Shown here: positions 1 through 45,788 of the stretch, one piece after another
Numbering within the stretch: position 1 is the first letter of the stretch
Layout: every line of letters starts with the position of its first letter
NCBI GenBank assembly: GCA_019359695.1
Contig: JAHHGV010000058.1
Span: 1 to 45,788 of the forward strand
DNA: 45,788 nt
Origin: Brasilonema angustatum HA4187-MV1
GTDB lineage: Bacteria > Cyanobacteriota > Cyanobacteriia > Cyanobacteriales > Nostocaceae
Reading direction: 5' to 3'
Notes under the pieces: model-generated
Told to the model about the DNA's origin: nothing
What the model saw: only the letters and a program-made list of their open reading frames with translations
Database searches by the model: none
Position numbers and translations under genes: made by a program

Positions 1-125
<125 letters not shown>

Positions 126-468
126 TGGTTAATGAGTTTATCAAGGCTCCGGAAAAAATTTTCCGAAATCTTTCCTAACTTGATATAGTTTCACTAAGTG
201 AAACTATTAATTTATTCTTAAAATCACAAGTCTCAGTGCTTTAGACTTTCAAACTATTCATTTTTTTTTGGTTCGGTGTGTTATCTGTTTTTAACACTTT
301 ATCTAATGTAGACCCTATTTTTTCCTCTGTCAAGGGGTTTATCAAACTTTTTCGTAATCTTTTTGCTAGTACAGCACAGCATAAATAAGCCAAGTAGAAT
401 ATGGGATTGATCATAGAGCGATTGCCCAAAGGGCAGACGCAATCATGCGTATCGCAGAACTTTTCGGT
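126..468 (-). promoter_or_regulatory. rRNA operon leader/promoter region
   Basis: About 340 bases lie between the channel gene and the 16S start, so the rrn promoter and leader must lie here or further upstream. A 23-base palindrome (11-base arms ATAGTTTCACT / AGTGAAACTAT around one base) sits at 185-207, and a GGAAAA/TTTTCC inverted pair at about 151-164. These could form leader structures for RNA processing or antitermination. I could not pin down a -35/-10 pair. A 62-codon frame on the minus strand (241-429) matches nothing I know and is treated as non-coding. Confidence 0.45.
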
Positions 469-1536
469 CTACTGACTTTTCCTGGGTCGTCGCAGTCTCT
501 TGGAACCGATGGGTCCTAAAACCTTGTTAAGAGTACGTAATTGTTCAGCTGTCCCCATAGCTATCAGAACATCTCCTGTTAGAAAAGCGGTTTCAGGAGT
601 CGGACCACCGATAAGTTCGCCATTGGTGCGGCGGATAGCAAGTAATAAAGCTCCGGTTTTGGCTCGCAAATTTGCTTGTCCTAAAGTCTGACCTACAAAA
701 GGACAGATCGCAGGGTCTAACAAAAATTCTTCCATATATAATTCTCTGTCTGTACCAGAGATAATGCCATCTACAAAGTCCATTACTTGGGGTCTAAGGG
801 CTGCAGCTGCCATGCGCTTGCCTCCAGTTATATAAGGAGAAACTACAGCATCTGCACCAGCACGTTGTAACTTTTGCAAAGCTTCCTCTGTACTGGCGCG
901 CGCGATCGCCCGAATTTTAGGATTAAGTGTTTTCGCTGACAAAACTACATATAGATTTTCTGCATCCGAAGGTAATGCTGCTACAATACAAACCGCTCGA
1001 TCAATACCAACTTTCCACAAAGTTTCATCCAGAGTTGCATCTCCTTGGTATACAATAAAACCCTTTTCTTGAGCTATTTGTACAGATTCTAGATGAGAAT
1101 CAATAATCACAAAAGAAACATTTTCTGCCTGAAATTCTATGGCAATTTGGCGACCAGTGCGGCTAAATCCACAGATGATATAATGCTGTGTTAAGGATTC
1201 CATCAAGCGCCTCTGTTGTCGTATTCTAATTCCTTGTTGAAAGTAACCTTGAATAACGGCTTCTGTGAATCTGTTGACAATATAACCAATACTAATAACA
1301 CCCATTAAAATCAAGGCGATGGTAAACAATCTGCCTCGTGCCCCTAGCGGTCGGGTTTCACCGTAACCAACAGTAGATAATGTGATGACGGTCATGTAAA
1401 CCGCATCTTCCCAAGCCCAATGCTCCACAAACTTGTACCACAAAGTGCCAATAAGAAAGACTCCAGCAAGAGCGATCACCCCTGCTTTTAACTCTTTCTG
1501 GATACTTTGGTATTTTTGTTCAAGTGTTGAATACAC
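469..1536 (-). CDS. Single-pore potassium channel with RCK (TrkA-N/TrkA-C) domain
   Basis: The 355-residue protein has a hydrophobic helix (about 19-36), a pore loop with the K+ selectivity filter TVGYGE (55-60) and a second helix (about 68-88), the 2-TM layout of prokaryotic K+ channels. A Rossmann RCK domain follows from about residue 117 (IICGFSRTGRQIA, the nucleotide-binding glycine turn). The C-terminal part (about 265-345) fits a TrkA-C regulatory domain. It should work as a tetramer in the cytoplasmic membrane, gated by a nucleotide or Ca2+; the ligand cannot be read from sequence. Translation probably starts at GTG. It is transcribed toward the rRNA gene. Confidence 0.92.
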   Translation of the reverse strand: MYSTLEQKYQSIQKELKAGVIALAGVFLIGTLWYKFVEHWAWEDAVYMTVITLSTVGYGETRPLGARGRLFTIALILMGVISIGYIVNRFTEAVIQGYFQQGIRIRQQRRLMESLTQHYIICGFSRTGRQIAIEFQAENVSFVIIDSHLESVQIAQEKGFIVYQGDATLDETLWKVGIDRAVCIVAALPSDAENLYVVLSAKTLNPKIRAIARASTEEALQKLQRAGADAVVSPYITGGKRMAAAALRPQVMDFVDGIISGTDRELYMEEFLLDPAICPFVGQTLGQANLRAKTGALLLAIRRTNGELIGGPTPETAFLTGDVLIAMGTAEQLRTLNKVLGPIGSKRLRRPRKSQ

Positions 1537-1669
1537 GGTTTTTTTCCATCGCCACTCGTTTGAGAATATCTGAGTGCTAGCTTAATATGAGGTTTGTAAG
1601 AAGATTTTTTTCAAGATTCTCATAGAAACTAGTATCCAACGGTAGGATAAAAAATTTCAGGAGTAGGTA

Positions 1670-2935
1670 GTGAGCATACAAACTCTGATTTCACAAGCGA
1701 CGACTCCGTCTAGCCCCTTTGATACAAATAGCTTCAATCAAGTTGTCATGTCCACCTATGCGCGGTTTCCCATAGCCCTAGAACGGGGTGCTGGATGCCG
1801 TGTTTGGGATACACAGGGGCGAGAATATCTCGACTTTGTAGCAGGTATTGCCACTTGTGCCTTGGGACATGCCCACCCTGCATTAATTGAAGCTGTCACA
1901 CAACAAATACAAAAACTACACCACGTTTCTAATTTGTACTACATTCCTGAGCAAGGAGAATTAGCAAAGTGGATAGTCCAGCACTCCTGTGCTGATCGCG
2001 TATTTTTCTGCAACTCGGGGGCAGAAGCCAATGAAGCTGCGATTAAACTGGCTCGGAAATACGCCCATACAGTGCAACAAATTGAAAAACCAATCATTTT
2101 GACCGCACATGACAGTTTTCACGGAAGAACTTTGGCAACAATTACCGCCACAGGTCAACCGAAGTATCAAAAGAACTTTGAACCTTTAATGCCCTGTTTC
2201 CACTATGTACCTTACAATGACATAGAAGCAGTGGAAGTAGCGATTAGCGAACTCGATGAAGGTGATTATCGCGTAGCGGCAATTTTGATAGAACCATTGC
2301 AGGGAGAAGGTGGTGTACGACCAGGAGATATTGCCTACTTCCAAAAGCTGCGGCAGATTTGTGATGAAACTGGTGTTTTGCTGATTTTTGATGAAGTCCA
2401 AGTCGGCATGGGGCGCAGCGGCAAACTATGGGGTTACGAGTGTCTTGGTGTTGAGCCAGATATCTTCACGAGTGCTAAAGCCTTGGGCGGTGGTATCCCT
2501 ATCGGGGCAATGATGTCCAAATCATTCTGCGATGTTTTTCAACCAGGAGAACATGCGAGTACCTTTGGCGGAAATCCTTTTGTGTGTGGAGTTGCCCTGA
2601 CAGTCTGTCAAACTTTAGAACAGGAGAATATTTTACAAAACGTAGAGGATCGGGGTGAACAACTGCGAAGTGGCTTGCAGGCGATCGCAGCAAAATACCC
2701 CAGTCACATCACCGAAGTACGCGGTTGGGGTTTGATCAACGGTATGGTATTAAATCCACAAACTGCGCTAACAGCAGCGGAGGTTGTGAAAGCTGGGATC
2801 GACGAGGGCTTATTGCTTGTTCCCGCAGGTCCTAAAGTCATTCGGTTTGTGCCACCGTTGATTGTGACAGAAAAAGAAGTCGAGGAAGCATTGCAAGCTG
2901 TTGACAGGGCGATGGCGAGTGTCACAAAAGAATGA
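1670..2935 (+). CDS. argD: Acetylornithine aminotransferase
   Basis: Class III PLP-dependent aminotransferase of 421 residues, the normal length. It converts N-acetylglutamate semialdehyde to N-acetylornithine in arginine synthesis in the cytoplasm. Visible landmarks are the cofactor-phosphate region CNSGAEANEAAIKLAR (114-129), the FDEVQVGMGR segment with the PLP-ring Asp (240-249), and the Schiff-base lysine in TSAKALGGGIPIGA (Lys270). The start is GTG with an AGGAG ribosome site 6-7 bases upstream. Related ornithine or GABA aminotransferases share these motifs, but the overall sequence fits ArgD best. It stands alone, divergent from the channel gene. Confidence 0.95.
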   Translation: MSIQTLISQATTPSSPFDTNSFNQVVMSTYARFPIALERGAGCRVWDTQGREYLDFVAGIATCALGHAHPALIEAVTQQIQKLHHVSNLYYIPEQGELAKWIVQHSCADRVFFCNSGAEANEAAIKLARKYAHTVQQIEKPIILTAHDSFHGRTLATITATGQPKYQKNFEPLMPCFHYVPYNDIEAVEVAISELDEGDYRVAAILIEPLQGEGGVRPGDIAYFQKLRQICDETGVLLIFDEVQVGMGRSGKLWGYECLGVEPDIFTSAKALGGGIPIGAMMSKSFCDVFQPGEHASTFGGNPFVCGVALTVCQTLEQENILQNVEDRGEQLRSGLQAIAAKYPSHITEVRGWGLINGMVLNPQTALTAAEVVKAGIDEGLLLVPAGPKVIRFVPPLIVTEKEVEEALQAVDRAMASVTKE

Positions 2936-3182
2936 ACAAGGAAGATGGTGGCACTAATGAAGTTAGTAACCTTCAACACTGACAGAAAATCTGTCATCAA
3001 TAGATACACGTTTATAAACCTAGCGTTTGGACGCTTGTTACTTTCAGCTTCGAGTAAGAGTTGAGCCACGTGATTGAAAAAAGTCATACGTGGTTCTTTG
3101 GGAAGAGAGATACGCTGACGTATACTCTCTAACCCAACTAATCATGAGTGGTGAATCACATGCTTAAGTTAACTCAACCAAG

Positions 3183-4073
3183 CTAAATTGCAATTCTGGC
3201 AACGTCAAAATCTTTTATCCTAGTGATAACTCCAGTGCTTTTATTGATGGTATGCAGGTATTTTGGTGACTCATATCTTCGAGCACCTAAGGCGAACAAT
3301 TCGCTTGATGAAGAGCAAACCAAGCCACTGAAGCCACTATTCCAAGGTTGAGCGTTAAAGGTTAGTGGGGTTGTTTCGTTTTTGCTATTTATCTGTAACA
3401 AACTTGTTGTGCCTTGGCGATCAACACTAATTCCATAAAGATTTCCATCTGGACATTCAGCGACAGTAGTAACCCGCACATTTCCAGACAGTTTCTCCTC
3501 ATCTGCAATTTGGCCTGTTTGAGAGTTAATACTCACTATACTCATGGGGGGTGTACCATTCCTTTTGCCGACTAAAGCACCCAGAGAGCCGTTTTTACGG
3601 GTGAACAAGTCAATAATCGTCTCTTGCTTTTTGAGTCCTGAAATTGTTACAGTTTTTGGAGAAGCACCCAAAACAAGAAGGCGAGTCGGTTGATCGGCTC
3701 TGTTGTCTGTAGTACTAGTAGTAGCTACTACCTGTGTGCCATCTTTTAAAACAGCGAAACCAGTTATTTGCTCACCGAACTCCAGAATAGGTGCGCTTGT
3801 GAGTATAGGACCACGGTTTAAAGACCGGACAACAAGAGGTTGGTTAGTGAATGCAGCAATGACTTTGCTAGTAGTTTGCTCAAGAATATTTTCGGTACTA
3901 TCTATTTCAGGAATTGCTAACTCATCAGTGCTGGTAGAACCAAGAATCAAACCTAAGATGTCTGAACTAGGCGTTTGTGCGAAAGTTTTATTTACAAAGG
4001 TTCCTACGGTAGCCACTACAGTAGTGGCGATCGCGACTTGACCAAACTGTCTGCGTGTTAACTTCAGGTTCAT
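3183..4073 (-). CDS. Tat-signal exported protein of unknown function
   Basis: The 296-residue protein starts with a twin-arginine signal (LTRRQFGQVAIAT, then a hydrophobic stretch and an AQT cleavage-like site near residue 33), so it should be exported folded. The mature part is rich in beta-type repeats with paired phrases such as GNLYGISVDRQG and SELFALGARRYE, which suggests a short beta-propeller-like fold; I do not recognise the family. The gene lies 128 bases downstream of the copper-oxidase-like gene on the same strand, so co-transcription is possible. No cofactor motif is visible. Confidence 0.75.
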   Translation of the reverse strand: MNLKLTRRQFGQVAIATTVVATVGTFVNKTFAQTPSSDILGLILGSTSTDELAIPEIDSTENILEQTTSKVIAAFTNQPLVVRSLNRGPILTSAPILEFGEQITGFAVLKDGTQVVATTSTTDNRADQPTRLLVLGASPKTVTISGLKKQETIIDLFTRKNGSLGALVGKRNGTPPMSIVSINSQTGQIADEEKLSGNVRVTTVAECPDGNLYGISVDRQGTTSLLQINSKNETTPLTFNAQPWNSGFSGLVCSSSSELFALGARRYESPKYLHTINKSTGVITRIKDFDVARIAI

Positions 4074-4201
4074 ATTTGATGCTTACAATAATTGCGTCTG
4101 AGTTATCAAGTCAGGAAAGACAGTAAATTGTGCCCTGACTAATTATTAATTTCGGACTTAGGCTTTTGCCTGTTTACCATTTGCTATGAGCTGTGAGCCA
4201 A

Positions 4202-5614
4202 CTATGTTAATTGAATCCAGCGTGCCACTGATGGAACGTTATTGTTATTAGTAATAAACATCATGTAGTAACCAGGTGGTGCCACGTTGCGGTTACTTGT
4301 TATCGTAACGGTGAGAAAAGCGCTAGTTCTAGAGTTAATTGGTAAGTCTACTAGCCGTTGTTCGGTATCTAAACCATGAGTTGTCGCCATTGGTCTAATT
4401 AGATGAACCCATTTGATGCTTGCAGCTTGGGATGTCTGGATCGTGATTCTTCCACCGTATCCCACTAATTGGGGAGCGCTTTGAATCGTGGGTCGTGTCT
4501 GTGACATGTAAGCTGGACTATAAATTTCTATTCGCGATTCATAAGAACCACGCTCAGGATTTCCCCCAGCTGTCACAACTCTCCCATCTGGCAGAAGCAG
4601 CGCCACAGAATGATAGACACGACCGTTAACACTTGGTGTCTCTACCGCTGTCCAGGTATTCGTTGCTGGATTGTAAATCTCTGCTGGCAGGGTTGATTGT
4701 CCTACATCCTCGTTCATTCTGCTGCCATTACACACAAACACCGTGCGATCAGGCAACAATACTGCATTGTGGTGCATTCTAGCGTTGATCAAAGAGGGTG
4801 CTGTCGTATAAGTGGGGTTACTAGGATTGAGATTGATAATATTGACACGATTAGTTGCCACGCCACTATCATTGCCTCCACCGATAATCATCACCTTTTG
4901 ATCTTGAGCTGGTGGTAGCAATACACTGGCACTTTGGTTGCCGTAATCTGATTGTTGTAAGCCAGACACTGACTGCTCTGTAATGGCTTGGTTGTACCTA
5001 CTAGGAAGGGTGAGAATTTTTGGGGAGACACCATTGTTGCCTCCTAGTTGAGCACCGGAATAGAAAAGTTTCCCACTACTAAGCAGGAAAAGGTGCGCGT
5101 AGAGCGCGAAAGAACTAGTTGGTTGTGAAAAAATAGTCCAACTACTACCGCTAAAAATTTCTGGGTTTTTGTCGAGGTTGCCATTTACATCAAGACCTGA
5201 GATCGCAAAGATCCTACCGCTACCTAAAGTTAATACGGTAGGATACCAGCGACCTCTATTCATTGATGCGACTCGTGTCCATGCTTGGGTTCTGGGATCA
5301 AACGTAAAAGTAGCGGTCTCTCCAAAAAAGGGATCGTACTGTATAGTACCGCCTGCAACGAGCAACTTACCGTTGGATAGGAACGACTGAGCAGCACAGA
5401 AAACGTCAATGGGGTTTCCAGCATTATCTAGAGGGATGTTTGGACGTAAGAAGGTACCGTTATTCACATCCCACAAAGCTGCACCTTGAGCAGAATTTGC
5501 TACGTTGTTCGGATCATTACCCGAACCTGCAAAAAACAAGACTTTACCCGTGTTCAGTAAAGCGGCATGAACCGGATTAATTGGACAGTTATACGATAAA
5601 ACTTGCCAGGGCAT
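4202..5614 (-). CDS. Galactose oxidase/glyoxal oxidase-like kelch protein with DUF1929 domain
   Basis: The 470-residue protein has kelch-type repeats (GKVLFFAGSG, GKLLVAGG, GRIFAISG, GRVVTAGG) forming a beta-propeller, then a C-terminal early-set domain. The residues that build the radical-copper site of galactose oxidase all have counterparts in the right order and spacing: Cys73 (VFCAAQ) and Tyr124 (RWYPT) for the Cys-Tyr cofactor, Tyr334-His335 (GRVYHS) and His413 (ATTHGLDTEQR). It is therefore probably a catalytically competent oxidase making H2O2 from an alcohol or aldehyde; the substrate is unknown. No signal peptide is seen, which is odd for this usually secreted family. Confidence 0.88.
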   Translation of the reverse strand: MPWQVLSYNCPINPVHAALLNTGKVLFFAGSGNDPNNVANSAQGAALWDVNNGTFLRPNIPLDNAGNPIDVFCAAQSFLSNGKLLVAGGTIQYDPFFGETATFTFDPRTQAWTRVASMNRGRWYPTVLTLGSGRIFAISGLDVNGNLDKNPEIFSGSSWTIFSQPTSSFALYAHLFLLSSGKLFYSGAQLGGNNGVSPKILTLPSRYNQAITEQSVSGLQQSDYGNQSASVLLPPAQDQKVMIIGGGNDSGVATNRVNIINLNPSNPTYTTAPSLINARMHHNAVLLPDRTVFVCNGSRMNEDVGQSTLPAEIYNPATNTWTAVETPSVNGRVYHSVALLLPDGRVVTAGGNPERGSYESRIEIYSPAYMSQTRPTIQSAPQLVGYGGRITIQTSQAASIKWVHLIRPMATTHGLDTEQRLVDLPINSRTSAFLTVTITSNRNVAPPGYYMMFITNNNNVPSVARWIQLT

Positions 5615-6297
5615 TGTAGTGAGTTTTTCCGCTAGAAAAAAAGGACAAGTAGGTAAACAGTTATTAACTCGATTTCAACTTATTGCATATAGCAATAGGC
5701 AGCATTAAGCGTCAAAGTTGTTATAAAATCTTGCAACTTTGAGATTGTCTAGCAACACAACTTACTAGACAATTAGGAAGAGTATTATTACCCCGATAAC
5801 GTAAATATTTTTATCGTCAGAATTTTTAAAACTGACTTGTTGCAACAGTCTGAACTTTTATTTTAAAAATAAACTAATCTCAAACATGGCTGGCTCCAAA
5901 GAATAGGACAAGCAAATTTGAAATTAGAAACTGTGGAGCGGAAGTACTACGTCTTCCCCGTACTCTTTGAGTATTGCACCCTTTAACGTTGCATTTTGCA
6001 CTCCGCACTATTTGACTTTTGCAAGTTTTCATGCAGTATTCCAGACTCTTCCACACTGGACTTTTTCACTTTGCACTCCACATTACTGAAGATTTTCTAT
6101 CAAAGTGTATCAATTAATCATTAAAATTTACTTCTACCAAATTGTATAGCTGAATTAACAATATTTAATTTAATCTTCGGTAACTTAAATTTGAAACAAG
6201 AAATGAAGTTGTAAGTTGTTAATAAGTCAAGAGTCAATAAAGAGAATTTAAGTTTCTTTCATCTAAAATTTAATTTCGGTGAAAAGTATTCATTTTA
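5615..6297. other. Intergenic region without recognisable gene
   Basis: About 680 AT-rich bases separate the copper-oxidase gene from the FUSC-like gene. No reading frame of convincing length or similarity is present. A short diverged motif resembling TTTGCACTCC occurs near 5995 and 6070. No terminator or strong promoter could be assigned. Confidence 0.5.
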
Positions 6298-7434
6298 TTA
6301 GGAATTAGTTAATGTGTCCGTCATTCTTTGCAGCTTTCTACCGACTTCTTCCATCGTGTACAAAAAGGTGAAAAAGCGCAGTAGCTCATTGATGGGATAA
6401 TCTGTGTGTCGAATACCTTGCAAGTGATTCAATTGCGCTGATGCATTGGTGAGCGCAACTTCCATCTTTGGTAAAGATAGATGAGATTGATGCGACTTAA
6501 CAGCGTGTGCCAAGGCGAACATGGCACTTCTGGTTTCTTGTGCCAGTTGGGTTAGTTGAGGTGAAAGCATATGCCAAAATGTGTCTTGCTCTCGGGCAAG
6601 TATAGTATGTTCCATTGTCAGGATATGCTCCCAAATCCTTCGGACTAAAAATTCCCAAGCTTCATTAACTTGCTTCTGTGGCGGTTCGCGTGTTTGTCCC
6701 TGTCTGACTTCTTTCCATAGCTGGCGTCCTTTCTGTAATGAACTAATAATATTGACTTTTATCTCATCCGCTTTGGAACGCTGATAATTTCCTGTTAATG
6801 CACCGTCCACAACCAATCCGTAAAATTCCTCCAAAGCCACCAACGTTTGTGACAGACAACCCCTCAGTTCTATTCCCGCAGAAGCAGGAAAGATCAAATT
6901 ATTTACCAACAGTGCAACAAAAATCCCCAACAGAGTTTCTAGAAACCTGCCCCAAGCGTAGAGCCAGGGAGACTGGTTATGACTCAATATAACAATTGCC
7001 GATAAATATCCCGCCAACTTCGCCGTCTCATTGAATTTCCAGTAGTTAGCCAGAAGTATAGTCAGGAATACACTGATTCCCAATGACCAAGGATTGCTAC
7101 CTAGCGTAATAGCAAAGATGGCTCCACCAATGGCACCAATCGCTGTTCCTATTAACCGCTGAATTCCCAATGTCAAAGTACTACCATGCGTTGATGACAT
7201 CACAATAATTGCAGCGATGACTGCATAAAAGGGATACTCCCATCGCAAGCACTGAGCAATGACCAAAGAGATCACAGATGCTATTGCCATTTTCAGTGCC
7301 ATTTTGGCTAGTATCCCATCGGGAGAACAAGCCCAATTGTTTAATACTGTGATGATTTGTCCAGGCGATTTATGTTGACTTGTACTTTGGTTATCTGGAG
7401 GAGGAAAGGTCTTATGGGGTTTTACCATATTCAT
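6298..7434 (-). CDS. FUSC-family (aromatic acid exporter-like) membrane protein
   Basis: The 378-residue protein has an N-terminal block of about six hydrophobic segments (residues about 45-190), then a soluble helical C-terminal half. This is the layout of the FUSC/ArAE family (fusaric acid resistance, aromatic acid efflux, YccS-like). The phrase IQRLIGTAIGAIGG fits the conserved RxxGTxxG motif of the family. Most members are about twice as long with a duplicated membrane block; this one has a single block, as in many cyanobacterial forms. The substrate is unknown. It lies 25 bases downstream of tsaB on the same strand and may be co-transcribed. Confidence 0.83.
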   Translation of the reverse strand: MNMVKPHKTFPPPDNQSTSQHKSPGQIITVLNNWACSPDGILAKMALKMAIASVISLVIAQCLRWEYPFYAVIAAIIVMSSTHGSTLTLGIQRLIGTAIGAIGGAIFAITLGSNPWSLGISVFLTILLANYWKFNETAKLAGYLSAIVILSHNQSPWLYAWGRFLETLLGIFVALLVNNLIFPASAGIELRGCLSQTLVALEEFYGLVVDGALTGNYQRSKADEIKVNIISSLQKGRQLWKEVRQGQTREPPQKQVNEAWEFLVRRIWEHILTMEHTILAREQDTFWHMLSPQLTQLAQETRSAMFALAHAVKSHQSHLSLPKMEVALTNASAQLNHLQGIRHTDYPINELLRFFTFLYTMEEVGRKLQRMTDTLTNS

Positions 7435-7459
7435 GAAGGGCGAAGTGGTTGCTGGTTTT

Positions 7460-8149
7460 CTACATTTCCACAGGATGCTGACCGTAAAATGGTAATGCTT
7501 CTGACCAATTAGGACATTTCCCTTGTTGCCAATCTAAATATGCGAGTTGCAATACACTTGTGACTGTCGCTGCTAATCCAGATTCTGCTTTAATAAGTTG
7601 ATAAGTGGTATTCCAGGTAGCTAATTTTTCTTGCCAGACTTCAGGTGTCATCACGGTATCTGGCAACAAGCTGGTAAGTCCAGAAATATTTGGTGTCGAT
7701 TGATAAATAGCACCGAAAACTTGACCGCGTTGAGCAGGCATTTCCACAGCGATGTCGCTTTGGGATCTTACTGCTGGTTTGGTTTCCGTTGACACAGAAC
7801 TGAAGTGAAAAACTTGTGAATAAGCTACAGCTGCCAAAGTAGAAATAGCAAAGACAGGAAGACCTAACTGTTGCCCCAAAGTACGGGCAGTGACAACCCC
7901 AATACGAGTGCCAGTAAAACCTCCTGGCCCTTTTGCAACGGCAATAAATGCCAAGTTTCCCCAAATCTGGGGCTGGATAAACTCAATTAAATATTGATGC
8001 AAATGACTAGATAATTCACGATCTAAATACCAAACTTGAGAACGTGTGTCTCCTGCAAAGTTACTTATTGCCAAACCTAGTTCACGAGTTGTGGTGTGGA
8101 GTGCCAGTCCGTATTCTGTTGGTTCAAGATGTTCTAATTCAGTGGTCAA
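7460..8149 (-). CDS. tsaB: tRNA threonylcarbamoyladenosine (t6A) synthesis protein TsaB
   Basis: The 229-residue protein belongs to the ASKHA fold. The N-terminal LALHTTTRELGLAI segment and the AVAKGPGGFTGTRIG motif are diagnostic of TsaB, the non-catalytic partner of TsaD in making t6A37 on ANN-decoding tRNAs. The start here is TTG; an internal start is possible because the first dozen residues are not conserved. TsaE, the ATPase that works with the same complex, is also in this window (13416-13883), although not in the same operon. Confidence 0.93.
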   Translation of the reverse strand: MTTELEHLEPTEYGLALHTTTRELGLAISNFAGDTRSQVWYLDRELSSHLHQYLIEFIQPQIWGNLAFIAVAKGPGGFTGTRIGVVTARTLGQQLGLPVFAISTLAAVAYSQVFHFSSVSTETKPAVRSQSDIAVEMPAQRGQVFGAIYQSTPNISGLTSLLPDTVMTPEVWQEKLATWNTTYQLIKAESGLAATVTSVLQLAYLDWQQGKCPNWSEALPFYGQHPVEM

Positions 8150-8250
8150 AGCTTGTTCAAATAATGGTTAAAAATATAATTACACACACAGATACGACTA
8201 CCACAAAAAATAGCAGTAGCCGCGTTAAACACACACAACAGAATCTATAA

Positions 8251-8499
8251 TCAGGTTGGCACTAACTCACCAGGACGCAACTTCGACCACTTACCCATTT
8301 CCCGCTTAAAACTGAGACAGCCTACAACATCCCATTCCATTTCAATCACATCTTCCTGTGTACGGATATTGACATTGATGGAAGGTTCGTTCGGCTCAAA
8401 ATTTGGCGTTTCGGTCAAGTGCGGTTGTTGGTGCTGCGTTTCTACCGCATGGTAGGTGAGACAGCGGTCTACATAGTGGCAATTTACACAAACACACAT
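8251..8499 (-). CDS. ycf34: Ycf34 family protein
   Basis: This 82-residue protein begins MCVCVNCHYVDRC, the conserved N-terminal cysteine cluster of Ycf34, and ends with the conserved MEWDVVGCLSFKREMGKW block. The family occurs in cyanobacteria and red-lineage plastids. The Synechocystis homologue has been linked to iron-sulfur cluster binding and photosynthetic electron transport. Four cysteines in all (2, 4, 7, 13) plus one in VVGC could hold a cluster. It lies about 100 bases upstream of tsaB on the same strand. Confidence 0.93.
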   Translation of the reverse strand: MCVCVNCHYVDRCLTYHAVETQHQQPHLTETPNFEPNEPSINVNIRTQEDVIEMEWDVVGCLSFKREMGKWSKLRPGELVPT

Positions 8500-8585
8500 A
8501 ATTGAACCAACTCCGGGGACCTTTATTGATAATCTAGCTTAAGCACCATTGTTATTCACTAGTCGCTGGGTTTATTTTTATTACG

Positions 8586-9833
8586 ATGAACGGTTCAGTT
8601 CCTTCTCTGCTGTCACCAGAAAATTGGCCATTTAGTTTGGAATTCTTGCCACAAGCAGCTTACATTGTAGGTGGTGCTGTACGAGATGCTATTTTGGGAA
8701 GGAATCGCGAATATCTGGATCTAGATTTTGTTGTTCCATCTGACGCTGTAAAAGTAGCTCGCAAAATAGCGACACACTACAAAGCAGGCTTTGTTTTATT
8801 AGATCCACAAAGACAAATTGCTCGTGTTGTGTTTCCCAACGCCACAGCGGATTTTGCTCAACAGGAAGGCGATCGCCTAGAAACAGACTTGCACAGGCGA
8901 GATTTCACAGTAAATGCGATCGCATATAATCCTCACACTCAAGAAATCATTGATCCCCTACAAGGTTATGTAGATTTGCAACAGGGTCTTTTGCGAATGA
9001 TATCACCTGCTAATTTAGTAGACGATCCATTACGATTAATGCGGGCATATCGGCAAGCAGCACAACTTGGTTTTACGATTGAGCCAAATACCCAAGCTGA
9101 AATTCGTTCTTTAGCATCACACATAACAAAAGTTGCCTCGGAAAGAGTGCGGGCAGAATTAAGCTATATGCTAGTTGACGCTCAAGGAACTCCTTGGATT
9201 GCAAAAGGATGGGAAGATGGTTTACTTGCGCCTTTCTTTAAACACGCGACAAAAGAAAGTGTAAGTTTATTAGCAGTGCTTGATAAAGTTGCTTATCAAC
9301 TTGCTCAAATGTGGCAGCAATTTGGGGTAGAACTTGCCGAATACGTACGCGAAACAGTCAAAACCACTTGGTTGGGTGTTGCAAAACTTGCAACTCTAGT
9401 CAACTCAGAACCCAAAATAGCAGAAATAGAGTTGATGGAATTAACTTATAGCCGTGCTGAAATAAAAGCGGTAAGCACCGCTTTAACGGTGTTACCGCAA
9501 TTACAAAAGCCTCTAATGTCTTTACGAGAACAATTTTTTTTCTTCCAAGAAGCGGGATTAGTTTTCCCTGCCAGTGTTGTTTTAGCACTAGCAAATGGAA
9601 CATCGTTAGAGGCGCTTACACAATTAATCACCCGCTATCTTAACCCTGATGATCTGGTCGCTTATCCCATACCACTATTGAGCGGTAGACATATTATGTT
9701 AGCACTGAATATTCCAGCTTCGCCACTGGTTGGCAAACTTCTTACTGAAATTGCAGTAGCGCAGATTGAGGGCAAGATTTTCACACCAGAACAAGCCATA
9801 GAATTTGCAGCTGGGTTGTTAGATAATAATTGA
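8586..9833 (+). CDS. CCA tRNA nucleotidyltransferase / poly(A) polymerase family protein
   Basis: Class II nucleotidyltransferase of 415 residues. The head domain has the GGAVRD turn (29-34), the catalytic DLD pair (45-47) and the RRDFTVNAI motif, followed by the DPLRLMRAYRQAAQLGF neck motif. It adds nucleotides to tRNA 3' ends. In some bacteria, including some cyanobacteria, CC-adding and A-adding activities are split between two such proteins, so whether this one adds the full CCA cannot be decided here. It is divergent from ycf34. Confidence 0.9.
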   Translation: MNGSVPSLLSPENWPFSLEFLPQAAYIVGGAVRDAILGRNREYLDLDFVVPSDAVKVARKIATHYKAGFVLLDPQRQIARVVFPNATADFAQQEGDRLETDLHRRDFTVNAIAYNPHTQEIIDPLQGYVDLQQGLLRMISPANLVDDPLRLMRAYRQAAQLGFTIEPNTQAEIRSLASHITKVASERVRAELSYMLVDAQGTPWIAKGWEDGLLAPFFKHATKESVSLLAVLDKVAYQLAQMWQQFGVELAEYVRETVKTTWLGVAKLATLVNSEPKIAEIELMELTYSRAEIKAVSTALTVLPQLQKPLMSLREQFFFFQEAGLVFPASVVLALANGTSLEALTQLITRYLNPDDLVAYPIPLLSGRHIMLALNIPASPLVGKLLTEIAVAQIEGKIFTPEQAIEFAAGLLDNN

Positions 9834-9885
9834 GATTCCCTTAGAAAAAAAGAGTTCTAAAGTATTTTATCAAAATTTTCTGTAA

Positions 9886-10569
9886 TTATGGATACAGAGG
9901 AGTTTTATCTATTCCTCCAACTTGATTGAGAGGCCAAAAGCGAACGATCGCACGTCCGATAATATTCTCACGTGGAACAAGACCCCAGCAACGGCTATCA
10001 TAACTACTATTGCGGTTATCACCTAACACTAAGTATGAGTTCGGGGGTATCGTCACTGGTTGGGATAAGAAAGACGGTTGCGGACCTGATGTACAAACAT
10101 CAATAACTGTACGTTGTGTAGCTGATAGATACTTGTTTTCTGGAAGGACTTTGTTATTTATATAAACTTTGCCATTCCGGAGTTCAATCTTTTCTCCTGG
10201 TAACCCAATGACACGCTTAATAAAGGCATCTTGGTACTGTTCTTTTTGTAGCTCTTGTGTAGGGGAAAATACTACGATATCGCCTCGCTTCGGACTAGAA
10301 AATTTATAACTTAATTTATCGACAATAATCTTATCTGCCTCCCACTGATTTGGAGATCCATGCAAGGTTGGTTCCATTGAACCAGAAGGAATCCAACGAG
10401 CTTCGGCAACAAATGTGCGAATTCCTAAGGCTAGGACTATGCTTAATATCACTGTCCTACTAAGTTCTGCGAGCCAAGAATTATTGGGTGGTTGGTGACT
10501 AGAGTTATTTTTAGACACTTGATATGCTGTGAAATTACAAAAGTAATGGCTTTGGTGCAGGTGATTCAC
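9886..10569 (-). CDS. lepB: Signal peptidase I
   Basis: Type I leader peptidase of 227 residues. It has one N-terminal membrane helix (about 38-55), then box B WIPSGSMEPTL with the nucleophile Ser64, box C/D with the general base Lys118 in FIKRVIGLPGE, and box E GDNRNSSYDSRCWG. It removes Sec signal peptides on the outer face of the membrane. The first 18 residues before VSKNN look unconserved, so a GTG start near 10516 is an alternative. It is convergent with the nucleotidyltransferase gene, 52 bases apart. Confidence 0.94.
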   Translation of the reverse strand: MNHLHQSHYFCNFTAYQVSKNNSSHQPPNNSWLAELSRTVILSIVLALGIRTFVAEARWIPSGSMEPTLHGSPNQWEADKIIVDKLSYKFSSPKRGDIVVFSPTQELQKEQYQDAFIKRVIGLPGEKIELRNGKVYINNKVLPENKYLSATQRTVIDVCTSGPQPSFLSQPVTIPPNSYLVLGDNRNSSYDSRCWGLVPRENIIGRAIVRFWPLNQVGGIDKTPLYP

Positions 10570-10778
10570 TTGCCTCAGCAGGGATGCTGTATTTGTTTAT
10601 CTTACACTTTACAAATTAGGTGTTAAGGTAATGTAGTCATCTTAAGGGAGTTTATTTATTAAAAATTATAAAGTTTTTGTTACGAAAAACACAAAATGCC
10701 TGCAAAGAATCCAACTAAGTTTAACCTATATAAATAGTTATCTGTCACGCTCAGTTCTTTTTTTTACGCAGTTGATCC

Positions 10779-12101
10779 ATGTCATCTCCTACCAGTTTGC
10801 TGATTCGTCGCGCTCGAATAGTTTTATCCAATGGTGAATCGGTTGTTGGGGATGTGCTGACAAGCGATCGCACAATAATCGAAATTGCACCAGAAATTAC
10901 TGCCACAACGCCAACTACAGAAATTGACGCACAAGGGTTAACTTTGTTGCCAGGAGTCATTGATCCACAAGTCCACTTTCGCGAACCAGGACTGGAACAT
11001 AAGGAAGACTTATTTACCGCCAGTTGTGCTTGTGCCAAAGGGGGAGTCACTTCCTTTTTGGAAATGCCGAATACACGTCCTTTAACAATTACCCAGCAAG
11101 CTCTTGATGATAAGCTACAACGAGCCTCACAAAAGTGCTTGGTTAATTATGGCTTTTTTATTGGGGCAACGACAGACAACTTGCCTGATTTGCTTTTGGC
11201 AAAACCAGCTTGTGGAATCAAGATTTTCATGGGTTCAATGCATGGACAGTTGCTAGTTGACCAAGACGCTGCACTGGAAGCTATATTTTCTAAAGGCGAG
11301 CGTTTAATTGCTGTTCATGCTGAAGACCAAGCCAGAATTAACGAACGTCGCAAGGAATTCGCTGGAATTCATGATCCAGCCATTCATTCTCAAATTCAAG
11401 ATAATCAAGCCGCCCTACTAGCAACTGAGCAAGCGTTAAGACTTTCTAAGAAATATCAGCGTCGTTTGCATATTCTGCATATGTCAACAGCGGAAGAAGC
11501 AAACTTACTGCGTCAAGACAAACCAAGTTGGGTGACAGCAGAAGTCACACCCCAGCATTTGTTACTTAATACCAGTGCGTATGACAAGATTGGCAGCTTT
11601 GCGCAAATGAATCCACCTTTGCGATCGCCCCACGATAATCAAGTCCTTTGGCAAGCTTTGCGTGATGGCGTGATTGATTTTATTGCCACAGATCATGCAC
11701 CTCATACATTGGATGAGAAAGCTCAAGAGTATCCAAATACTCCTTCTGGAATGCCTGGTGTAGAAACTTCTCTACCTTTGATGTTAACCGCTGCAATGCA
11801 AGGACACTGTACCGTTGCTCAAGTTGTTAACTGGATGTCACAAGCGGTAGCCAAGGCATATGGTATTCCAAATAAGGGAGCGATCGCTCCTGGTTATGAT
11901 GCTGATTTAGTTCTTGTAGACTTGGACACTTATCGTCCTGTCTTACGCGAGGAATTGTTGACCAAGTGTGGTTGGAGTCCTTTTGAAAGCTGGAATTTAA
12001 CTGGATGGCCTGTGATAACTATAGTAGGTGGTCAAGTTGTGTATGAAAAAGGCAACGTAGATACACGAGTGCGGGGTCAAGCCTTAACTTTTAATCATTA
12101 G
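10779..12101 (+). CDS. pyrC: Dihydroorotase
   Basis: The 440-residue amidohydrolase has the metal-binding DPQVHFREPG motif, the lysine in CGIKIFMGS that is carboxylated in class I enzymes, and the conserved ATDHAPHT segment. It closes carbamoyl-aspartate to dihydroorotate in pyrimidine synthesis. Length and motifs match class I (long-form) dihydroorotases. The gene stands alone, divergent from lepB with a 209-base spacer. Confidence 0.93.
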   Translation: MSSPTSLLIRRARIVLSNGESVVGDVLTSDRTIIEIAPEITATTPTTEIDAQGLTLLPGVIDPQVHFREPGLEHKEDLFTASCACAKGGVTSFLEMPNTRPLTITQQALDDKLQRASQKCLVNYGFFIGATTDNLPDLLLAKPACGIKIFMGSMHGQLLVDQDAALEAIFSKGERLIAVHAEDQARINERRKEFAGIHDPAIHSQIQDNQAALLATEQALRLSKKYQRRLHILHMSTAEEANLLRQDKPSWVTAEVTPQHLLLNTSAYDKIGSFAQMNPPLRSPHDNQVLWQALRDGVIDFIATDHAPHTLDEKAQEYPNTPSGMPGVETSLPLMLTAAMQGHCTVAQVVNWMSQAVAKAYGIPNKGAIAPGYDADLVLVDLDTYRPVLREELLTKCGWSPFESWNLTGWPVITIVGGQVVYEKGNVDTRVRGQALTFNH

Positions 12102-12112
12102 TCAACCGCACT

Positions 12113-12176
12113 GGCTCCCCTCCTGCAGCGCTGGCTCGTCTTGGCGGTACCCTGCGGGAAGCCGCTACGTGTCTAC
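12113..12176 (-). repeat. Degenerate copy of dispersed GGCTTCCCG-type repeat
   Basis: Read on the minus strand this stretch contains GGCTTCCCGCAGGGTA and GAGCCAGCG, matching the cores of the repeats at about 16407-16453 and 33464-33510 (GGCTTCCCGTAGGGTAGC). It lies directly downstream of pyrC and has no coding potential. Confidence 0.6.
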
Positions 12177-12316
12177 GTTAAATCAGGTATTCTTCTGGCG
12201 GATCGGGAGTAGCTGTCAAACAACCGTGAACATGCCTGAAATAGCCAAAGTCTGTTTAGTACATATGTATGATGTGTAAGTCCTAACAGTTTGACTGGAA
12301 TCAGCTAAGTAGAAAA

Positions 12317-13429
12317 ATGGGCACTCATTTTCATAACCTTCTCAATCAAAATCCTTTAGTTCGGGCAATACACACTGCTGTTAAAGGAAGAGCTAGATAT
12401 AAGGTAAATGGGCTTTATCGTTCGGAAGCTCTCAAAAGATATCTTGAATTGCGATTATCGGAACACAAAAACATTCAACAAGTTAGTGCCAATCATGATA
12501 CAGGAAATGTTCTTGTTCTTTTCCACTCAGATTTGAGTGCAAATGCTATAGCCTCGCTTCTTGAAAGAACTGTCTTAGATTACAGAAAACAAGGCACAAA
12601 ATTGCCTGTAAGGACAGCTTATATCAGCGCAGCGTCACAAGAAGCAAAAATTTCACCTATAAACAAAAGAAAATTAAATCACTTGACAGTCGGTGAGCAC
12701 AAACAAAAAAGCACCCAAACGCATGTGAAAAAACAATTAGAGCAAGCGGGCAGTCAACTTATTCTAATATCAGGAACCACTGTGTCCACTCTTGTTCTAT
12801 TCACCGGGCTGCTACATAGGTATGGTCTTGATGAACGCATTTTACTAGCAATTCAGAAGCTGCATACGCCACTTCTTGATCACATTATGGTTGGCATCAC
12901 TTTTCTCGGACAACCAGTCGTTTTGCTGTTAATTTGTTTGGGATTGAGAATGGGACTGCAGCGTTATAATCGTCGCATTCAAGCAACTACCTTGAGCATA
13001 GCTGCAATTGGTGCTATAAGCTTAACTTTTTTCCTAAAACGGCTATTTGGTAGAGCACGTCCAGATTTATGGGACTGGATTATTAATGTAGGACATCACA
13101 GCTTTCCTAGCGGTCATGCAATGGGGTCAATAGTGATTTATGGCTTTGTAGGCTATATTTTGGCAAAGGAATTTCCTCAATGGCGAGGACAAATTTTTGC
13201 TTTAACCGTTGTTTTAATTATTGCAATAGGTTTTAGTCGGCTTTATCTGGGTGTACACTGGCCTACTGATGTACTAGCTGGCTATGCGACAGGCTTAGTG
13301 TGGTTGATTGTCTGTATTAAGAGCTTGGAACTGTGGCAAAAATCTCAATTATCAGGTAAATATTTACACAGTTTTTTAGGAAGGACAAATTTACAACAAG
13401 CCCAAAAGGTACAAATTACATGCGCCTAG
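12317..13429 (+). CDS. PAP2-family membrane phosphatase with N-terminal HMA-like domain
   Basis: The 370-residue protein has two parts. Residues about 15-90 resemble the HMA_2-type ferredoxin-like domain found in front of some cyanobacterial P-type ATPases, but no CxxC metal site is present. Residues about 145-345 form a multi-helix PAP2 domain with all three catalytic motifs: KRLFGRARP (241-249), PSGH (264-267) and SRLYLGVHWPTD (307-318). It should dephosphorylate a lipid phosphate or pyrophosphate in the membrane; the substrate is unknown. The last 14 bases overlap the convergent tsaE gene. Confidence 0.88.
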   Translation: MGTHFHNLLNQNPLVRAIHTAVKGRARYKVNGLYRSEALKRYLELRLSEHKNIQQVSANHDTGNVLVLFHSDLSANAIASLLERTVLDYRKQGTKLPVRTAYISAASQEAKISPINKRKLNHLTVGEHKQKSTQTHVKKQLEQAGSQLILISGTTVSTLVLFTGLLHRYGLDERILLAIQKLHTPLLDHIMVGITFLGQPVVLLLICLGLRMGLQRYNRRIQATTLSIAAIGAISLTFFLKRLFGRARPDLWDWIINVGHHSFPSGHAMGSIVIYGFVGYILAKEFPQWRGQIFALTVVLIIAIGFSRLYLGVHWPTDVLAGYATGLVWLIVCIKSLELWQKSQLSGKYLHSFLGRTNLQQAQKVQITCA

Positions 13430-13883
13430 TAACGATTTCTTCACTAAGAACACAATTATGGGGTGTAATTTCCGCTTGGCGAGTTTTTTCATCTCCATAA
13501 CTCAAGCGTACACTAAGATAGCTATCTGGTTTGTAGGGCATACGTTCCGCCCACTCAATCGCGACAATTCCTGGTGTAACTTCAATGCCTTCCCAGTAGG
13601 TTTCCAAGTTTAATGCGGGGACTTCATTTGATTCCAAACGGTATAAATCCAGATGGTAAAGCGGAAGGCGTCCTTCTGTATACTCGTTAATTAGGGTAAA
13701 AGTTGGGCTAACAATTGGATCAGTAATGCCTAAGCCTTCCCCAATCCCTTGTACTAAAGTCGTTTTGCCAGCACCTAAATCACCTTCTAGCAAAATGACA
13801 TTACCAGCATTTAGTGATTGACCAAGAGTTATTCCAAGCTTTCGCGTCGCGGTTGTATCTGCCAGAAAAATTTTGCTCATCAC
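13416..13883 (-). CDS. tsaE: tRNA threonylcarbamoyladenosine biosynthesis ATPase TsaE
   Basis: The 155-residue P-loop protein has Walker A EGDLGAGKTT (33-42), the SPTFTLINEY switch-like motif and LYHLDLYRLE, all typical of TsaE. It binds and hydrolyses ATP during t6A synthesis with TsaB and TsaD in the cytoplasm. The length is normal. Its 3' end overlaps the PAP2 gene on the other strand by 14 bases, so both messages share antisense ends. Confidence 0.95.
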   Translation of the reverse strand: MMSKIFLADTTATRKLGITLGQSLNAGNVILLEGDLGAGKTTLVQGIGEGLGITDPIVSPTFTLINEYTEGRLPLYHLDLYRLESNEVPALNLETYWEGIEVTPGIVAIEWAERMPYKPDSYLSVRLSYGDEKTRQAEITPHNCVLSEEIVTRRM

Positions 13884-14195
13884 TGACCTCCTTCGCTCAA
13901 TTCAAAATTTTGAATATCCACTACGCCCAATTGGCAGCTTGTGGGCAGGAAGTAGAAAATTCAAAATTATTTTTTGTTCGTGCAGCCTGCCGGTAGAACA
14001 TACTATAAATTTTGAATTGGTTTATCATGTTGTCTTCTCAACCTTTTGACTTTTGATCGTAAATGAAAGGGTCTAAGACCGCTAGGTGTATACGTAGTCT
14101 CACTTTCAGTTGAGGTTTAAATCGCCCCCAATGGAAGAAAATGTCTTTCATTTTGCGAAAAGTTTGCGCGTCCAGGTTTCCCGGCGCAAAACTTT
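13884..14195. repeat. Intergenic region with dispersed AATTTTGAAT repeats and a hairpin
   Basis: This 312-base spacer between tsaE and the yvcK-like gene has no gene. It contains several copies of TTCAAAATTTTGAAT-like sequence (about 13900-13915, 13957-13970, 14006-14020), related to the heptamer array that starts at 14203. A strong inverted repeat at 14157-14197 closes the region. Confidence 0.6.
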
Positions 14196-14197
14196 TC
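14157..14197 (-). terminator. Hairpin at the end of the yvcK-like gene
   Basis: GAAAAGTTTGCGC (14157-14169) and GCGCAAAACTTTTC (14184-14197) form a long near-perfect stem with a 14-base loop. It begins at the stop codon of the minus-strand yvcK-like gene. It may end transcription, although the following T-run is short. Confidence 0.5.
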
Positions 14198-15590
14198 AAG
14201 ACGAATTTTGAATTTTGAATTTTGAATTATTAAGATGCCCCCCACTATACCACCGCCACAACACTCGTGCTAATAGTTGGGAGTTGTGACGGACGCAACC
14301 TGTTTCATCTTCATGCATCACGTTAGCTATCACAATTCGCCGTCCCAACTGGGTTACGGCTTCTCGATCTAGAAAAACAGGATGGGAGTGTTGTTGAGCA
14401 TAGCGGATCAGTGCACGCTCACTAGGAGATTTTTTGTGTACCAGTACAGCATTAAACAGAGGTCTACCGCAAGCAGCATCAATCGCCCTAATGTGGTCAG
14501 CAACAGTGTATCCCTGAGTTTCTCCAGGTTGTGTCATGATATTACATATGTAAATGCGTGGTGCGTCCGAGGCGGCGATCGCATCAGCAATCTCTGGTAC
14601 TAACAAATTAGGAATGACGCTGGTGTAAAGACTACCAGGACCCATAATGATGTAATTAGCTTCTTTGATTGCCTTAATAGCTGCTGGCAAAGCTGGCGGA
14701 TTTGCAGGAATGCAGCCAATTTTGACAATACTACCACCCGCTTCGGTAATTTTAGATTCCCCTTCTATACGGCGACCATCGGCTAACTCAGCCCAAAGAC
14801 GCACATCGGTAAGAGTTGCTGGCAAAACTTGTCCTCGGATTGCTAAGACTTTAGAACTGGCAGCTACACCTCTTTCCAAATCGCCAGTAATGTCACTCAT
14901 CGCCGTCAAGAACAAATTGCCAAAACTGTGACCTGTCAAACCATCTCCAGCTTTAAAGCGGTACTGAAACAGTTCTGTCAATAACTTTTCTTCGTCAGCT
15001 AATGCTGCTAAACAATTACGAATATCTCCTGGTGGTAGCACGCCAAATTCCTGACGTAACCGTCCTGAAGAACCGCCATCATCGGCTACAGTGACAATGG
15101 CAGTAATATTGGCGCTGTAAGCTTTCAAACCTCTTAGCAGTGTGGAAAGTCCAGTACCACCACCAATGACTACAATTTTCGGTCTCCGGTACAATCGGCG
15201 ATGTGCCAGCAAGACATCAATAAGTTCCTCATCGCCTTCTGATCGCAGTACCTGAGTAATTGAACTTACTGTCCGAGTTTGTCCCCACAGAAGCAGCAAC
15301 AAGCCACCCAGTATCACCAAAGGACCGCTGATGTAATACGGTACAATATCGGTGATCACTCCCAGAATGCCCCTCAAAAACTTAATCGCCCAAAAAATTG
15401 GCGTTAGCCTAATCCAGATAGCAAATCCCAGACTTGCTAAAATCATACCTCCAACACTAATGAGTAACCATCGTTTCACCGATAGCCCAGGGGACAACCA
15501 CTTGAACCACTGGTTCACTCGATAGGAAGTGCGACTGCGTGACTGCTTTTGCAGGGCTTTGAGGGCTTGTCTGAGAAAACCAATTGACAT
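14196..15590 (-). CDS. YvcK/GlmR-like (CofD-fold) gluconeogenesis factor, membrane-anchored form
   Basis: The 464-residue protein has two hydrophobic segments at the N-terminus (about 40-60 and 80-105), then a CofD-like Rossmann domain with [31 protein letters not shown] and [12 protein letters not shown]. These are signature motifs of the YvcK/GlmR family, which binds UDP-sugars and links carbon metabolism to cell-wall synthesis in Bacillus. The membrane extension is common in cyanobacterial members. The last residues ([10 protein letters not shown]) are encoded by a heptamer tandem repeat and are probably not ancestral. Confidence 0.88.
14203..14229. repeat. Tandem heptamer (GAATTTT)n inside the yvcK-like 3' end
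   Basis: About four units of GAATTTT in tandem, a short tandem repeat family of filamentous cyanobacteria. It is read through in frame by the yvcK-like gene, giving its C-terminal SKFKIQNSS-type tail. Confidence 0.8.
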
Positions 15591-15762
15591 ACCTGATTTA
15601 TAGCAGTACTACTAACAATGATTAACAGAAAATGTATACCACCTGGTTGAAATTCAGATGTGGAATTGTTACACTTTTCAATCCGATTGGACTAAAAGTA
15701 CATAGTCTAAATTGCCAGTATACCGACTCAATAGGCTTTATGGTCAAAAAAACAACAAGTAA

Positions 15763-16254
15763 ATGGAACAGCGAATTTTAGGAATAGATCCGGGACTAGC
15801 AATTTTAGGATTTGGGGCGATTATATGCCAAAAAAATCAAGACAAGGTGCAACATGATTGTGTAAGTCTACTCGACTTTGGTGTTATCAATACGCCAGCT
15901 AATACAGAAATCGGACAGCGGCTATGTACGTTATACGACGATTTACACACCCTGATAAAAGAATTTCAACCTCAACTGGTAGCAATAGAGAAACTTTTCT
16001 TTTATCGTATGGCAAATACTATCCTCATTGCACAAGCACGAGGAATAGTCATGTTGGTGTTGGCACAGCATCACTTACCAACAGTGGAATTTAATCCTGC
16101 CCAAATTAAACAGGCATTAACGGGATATGGTAACGCGGATAAACAGGAAGTTCAGCAAGCAGTGGCGCGAGAGTTGAATTTAGACTACATTCCTCATCCA
16201 GACGATGCTGCAGATGCATTGGCTGTTGCCTTGACGGCGTGGTTTCAGATTTAG
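15763..16254 (+). CDS. ruvC: Holliday junction resolvase RuvC
   Basis: The 163-residue RNase H-fold endonuclease starts [11 protein letters not shown]. The four catalytic acids are visible: Asp9, Glu76 (VAIEKLFF), Asp148 and Asp151 ([12 protein letters not shown]). It cuts four-way DNA junctions during recombination with RuvAB, whose genes are not nearby. The length is normal for RuvC. It is divergent from the yvcK-like gene. Confidence 0.95.
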
Positions 16255-16366
16255 TTATCCCTTAAAAAAATAAGGCAAGTCTAATGTATAACCGGAAACT
16301 AAAGGATAAAGTTTTTCATCCTTTATGGTTTTTAGTTCATTTTTTATTTTCCTCTCAAGAAACACA

Positions 16367-16480
16367 GGGGTGTAAGGGGTGTAAGGGGAGCCAGTGCTCG
16401 GCTAGAGTTTCCCGACTTGTAGACGCCGGAGACGGCTTCCTGCAGGGTAGCACAAGCGCGTTGTAGGGGTGTAAGGGAAA
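16367..16480 (+). repeat. Composite repeat: GGGTGTAA units plus GGAGCCAGTG / CCCGACTTG block
   Basis: Tandem GGGGTGTAA units (about 16367-16388) are followed by GGAGCCAGTG, then GTTTCCCGACTTGTAGACG and GGCTTCCTGCAGGGTAGCAC (to 16453), then another GGGTGTAAGGG. The same parts recur in the same order, inverted, at about 27590-27752, and the core recurs at 33464-33510. It is a dispersed intergenic repeat with no coding potential. The remainder of the 16255-16683 spacer holds no recognisable gene. Confidence 0.75.
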
Positions 16481-16683
16481 AAGGTGTTTCTTTCATATTT
16501 TACTGGCTGCTAAGCTGCTAGTTGAAGGCTCAGATCTTGAAGTCAACAGACTGAGGCTTTAAAACAACGCCTGATTAGTGCTTGTGCAGTAGATCTGAAT
16601 TAAGCAGTTGTATGAAGGTTAATTTTATAACCAGTTTTTCCAGAAAAATATCCGTGACGTACATATTTTGGCAATATTTTAGG

Positions 16684-17403
16684 TTAGGAAGATTTTTCAA
16701 AATGCTGACCTTGAGAAGAAGATTCAAACTTATACCCGACGCCTCGTACAGTTTGAATTAATGCTGGTTGGCTGGCATCAATCTCAATCTTCTTGCGAAT
16801 TTGACCGATATGAACGTCTACAACTCTTTGATCCCCGACGTACTCATAGTCCCAAACCTCCTGAATCAGTTCAGAACGCCGCCAAACTCGACCAGGATGG
16901 CTAGCTAAAAAATGCAACAGGTCAAACTCCAAAGCAGTTAAAGGCACTGGTTGGCTGTTAAGTGTGACTTCCCGCCGTACGGGGTCAATCATTAATTTTT
17001 CAAAGACTAACCTCTTCTGTTCTGCCGTAGTAACAACACGTTGACGCCTTAAAATGGCTGCTACTCTAACTTCTAGTTCCCCTAGACCAAAGGGTTTGGT
17101 CAGATAATCATCCGCACCTTTAGAAAAGCCGCGAATCTTGTCGGCTTCGTCTGCACGACTTGTTAACATCAATACAAAAACTCCGTTACGGCTTTGCATC
17201 TCTTGGCAGAGGTTAAATCCGATGACGTCTGGTAAATTTACATCTAAAATTACCAAGTCTGGGTTAAATTGCTCAAACAGCGCAAGAGCAGTTTTACCAT
17301 CTTCGGCAGATTCTACCTGATAGTTTTGCTTAATTAAGAAGCGTTGGATTAAGTTTCGAACCGCAGGGTCGTCATCAACTACAAGAATCTTGGCAGGAGC
17401 CAT
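16684..17403 (-). CDS. OmpR/PhoB-type response regulator
   Basis: A receiver domain (about 5-120) with the acidic pocket VVDDD (10-12), phosphoacceptor Asp54 (LVILDVNLPD), the Thr in MLTSRAD and the lysine in YLTKPFG is followed by a winged-helix DNA-binding domain (about 140-235; PLTALEFDLLHFLASHPG, RVVDVHIGQIRKKIE, TVRGVGYKFE). It is a transcription factor of a two-component system. No histidine kinase gene is adjacent, so its partner and signal are unknown. I chose the ATG at 17403 because the receiver domain starts there; ATG at 17409 or TTG at 17421 are in frame. Confidence 0.92.
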   Translation of the reverse strand: MAPAKILVVDDDPAVRNLIQRFLIKQNYQVESAEDGKTALALFEQFNPDLVILDVNLPDVIGFNLCQEMQSRNGVFVLMLTSRADEADKIRGFSKGADDYLTKPFGLGELEVRVAAILRRQRVVTTAEQKRLVFEKLMIDPVRREVTLNSQPVPLTALEFDLLHFLASHPGRVWRRSELIQEVWDYEYVGDQRVVDVHIGQIRKKIEIDASQPALIQTVRGVGYKFESSSQGQHFEKSS

Positions 17404-18176
17404 GACCATCACTTTGCACAAAAATTTATAGGATAAAGGGCGAATTCCGTCAAAAAAATGGTTTTCGCATTGGAGACAATATGTATCTACAAGGCTAAGG
17501 TATGATTTCCCTGATTATTTAAATACTAGTGTAATCAGGATTATCCACAATTAGGGCGTAAATATTTTGGAAATGCTGCCCATTGCTCCAGTATTTGACT
17601 TTTTTGTCAATTTTGTTTGTGTCCATAGGGCAAATCCTCTAACCTTAGCCACAACAACTGGTTTAACTTGGACAGAAGCTATCCCAGATGTGCGATAATT
17701 TAAAACCCTTTAATTTTAAATCGAGATGTGACTTTATGGCACGAGGAAGCAAAAGACAATTATTTAGAACTCACCTTGGAGGAACGTAAATTGTTGAATC
17801 TGAAACACAAGAGATTTTTTCATCGTAAAAATTGCCTTTTAGGTATTTTTTGCTTAAATTCTAGAGTAAAGCCCTAGTTAATCAACGACATGAGGGGATA
17901 CACGGAGCTATGGCTATATGTTAAAGTGGCTATAAGCTAATCGTCATTCATTTTCCCAAACTGATTCGCTTGTAGTAAGGGCTTCAGTCCTGGCTTTATG
18001 CAACTTAAATGCTCATTAGCTTAGTTAAAATTACCAAACTAGTGTGGCTTACCAGTGCTAATATCCGGGTGAAGCATACGAATTGACCAAAACTTTGGTT
18101 TCAACCAAGATAAAAATATAGTATTTTTTGTTTAGTAAAACATTGCCGCTGACTGAGGCTGAAGTAATAAACTCCC
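17404..18176. other. Long intergenic region with a possible dispersed repeat
   Basis: About 770 bases without a convincing gene. An AGTAAGGGCTTCAGTCCT segment near 17975 matches a palindrome-like repeat seen widely in cyanobacterial spacers. A 49-codon frame from GTG 17728 (it includes LTLEERKLLNLKHKRFF) has no match that I know; it could be a small protein or the remnant of a larger gene. Promoters for the divergent regulator and the CPP1-like gene must lie here, but I could not place them. Confidence 0.4.
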
Positions 18177-18806
18177 ATGAGCGACGAGCAGAATCCCTAC
18201 GATAAACTTGGGCTATCAGAAGATGCTAGCTTTGATGAAATTCAAGATGTTCGCAATCGTCTATTGGAGCAACACAGTGGCGATGCTAAGCGTCTGGAAG
18301 CTATAGAAGCTGCTTATGATGCGATTTTGATGGAACGCTTGAAGATGCGCCAGGAAGGTAAAATTAAAGTGCCTGAACGTATCCGATTTCCAGAGCGTTT
18401 AGTGCAATCGCTTCCAAAAGAAAGTCAAACTCCTCGCCAGCAGTCACCTGCATGGCTGCAACGAATTCTAGATAAGCCAACATTAACAGATACTTTGTTG
18501 CCTGGAGCTTGGTATGTTGGATTAAGTGCCATTAGCGTTTTTTACCAAGCTGGTGGCGACCAAGCATTGCAATTAGCGTTAGTACTTGGGGTGTGTGTCA
18601 GTATTTACTTTCTTAATCGTAAGGAAAAAAAGTTTGGTAGAGCAGTTTTATTAACGCTAATTGGTCTTACTACAGGGTTAATTGCAGGAGGGCTAGTCGC
18701 CACATGGCTTATCCCTCAAACACAGATTATGAATGTGACTCAAAATCAGTTTTCTACTGTCGTCACATTCGTATTATTATGGCTTATCAGTAGCTTTTTA
18801 AAATAA
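18177..18806 (+). CDS. CPP1-like J-domain-like membrane protein
   Basis: The 209-residue protein starts with a degenerate J-like domain (NPYDKLGLSEDASFDEIQ, then EAIEAAYDAILMERLKMR), lacking the HPD motif needed to stimulate Hsp70. Three or four membrane helices follow (about 115-205). This is the layout of the CPP1-like family; plant CPP1 is a chaperone for protochlorophyllide oxidoreductase. A similar photosynthesis-related role is inferred, not shown. The first and last helices place it in the cytoplasmic or thylakoid membrane. Confidence 0.88.
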   Translation: MSDEQNPYDKLGLSEDASFDEIQDVRNRLLEQHSGDAKRLEAIEAAYDAILMERLKMRQEGKIKVPERIRFPERLVQSLPKESQTPRQQSPAWLQRILDKPTLTDTLLPGAWYVGLSAISVFYQAGGDQALQLALVLGVCVSIYFLNRKEKKFGRAVLLTLIGLTTGLIAGGLVATWLIPQTQIMNVTQNQFSTVVTFVLLWLISSFLK

Positions 18807-18869
18807 ATGGGTCATTGAACAACAGGTAATAAAGAACAGATCCCTTAATTCAATTGCAACTCAGCTTGT

Positions 18870-19559
18870 CTATTGTGGCGTTGTTTGTAGAACTAGATCT
18901 ACAGCAGAACTTAAATCCTGGGCAATTAAGTTAGGCTGGTAGAGTTCTAGTTGAGAGCGATCGCGAATGCCACACTCCACAGCTATGACCTTAATGTTAT
19001 GTTTTGTGGCAGAAATGATGTCAGCTTCTGTATCCCCCACCATCCAAATATCAGTGGGAGGGGGCAATTCTTCAATTGCCCGTGCCATCAACAAAGGTTT
19101 ATCATCAATGTCACGGGTTTTGACATGATCGTCGCTTAAGCAGTAACAGCGATTTTCTGGGAAAAATCTCCCTAAATCGTGTTTATTAAAAGCATAATCT
19201 AATTCCCGAATCCGACGCATAGTCATAACAACTAAATCTATACCTGCCTGTTGAGCTTTTAACAGTGCTTCTACAGCACCAGAAGCTAGGCAGTCATACT
19301 GAAAGTAAGATTCTGTATGCACAGTTTGTAGCCGCAATTGAGAAAACTCTTGTGCCTGCACTTCATCTAAACCAGAAATCATACCAATTTTTTTTTCGGA
19401 AACGCGCGATCGCTTCAGCTGCCAAAATTCTGCTTTTGCAAGTTGTTGTACCTGTTGGTTTGGACATTGGATTTCTTCCAAGCAAAATTGGTACACACGG
19501 TAGTACCGCTCAGAAACATCAATGATCGGGCCATCAAAATCTGTAATAATTCTTAACAT
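18870..19559 (-). CDS. HAD-superfamily hydrolase
   Basis: The 229-residue protein has the HAD motifs: motif I DFDGP (nucleophile Asp7, general acid Asp9), motif II VVMTMRR with the Thr, a lysine near KTRDIDDKPLL and motif IV MVGDTEADI. The cap inserted between motifs I and II is helical, as in phosphoglycolate-phosphatase-like members. The substrate is unknown. It is convergent with the CPP1-like gene, 63 bases apart. Confidence 0.88.
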   Translation of the reverse strand: MLRIITDFDGPIIDVSERYYRVYQFCLEEIQCPNQQVQQLAKAEFWQLKRSRVSEKKIGMISGLDEVQAQEFSQLRLQTVHTESYFQYDCLASGAVEALLKAQQAGIDLVVMTMRRIRELDYAFNKHDLGRFFPENRCYCLSDDHVKTRDIDDKPLLMARAIEELPPPTDIWMVGDTEADIISATKHNIKVIAVECGIRDRSQLELYQPNLIAQDLSSAVDLVLQTTPQ

Positions 19560-19688
19560 TTTTTTATGAAAATGTAAATATTATCTACAGAATATCCCAA
19601 ATCATGCTACTTTATACTTTTGAAAAATTGATAAATTAATTTTGGATTTCTAATATGTCATCCAAAATTTTTGAGACGACTAAATATT

Positions 19689-20873
19689 TCAGCCGAGACT
19701 ACCACGTTTGATTTGTTCATTTTCAATTGCTGCAAATAAAGTGCGAAAGTTACCTTCACCAAAACCTTGAGCTTGGTGCCGACGCTCAATAAACTCAAAG
19801 AAAAAGGTCGGCTGTCCAAAGATAGGCTGGGTGAAAATTTGCAATAGTAAAGGTGTTTGGTTGTTATTCAAGCCAAAAAAAGTCTCTTCTTTCCAATCTA
19901 CCAAAATTTCCTGTCCAGCAATAGTATCCAGTTCGTCGCTCGTAATGGGAAGTCCTTTTCGCTGTCGAATTTGTGAGTAGTAGTCTTTAGGTACTGGGAG
20001 TAAGGATAGACCAGTAGCGCGGAATTGGGCTATTGCATGAACTATATTGCGTGTTCGTAAAGCGATATGTTGAATTCCTGATCCTCGGTTCAGGTTTAAA
20101 AATTCTTGAATTTGAGAATTGGCTGAACCTGGCTGATTTATTGGCAATTGTACATCACCGTTACGCGAAACCATAACCTGGCTATGCAAGCCAGAGCGAG
20201 ATGTTTGAATATTAAACGTCTGCTGTCCCTGAAAATTAAGGATATTTTCGTACCAAGCCACTGCATGCTCTAAATCACCTGCGTTTACATTTAGCACGAT
20301 ATGGTCTATGCCGGTAAACCAAGAAGATGAGGAGGGGGAGAAGGAGGGAGGGAGCCAAGGATCTTTTCCCACACTCCCACATTCTCTGATTCTGTGAGTG
20401 TCTCTTCCTCCCTCATCTGTTTGCCCTCTCCTTTCTATTAACGTATGTGTCAGAGAACCCCAAGCAGCTATTTTGCTGCACTTAATATATTCCTGACCAT
20501 ATTTGTATTGCTGAATGGGTTGCAGGATTTTCGCCCCGTGGACTCTGGCAAGCGAAATAATTTCTTCTAAATTTTCAACACAAAAAGCAACATCTGCCAC
20601 ACCAGGCGGGTGGTAGCGCAAAAACTCAGCGACTGGACTGGTGGGTAATAACGGGGAAGACAGTAAAAAGTAGATTGCACCACTGTTAACCACGTGCGTG
20701 CAGGTGTGAAAGGCGTTATCCTCTTTAGGATTCCAAGGAATGTCGTCTCCCTTTTCGAGAAAAGTCGCAGGAATAGCACAATCAGGGACTACTTCAAAAC
20801 CCAAATGGCGTACAAAGCAATCGCGCCACACTTTGGCATCTTCGACATAAAAGTGAACGTGATCAATTTTCAT
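19689..20873 (-). CDS. hppD: 4-hydroxyphenylpyruvate dioxygenase
   Basis: Two vicinal-oxygen-chelate domains. The Fe(II) ligands are His191 (GIDHIVLNV), His269 (GIQHIALRT) and Glu360 (FFFEFIERR). It converts 4-hydroxyphenylpyruvate to homogentisate, the head-group precursor of tocopherol in cyanobacteria. At 394 residues it is longer than the roughly 340-350 usual in cyanobacteria. The excess is a low-complexity segment (about 149-185, rich in Gly, Arg, Pro and Ser) in the linker between the two domains, encoded by repeat-like DNA at about 20320-20430. The catalytic residues are intact, so it is probably active. Confidence 0.92.
   Translation of the reverse strand: MKIDHVHFYVEDAKVWRDCFVRHLGFEVVPDCAIPATFLEKGDDIPWNPKEDNAFHTCTHVVNSGAIYFLLSSPLLPTSPVAEFLRYHPPGVADVAFCVENLEEIISLARVHGAKILQPIQQYKYGQEYIKCSKIAAWGSLTHTLIERRGQTDEGGRDTHRIRECGSVGKDPWLPPSFSPSSSSWFTGIDHIVLNVNAGDLEHAVAWYENILNFQGQQTFNIQTSRSGLHSQVMVSRNGDVQLPINQPGSANSQIQEFLNLNRGSGIQHIALRTRNIVHAIAQFRATGLSLLPVPKDYYSQIRQRKGLPITSDELDTIAGQEILVDWKEETFFGLNNNQTPLLLQIFTQPIFGQPTFFFEFIERRHQAQGFGEGNFRTLFAAIENEQIKRGSLG
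20320..20430. repeat. Purine/pyrimidine-rich repeat inserted in the hppD linker
   Basis: A GAGGAGGGGGAGAAGGAGGG tract, then CACACTCCCACATTCTC and CTTCCTCCCTCATCTG, encodes the extra linker residues of HPPD. Such tracts are typical of intergenic repeats in filamentous cyanobacteria. The insert keeps the reading frame. Confidence 0.65.
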
Positions 20874-20996
20874 GCTCTTTGAAAATCCAGCACAATTGTT
20901 TATCTGTTTGTAAATTTTGCCTCTTTTAGTGGATTTTCAAGTCATTCCTAAGCAAGAATCTGGTTGGTTTCTTTAACACAAGTGAGGAATGAGGAC

Positions 20997-21809
20997 TCAT
21001 TGAGCTTTGTCTGGGTTAAATACTTGTGGGGGTACATCAGAATTGTCAACACCATCTTGTTCAGTTTGAAGTTGTGGAGAATTCGCCTGTATATTTTGTA
21101 AATTTTCTTTTAACTGAGTTTGTAGCCAGTGTTCAAATAGTTCGTTAAGCAGTCGCTGTCGCATTTCTTCATCTAACTGAGATGGCAAAAGCTTTTCTAG
21201 ACGTACAACCACAATCCAATCTCCCAAAGGTGTTGGTGGTAAAAGTTGACCGGGCTGAACTGATGCCAGCATATTTGCCAACACTGGATGGGGAACTCCC
21301 AATTCCACTGGACCTATTAAGCCACCTGTTTGAGCCTCAGGACCTTGAGAATACTCGCGAGCGAGTTCGCTAAAAGACTGTTCTCCTTCCTGAATTCTGA
21401 AGTAAAGCTCTTGAGCGATACAAATATCTTTCACCCGAATCAAAGAATAGACAACCCTATCTAACTTTGCTTTACGCTGAAGAAAGTAGGACTGTAACTT
21501 ATCTGCCCAAGTGCTTCGCTTGAAGTTTTCCAGTTTGATATTACGTGTGGCTAGATAGTCCACTTGTTCACGGTTTAGACCACGAATTTGTAACCATGCT
21601 TGCAGGTCATCTTCAGAATTCAACTGATGCTGTTGGTAGAATTGCTTATATGCCTGAGTATTTTCTTCTGCTGTCAGAGTATGGTTAGCGATCGCATTAT
21701 CGACGATAATCTCTCGCATCAATTGCGGCAGTATTCCGTACTGCTTCAGTAGGGGAATGAGTTCGTTGTTGTTAATGGCGCGATCGCCGACTTGTAGAAC
21801 TGGAATCAT
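20997..21809 (-). CDS. Parvulin-type peptidyl-prolyl isomerase
   Basis: The 270-residue protein has a helical SurA-like N-terminal part (about 1-110) and a parvulin/PpiC domain (about 118-205) with FSELAREYSQGPEAQTGGLIGPV and the PLGDWIVVVRLE strand. It should catalyse prolyl isomerisation or act as a chaperone. There is no signal peptide or lipobox, so it is probably cytoplasmic, unlike SurA or PrsA. Cyanobacterial relatives are often annotated simply as peptidylprolyl isomerase. It lies about 120 bases upstream of hppD on the same strand. Confidence 0.88.
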   Translation of the reverse strand: MIPVLQVGDRAINNNELIPLLKQYGILPQLMREIIVDNAIANHTLTAEENTQAYKQFYQQHQLNSEDDLQAWLQIRGLNREQVDYLATRNIKLENFKRSTWADKLQSYFLQRKAKLDRVVYSLIRVKDICIAQELYFRIQEGEQSFSELAREYSQGPEAQTGGLIGPVELGVPHPVLANMLASVQPGQLLPPTPLGDWIVVVRLEKLLPSQLDEEMRQRLLNELFEHWLQTQLKENLQNIQANSPQLQTEQDGVDNSDVPPQVFNPDKAQ

Positions 21810-21995
21810 AACCTCCTAACTGTTATAATTACTACCATAGGCTAAATAGAGTCAATAAACTCTTCAGGTTTTCTCAAGATATCTTAATAATAGTATTTCT
21901 AGTTTAACTATACTGACTCTTGACAAGTAACTTTATATCTGCTTAAGTTTTCCACCTGTCATGAGAGTGATGGAAACAGAGGTTATAGAAAAATC

Positions 21996-22018
21996 GCCCC
22001 CACATTTGGTGTGAGGGC
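21996..22018. terminator. GC-rich hairpin
   Basis: GCCCCCACAT / GTGTGAGGGC pair with one mismatch and a three-base loop. It lies 45 bases past the end of the phytase-like pseudogene on the minus strand and may be its old terminator. Confidence 0.45.
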
Positions 22019-22062
22019 AAATGAAAGCGGAAGAAAAATAAAAGCCTCAGTTATGATTTTGA

Positions 22063-22515
22063 CTAGATAGCGACATTTGGCTGTGACCAATTCTGAGTTC
22101 CTAGCAAGTCATGACCTTCGCTAACTAACATGTTGTTGTTAAGTCCAGCAATACCTATACGCGGATCAAGGCTAAGAGGTTTTCCTAACCCTAGCAGGAT
22201 GATTTCATCATTGTTGATCGCAGATGGTCGTCCCACGGAGAAAGGATAGTTGTTGTCATTGGCAACTAAGATAGTATTTTTATCAATCACCAGCACATTT
22301 TCGATGGTTTGGAATGGGAAGGTGAACTTTGTGCTGCCATCTTGATTTACAGCCATTTTCAGGTAAATAGACCACTGTCGTAGAGGTGCAAAGCTTTGCG
22401 TCCTTACAAACGGTGTGGTTCATTTCGGTGAAAACTGCTGTAAGTCATTTGGATCTTGAATATTGAGTAGATCTGCGACTTCTTCTTTTGCCACATATCC
22501 TTTGCTCACAGCATA
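22063..22515 (-). pseudogene. Remnant of an esterase-like phytase-domain protein
   Basis: The open part (to 22356, 97 codons) reads [32 protein letters not shown], split here as [18 protein letters not shown] and YPFSVGR. These are conserved C-terminal motifs of the esterase-like activity of phytase family. Upstream on the same strand, 22425-22515 encodes [20 protein letters not shown], the segment that normally precedes it. Between them is an insertion with a stop codon carrying a TGCAAAGCTTTGC-type short palindrome. The N-terminal bulk of the gene is missing. It is a non-functional remnant. Confidence 0.75.
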
Positions 22516-22703
22516 TCAAGGTGTTAATGGTCATTGATAAATTCTTCAGCTTTGGCGCAGGGAACTGTCAAATTGTCGATGTGACAGTTTGTCAGTATAA
22601 TTTTATTTAAGTATATAAGTGTTAATTCTGGTTGTGTCTGTACCTTTATCTATACCCTGTCTACCTCAGTAGTAATGATAATTATTAGTACAAGGAAATA
22701 AGT

Positions 22704-24311
22704 TATGACGTACTTACAGAATCTTTCTGGAGTCTTCTTTGGGAAAGATGATGCTGCTTCAGAATCACAGCAGGGCTTTTTAGGTCAGATATTTTTGAAA
22801 ACTTCTTTTTACGATAGGGTAAACAGTGGATAAAAATTTTTGATAACAGGAAGAAAAGGTACTGGAAAAACAGAATTCGTGTTTCATTAAAAAATGCATT
22901 AAAAGCAAAAGGTAAAAATACTATTTTCGTAACATCTAAAGATTTGTCTGTGCCAAAAATGCAGCAAATTCACAATACGGCAATTAATTATTTTGAAAAA
23001 TTTGAATTAGCTTGGAGATATGTATTTATTGTAAAAATTGCACATGAATTAATTACTGTTATTGATGAAAAACAATCTGATTCAAATAAATTAGAATTTT
23101 CGGAAAATCAATATATCAAGAAAATTTCAATTTTTTTATATAAAATTAAGAAAATTGAAAAACCATTTTGGAAAAAACTAACTTCAGTATTGGATAAAGT
23201 TTCAAAATTTTCAACAAAGATTGCAAGTGTAGAAGTCGGAATGGAAGCTAGACAAATAGAAAACCATTATGAATTCAATGAGAAGCTAGATAAATTTGGC
23301 GAAACTATAAAAGCGTTAGTACAAACTAATGATTTAAATATTACTATTTCAGTAGAAGACATTGATGATATTTGGGATACAACTGAACAGTCAAAACCTT
23401 TAATTGTAGGTTTATTAAATACAATTAGAAAACTGAATTCATTTTTTTATCCAAAATTTGTAATTTTAGTTTTCATTCGTTCTGATATCTGAGATGGACT
23501 ATCTTTTCCTGATAAAGACAAATAAGTTTAGAAGTGAAACTGAAACAATTACTTGGTCGGATTTCGAGTTAAAACGCTTAATAGCAATAGGTATAAAAAT
23601 ATTAGCAAATTTAACTCATATAGAACAACATGAAATTCATAAAATATCGGAAACTTTATTTGAAAATAAAATTGAAAGCAAAAAAGATTCTTTTACATAT
23701 ATTGTTGCTCGTACACTAAAACGCCCACGTGAAGTAATACAATTTTGTAATTTGGCATTAACAATTGCACTGCACAAGATAGAAATGCTTCTCGAATTAC
23801 ATCGGAAGATATTTTATCTGCAGAATCACGTTACTCTATTTGGAAATTAGATGATTTAGTTAATGAATACACGGTTCAGTATCCTTTTCTCCGAGATATG
23901 CTTGGCATTTTTCAAAGCTTTAAAAAATTTTTTACGAAAGAAGAGCTTCATCCAAAGTATGAACAAGCAAAGAAAGCTCTTGAAAGAATATTTCCAGATA
24001 TTATTAATTTAGATTTAGATGGATTTCTTCAGATATTATTTGGAATAGGATTTATTGGAGCTAAAGTTTATGGTCAAGAGATTTATAATGATTATAGTCA
24101 AAATTTACCAAGAATTGTATTAGTAAATATTAATAACCTTGAGGGATTGGTTATTCATCCAGCATTTCATCTGGGGTTAGGTTTAAGAAAAGTTAAGATA
24201 AAAAATAATGATGAAATTGAAGTTTTACAAAAATCGGAGGATTTTCAATCAAACATTCAAATTGGTGGAAATGTTTCTGGTAACATCCATATCCAGGGCG
24301 AACGCATCTAA
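22704..24311 (+). pseudogene. Decayed P-loop ATPase, Sll1717-like family
   Basis: One gene broken by several lesions. The first frame (ATG 22704) stops at 22831. The Walker A segment FLITGRKGTGKTEF (22837 on) lies in another frame. The main piece (22881-23490) returns to the first frame, with the Walker B-like ISVEDIDDIWD and LVFIRSDI. An in-frame TGA at 23490 is followed by a shift at about 23517; the frame returns near 23770 and runs to 24311 (QIGGNVSGNIHIQGERI). Joined, the pieces fit the P-loop ATPase Sll1717 type, whose function is unknown. The DNA is far more AT-rich than its neighbours, suggesting transfer. Confidence 0.8.
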
Positions 24312-24430
24312 ATATATTGTCCTAAACTTCCTGTCCGTTGCTATAAAAAGCGTACTTCGAAACCTCGTAAACAGACTGCCAAATCCGCTTAATTTCGCTA
24401 TCTTTATATTCCTTGGTTTAAATTTCTTTA

Positions 24431-24447
24431 ACCCAGCATCGCTGGGT
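24431..24447. terminator. Perfect ACCCAGC/GCTGGGT hairpin
   Basis: A seven-base GC-rich stem with a three-base loop lies between the decayed ATPase and pstB, which converge on it. It is followed by CATTTT on the plus strand. It may act in both directions as the end of the pst operon and of the pseudogene. Confidence 0.5.
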
Positions 24448-24585
24448 CATTTTCCGTGCCTTAGTCTAAAGTCCAATGATAAGCTTCTTAAATTTATTAA
24501 GTATATAAGTAGATGAACGTAAATAGACGCTTCTCCTAACTTCTTTGACACAAACCAATCAATTTTTGGAATCGGCTTAAACTCC

Positions 24586-25365
24586 TTATCCAAAACGTCC
24601 AGAAGTGTAGTCGCGGGTGCGAGAATCAAGAGCATTCCCGAAGATTTGATTTGTTGATCCAAATTCAACCATTTGACCAATTCGACTTTCATCAGTGCTG
24701 AAGAAAGCGGTGAAATCAGAAACGCGAGCGGCTTGCTGCATATTATGAGTTACAATTGCAATTGTCAGTTCCTCGCGTAAACTGTGGATGAGCTCCTCAA
24801 TTTTCATTGTTGCTATTGGGTCAAGAGCCGAACAAGGCTCATCCATTAAGAGAATTTTTGGTTTAACTGCTAAAGCACGAGCAATACATAGACGCTGTTG
24901 TTGACCACCAGAAAGCCCTAAAGCTGATTTCTGTAGTTTATCTTTTACCTCATTCCAAATTGCAGCACCTCGCAGAGCATATTCAACTATTTCATCTTGT
25001 TCTGCTCTAGGACGCCATCCAGCAATTTTTATCCCGTAAACGATATTATCGTAAATGCTCATGGGAAAAAGGTTTGGCTTTTGAAACACCATACCTATTT
25101 GGCGGCGTAGCCGATTTAGATTAACACGAGAACTGTAGATATTTTGACCATAAAATTCTACGCTGCCATCTACTTTTACTGCTCCTTCTAATTCACTAAT
25201 GCGATTAAGGCATTTAATGAATGTAGATTTACCACAACCGCTAGGACCAATAATTGCAGTGACTTGGTTCTCGTAGACATCCATTGTCACGCCTTCGAGT
25301 GCTTTGGAAGTGCCATAGTAGAAGCTAAGGTTCTTGACTTTGATTGCTGGGTTTAATTTACTCAT
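24586..25365 (-). CDS. pstB: Phosphate ABC transporter ATP-binding protein
   Basis: The 259-residue ABC ATPase has Walker [10 protein letters not shown], the PstB-type Q-loop [15 protein letters not shown], signature LSGGQQQR and Walker [14 protein letters not shown]. It drives phosphate import with PstSCA at the cytoplasmic membrane. It is the last gene of the pstSCAB operon, 49 bases after pstA. Length is normal. Confidence 0.96.
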
Positions 25366-25414
25366 ACTGTGTTAAATATTACAACAAGAGTTCACAACAT
25401 GACTTCAGTTGTGA

Positions 25415-26293
25415 TTAGACATTTCTCTTTCTTATGAAAACACGAGAGAGAATACTGATTAACATAATTATCCCCACTAAAACAAGAGAAGCAGTCCACA
25501 CTAATGCTGTTTTTTCTGGCGAGGGATCGTTGTATAAGTTAAAAATTAATACGGATAAGGAAGCTGTTGGCCCCAATAAGTCGCTTGACCAATCTAAACT
25601 GAACAAAGCAGTAAAAATTAAGGGTGCTGTTTCACCTGCAGCACGAGCTACAGCTAACAAAACTCCTGTGGTAATTGTGGGAATTGCTGCTGTGACAACA
25701 ACGCGCCAAGTCGTCTGAAAACGAGTTCCTCCCAAGGCAGCTGAACCGAGACGTACAGAAGTGGGAATAAGTTTTAGGGCTTCTTCTGTTGTCAATACAA
25801 TCACAGGGAGCATGAGAACTGCTAATGCAAAACCACCGGCGATCGCACTAAATTTCTTAGTTATCAATACAATAACAGCGTAAGCAAAAACACCGACAAC
25901 AATCGAAGGAACCCCAGTCAGAATAGAGGCGACAAAGCGAACAGTACGACCAATGCGACTTCCTTTACCAATTTCTGACAAAAATATACCTGTCATGACT
26001 CCAGTCGGAATACTGAACAGCGCCGCAATGACTACCATTTCCAAGGTACCAACAATCGCATTCCCAAATCCATCGTTTATGACTGATGTTACAAACATAG
26101 ATGGTTTGATGCTTGTTATACCCCTTCCGATAATTTCCCACAGCAATGACAGCAAAGGAATCAGGGCTAAAGCTGAGAGCGAGAATGCGATCACAGTCAT
26201 GCCATTGTTAAATATCTGCCTTATAGGTGGTAGAGGACTACATATCTCTGCTGCCACTGATTTCTCTATTTCAGACTCTTGATGAGTGCTCAT
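25415..26293 (-). CDS. pstA: Phosphate ABC transporter permease PstA
   Basis: The 292-residue membrane protein has six predicted helices and the binding-protein-dependent permease motif (EEALKLIPTSVRLGSAALGG, about 170-190). GVPSIVVGVFAY is typical of PstA. It pairs with PstC to form the phosphate channel. It sits between pstC (119 bases upstream) and pstB. Confidence 0.95.
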   Translation of the reverse strand: MSTHQESEIEKSVAAEICSPLPPIRQIFNNGMTVIAFSLSALALIPLLSLLWEIIGRGITSIKPSMFVTSVINDGFGNAIVGTLEMVVIAALFSIPTGVMTGIFLSEIGKGSRIGRTVRFVASILTGVPSIVVGVFAYAVIVLITKKFSAIAGGFALAVLMLPVIVLTTEEALKLIPTSVRLGSAALGGTRFQTTWRVVVTAAIPTITTGVLLAVARAAGETAPLIFTALFSLDWSSDLLGPTASLSVLIFNLYNDPSPEKTALVWTASLVLVGIIMLISILSRVFIRKRNV

Positions 26294-26412
26294 ATTCTTT
26301 GCTTAAATGATTTGGAACTTCCGCATCTTGCTTTAGAAATAGAATACATAGGACATCTTACCTGGATTTGACACTTGTTATTTGTGTTCCCAGTGTCTTG
26401 AAAATAAGCTTT

Positions 26413-27405
26413 CTACTTGCTCTTGCCACTGACAAACTGTACAACCACTAAAGCACAAATATTGACAACTAAAGTCACAATAAATAGAATCAAGCCCAAA
26501 TATGTTAAAGCACCAATGTGCAATGGATCTTGAGCTTCAGCAAATTCATTGGCTAGTACAGAGGGAATTGAGTAAGCTGGATCAAGTAGTGAAAGACTAA
26601 CCTGAGCCGAGTTACCAATCACCATAGTCACAGCCATTGTTTCTCCCAAAGCTCTACCTAGGGCAAGCATAGCTGCACCCACAATTCCAGAAAATCCAGC
26701 GGGTAATATCACCCGAAAAATAGTTTCCCAACGAGTAGAACCCAGAGCCATTGAGCCACTGCGTAACTCTTTAGGAATAACTAACAAAACTTCACGACTA
26801 ATTGCTGCCATCGTCGGCAAAATCATAATCGCAAGAATTATGCCAGCAGTCAACATATTGAACCCAGCAGGACTTGGTGTATGAAACAGTGGTATCCACC
26901 CGAAAATGTTGGATAGCCACGTTTGTAGAGGTACAAAACTTGGAATAAAAACGTAGACGCCCCACAAACCAATAATGACGCTGGGAATAGCAGCGATGAG
27001 TTCTACGATAAAAGCTATGGTTCCACGTGCTGAAGCAGGGATGAAATTTTCACTCGTGACTAAGGCTACCGCTATCCCCACTGGTACGGCAAACAACATG
27101 GCGATCGCGCTGCTAACCAAAGTGCCATAAATATATGGCAAGGCACCAAAAACGAGATTACCTGTATCCCATTGTTGATTCCACAAGAACCCTAGTCCAA
27201 ACTTATTAATAGCTGGTAGAGCTTTTTGGAAGATGATCCAACTCATCCAAAACAAGACAGCAACCGTCAAGGCTGCAAACACATAAACTAGCCATGTAAA
27301 TCCTTTATCTATCCAGAAATTTTTCCCACTGCTAGCTGTTATGTCTATACTTTCATCAATCAAACTAGGTTGATTATTATTAGCTGGTTCAGAGGAATTT
27401 GCCAT
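26413..27405 (-). CDS. pstC: Phosphate ABC transporter permease PstC
   Basis: The 330-residue permease has about six helices, the IPSVIIGLWGVYVF segment characteristic of PstC and the EAA-like motif ISREVLLVIPKELRSGSMALG. The N-terminal 40 residues are polar and cytoplasmic. It is the second gene of the operon. The gap to pstS (362 bases) is unusually long for a pst operon and is filled by repeats. Confidence 0.95.
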   Translation of the reverse strand: MANSSEPANNNQPSLIDESIDITASSGKNFWIDKGFTWLVYVFAALTVAVLFWMSWIIFQKALPAINKFGLGFLWNQQWDTGNLVFGALPYIYGTLVSSAIAMLFAVPVGIAVALVTSENFIPASARGTIAFIVELIAAIPSVIIGLWGVYVFIPSFVPLQTWLSNIFGWIPLFHTPSPAGFNMLTAGIILAIMILPTMAAISREVLLVIPKELRSGSMALGSTRWETIFRVILPAGFSGIVGAAMLALGRALGETMAVTMVIGNSAQVSLSLLDPAYSIPSVLANEFAEAQDPLHIGALTYLGLILFIVTLVVNICALVVVQFVSGKSK

Positions 27406-27767
27406 TACGAATCAGAGAATTAAATTATGTTCATGATTTTAGAGTGGGCTAATAGCCCACCCTGGTAGAGGAAAAAGTGTCAGATGACCGGAACTAAGGG
27501 TGTAGGGGTATAGGGGGAAGAGGGGATCTTCTAGCCCCTAAGAGGGGCGCTACGCAAATGTGGTACATCTCTACCCCGAACCCAGAAGGACTCAAGCCCA
27601 CGCCAGATGTCTCAAGTCGGGAGACCCGCCCACGACACTGGCTCCTTAATTTCTTAATGGAGAAATGTAGAAGATGTGCATCCTTAATTCAAGCCCCTCA
27701 ATTCATTGATGGGGATCCCCTACACCCTTACACCCTTACACCCTTACACCCCTAGTTTGCTGACAGA
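27406..27767. repeat. pstC-pstS spacer filled by composite repeat (inverted copy)
   Basis: CACCCTTA octamers in tandem (about 27721-27752), then CACTGGCTCC and CAAGTCGGGAGACCC, are the reverse complement of the parts seen at 16367-16453 in the same relative order. A block of short inverted GGGG/CCCC motifs lies at 27490-27550. No gene is present. The repeats probably entered the pst operon after it formed and may affect how far transcription from the pstS promoter continues into pstC. Confidence 0.7.
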
Positions 27768-28805
27768 TTATTTGATAGCGCTGTTGACCGTTTGTATAAC
27801 TTTTTGAGCTACAGGATTTGGAATACGAGTGTAGTTTAAGTCGTCATTTATTTGTTGACCATCTGTTAACACCCAATTTACAAAGTTCTTGACAGCAGTT
27901 CCTTGGGCAGCATTGGGATAACTTTTATATATCAACAACCACGTTAGACCAACGATAGGATAACCCTGTGCTGGGTCGTCAACAAAAACCCGGAAATTGG
28001 CTGGGAAGTTTACAGTTGATAAGGCTTGGTTAGCAGTTTGTAAAGAAGGAGCTACAAATTCTCCTTGCTTGTTCTGCACCTGTGCTGCTTTGAGCTTGTT
28101 TTTCAGGGCGTATTCATACTCAACATAACCAATGGCACCAGGAGTACGAGTTACTGAACTCGCTACTCCTGGATTCCCTTTCGCCTTGGTGACATTCGGG
28201 ATAGTCCAATTTGGAGACTTGCTGGTACCAACTCGTCCTTTAAAATAAGGACTTATAGAACTCAAATGGTTGGTAAAAATAAAAGATGTACCACTACTAT
28301 CGGCGCGAACAACAGCTTTAATCGGCTGATTTGGTAGATTCACACCTGGATTATCTGCTTTGATTTGAGGATCGTTCCAGTTAGTAATTTGACCAGAGAA
28401 AATCGCTGGTAGTGTCTTGCGGGACAATTTGAGATTATCTATAGGAAGATTGTGAACTACTGCAACAGCACCACCTGCGGTAGGTACTAAGATGACACCA
28501 TTCTTAACTTTAGCTATTTCCGCATCAGTCATCGCAGAATCACTAGCACCAAATTGAACAGTGCCAGCAATAACTTGATTAACACCAGCACCACTACCAA
28601 CGGCTTGATAGTTAACTGACAGGTCTGGATACTTCTTTTTGACTTCACGAGCATAACGTTCGTAGAGTGGAGCGGGAAAAGTTGCTCCCGCACCATTGAG
28701 GGTTTCTGCTTGGGCGATCGCGGTAAAAATCGATCCAAAACTAACAGCAGCCGTAACAACTGAAACACTAACTACACGACTTAAAACAGTAGTTGAAATT
28801 TTCAT
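27768..28805 (-). CDS. pstS: Phosphate ABC transporter substrate-binding protein PstS
   Basis: The 345-residue periplasmic protein has a Sec signal peptide (about 1-32, cleavage near AQA-ET) and the mature start LNGAGATFPAPLYERY. Phosphate-binding loops are recognisable: NGAGATFP, GSGAGV, FGASDSAMT and RADSSGTSF. It binds phosphate in the periplasm and hands it to PstCA. It is the first gene of the operon and is preceded by Pho-box-like repeats. Confidence 0.96.
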   Translation of the reverse strand: MKISTTVLSRVVSVSVVTAAVSFGSIFTAIAQAETLNGAGATFPAPLYERYAREVKKKYPDLSVNYQAVGSGAGVNQVIAGTVQFGASDSAMTDAEIAKVKNGVILVPTAGGAVAVVHNLPIDNLKLSRKTLPAIFSGQITNWNDPQIKADNPGVNLPNQPIKAVVRADSSGTSFIFTNHLSSISPYFKGRVGTSKSPNWTIPNVTKAKGNPGVASSVTRTPGAIGYVEYEYALKNKLKAAQVQNKQGEFVAPSLQTANQALSTVNFPANFRVFVDDPAQGYPIVGLTWLLIYKSYPNAAQGTAVKNFVNWVLTDGQQINDDLNYTRIPNPVAQKVIQTVNSAIK

Positions 28806-28869
28806 ATGCCTCGTTATTAAGGAATAAATTTTTGTTGAGCGACAATACGCAAATACACTACTATGAATA

Positions 28870-28899
28870 TAGTTAAGAAAAATTTAAGAAAAAAGAAAC
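28870..28899 (-). promoter_or_regulatory. Pho boxes upstream of pstS
   Basis: On the minus strand CTTAAATT and CTTAACTA are separated by exactly three bases, with a weaker third unit GTTTCTTT one period upstream. This 11-base spacing and the YTTAAYYW-like units match the cyanobacterial SphR/PhoB operator. It lies about 65-95 bases before the pstS start, so the operon is probably induced by phosphate starvation. Confidence 0.7.
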
Positions 28900-29301
28900 G
28901 TTACTTTAAATATTTTTTAAGAAGCTTTTGATATTACATTCTTTACCCTTAGGCTAAAAATATCTTGACAATAGATTGAAAATTTGCATCCACGTATAAA
29001 TATTATTCTTCAAAATCTTGATTAGAAAATATTTTTGGTACTGTTATAGATACAACTCCTCATTTATTAACCTTTTTTCTCACCAGTAAAGTCAATAGGC
29101 AAGGTTTTCAAATATCTCAATTTTTCACAGGAAGTTTATTTTTATGCTTATCCTTAAAAGAACGAAACCCTTTTTATCTAACAATGGCTATGAGTACGCC
29201 AAATGAGCAATTATTATTGCACACATAAAGCCATTAATTGTAGAACATAATAATGTCATATTTCCACTTGTAATTATTTCAATTTGCAATCCATGACGGC
29301 A

Positions 29302-29360
29302 TTATTTATGGTTTTAACAAAAGCCTCAATAGATGAAGCATTTGTTAAAACCATAAATAA
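29302..29360. repeat. 20-base perfect inverted repeat with 19-base loop
   Basis: TTATTTATGGTTTTAACAAA (29302-29321) and its exact reverse complement (29341-29360) flank a 19-base loop. It lies alone in the non-coding stretch between pstS and the ACAD-fold gene. It is too AT-rich for a typical terminator. No gene was found in the surrounding 28806-30053 spacer. Confidence 0.85.
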
Positions 29361-29406
29361 AATTAGCTCAGCAATCCGTGCAGGAGTTGTGAAATGACTC
29401 GTTGAG

Positions 29407-29504
29407 GCAGGGAACGCTTAACAGGGAATAGGCGTGTGAAAGTCTCTGATGATGTCCGTATTTTCTCATTAGTTCATGTCCGAATCTAGCTGGCAACAGC
29501 TATA
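29407..29504 (-). mobile_element. MITE-like repeat, copy A
   Basis: On the minus strand it starts TATAGCTGTTGCCAG and contains GGACATGAACTAATGAGAAA, as do copies at 29779 and 43501. It ends with TTAAGCGTTCCCTG. It codes for nothing. It is inverted relative to copy B, 275 bases away. Confidence 0.7.
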
Positions 29505-29682
29505 CTTTGTTTTTTTACGCCTTTCTACTTAGTGTGTTGATGAGAAGACTAATTTACAACCCCAACTACGTAAAGCCAATTAAATTTCCAAGCGTTCACA
29601 TTGAAATCAACCTCAGGGCTGGTTTTATCAGCCAGGTAAGTTACGTATATTAAATTAGGTGATGTGCTTGTTCTTTTTCCGT

Positions 29683-29707
29683 AAAGGCACGGCATTGCTG
29701 TGCCTTT
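29683..29707. terminator. AAAGGCAC/GTGCCTTT hairpin
   Basis: An 11-base stem (one G-T pair) with a three-base ATT loop, flanked by T-rich sequence on both sides. It is a strong rho-independent-terminator-like structure, but no gene ends beside it. It may belong to an unrecognised small RNA between the two MITE copies. Confidence 0.5.
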
Positions 29708-29778
29708 CTTACTTCGCTAAATTAACTTTGTTATCTCGCTACTTGTTCCAAACAAATATTAATCCCTCTCTCGACGGA

Positions 29779-29904
29779 TATAGTCGTTGCCAGGTAGGTT
29801 CGGACATGAACTAATGAGAAAATACAGACATCACGAGATTTTCAACCCTGTTAAGCGTTAAGCATTCCTTGCTATATGTCCTAATAGAGTTGGCAACTGC
29901 TATA
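29779..29904 (+). mobile_element. MITE-like repeat, copy B (longest)
   Basis: It starts TATAGTCGTTGCCAGG and ends TGGCAACTGCTATA, so the termini are 14-base imperfect inverted repeats about 126 bases apart. The middle carries GGACATGAACTAATGAGAAA, shared with copies A and C. TA at each end would fit a TA-targeting transposase such as IS630/Tc1, supplied from elsewhere. It ends about 75-85 bases before the ACAD-fold gene. Confidence 0.7.
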
Positions 29905-30053
29905 CCATCCGCAGATAGAGGTATTCACCGACTGAATTTTATTATCTTCAGCAATATATCAATAAATATTATGTAAAGGAGGCGACTATTACTGCTCAAC
30001 TATCCAAGGATGTTGTCATCCAGGAATGCCACAGATCAAGTATTGCTGAAGCC

Positions 30054-31196
30054 TTGACACATGCTGTAGAAATTGCTGATTATTGTGCGGCTAACGCCGC
30101 TGCGATTGATAACAATGGCGCTTTTCCTGAGAGCGAGTTTAAGCGGATTGCAAAAGCAGGCTTGTTGGCTGCACCTTTGCAGCCAGAGTTAGGCGGGTGG
30201 GGTGCAGGAATTGATGCCAATGTTACCTACGAATCACTAATGCTATTAAAGCAGATGGGGCGTGGGAATTTGGCAGTGGGTCGAGTTTATGAGGGGCATG
30301 TCAATGCACTGCAACTGATTCAGACTTTTGGAACTAGAGAACAAATTGCAAGTTATGCTTGTGATGCCCGCGATCGCCACAAAATTTTTGGCGTTTGGAA
30401 TGCCCAAGCGTCTGATGGTGTCAAGATTATCCCTCTTGACAATGGTAAGTATCGTTTGGAAGGTTCTAAAACCTTTTGTTCGGGATCTGGCTATGTTGAG
30501 CGTCCCTTTGTGAATGGAACGTTACCCGATGGCAGTTGGCAAATGTTCATTGTGCCAATGGATCAAGTTACCACACTCAGTGATCCTAATTGGTGGCAAC
30601 CTTCTGGAATGCGAGCAACTGCTAGCTACAAAGTAAATTTTAGCGGCGTGGAGTTGGAAGAAAGTTCATTAATTGCTAAGCCAGGAGACTACTTTCGCCA
30701 GCCTTGGTTGTCTGCGGGAGTCGTTCGCTTTGCTGCGGTGCAATTGGGTGGAGCGCAAGCACTATTTGACTTAACTCGCCAGTATCTCCAGAAAATGGAA
30801 TATACAAACGATCCATATCAAAAAGAACGCTTGGGCAGGATGGCGATCGCCATTGAAAGTGGTCATCTGTGGCTACGGGGTGCTGCTGATATGGTAGCAG
30901 CTTATGCACCGATATTTGGAGGTCATCCCAGTGTTAACAACCCGCAAGCAGACCAACTTGTCGCCTATGCAAATATGGTGCGGACGACAATTGAACAAAT
31001 TTGCATTGACATGATGCAAATCTGTGAGCGCTGTATTGGCACTCGCGGTTTACTACCACCAAATCCGATGGAACGCATCATCCGGGATTTAACTTTGTAC
31101 CTACGTCAACCTGCCTTTGATGCAGCTCTTGCCAATGTTGGACAGTATGTCCTAGCTGAAACTCATCCTGCTCACTTGCTTTGGAATAATGAATAA
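30054..31196 (+). CDS. Acyl-CoA dehydrogenase-fold flavoprotein
   Basis: The 380-residue protein has the ACAD layout: an N-terminal helical domain, a middle beta domain (about 115-210, KTFCSGSGYVERPFV) and a C-terminal helical bundle. I see no clear counterpart of the catalytic glutamate of true ACADs near the C-terminus. It may instead be a flavin monooxygenase of the same fold; some of those act on amino sugars. The listed start is TTG, but the frame is open further back and a strong GGAGG site precedes ATT at 29988, which would add 22 codons. Its last 8 bases overlap the PIG-L gene. Confidence 0.8.
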   Translation: MTHAVEIADYCAANAAAIDNNGAFPESEFKRIAKAGLLAAPLQPELGGWGAGIDANVTYESLMLLKQMGRGNLAVGRVYEGHVNALQLIQTFGTREQIASYACDARDRHKIFGVWNAQASDGVKIIPLDNGKYRLEGSKTFCSGSGYVERPFVNGTLPDGSWQMFIVPMDQVTTLSDPNWWQPSGMRATASYKVNFSGVELEESSLIAKPGDYFRQPWLSAGVVRFAAVQLGGAQALFDLTRQYLQKMEYTNDPYQKERLGRMAIAIESGHLWLRGAADMVAAYAPIFGGHPSVNNPQADQLVAYANMVRTTIEQICIDMMQICERCIGTRGLLPPNPMERIIRDLTLYLRQPAFDAALANVGQYVLAETHPAHLLWNNE

Positions 31197-31935
31197 CCAG
31201 GTTACGATTGCATCACCACTCACTCATTCTAATAGTTTGCCTTGGCGTTCACTCAAGGAGATTGCTTGTGGTTCGGCGTTAGTCGTTGCCCCTCATCCCG
31301 ATGATGAGACACTAGGTTGTGGTGGTGCGATCGCCTTACTACGTTCTCTCAATTTGATGGTACGTGTTTTGGTTATCAGTAACGGTACTCTTTCACACCC
31401 TAATTCACAGAAATATCCCGCACCTGCGCTGCAGGCGTTGCGGGAAAGTGAAACACTCTCGGCGCTTTCTGTATTAGGAGTGGAAGCGAATGCAGTCACT
31501 TTTTTACGTCTGCAAGATGGCTCAATTCCAGCACAGTATAAAGGTGCAGTAACGACTTGCGTTGCTTATCTAACAGAAATTGCGCCGCGCATGATCTTTT
31601 TACCATGGCGCTACGATCCTCACCCAGATCATCGAGCCACTTGGAAGTTAATTCACACCGCGCTGTCTGACTCAGGCTTATCGCCGCAATTGATCGAGTA
31701 TCCCATTTGGGACTGGGATCCAGAGCAACGCGGAACCCTACCAGAATCTCTTGAAGTCACAACTTGGCGGTTGGATATTAGCGCGGTAGTGGAATTGAAA
31801 CAGCAAGCGATCGCCGCCTATCGCTCCCAAACCACAGATTTAATTGATGATGATCCAGAAGGCTTTCGCCTGACTCCGCAAATGCTTTTGAACTTTACCC
31901 GTTCTTGGGAAGTTTATTTAGAAGCCAAAATTTAA
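31189..31935 (+). CDS. PIG-L/LmbE family deacetylase
   Basis: The 248-residue protein has the zinc motif PHPDDE (35-40) followed by TLGCGGAIALL, and the second metal and catalytic motif DPHPDHRATW. The family removes N-acetyl groups from GlcNAc-containing conjugates (GlcNAc-PI, mycothiol and bacillithiol precursors, antibiotics). It starts inside the previous gene (ATGAATAA overlap) and ends 5 bases before the next, so the three genes are translated from one message. The substrate is probably a GlcNAc-type glycan or glycolipid, by inference. Confidence 0.9.
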   Translation: MNNQVTIASPLTHSNSLPWRSLKEIACGSALVVAPHPDDETLGCGGAIALLRSLNLMVRVLVISNGTLSHPNSQKYPAPALQALRESETLSALSVLGVEANAVTFLRLQDGSIPAQYKGAVTTCVAYLTEIAPRMIFLPWRYDPHPDHRATWKLIHTALSDSGLSPQLIEYPIWDWDPEQRGTLPESLEVTTWRLDISAVVELKQQAIAAYRSQTTDLIDDDPEGFRLTPQMLLNFTRSWEVYLEAKI

Positions 31936-31940
31936 GAATT

Positions 31941-33353
31941 ATGAAACTGGCAATTTTTGATATTGATGGGACGCTAACTCAAACAAATAATGTAGATAGC
32001 CAATGCTTTGTACAAGCATTTGCCAAGGAATTTCAAATCAAAGAAATAAACACGAACTGGGCTACCTATGGACATACCACTGACTCTGGGATAGCTTTGC
32101 AAATTTTTCAGCACAACTGGGGACGTGTTCCCCAAACCACTGAGTTATGCCAATTGCAGCAATGCTTTGTAGAGTTATTGCATAGTCATTATACACAAAC
32201 TCCTGCATCATTTGTCGAAATACCCGGAGCTTGTGTGATGTTACAGCACCTAGCCCAAACAAAAGATTGGGCGATCGCCCGCACATGCCCAGAGGGGTTT
32301 GTTGAAGGAAACCCCTCTCCCCAAATCTCCGATTTGGGGCAACCAAGCGAAGCTTTGTTGGGGCATAGGGCGCGCTACGCGATCGCAATTGCTACAGGCG
32401 GATGGCGTGCTTCAGCCGAGATGAAGCTGCAAGCAGCGGGGTTAGATATAACGCAACTACCAGCAGCGTTTGCTGACGATAGCATCTCCCGAGAAGATAT
32501 TGTGAAAACAGCTGTGTCGAGAGCTAAGACGTTCTACGATCAGCCTGATTTTGAAAGAATTATTTACATCGGCGATGGTATTTGGGATGTTTTGACTGCT
32601 ATCCAACTGCAACTACCTTTTGTTGGTGTCGCCAGCGATACACAAAAGCCGCTCTTAGAAAATGCTGGTGTTGAGTGTATTATACCAGACTTTATAGACT
32701 TTGAATCTTTTTTAAAAGCCCTGGATACTGCCAGCATCCCCAACCAGCACAAACCGTTGCAGGTACAAAACAATTCCCTGCCAGCAAGTTATTTTGAAAC
32801 GCTCTATGGTACTAACCCCGACCCGTGGAAGTTTGAAACGAGCGAATACGAAAATAAAAAATATACTGCCACCATCGCAGCTTTACCCAAACAGCGCTAT
32901 CATTCTGCTTTTGAAATTGGTGGTTCTATTGGTGTTTTGACAGAAAAGTTAGCCCAACGTTGCGACTCGCTACTTTCTGTTGATGTGTCAAAAATAGCTC
33001 AAAGCAGAGCAATTCAACGCTGTCAACACTTACCGCAGGTACGCTTTGAAATTATGTGTTTGCCACAGGAGTATCCTGACGAAATGTTTGATTTGACTGT
33101 GGTTTCTGAAGTTGGTTACTACTGGTGCTGGGAAGATTTGAAAAAAGCTCAACAGTGCATTCTCAAACACCTTGAACCAGGAGGACATCTGCTTTTAGTT
33201 CACTGGACACAATATGCTCGTGATTATCCCCTCAATGGCGATCAGGTTCACGACTCCTTTTTTGATTTAACGCCTACTCACCTGCGGCATTTAAAAGGTA
33301 AACGGGAGGAAGAATATCGGCTGGACGTGTTTGAGCGGGTTTTTGAGGAATAA
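31941..33353 (+). CDS. HAD phosphatase-NodS-like methyltransferase fusion
   Basis: A 470-residue two-domain protein. Residues 1 to about 260 are a HAD phosphatase (FDIDGTLT with Asp7 and Asp9; ATGGW motif II; YIGDGIWD motif IV). Residues about 275-470 are a class I SAM methyltransferase with the DPWKFETSEYENKKY entry motif and AFEIGGSIGVLTEKLA glycine loop, resembling NodS, which N-methylates deacetylated chito-oligosaccharides. I chose ATG 31941; a frame back to 31905 overlaps the PIG-L gene. A 36-codon insert breaks the HAD domain before motif II. Confidence 0.87.
   Translation: MKLAIFDIDGTLTQTNNVDSQCFVQAFAKEFQIKEINTNWATYGHTTDSGIALQIFQHNWGRVPQTTELCQLQQCFVELLHSHYTQTPASFVEIPGACVMLQHLAQTKDWAIARTCPEGFVEGNPSPQISDLGQPSEALLGHRARYAIAIATGGWRASAEMKLQAAGLDITQLPAAFADDSISREDIVKTAVSRAKTFYDQPDFERIIYIGDGIWDVLTAIQLQLPFVGVASDTQKPLLENAGVECIIPDFIDFESFLKALDTASIPNQHKPLQVQNNSLPASYFETLYGTNPDPWKFETSEYENKKYTATIAALPKQRYHSAFEIGGSIGVLTEKLAQRCDSLLSVDVSKIAQSRAIQRCQHLPQVRFEIMCLPQEYPDEMFDLTVVSEVGYYWCWEDLKKAQQCILKHLEPGGHLLLVHWTQYARDYPLNGDQVHDSFFDLTPTHLRHLKGKREEEYRLDVFERVFEE
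32279..32386. repeat. 108-base structured repeat inserted in frame in the HAD domain
   Basis: The insert is bounded by GCGATCGC at 32271-32278 and 32379-32386, 108 bases apart. Joining the flanks restores DWAIAIATGGW, the normal HAD motif II region. Inside are two perfect hairpins (AGAGGGGTTT/AAACCCCTCT and CCCCAAAT/ATTTGGGG) and an outer ATGCCC/GGGCAT pair, giving a cloverleaf-like fold. It is open in frame throughout. Confidence 0.8.
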
Positions 33354-33660
33354 GTCACACCAAGTTGCGAACAGAGAAAAAACCGCAGAGACGCAGAGGA
33401 GCCAGTGCGTTGGGGAGCCAGTACTGTAGGAGGGTTTCCCGACAGAGGTATCTGGCATCCGGGTTTCCCGACTTGTAGACGCCGGAGGCGGCTTCCCGTA
33501 GGGTAGCACCTGGCGTAACACAGAGAAAGAGAGAAAGAGAGAGGAAAATTCTCTGTATGAATGCAACGCGCGTATCAAAACTCATAACTCAGGAATTTTT
33601 TCTCCCCCGACTTTCAATCAGGGGAGCACTTCAAATCTAGCTGATTCGCTTAACAACAAG
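33354..33660. repeat. Repeat cluster between the methyltransferase and prlF genes
   Basis: It contains CGCAGAGACGCAGAGG, two GGGTTTCCCGAC blocks (about 33434-33443 and 33462-33471), TTGTAGACGCCGGAGGCGG with GGCTTCCCGTAGGGTAGCAC (to 33510), then GAGAAAGAGAGAAAGAGAGA. The 33464-33510 part is nearly identical to 16407-16453. No gene is present. Confidence 0.75.
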
Positions 33661-33684
33661 AAAATCAACAGCCAAAATTTCGCT

Positions 33685-33710
33685 ATTATGTAAGTACATC
33701 AAGTACATAC
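33685..33710 (+). promoter_or_regulatory. Putative promoter/operator of the toxin-antitoxin pair
   Basis: A TATTAT-like -10 near 33684-33690 is followed by two AAGTACAT-type direct repeats (about 33692-33708), ending just before the ATG at 33714. AbrB-like antitoxins commonly repress their own operons through such repeats. There is little room for a ribosome site. Confidence 0.4.
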
Positions 33711-33713
33711 ACA

Positions 33714-34049
33714 ATGAGCGACTCCTACAAAATTCGCAGCACCAAAATTGGTAACAGCGCGGGATTTCGACTACCTGCGGAATTTTACCGCGAACATCCC
33801 CAGTTTGCTAATGCTTCAGGTTGGATAGAAGTATTGTCCCCCGATACTGCGATCGTCAAGATTATTCCCGAATCGGTTGATGACGAGGATGAGGAAGATT
33901 CTCTGGTGATGCGCCTGTTTATCGATTTTGCAATCGCAGAAGCTTTGAAAAATAATACCCTGCAACCTTACACAACTGAGATGTCCAAGGCTGCACATAA
34001 ATTGATTGAGGGTGTGGAATTAGAGGACGAATCGTTGCAAGATGGCTAA
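33714..34049 (+). CDS. prlF: PrlF-like (AbrB-fold) antitoxin
   Basis: The 111-residue acidic protein has an N-terminal swapped-hairpin AbrB-type domain (KIRSTKIGNSAGFRLPAEFY, about 6-25) and an acidic hinge (DDEDEED). The helical C-terminus probably binds the toxin. It overlaps the YhaV-like gene by 8 bases, as expected of a toxin-antitoxin pair. It should neutralise YhaV and repress its own promoter. The identification rests partly on the neighbour. Confidence 0.8.
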   Translation: MSDSYKIRSTKIGNSAGFRLPAEFYREHPQFANASGWIEVLSPDTAIVKIIPESVDDEDEEDSLVMRLFIDFAIAEALKNNTLQPYTTEMSKAAHKLIEGVELEDESLQDG

Positions 34050-34509
34050 GCTTCTCAGTAATGGCTGGGAGATTTATTTTCACCCGCAACTATTTGGAAC
34101 TCAGTATCAAGAATTATTTGACCGTGTTTCTAATTTACGGGAAAAGTTACCAGAAAGTGAGTTTAAAACCCATCCAACAGTGAAGTTATTTGCAGCGATT
34201 ACTGTTGCCATTGAAACTAACATTCCTTGCGATCCCAATGCCCGTCATTTTGCTTTGACAGGAACATTAAAGCGCTACGGACGGGTAAAGAAGATGGGTT
34301 TACCGCAAAGATATCGCCTGTTTTTTCGAGCATTTGATACCCCAGAATTAAAGGCAATTGTGATTGTGTGGCTAGGATTTCCCCGCAAAGAGGGAGCAAA
34401 GGATGATTGTTATCAAGTTTTTACCAAAATGGTGGCACGGGGAACATTTCCAGATAGTTTGGATGAATTAATTGCGCAACCAGAAACAAACCAGGACAAA
34501 CCGGAGTAA
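34042..34509 (+). CDS. yhaV: YhaV-family toxin (RelE-superfamily RNase)
   Basis: The 155-residue protein matches the YhaV pattern: N-terminal NGWEIYFHPQLFG, then LKRYGRVKKMGLPQRYRLFFRAF and IVIVWLGFPRKEGAKDDCYQVFTKM. YhaV cleaves RNA at the ribosome and is held by PrlF. Length is normal and no lesion is visible, so the pair looks intact. The pair sits between the HAD-methyltransferase and the convergent glycosyltransferase. Confidence 0.9.
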   Translation: MAKLLSNGWEIYFHPQLFGTQYQELFDRVSNLREKLPESEFKTHPTVKLFAAITVAIETNIPCDPNARHFALTGTLKRYGRVKKMGLPQRYRLFFRAFDTPELKAIVIVWLGFPRKEGAKDDCYQVFTKMVARGTFPDSLDELIAQPETNQDKPE

Positions 34510-34604
34510 AACATACAGCATAATAGAGGCACCCCTCGAAAATAAACGAACGGAAAGCTGAGAGTAACGGTTTGGGACATCAAGATTCGAAGCGCAACAG
34601 CTTA

Positions 34605-35837
34605 TTATTCTCGACGGCGATCTCGACGCCAACTCTCAACACGCAAGCGTAAATCCTGAATAGCCTGTTCAATTTTCACATTTTCCCAGCGAGAAAGCCA
34701 AACACCATCGAGTAAGGAGCGTAGTTCAACTTGTTCAAACAACTGACCAAAGGTATATGGTTGTGCTAATTCTTCGACAAGCCATAGCGTCGGAACTCCC
34801 AACGTGTTTGCCAAAAGTGCTACGTGCATATAACTTGGCTTTAAGCCGTTGAGAACACACGACCACATTTTTCGTAATTGGTGACGCGCTTGGAAACGAG
34901 TTTCAATTGCAGCTGCGGATTCAACCAAAAATGATTGCTGTTGCTGTCCCATTTGTGACCACTTACTCAACTGGTTTGCTAAACCAATGTCTGTGCGTCC
35001 AGTTTGTCTGGCTGAAGTCACAACCCGTACTAGCGGACTGTGACGAAAACGGGCATTCACCCGGACTAAAGCGTTATAGAATGCAACATCTTCGGGAGTA
35101 CGGACGGGGGGTAAACCTCCTGCCACTGCATACATTTGTGCCGTCACCGCCAAACTTGCCCCATAGTGTTGGTAGTGCCGAGGAAAACTGTCATAAGGGT
35201 CAGGGTCGATGTAAGATTCTAATTCTGCAATCAAGTAGCGATAGCCTACCTCACGTAGATGACAAACTCTGGCGTAAGGATCTAAGGCAGCACGATCAAC
35301 TTGGTTTGTGATAATTCGTCCTCCTACCGCATCAGCGCCGCAAGCAATTTCATGTAGGTTGGCTGCAATCCAAGTTGGGCTGACTTGCGAGTCCCCATCG
35401 GTTGAGGCAATGATCCCTCGCGGGCGTCCTAAACCTATCAAGCGGCGATATGCCTCATCCATCAAAATCTGACGCACTCGACCAATGTAAGCTTCTGTCG
35501 GGGGTAGTGTTTTTTCAATTACGTGGAGTGCTAAATCTGGATGTTGTTGAGCAAAATTCTGGGCGATCGCCACCGAATCATCGCTACAATTATTTGCCAG
35601 CAAGATAACTTCGTAGCGTTTAGAGTCTAAAAGCTGCCCTTCTAAGTCAACCTGGTATGCCAAAGCAGCAAGAGTTTGTGTCAACGTCTCAGCTTCGTTG
35701 CGAACTGGAACAATCACACAAACTTCACAATGTGGTGAAGGCGGCGTTTGGACTAGAGTTTGGGAAAAGCCCCCGCAAAGTTGTGCAACTGGAAAGTCAG
35801 CAACTTGTTGGAAGCGCTTACTTTCCATAGAAACCAT
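34605..35837 (-). CDS. Family 2 glycosyltransferase
   Basis: The 410-residue GT-A protein has VCVIVPVRNEAETL (nucleotide-binding strand), the DxD-like STDGDS motif, the acceptor-side TPED motif and QTGR. No multi-helix membrane domain is seen, so it is probably cytosolic or peripheral. An ATG with a GGAG ribosome site fits the start. It converges on the PrlF/YhaV pair. Similar proteobacterial loci group GT2, PIG-L, NodS-like and ACAD-fold genes, which suggests that it belongs to the same pathway as the genes at 30-33.4 kb. Confidence 0.85.
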   Translation of the reverse strand: MVSMESKRFQQVADFPVAQLCGGFSQTLVQTPPSPHCEVCVIVPVRNEAETLTQTLAALAYQVDLEGQLLDSKRYEVILLANNCSDDSVAIAQNFAQQHPDLALHVIEKTLPPTEAYIGRVRQILMDEAYRRLIGLGRPRGIIASTDGDSQVSPTWIAANLHEIACGADAVGGRIITNQVDRAALDPYARVCHLREVGYRYLIAELESYIDPDPYDSFPRHYQHYGASLAVTAQMYAVAGGLPPVRTPEDVAFYNALVRVNARFRHSPLVRVVTSARQTGRTDIGLANQLSKWSQMGQQQQSFLVESAAAIETRFQARHQLRKMWSCVLNGLKPSYMHVALLANTLGVPTLWLVEELAQPYTFGQLFEQVELRSLLDGVWLSRWENVKIEQAIQDLRLRVESWRRDRRRE

Positions 35838-36492
35838 TTTTCCGTCTCCAGGAAAACATACAGATTGTGTTCATCAAAACTGGGATTTTTTTGATCTTTG
35901 TATTATTTTTTTAAAATTTAATCATTTAGTTTTAATCCCTCTACAGCATGATTAGTGTTAATTTAAACTCTACCAACAGATGTAGTAAAAAACTCTCGTT
36001 AACTTTCAACTCTCTCATCATCAAACTATTAGCCTTAGAGAATGTTTTCTTATCCTTAAAATTTTGCATATAAAATTATACATAAATTAATATTTTCTTC
36101 AATAATTTCGCCAAAAATAACCCTGATCAAAGATATTTTTTTATTATTTAAAATAAAAAATAAGATATGTTAAGCAAGCCAGCTAGCGCGATATCGAAAC
36201 CGCAGTAGTTTTACAACTCATGCGGTTGAACCAGATGCCAAATCCAGAAAGTTTGAGTCAGGGCATCAACTTTTACGGTAATTCAAGCGGAAGTATGAAA
36301 GCTGCGAAGTATGTTCTGTCAATAAAGAAAATTAATTGACGGATAGCAATCCTATTTGATTTGTGTGAAAGTGCCTGCGCTTTGCGCATAAATCGGGCAT
36401 ACTCAGATTCCCGACAACTTTTAAAGGAGTCAGGAATCTTGTTGTTCACGAATTATTTAGGATTGTTATAGTCTCCCACAATAATGGTCGGT
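35838..36492. other. AT-rich intergenic region with hairpins
   Basis: About 650 bases without a gene. A hairpin AGATTCCCGAC / GTCAGGAATCT lies at 36405-36439 (10 of 11 paired), and AGCAATCCTATTTGATTTGTGTGAAA near 36345 resembles the ends of the MITE at 44647-44772. Both are dispersed cyanobacterial repeat types. The hairpin is about 55 bases past the mannitol dehydrogenase stop. Confidence 0.5.
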
Positions 36493-37986
36493 TTATTTAG
36501 AAAAGAGTTGTACTAGTGTTTCTTTAGCCCCAAACTGATACAACTTGTGTAAATGGTTGCTAACTGACTCAACGAAACGCGACGACTGCGATAAATCGCC
36601 AAAAATCTGAGATAGACTAAGCAATGGTTTGGGATCAAAGCCATCGGAACAAGCTAGTTGAGTCAGGATGTCTGCCATTGGATCGTCAATCGCAATGGGG
36701 TTGCCTTGGTCATCCTGTCCGTTGAGGTAACGGAACCAAGCAGCAACTGTTAGGCTCATGTAGTCAATAGCTCCTTCCTGTCGCAGCGCGTCACGCAGCG
36801 ACCCCAGTACAAATTTTGGCATTTTAGCGAAACTATTAAGGCAAAGACGCGGCAGTTGATCCCGAATTTTGGGATTAGCAAAGCGTTCAATTAAGGTCTT
36901 TTTGTAATCATCTAAATCAATCCCTGGTACAGGTTGGAGTGTCGGCGTCACTTCTGCCATCAAATGATCAACGGCTTGCCGGATCAATGGATCTGCCATG
37001 ACCTCATGAACGTAGGTGTACCCTGCCAAAGAACCGAGATAGCCAATCAATAAGTGACTGGCGTTGAGTAAGCGGATTTTCATCATCTCGTAGGGATGAA
37101 CATCGCTGGTCATCTGGACACCAACGGACTCCCAATCGGGTCTACCTGCACAGAAATTGTCTTCAACGACCCATTGAAGGAATGGTTCAGCAACCACTGG
37201 AAAGGCATCATCGATATTAAACTGTTCCGCCACCATTTTAATATCGGGTGCAGTTGTGGCGGGAGTAATGCGATCAACCATACAGTTGGGAAACGCAACC
37301 TGTTCGGCTACCCAACGTCCCAACTCTGGGTTCTGCATTTGAACAAATGCGGTTAACATTTTTCGGGCAATGTTGCCGTTACCTTGGAGATTGTCGCAGG
37401 ACAACACGGTAAACGGTGCTAGTCCTTGTTGATAGCGGCGATCAAGTGCTGCCGTCAAAAAGCCATATACTCCAATTGGTTCATCAGGATGCTGTAAATC
37501 GTACTGGATCGTTGGGTGATTGGCATCAAATTCACCGCTACCTTCAATATAGTAATAGCCCCCTTCTGTAATGGTGAGCGTGACAATGCGGCATTTGGGA
37601 TCTGCTAAGGTGTCAATCACTGCTTGACGGTTATCTGGGGCAAACAGATATTGGGTGATAGCACCAATAACACGAGCGCGATCGCCTTCTGGTGACCTTT
37701 CAACTAACGTATACAAACAATCTTGAGAATTCAGTGCATCCCGCATGCGTTTGTCGAATTCCAGTAGTCCAACCCCGCAGATTCCCCATTCACTTCCGGA
37801 ATTTTGATGAAAGTAATTATCAAGATAGAACGCTTGATGTGCTCGATGGAACCCACCCACACCGATATGGACAATGCCGTTAGTAATTTGGTGGCGATCA
37901 TAATTCGGTACGCGGACGTTATTTCCTAAACGAGATAAGGATGTTTCATTCAGCTTAATAGCTGAGCTTGTGTTCATGTTGTTCAT
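36493..37986 (-). CDS. Mannitol dehydrogenase family oxidoreductase
   Basis: The 497-residue polyol-specific long-chain dehydrogenase has an N-terminal Rossmann domain (VHIGVGGFHRAHQAFYLDNY), the VDRITPATT motif, and the catalytic lysine region EMMKIRLLNASHLLIGYLG. It oxidises mannitol (or arabinitol/sorbitol) to the ketose with NAD. Length is normal. Its start overlaps the ATPase gene by about 30 bases (or about 20 with the second ATG), so it is the last gene of the polyol transport operon. Confidence 0.92.
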   Translation of the reverse strand: MNNMNTSSAIKLNETSLSRLGNNVRVPNYDRHQITNGIVHIGVGGFHRAHQAFYLDNYFHQNSGSEWGICGVGLLEFDKRMRDALNSQDCLYTLVERSPEGDRARVIGAITQYLFAPDNRQAVIDTLADPKCRIVTLTITEGGYYYIEGSGEFDANHPTIQYDLQHPDEPIGVYGFLTAALDRRYQQGLAPFTVLSCDNLQGNGNIARKMLTAFVQMQNPELGRWVAEQVAFPNCMVDRITPATTAPDIKMVAEQFNIDDAFPVVAEPFLQWVVEDNFCAGRPDWESVGVQMTSDVHPYEMMKIRLLNASHLLIGYLGSLAGYTYVHEVMADPLIRQAVDHLMAEVTPTLQPVPGIDLDDYKKTLIERFANPKIRDQLPRLCLNSFAKMPKFVLGSLRDALRQEGAIDYMSLTVAAWFRYLNGQDDQGNPIAIDDPMADILTQLACSDGFDPKPLLSLSQIFGDLSQSSRFVESVSNHLHKLYQFGAKETLVQLFSK

Positions 37987-39091
37987 ACGGAGTCAGGTGA
38001 TGACGACGAGTTTTGTGAATAGCTGCACCTTGTTGATCGAACAAATGGCAAAAATTACCATTGATCGAAATGGGAACGCGATCGCCAGTGTAATTGGAAT
38101 TGTCTCCATCTGTTTGCACAACCAGGGTGTCGCCCCCGGCAATCTTGACGTAAAGGTAGGTTTCTCCGCCCAAGCGTTCCACAACTAACACTTCGCCATT
38201 AACTGTGGCGTAATTCTCAGTGAATCGCAGATGTTCAGGGCGAATTCCCACGGTGGCGCGATCGCCAACTGAAAGACGTTCCGGTTTGACAGGAATCGTT
38301 ACAGTTGCCTCACCCGGAAGTTTTACAGTTGCCCCAGAATCATTAACGGCTGTTACCGTGACTGAGAGAAAGTTCATTTTTGGGGAACCAATAAATCCGG
38401 CGACAAATAGATTGTTGGGATGGTGGTATAATTCCAGGGGTGAACCCACTTGCTCGACCACGCCACCTTGCAATACCACAATCTTGTCGGCAAGGGTCAT
38501 CGCCTCCACTTGGTCGTGCGTTACATAAATCATCGTGGCTTGCAAGCTGTTGTGCAGGCTGGCAAGTTCCAGCCGCATCTGGACGCGCAAGGCGGCATCC
38601 AAATTTGACAAGGGTTCGTCAAATAAAAACACTTTGGGATTGCGGACTAAGGCACGACCGATCGCCACCCGCTGGCGTTGTCCTCCCGATAGTTCTTTGG
38701 GCTTACGCTGCAAAAGTGGCTCCAGTTGCAGGATACGAGCAACTTCCCGCGCCCGATCATTGCGTTGAGCTTTCGGCATCCCAGCCAGACGCAGACTAAA
38801 TGACATATTTTCTGCCACCGTCATGTGCGGATACAAGGCGTAGGTTTGAAACACCATTGCCAAGCCGCGTTTATCTGGAGGCACATCATTAACTTTCTCT
38901 CCATCAATCAGCAGATCGCCAGAGGTGATTTCCTCCAGTCCGGCAATCATCCGCAGTAAGGTTGATTTCCCACAACCAGAAGGACCGACGAAAACAACAA
39001 ACTCGCGATCGCCAATATCAAGATCAATACCTTTAATCACCTCAGTATCAGCATACCGTTTACGAACATCTCTTAAAGTGACTGTTGACAT
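37955..39091 (-). CDS. Polyol ABC transporter ATP-binding protein (MalK/SmoK type)
   Basis: The 378-residue ATPase has Walker [10 protein letters not shown], signature LSGGQRQR, Walker B FLFDEPLSNLD and the H-loop VTHDQVEAM. A C-terminal TOBE/MalK-like regulatory domain (about 235-360) follows. It energises import through the two permeases directly upstream. UgpC, MalK and SmoK are too similar to separate by motif; mannitol dehydrogenase next door favours a polyol substrate. Confidence 0.92.
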   Translation of the reverse strand: MSTVTLRDVRKRYADTEVIKGIDLDIGDREFVVFVGPSGCGKSTLLRMIAGLEEITSGDLLIDGEKVNDVPPDKRGLAMVFQTYALYPHMTVAENMSFSLRLAGMPKAQRNDRAREVARILQLEPLLQRKPKELSGGQRQRVAIGRALVRNPKVFLFDEPLSNLDAALRVQMRLELASLHNSLQATMIYVTHDQVEAMTLADKIVVLQGGVVEQVGSPLELYHHPNNLFVAGFIGSPKMNFLSVTVTAVNDSGATVKLPGEATVTIPVKPERLSVGDRATVGIRPEHLRFTENYATVNGEVLVVERLGGETYLYVKIAGGDTLVVQTDGDNSNYTGDRVPISINGNFCHLFDQQGAAIHKTRRHHLTPYEQHEHKLSY

Positions 39092-39143
39092 AAAATACTC
39101 CTATCAATGCATTTGACCTCTTGCAAAAGTGAGATTTGACGAG

Positions 39144-39168
39144 GTTCTGTTCCCTGTTCCCTGTTCCC
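39144..39168. repeat. Tandem heptamer (TTCCCTG)n
   Basis: About three and a half TTCCCTG units lie between the ATPase and permease genes. The same heptamer, in either orientation, occurs at 41044-41070, 43581-43595 and 44686-44720, around the polyol module. Confidence 0.85.
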
Positions 39169-39202
39169 AACTTCTACAACAAGTCTATTGAAAACAGGCA
39201 AA

Positions 39203-40024
39203 TTATTTCACCGCACCAAACGTCAGACCACGAACCAATTGCCGTTGACTCAACCAACCAAAGATCAGGATGGGCGCGATCGCCATTGTTGATGCTGCGG
39301 AAAGTTTTGCCCAAAACAATCCTTGGGGGCTGGAAAATGAGGCAATAAATGCTGTCAGGGGAGCCGCATCCGCTGTTGTCAAGTTTAAGCTCCAAAAAGC
39401 TTCATTCCACGATAAAATGATCGACAGCAAGGCGGTGGAAGCAATTCCCGGTAAAGCCAATGGCAGCAACACATGTATCAGTTCTTGCTGAGTCGTTGCC
39501 CCATCCATGCGATCGGCTTCCAGAATTTCCTTGGGAACTTCTTTAAAGAAGCTGTAGATCATCCAAACGACGATGGGCAAATTAATCAAGGTATAAATTA
39601 TGATTAAACCAATCCGCGTATCTAGCAACCTAAAGTTGCGACACAAAATATAGATGGGAACCAGTACGCCCACAGGCGGCAGCATTTTAGTAGACAGCAT
39701 CCACAACAAGGTTGCTTTGGTACGCTTGGTTGGGAAGAATGCCATTGCATAAGCGGCAGGGATGGCAAGCAGCAGCGCCAGGATCGTTGCTCCGAGTGAA
39801 ATTGCTACGCTGTTAAACGCATAATTGAAATAATCTGCCCGGTCTTGGACGGCAACATAATTTTCTAATGTTGGCAGAAAAAATAACTGAGGCGGAGTAG
39901 CAACCGCAGCGACTTCCGTTTTAAAACTGGTGATAAACATCCAGAAAATCGGGAAAAACAAGATGCCAGCCGCAAGCCAGCCAAGCAAGGTTAGCAGCCA
40001 GTGATTCGAGGTTTTACGTGCCAT
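39203..40024 (-). CDS. Polyol ABC transporter permease (MalG/SmoG type)
   Basis: The 273-residue membrane protein has six helices and the EAA loop EVPKEILEADRMDGATTQQEL (about 165-185, shown here as conserved EADRMDGA). A long periplasmic segment follows the first helix, as in the MalG group. It is separated by 2 bases from the partner permease, so the two are translated together. Confidence 0.92.
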   Translation of the reverse strand: MARKTSNHWLLTLLGWLAAGILFFPIFWMFITSFKTEVAAVATPPQLFFLPTLENYVAVQDRADYFNYAFNSVAISLGATILALLLAIPAAYAMAFFPTKRTKATLLWMLSTKMLPPVGVLVPIYILCRNFRLLDTRIGLIIIYTLINLPIVVWMIYSFFKEVPKEILEADRMDGATTQQELIHVLLPLALPGIASTALLSIILSWNEAFWSLNLTTADAAPLTAFIASFSSPQGLFWAKLSAASTMAIAPILIFGWLSQRQLVRGLTFGAVK

Positions 40025-40026
40025 CT

Positions 40027-40947
40027 TTAAGTATCCAAATTACGAGCAACACTACGCATTAGAAAGATTGCCACAACATTGGCAAGAATTACCGCAATTA
40101 ATCCACCCGCTGAAGCACCGCCGACATCGAATTCCAACAAAGCTTTCAAAAAGATGTAATAAGCTAGGTTGGTAGTTGCTAGTCCCGGACCACCGCCTGT
40201 GGTGACAAAGATTTCAGCAAAGATGGTGAGGAAGAAAATCGTCTCGATCATGGCAACCACAGCAATGGCGCGGCTCAGATGCGGTAACATGACAAAACGG
40301 AATAAAGCGATCGCATTCGCTCCATCCATCCGCGCTGCCTCTAGCTGTTCGTGGTCGAGGGACTGAATTGCAGTCAACAAAATCAGCAGCGCAAAGGGTA
40401 GCCATTCCCAGGAAACGATAATAATGATGGCAAGCAGGGGAAAATCTGCAAACCAATCGATCGCTCCTAAACCCAATCCTCTGGTAATTTGAGCAAACAG
40501 TCCATTGACTGGATGCATCAGCATATTTTTCCAGATCAAGGCACTCACTGTGGGCATAACGAAGAAAGGAGAAATCGCCAATACCCGCGCAATTCCCCGA
40601 CCGAAAAATTCCTGGTCAAATAGCACCGCTAATAACGTGCCTAAACCGATGGTGATTGCCAAAACGGAAACAACTAAAATTACGGTGATAGTGACCGAAG
40701 TCCACAACCCTGGATCGCTGAGAATGAATGTAAAATTTTCAAAGCCTACAGGTTTTTGTGCGCCTGGATTCAGTAAGTTATACCGCTGAAAGGAAAACCA
40801 GATGGTCATCACCAGAGGTACAATCATCCAGAGCAGTAGGGCAATCACCGAAGGCGCAACTAAGGGTAAGGTGGAAATCTTTCGCTTGGGTTGTTGCCGT
40901 ATGGGTGGCTTTTCGGGACGAGACTCGACAACTAATGAAGAAGACAT
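40027..40947 (-). CDS. Polyol ABC transporter permease (MalF/SmoF type)
   Basis: The 306-residue protein has six helices (first about 27-49) and the EAA loop LDHEQLEAARMDGANAI. It pairs with the downstream permease to form the channel. The N-terminal 25 residues are polar and basic. It is about 175 bases downstream of the solute-binding protein gene, with heptamer repeats between. Confidence 0.92.
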   Translation of the reverse strand: MSSSLVVESRPEKPPIRQQPKRKISTLPLVAPSVIALLLWMIVPLVMTIWFSFQRYNLLNPGAQKPVGFENFTFILSDPGLWTSVTITVILVVSVLAITIGLGTLLAVLFDQEFFGRGIARVLAISPFFVMPTVSALIWKNMLMHPVNGLFAQITRGLGLGAIDWFADFPLLAIIIIVSWEWLPFALLILLTAIQSLDHEQLEAARMDGANAIALFRFVMLPHLSRAIAVVAMIETIFFLTIFAEIFVTTGGGPGLATTNLAYYIFLKALLEFDVGGASAGGLIAVILANVVAIFLMRSVARNLDT

Positions 40948-41002
40948 AGCCTAAATACAAGTATAGGATTCATATTTGATTTTTGTGAAACTAGGTACAC
41001 TT

Positions 41003-41070
41003 TTATCAGTTATCAGTTATCAGTTACCAGTGATCAATTGTTCACTGTTCCCTGTTCCCTGTTCCCTGTT
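41003..41070. repeat. Two adjacent heptamer arrays (TTATCAG)n and (TTCCCTG)n
   Basis: About three TTATCAG units at 41003-41026 and four TTCCCTG units at 41044-41070 lie between the binding-protein gene and the first permease gene. Both are short tandem repeats typical of filamentous cyanobacteria and split an otherwise compact operon. Confidence 0.85.
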
Positions 41071-41122
41071 AAGCGTCTCCACGAGTAAGTTCATAAATTA
41101 AACCGGATTCCCATATGTGCAT

Positions 41123-42472
41123 TTACTTGATATAGCCAGTGTGTTTCATAAAGCGTTCAGTGGCGTTCTGCGATCGCTGCAATGCCTGATCCACTGAAGT
41201 GCTATTAGTCAACGCGGCTGCAATGGTTTGCCCAACTTGAGAACCTATTGCTTGAAATTCTGGGATATCCACATATTGAACGCCCTTGTAAGGCGTTGGT
41301 TGTGCTGATGGACGAGTGATATCAGCAGATTGGATTGAATTGAGCACAATCTCAGCAAATGGTGCTGCTTTTCGATAGTTTGGATTTTCATAGGTAGATT
41401 TCCGTGTACCTGGTGGTACAGCCACCCAGCCATTTTGGTTAGCCACTAATTGCACGTATTCCTTGGATGTTGCCCAGGCAATAAACCTTTGCGCGGCTTC
41501 AGGTGATTTTGAGGTTTTAGGAACCGCGAGTGCCCAAGCCCAGAACCAATTTGAGCCATTAGGATATTTTTCAATTGGTGCGCGGGCAAAGCCAACTTTG
41601 TCAGAAACTTGGGATTCTTTGGGATTGGATAACAGCCCCGCTGCAACGGTTGCATCTACCCACATGCCGCATTTACCCGTCGAGAATAACGCCAGATTCT
41701 CATTAAATCCGTTGGAACTCGCTCCCGGCGGACCATACTTTTGCAGCAAATCAACATAAAAGCCGATCGCATCTTTCCAAGCTGGAGTATTGATCGTCGG
41801 TTGCCACTTCATGTCGAACCACTGTCCACCATATGTATTCACCAACGTGGAAAGAAATGCCATGTTTTCACCCCAACCCGGTTTTCCACGTAGACAAACC
41901 CCATAGACTCCCTTGCCTGGATTATGGATCTTGCTCGCCCACTCTTTGATTTGAGGATAGGTTGGCTGCTGGGAAACTGTAATTCCTGCTTTCTCAAACA
42001 AATCTTTTCGGTAGTACAGCATGGAACTTTCCCCATAGAACGGCAAGGCATAAAGTGTGCCATTGTTGGAAAGTCCTTCTCGTATAGGTTTTAGCAAGTC
42101 ATTCACGTCGTAGCTTGCGCTAAGTTGATTCAAAGGTTTCAACCAATCGCGTTTCGCCCAGATTGATGTTTCATAAGAACCGATTGTCAAGACATCGAAT
42201 TGCCCGCCCTGGCTAGCAATATCTGTAGTTGTGCGTTGGCGCAATACATTTTCTTCCAGCACAACCCACCGGAGTTGAATATCAGGATTAGCTTCCTCGA
42301 ACTTGCGCGAAAGCCCCTGCATGACAACCATGTCGCCGTTGTTAACAGTGGCGATCGCGATTCTAGTTTTCTGTGCGGCTTGTGAGCGCGGTGAACAAGC
42401 ATGTAATAGTTGCACCAGCATCACTCCAGCCAGGAATACTGCCAGCACTTTAGCGAAGCGGGGGATACGCAT
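41123..42472 (-). CDS. Polyol ABC transporter solute-binding lipoprotein (SmoE type)
   Basis: The 449-residue family 1 solute-binding protein starts MRIPRFAKVLAVFLAG with a lipobox LLHAC, so it is membrane-anchored. I chose ATG 42472 because AAGGAG lies just upstream and the signal peptide begins there; the frame is open back to 42562. Motifs typical of SmoE/MtlE-like proteins include YETSIWAKRDWLKPL and YALPFYGESSMLYYRKDLF. It is the first gene of the transport operon and should bind mannitol, sorbitol or a related polyol. Confidence 0.9.
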   Translation of the reverse strand: MRIPRFAKVLAVFLAGVMLVQLLHACSPRSQAAQKTRIAIATVNNGDMVVMQGLSRKFEEANPDIQLRWVVLEENVLRQRTTTDIASQGGQFDVLTIGSYETSIWAKRDWLKPLNQLSASYDVNDLLKPIREGLSNNGTLYALPFYGESSMLYYRKDLFEKAGITVSQQPTYPQIKEWASKIHNPGKGVYGVCLRGKPGWGENMAFLSTLVNTYGGQWFDMKWQPTINTPAWKDAIGFYVDLLQKYGPPGASSNGFNENLALFSTGKCGMWVDATVAAGLLSNPKESQVSDKVGFARAPIEKYPNGSNWFWAWALAVPKTSKSPEAAQRFIAWATSKEYVQLVANQNGWVAVPPGTRKSTYENPNYRKAAPFAEIVLNSIQSADITRPSAQPTPYKGVQYVDIPEFQAIGSQVGQTIAAALTNSTSVDQALQRSQNATERFMKHTGYIK

Positions 42473-42620
42473 CGCATGACTCCTTATAAAGTAAAAAATC
42501 GAACGAATTAAATTTTTTATTTTATGCTCTTTTTTTGGGCAAAAGCTCAATAATAGAATCATACCAATCCCACTTCAATGACGGGCATTTGCAACAATTC
42601 TTCAATAAAAGGTTGAAACT

Positions 42621-43424
42621 ATGACGGCGAAAGCAACCTATCAGTTTGCAGGCAAAACCATTCTGATTACAGGCGGTGCGGGAGATATTGGCAAGGCAAC
42701 TGCACACCGTTTTGCCGCTAATGGCGCAGGTGTAGTCCTGCTAGATTTGAATGAACCGAAGATGGCAGATGTGGCTGAGGAACTAAAAAGTTACAAAGTT
42801 CCAGTCGCTACGTTTTCTTGTGATGTTACGACTGCTGATGATGTTGCCAAAGCTTTTACTGCTACTGTAGAGCAAATTGGACGTATCGATTATATCTTTA
42901 ACAACGCGGGTTATCAAGGAGCATTTGCCAAGAGCGACGAATATCCTGAAGACGACTTTCAAAAGGTCATTAACATTAACGTTGTCGGCGTTTTTCACGT
43001 TCTCAAGGCGGCTGCCCAGCACTTGCGTGATGTGGGTGGAGGTGCGATCGTCAACACCGCAAGTTATGCAGGGGTAGTTAGTCCGCCAAATATGCTGGCA
43101 TATGGCGCTTCAAAATTCGCGGTGATTGGAATGACTCAGACAGCAGCGAAAGATTTGGCTGCCTACGGCATCCGGGTAAATTCACTCTCTCCTGCGCTCA
43201 TCGGTCCCGGTTTTATGTGGACGCGGCAAACAGAATTACAGGCAGCAGTGGGATCACAATACTTTGATGCCAATCCCAAGGTGGTTGAGCAACAGATGAT
43301 CAATTCAGTGCCAATGCGGCGTTTGGGAAGTCTTGAAGAGGTGGCGAATGGGGTAGCATTTCTGATGAGCGACGAAGCAAGCTATATTACCGGGTTTAAC
43401 TTGGAGGTTACTGGTGGTATATAA
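42621..43424 (+). CDS. SDR-family polyol dehydrogenase
   Basis: The 267-residue short-chain dehydrogenase has the NAD turn TGGAGDIGKA, NNAG, the catalytic Ser in NTASYAG and the YGASK pair. DLNEP after the second strand indicates NAD preference (Asp). It resembles sorbitol (SmoS) or xylitol dehydrogenases. It is divergent from the transporter with a 148-base shared promoter region, and should feed sorbitol- or xylitol-type substrates into fructose or xylulose. Confidence 0.9.
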   Translation: MTAKATYQFAGKTILITGGAGDIGKATAHRFAANGAGVVLLDLNEPKMADVAEELKSYKVPVATFSCDVTTADDVAKAFTATVEQIGRIDYIFNNAGYQGAFAKSDEYPEDDFQKVININVVGVFHVLKAAAQHLRDVGGGAIVNTASYAGVVSPPNMLAYGASKFAVIGMTQTAAKDLAAYGIRVNSLSPALIGPGFMWTRQTELQAAVGSQYFDANPKVVEQQMINSVPMRRLGSLEEVANGVAFLMSDEASYITGFNLEVTGGI

Positions 43425-43500
43425 AAATTTCGGTGACGTTGGAGCAAAAATTCTTTCTATAGGCAGAAGCTCAAAACAATGCCATCATTCTTTTGCTAGG

Positions 43501-43600
43501 TATAGCAGTTGCCAGGTAGATTAGGACATGAACTAATGAGAAAATACCGACTCCACGAGACAATCACACGCCTGTTAAGCGTTCCCTGTTCCCTGCTATA
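43501..43600 (+). mobile_element. MITE-like repeat, copy C
   Basis: Exactly 100 bases bounded by TATAGCAG and CTGCTATA, a perfect 8-base terminal inverted repeat. It shares GTTGCCAGGTAG and GGACATGAACTAATGAGAAA with copies at 29407-29504 and 29779-29904. It lies between the SDR gene and the start of the SorC-type pseudogene. Confidence 0.75.
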
Positions 43601-43621
43601 CATAGTTTTTGAAGGTGGAAT

Positions 43622-44614
43622 ATGGGAGAACCTTTATTAGAGCGGCGCGATGCCAGCAAAGCTGGCTTGCCCCTTAGAGATCGCAAATTAGATCTAGCTG
43701 CTCACGCTGGCTAGCTCTATTACATTGCCGAAAATACACAGGAAGAGATTGCAACAAAGCTCAATGTGTCCCGGCAGGCTGCACAACGCCTGGTTGCACT
43801 CGCGGTTAGTGAAAAATTGATCAAATTTCGGCTCGATCATCCCCTGAGTGAATGCATTGCTTTGGCTGAGTCGTTACGCGATAAGTTTGGTCTGTCACTT
43901 TGTGAAGTTGTACCAACTGACGCAGGCAGCGGTGATACCTTCAATGGAATTGGCGTTTGTGCTGCCACCCACCTTGAAGCTTACCTGATCGCAAGAACCC
44001 CGACCATACTGGCGTTCTCCTCAGGACGCACATTGCGAGGAATGGTGGAGCAAATCCCCTCAATGAACCAACCCCAGCATAAGATTGTTTAAATTATTGG
44101 GAATATGTCCCATTATGGGCGTGCAGATCGCCACGAAGTGGTTATGCATTTGTCCGATCAGGTAGGTTCCCAAGCTTACCCAGTGCCGACTCCGGTTGTA
44201 GCGACTAGCATTGAAGAACGAGAACTCTTGCAGACTCAGCGATCGTTTATCACCGTCAAAACTCTTGCAGAGCAAGCCAAAGCAACGTTTGTCGGAATTA
44301 GCCACATTGCTTGGAATGCCCCCTTACATCAAGACGGCTTTATCAATGACGATGAAGTGGCTGAATTAATTGAACTAAGAGCAGTAGGAGAAATTGTGGG
44401 TTGGGCTTACGACCATTACGGAGTGTTGCTTCAACAGGGAACGAACAGCCGGGTTGCCAGTGTACCTCTCGAACAACCGACTCATCGGCTGATCATTGGT
44501 GTGGCAGGTGGTGTGAAAAAGGCGGAGGCGATTCTGGCTGCTTTGCGTGGCAAGTTAATTACGGGGCTGATTACCGATGAAGCTGCTGCCCAAGCCATTC
44601 TTGCTAAAATTTAA
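43622..44614 (+). pseudogene. SorC/DeoR-type sugar-responsive regulator with two in-frame stops
   Basis: One frame runs from ATG 43622 to 44614, interrupted only by TAG at 43712-43714 and TAA at 44090-44092. The parts are in order: HTH (NTQEEIATKLNVSRQAAQRL) and sugar-binding domain (LAESLRDKF; GNMS; SHIAWNAP; VGWAYDHYG; GVAGGVKKAEAI). The TAG lies in HAG*LYYIAENT, where the family usually has Trp; TAA follows HKIV, where Ser is usual. Both fit single-base nonsense changes. It would have controlled the adjacent polyol genes. Confidence 0.85.
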
Positions 44615-44646
44615 TACTAGTTTGCCTTCAAAGCCTTAAGGATTTA

Positions 44647-44772
44647 TATAGGAATCCGGTTTGATTCCTGAACAACTCGTCAGGGCAGGGAACAGGGAAC
44701 AGGGAACAGGGAACAGGGAAAAGCAATAAAGGTATACTGAGTTTTTTTCAAAAATCAAATAGGAGTCCTATA
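44647..44772. mobile_element. MITE-like element with (GGGAACA)n core
   Basis: The ends TATAGGAATCC-GGTTTGATTCCTGAA and, inverted, TATAGGACTCCTATTTGATTTTTGAA are imperfect inverted repeats about 126 bases apart. The core holds about five GGGAACA units (44686-44720). Related end sequences occur at about 36345 and 40963. It has no coding capacity. Confidence 0.6.
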
Positions 44773-44844
44773 TTCAAAAGAAATAACAGCTATTCAATCC
44801 CGTTTATCTTCTCAATTGGCATTTGCATTTCTGCAATTTACAAC

Positions 44845-44949
44845 TATAGCGCTTCTCAGTTGCGTACAATACACAGCTGTAGAGACGTAGCATGCTACGT
44901 CTCTACATTATTCGTGGTGGTGTATGTGATTAAAATGAGAACCGCTATA
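44845..44949. mobile_element. MITE-like element with 30-base central palindrome
   Basis: TATAGCGCTTCTCA (44845-44858) and TGAGAACCGCTATA (44936-44949) are 14-base inverted ends with one mismatch. In the middle lies a perfect 30-base palindrome, TGTAGAGACGTAGCA and its complement (44878-44907), a known type of cyanobacterial dispersed repeat. The element ends 38 bases before the mCpol-like gene and may supply or disturb its promoter. Confidence 0.75.
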
Positions 44950-44987
44950 AAACATTAGGTGCTTTTTTAGACCACAACGGTCAACTT

Positions 44988-45437
44988 GTGAATATTAAAA
45001 TTCTTGAAACTCCCATTGAAGAAGATCAAACTGTGTTTTCTTTTGGGTTTGATGGTGATTCCACTGGTGACTATTTAGACAGAGTATTTGGAGAATCAAG
45101 TGAAGATGAAGTGAGGAAACGAAGCCAGACAGTAAATGGAGCAATTGAGGCTTTGAAGAAGCTGATTTGCAAAGAAACAAAGGATCACAATAGTGTACTT
45201 TTTGCTGAAGGTGATAATATCCTTTTCAAATCGTGCTATAGAGTCAGCTTACTCAATGATCTGCAAAGGATTTACAAAGATAAAACTGGCTTAACTGGAA
45301 GCATAGGATATGGCAAAACTTTGCCAGAGGTTACATTGGCAATGCGTTTATCTAAGGCGAAAGGTGGAGACAGCATTATGGGTGTAGGTTTACGAGATTC
45401 TGGAGAAACAAACAACACAGAGCTAACCGCAGGCTAA
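44988..45437 (+). CDS. mCpol-like (minimal CRISPR polymerase) palm-domain protein
   Basis: The 149-residue protein looks like a single Cas10/GGDEF-type palm domain. The first strand ends in FGFDGDSTG (Asp22 and Asp24 for metal), the hairpin is FAEGDNILFK (Asp76; GDN where Cas10 has GDD), and the later TGLTGSIGYGKTLPEVTLAMRLSKAKG matches the family's last strand and helix. Known mCpol proteins make cyclic dinucleotides in anti-phage systems with 2TM-beta or CARF effectors. No effector is visible here. Start GTG has no clear ribosome site. The exact subfamily is an inference. Confidence 0.65.
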   Translation: MNIKILETPIEEDQTVFSFGFDGDSTGDYLDRVFGESSEDEVRKRSQTVNGAIEALKKLICKETKDHNSVLFAEGDNILFKSCYRVSLLNDLQRIYKDKTGLTGSIGYGKTLPEVTLAMRLSKAKGGDSIMGVGLRDSGETNNTELTAG

Positions 45438-45505
45438 CACTGCGTTGGTGCAGACGGTACGCAGGTTGTCTGTAGGTATTCAAGGTTACTTGCCGCCGCA
45501 CAACT

Positions 45506-45628
45506 TCACCGTAGCTTTAAATGCATCACCGCCATATCCTCTACAGCAATGCGGGTACCGACAATGCGAGGCTTCCCACTCCTCACATCAGAAGCGATCT
45601 CGATATGCTCCCGACTGACTAACTGCAT
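45506..45628 (-). pseudogene. DUF433-type antitoxin fragment
   Basis: MQLVSREHIEIASDVRSGK and PRIVGTRIAVEDMAVMHLKL match the N-terminal half of DUF433 proteins, antitoxin-like partners of PIN-like toxins. After LKLR comes TGA, and the usual C-terminal half (QSLEEIA and following helices) is missing. The frame continues upstream to 45727 without similarity. It is a truncated remnant. The rest of the right edge shows no gene. Confidence 0.6.
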
Positions 45629-45788
45629 TGAGAAATCTTCCATCTCCGTTCCATTATTTAATACAATACCTTCGCCAAAAAAAGAGGATAAATATCTCAA
45701 TCCCAAAACCTCGACTACTCGTCCCAAGTGGCGAACCGGATGACGCTTCGCTCTAATGGGCGGTGTCAGGAACGGGCTAGAAAAATTT

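Follow-up and report, generated by a model that had tools for sequence, protein, structure and literature searches.

The open reading frame at 44988-45437 (+) of the window, the whole 45,788-nucleotide stretch of Brasilonema angustatum HA4187-MV1 DNA analysed here, is very probably the surviving C-terminal third of a one-gene CARF-HEPN-mCpol protein of ~505 aa, whose first ~322 codons are gone and whose remainder carries MITE-like insertions; what remains is most likely a relic of recent origin and without function. An earlier note had described the frame as an orphan synthase left behind by the loss of a separate effector, and as a plausible relic. The second description is most likely right; the first falls away, since sensor and effector would have made up the first two thirds of this one protein. 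Because the remnant is the C-terminal third of a single-chain CARF-HEPN-mCpol protein, sensor, RNase, and synthase would formerly have formed one polypeptide. This architecture is already known, as PADLOC-DB of 2023 contains a model under that name.

The remnant frame encodes 149 aa from a GTG start, lies in a frame that is open over 167 codons, and contains a nearly complete mCpol palm domain. The Pfam mCpol profile PF18182 matches residues 19-131 (profile positions 2-112 of 114) with an E value of 2.4e-28 and 99.2 bits against a cut-off of 26.4, and NCBIfam NF033576 reaches 51.5 bits against a cut-off of 40; both scores are far above chance. The earlier note had read an mCpol-like domain from DGD, EGDN, and TGLTGSIGYG...AKGG, and this observation is confirmed. 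The motifs read FGFDGD, AEGDN, TGLTGSIGYG, and SKAKGG, and the acidic residues of the two retained acidic motifs, D22/D24 and D76, are invariant across nine aligned rows. An AlphaFold2 model built from the nine-row alignment (mean pLDDT 86.4, pTM 0.80) displays a domain of five strands and four helices, plus a three-residue strand N-terminal to it. In PMC12657218, KpOptS is described as a five-stranded sheet with four helices around it, with Asp6 and Asp57 as catalytic acidic residues. A search of PDB sequences with the nine-row profile identified 9mnr (Panoptes OptS, E 2.4e-5) and 9nwn (an mCpol structure, E 1.5e-4); both acidic stretches align to 9mnr, the first acidic motif lying opposite its IDGD. 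The top match of that search, a tendon repeat protein, was rejected as an artefact in which no stretch passes on its own. The Pfam search for a Cas10 palm gave 15.6 bits for Cas10-Cmr2_palm2, under the cut-off of 27. The mCpol of the remnant could still fold, and perhaps catalyze, if translation starts at the GTG.

Descent from the fusion family is supported by the extent of homology, by a second collinear piece, and by a phylogenetic tree. The PADLOC profile PDLC01967 (CARF_HEPN_mCpol) matches the remnant with an E value of 2.8e-53 at positions 338-470 of 471; in a search of the contigs with the same profile, the window copy retains positions 324-470 only, the CARF part and the HEPN motif being gone. 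As PDLC01967 stands for CARF, HEPN, and mCpol in one chain, which the window copy does not have, this copy is a remnant of the family and no working member of it. When the 504-aa protein of Microcoleus vaginatus (L033) is compared with the Brasilonema genome, its residues 347-504 match 44946-45419 with 82% identity over 158 residues. A second, collinear match (44771-44875, residues 323-357, 69%) runs on into a MITE-like element, so that only the stretch up to 44845 is genuine. Apart from these two, the protein matches the 98-contig genome at one place, a separate mCpol on contig C89 with 33% identity. Homology to the fusion protein therefore extends 5' of the start codon, through codons of the HEPN-mCpol linker at 44946-44987 (+) to a dead leftover at 44771-44845 (+). 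This leftover consists of 25 codons from the C-terminal end of HEPN (YSKEITAIQSRLSSQLAFAFLQFTT), downstream of the lost RNxxxH motif. Residues 1-322 of the Microcoleus protein, in which both the CARF part and the RNxxxH motif of HEPN lie, have no match in the 8.5-Mb, 98-contig draft genome (completeness 99.73).

In a tree of 39 mCpol stretches, the window copy (row L002) groups with fusion mCpols of the L033 type in a fork of 12 rows (98/98). The standalone mCpol of C89 (L001) falls in a separate 13-row fork of short mCpols (98/97). The fusion type of G205, G481, G288, and G542 forms another fork (93/87). Fusion-type mCpols are thus not one clade in this tree, because these four fall apart from the L033 type, a point that counts against the preferred reading. 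The rows L040 and L006/L052 are badly cut, with 22-40% of columns filled, and their placement is meaningless. An alignment of seven intact relatives runs over their full length, with R311, N312, H316, D382-G-D384, and E434-G-D-N437 invariant. The CARF and HEPN labels of the fusion rest on PDLC01967 and on the RNDIAH motif, which we take to be the HEPN motif; Pfam scores for CARF and HEPN on four fusion proteins were all under cut-off, the best being Cas_APE2256 (E 0.0015), Csm6_CARF (0.08), and HEPN_Apea (0.14).

Two MITE-like elements from separate multi-copy families mark the broken gene. Element A (44845-44949) is ~105 bp long when the TA on either side is counted, carries a central 30-nt perfect palindrome at 44878-44907, and has seven near-full copies of at least 95% identity in the genome, the window copy counted. 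Element B (44646-44773) measures ~127 bp and is bounded by imperfect terminal inverted repeats of 30 nt (44646-44675 and 44744-44773); its family has 45 members among the matches listed in the genome, five of them, window copy counted, at 93% or more over nearly the full length. Along the contig, the HEPN scrap at 44771-44845 is followed by element A, and homology to the fusion resumes from 44946. Element B forms the left end of the remnant, with no part of the fusion gene found beyond it. We take both elements as probable MITEs. The earlier note had placed MITEs in the flanks; the elements are there, but both lie in or against the same gene rather than in mere flanking sequence. Recombination between element copies may have removed the N-terminal part.

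The surroundings of the remnant hold no partner in the genes scanned. Upstream, and outside the mCpol gene, lies a sugar-binding transcription-regulator gene (PF04198, 43622-44614, +) with stops inside; the same regulator is an open 330-aa frame in the sister genome G411. This sister genome matches the window at 97-98% up to 44633 and then carries other genes, with EAD1-VMAP-C and EAD1-CHAT genes (L147:5535-8046) in the place of the mCpol remnant, and because of these genes the site looks variable. The five upstream neighbor genes scanned, made up of the broken regulator, a short-chain dehydrogenase, and an ABC transporter of sugar type, gave no effector and no PADLOC match, and none of these scanned upstream neighbors is an S-2TM-beta effector gene, the mark of a Panoptes system. 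The absence of an adjacent effector claimed earlier thus stands for the upstream side that the scan covered; downstream, the end of the window is the end of contig C16. What had been called a dead antitoxin fragment reads as a DUF433 piece in an ORF at 45506-45727 (-), with 25.7 bits against a cut-off of 23.6. The last ~125 bases (45664-45788) are a multi-copy repeat found at 11 other places among the matches listed, with 98-100% identity. Since six copies of this repeat start on the first or second base of their contigs and another stops where contig C15 stops, the end of a mobile element probably broke the assembly at the right edge of the window.

The fusion family was surveyed with PDLC01967 in overlapping sets of genomes: 217 from the family of the window (match in 25), 388 from its class (15), 61 from the family that includes G123 (11), and 13 traced by way of loci (12). 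The tally that follows omits L045, which begins at its contig end, the weak G562, and rows with only positions ~330-466 or weaker mCpol-end parts, which were taken as other mCpols (including G534, G424, G459, G544, G426, G523, G578, G570, G566, G530, G449, G403, G547, G485, G533, G549, G082, G333, G006:C17, G206, G318, G011, G142, G060, G273, G278, G616, and G621). The whole profile, from position 1 or 2 to 470 or 471, is open in nine copies: L033, L034, L036, L037, L038 (a MAG of Eremiobacterota), L040 (a MAG of Nitrospirae), and L042, all single proteins of ~505 aa, together with G205 and G225. Three copies have an open mCpol with the HEPN motif gone or cut, namely the window copy, L035 of Coleofasciculus, which has lost residues ~183-313 including the RN part of the motif, and G288, whose contig ends 5 bases beyond the match. 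Two copies, L041 and L039, have an open CARF-HEPN part with RNDIAH and have lost the C-terminal part of the mCpol through a frameshift near residue 449 and an insertion near residue 468, respectively; both acidic motifs are retained in these damaged mCpols. In L043 and L044, CARF and mCpol are both damaged and the HEPN stretch is readable. The CARF part of G481 is split off by ~1.9 kb, G542 is in pieces on two contigs with a stop, and pieces with stops or scraps are found in G647, G413, G411 (122 bases from the contig end), G556, and G006:C23. L046 is a short tblastn scrap in a genome without a PDLC01967 match. The Okeania copies share insertions in the mCpol in an overlapping pattern, with L043 and L044 alike at about residue 446 and L039 and L043 at about residue 468.

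Beyond the fusions, PF18182 matches 54 of the 388 genomes of the class, above cut-off in 30; many of these matches are weak and lie in frames of ~485-1044 aa, which were not taken as mCpols. The Microcoleus protein found no match in a plasmid collection at E 1e-5, and one scan of viral contigs with this single protein, which can reach close relatives only, found none. A fixed genomic partner of the intact fusion was considered and rejected, as neighbors compared by eye differ between loci. Among nine neighbor proteins of six loci searched with PADLOC, four at L036 match models of the Dnd and Zorya type, one at L038 matches the candidate PDC-S45, one at L087 has a marginal peptidase match, and three at L034, L035, and L042 have no match. 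At L036:868-9231, the intact fusion lies between DndD/DndC and ZorA/ZorB-like genes, in what is likely a defence island.

As the domains suggest, the mCpol palm of an intact protein would most likely make a cyclic (di)adenylate, the CARF part would bind that nucleotide, and the HEPN part would be an RNase under its control; the remnant would be left without its own sensor or effector. Two modes of action are conceivable for the intact relatives, and constitutive synthesis that restrains the RNase, as in Panoptes, seems slightly likelier than activation of the RNase by the product. Activation, as with the Csm6-like RNases of type III CRISPR, is nevertheless a serious contender that falls somewhat short of an even chance. 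In its favor, the CARF-HEPN proteins Csm6 and Csx1 are described as activated by cyclic oligoadenylate. These RNases share the order of CARF then HEPN with the fusion, and L033 has a weak match to the Csx1/Csm6-type PADLOC profile PDLC01031 (E 4.4e-6). Unlike the fusion, the Csm6/Csx1 chain carries no synthase. Against activation, restraint is the mode of action of the mCpols for which the two Panoptes papers (PMC12657218, PMC12657230) give tests, and a synthase without a visible infection sensor would need some trigger. For mCpol-linked effectors at large, PMC12657218, which names all of CARF, HEPN, and mCpol, states that 40% of mCpol genes have CARF-2TM partners and that operons or fusions with HEPN RNases are less frequent, and leaves it to be seen whether the nucleotide regulates negatively or positively.

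The damaged copies bear on the same question. The earlier note had argued that effector loss is harmless and synthase loss is not. A strict poison-antidote rule of this kind predicts zero copies in which the synthase is broken while the RNase half is intact, and two are seen; L039 and L041 keep CARF-HEPN next to a damaged mCpol, and a PF18182 search of their draft genomes found no further full-length mCpol, its matches being the damaged copy and hits of 25-29 bits in frames of 743 aa and 578 aa. The rule that synthase loss is lethal is therefore not supported, which speaks for activation; with so few copies, two draft genomes, and acidic motifs that both damaged mCpols keep, this may be taken as a hint only.

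The Brasilonema genome (G000) has three PF18182 matches. Contig C89 carries an intact two-gene pair, an mCpol of 126 aa with a CARF_m9-TM protein of 262 aa (PDLC01992, E 1.5e-63); by eye, the pair lies between cobalamin genes and a sigma-factor gene (L001:1480-2651). Like the fusion, this pair joins an mCpol to a CARF sensor; it differs in having separate genes and a membrane effector rather than an RNase, and its mCpol is 33% identical to that of the fusion. The match on C61 was rejected as an mCpol and is a Cas10b (PADLOC E 3e-187). A search of the genome with PF18153 (Cap15/S-2TM-beta) found no match but also recovered 0 of 14 controls, so that it shows little. Elsewhere, single-chain mCpol-CARF-TM proteins of 444-489 aa occur at L016:490-1956 (-), L056:1417-2820 (+), L058:478-1878 (-), and L067:508-1839 (-), with the mCpol first and then a CARF_m9-TM match (E 3e-32 to 4e-48); these are a one-gene version of the two-gene pair on C89.

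The presence of this pair is one reason to ask whether the remnant is a working free mCpol whose nucleotide is still useful, for instance in helping to hold down the CARF-TM effector of C89. The nearly complete domain with both acidic motifs agrees with such a role, Coleofasciculus L035 likewise keeps its mCpol after losing the RN of its HEPN motif, and constraint looks normal. The remnant is changed at 2 of 50 columns that are invariant in the other eight rows (148 columns, nine rows), the same measure for the other rows ranging from 0 of 48 to 6 of 54, with L035, itself broken, among them; dN/dS is 0.17 between the remnant and L033 and 0.156 for the intact pair L033-L034. Relaxed constraint is thus not apparent in the mCpol part. 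However, the 25-codon HEPN scrap differs from L034 at 0 of 25 amino acids, from L041 at one, from L035, L036, and L037 at two each, from L033 at three, and from L039 at four. Because this dead scrap, unable to work, is equally unchanged, the breakage would be recent and sequence conservation no evidence of function; conservation was accordingly rejected as proof that the remnant works. The C89 effector also has its own synthase, and the region 44400-45600 contains two promoter-like sites (mean of shuffled sequences 2.2) and three terminator-like sites (mean 0.9), one of the latter being the palindrome of element A just 5' of the ORF. A working free mCpol is accordingly improbable. A more specific proposal, that the gene has shed its sensor and toxin and was kept as a free mCpol whose nucleotide serves as a decoy for, or a restraint on, other CARF effectors of the cell, is a little less probable still; if true, truncation would turn a one-gene defence into a shared antidote, with Coleofasciculus L035 and G288 as parallel cases.

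An assembly misjoin, in which the cell holds an intact fusion gene and a false join at a MITE closed the contig, is very improbable. The genome is a 98-contig draft and the left junction sits at an element with many copies, but the N-terminal part is on no contig despite the completeness of the assembly, and element A splits two collinear pieces on one contig whatever the left junction is. Least credible is a naturally standalone mCpol of the OptS type whose separate effector gene was lost, since, although standalone mCpols exist and one is present in this genome (L001), the Microcoleus-protein matches carry homology 5' of the ORF into the fusion linker and HEPN leftover, PADLOC ranks the fusion model first, and the tree places the remnant among fusions.

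The preferred reading thus remains a recent relic of a CARF-HEPN-mCpol gene. It shares its palm domain with the OptS/mCpol proteins of Panoptes (9mnr and 9nwn; PMC12657218 and PMC12657230); in contrast with OptS, which stands alone beside an S-2TM-beta effector, it was formerly fused to CARF-HEPN, and no effector adjoins it within the contig sequence. With sensor, RNase, and synthase in one chain, the family would be a compact system for testing, with one gene, whether mCpol signaling restrains or activates. The natural breakages at both ends of this gene in cyanobacteria provide a first, weak hint that damage at the synthase end may be survivable.
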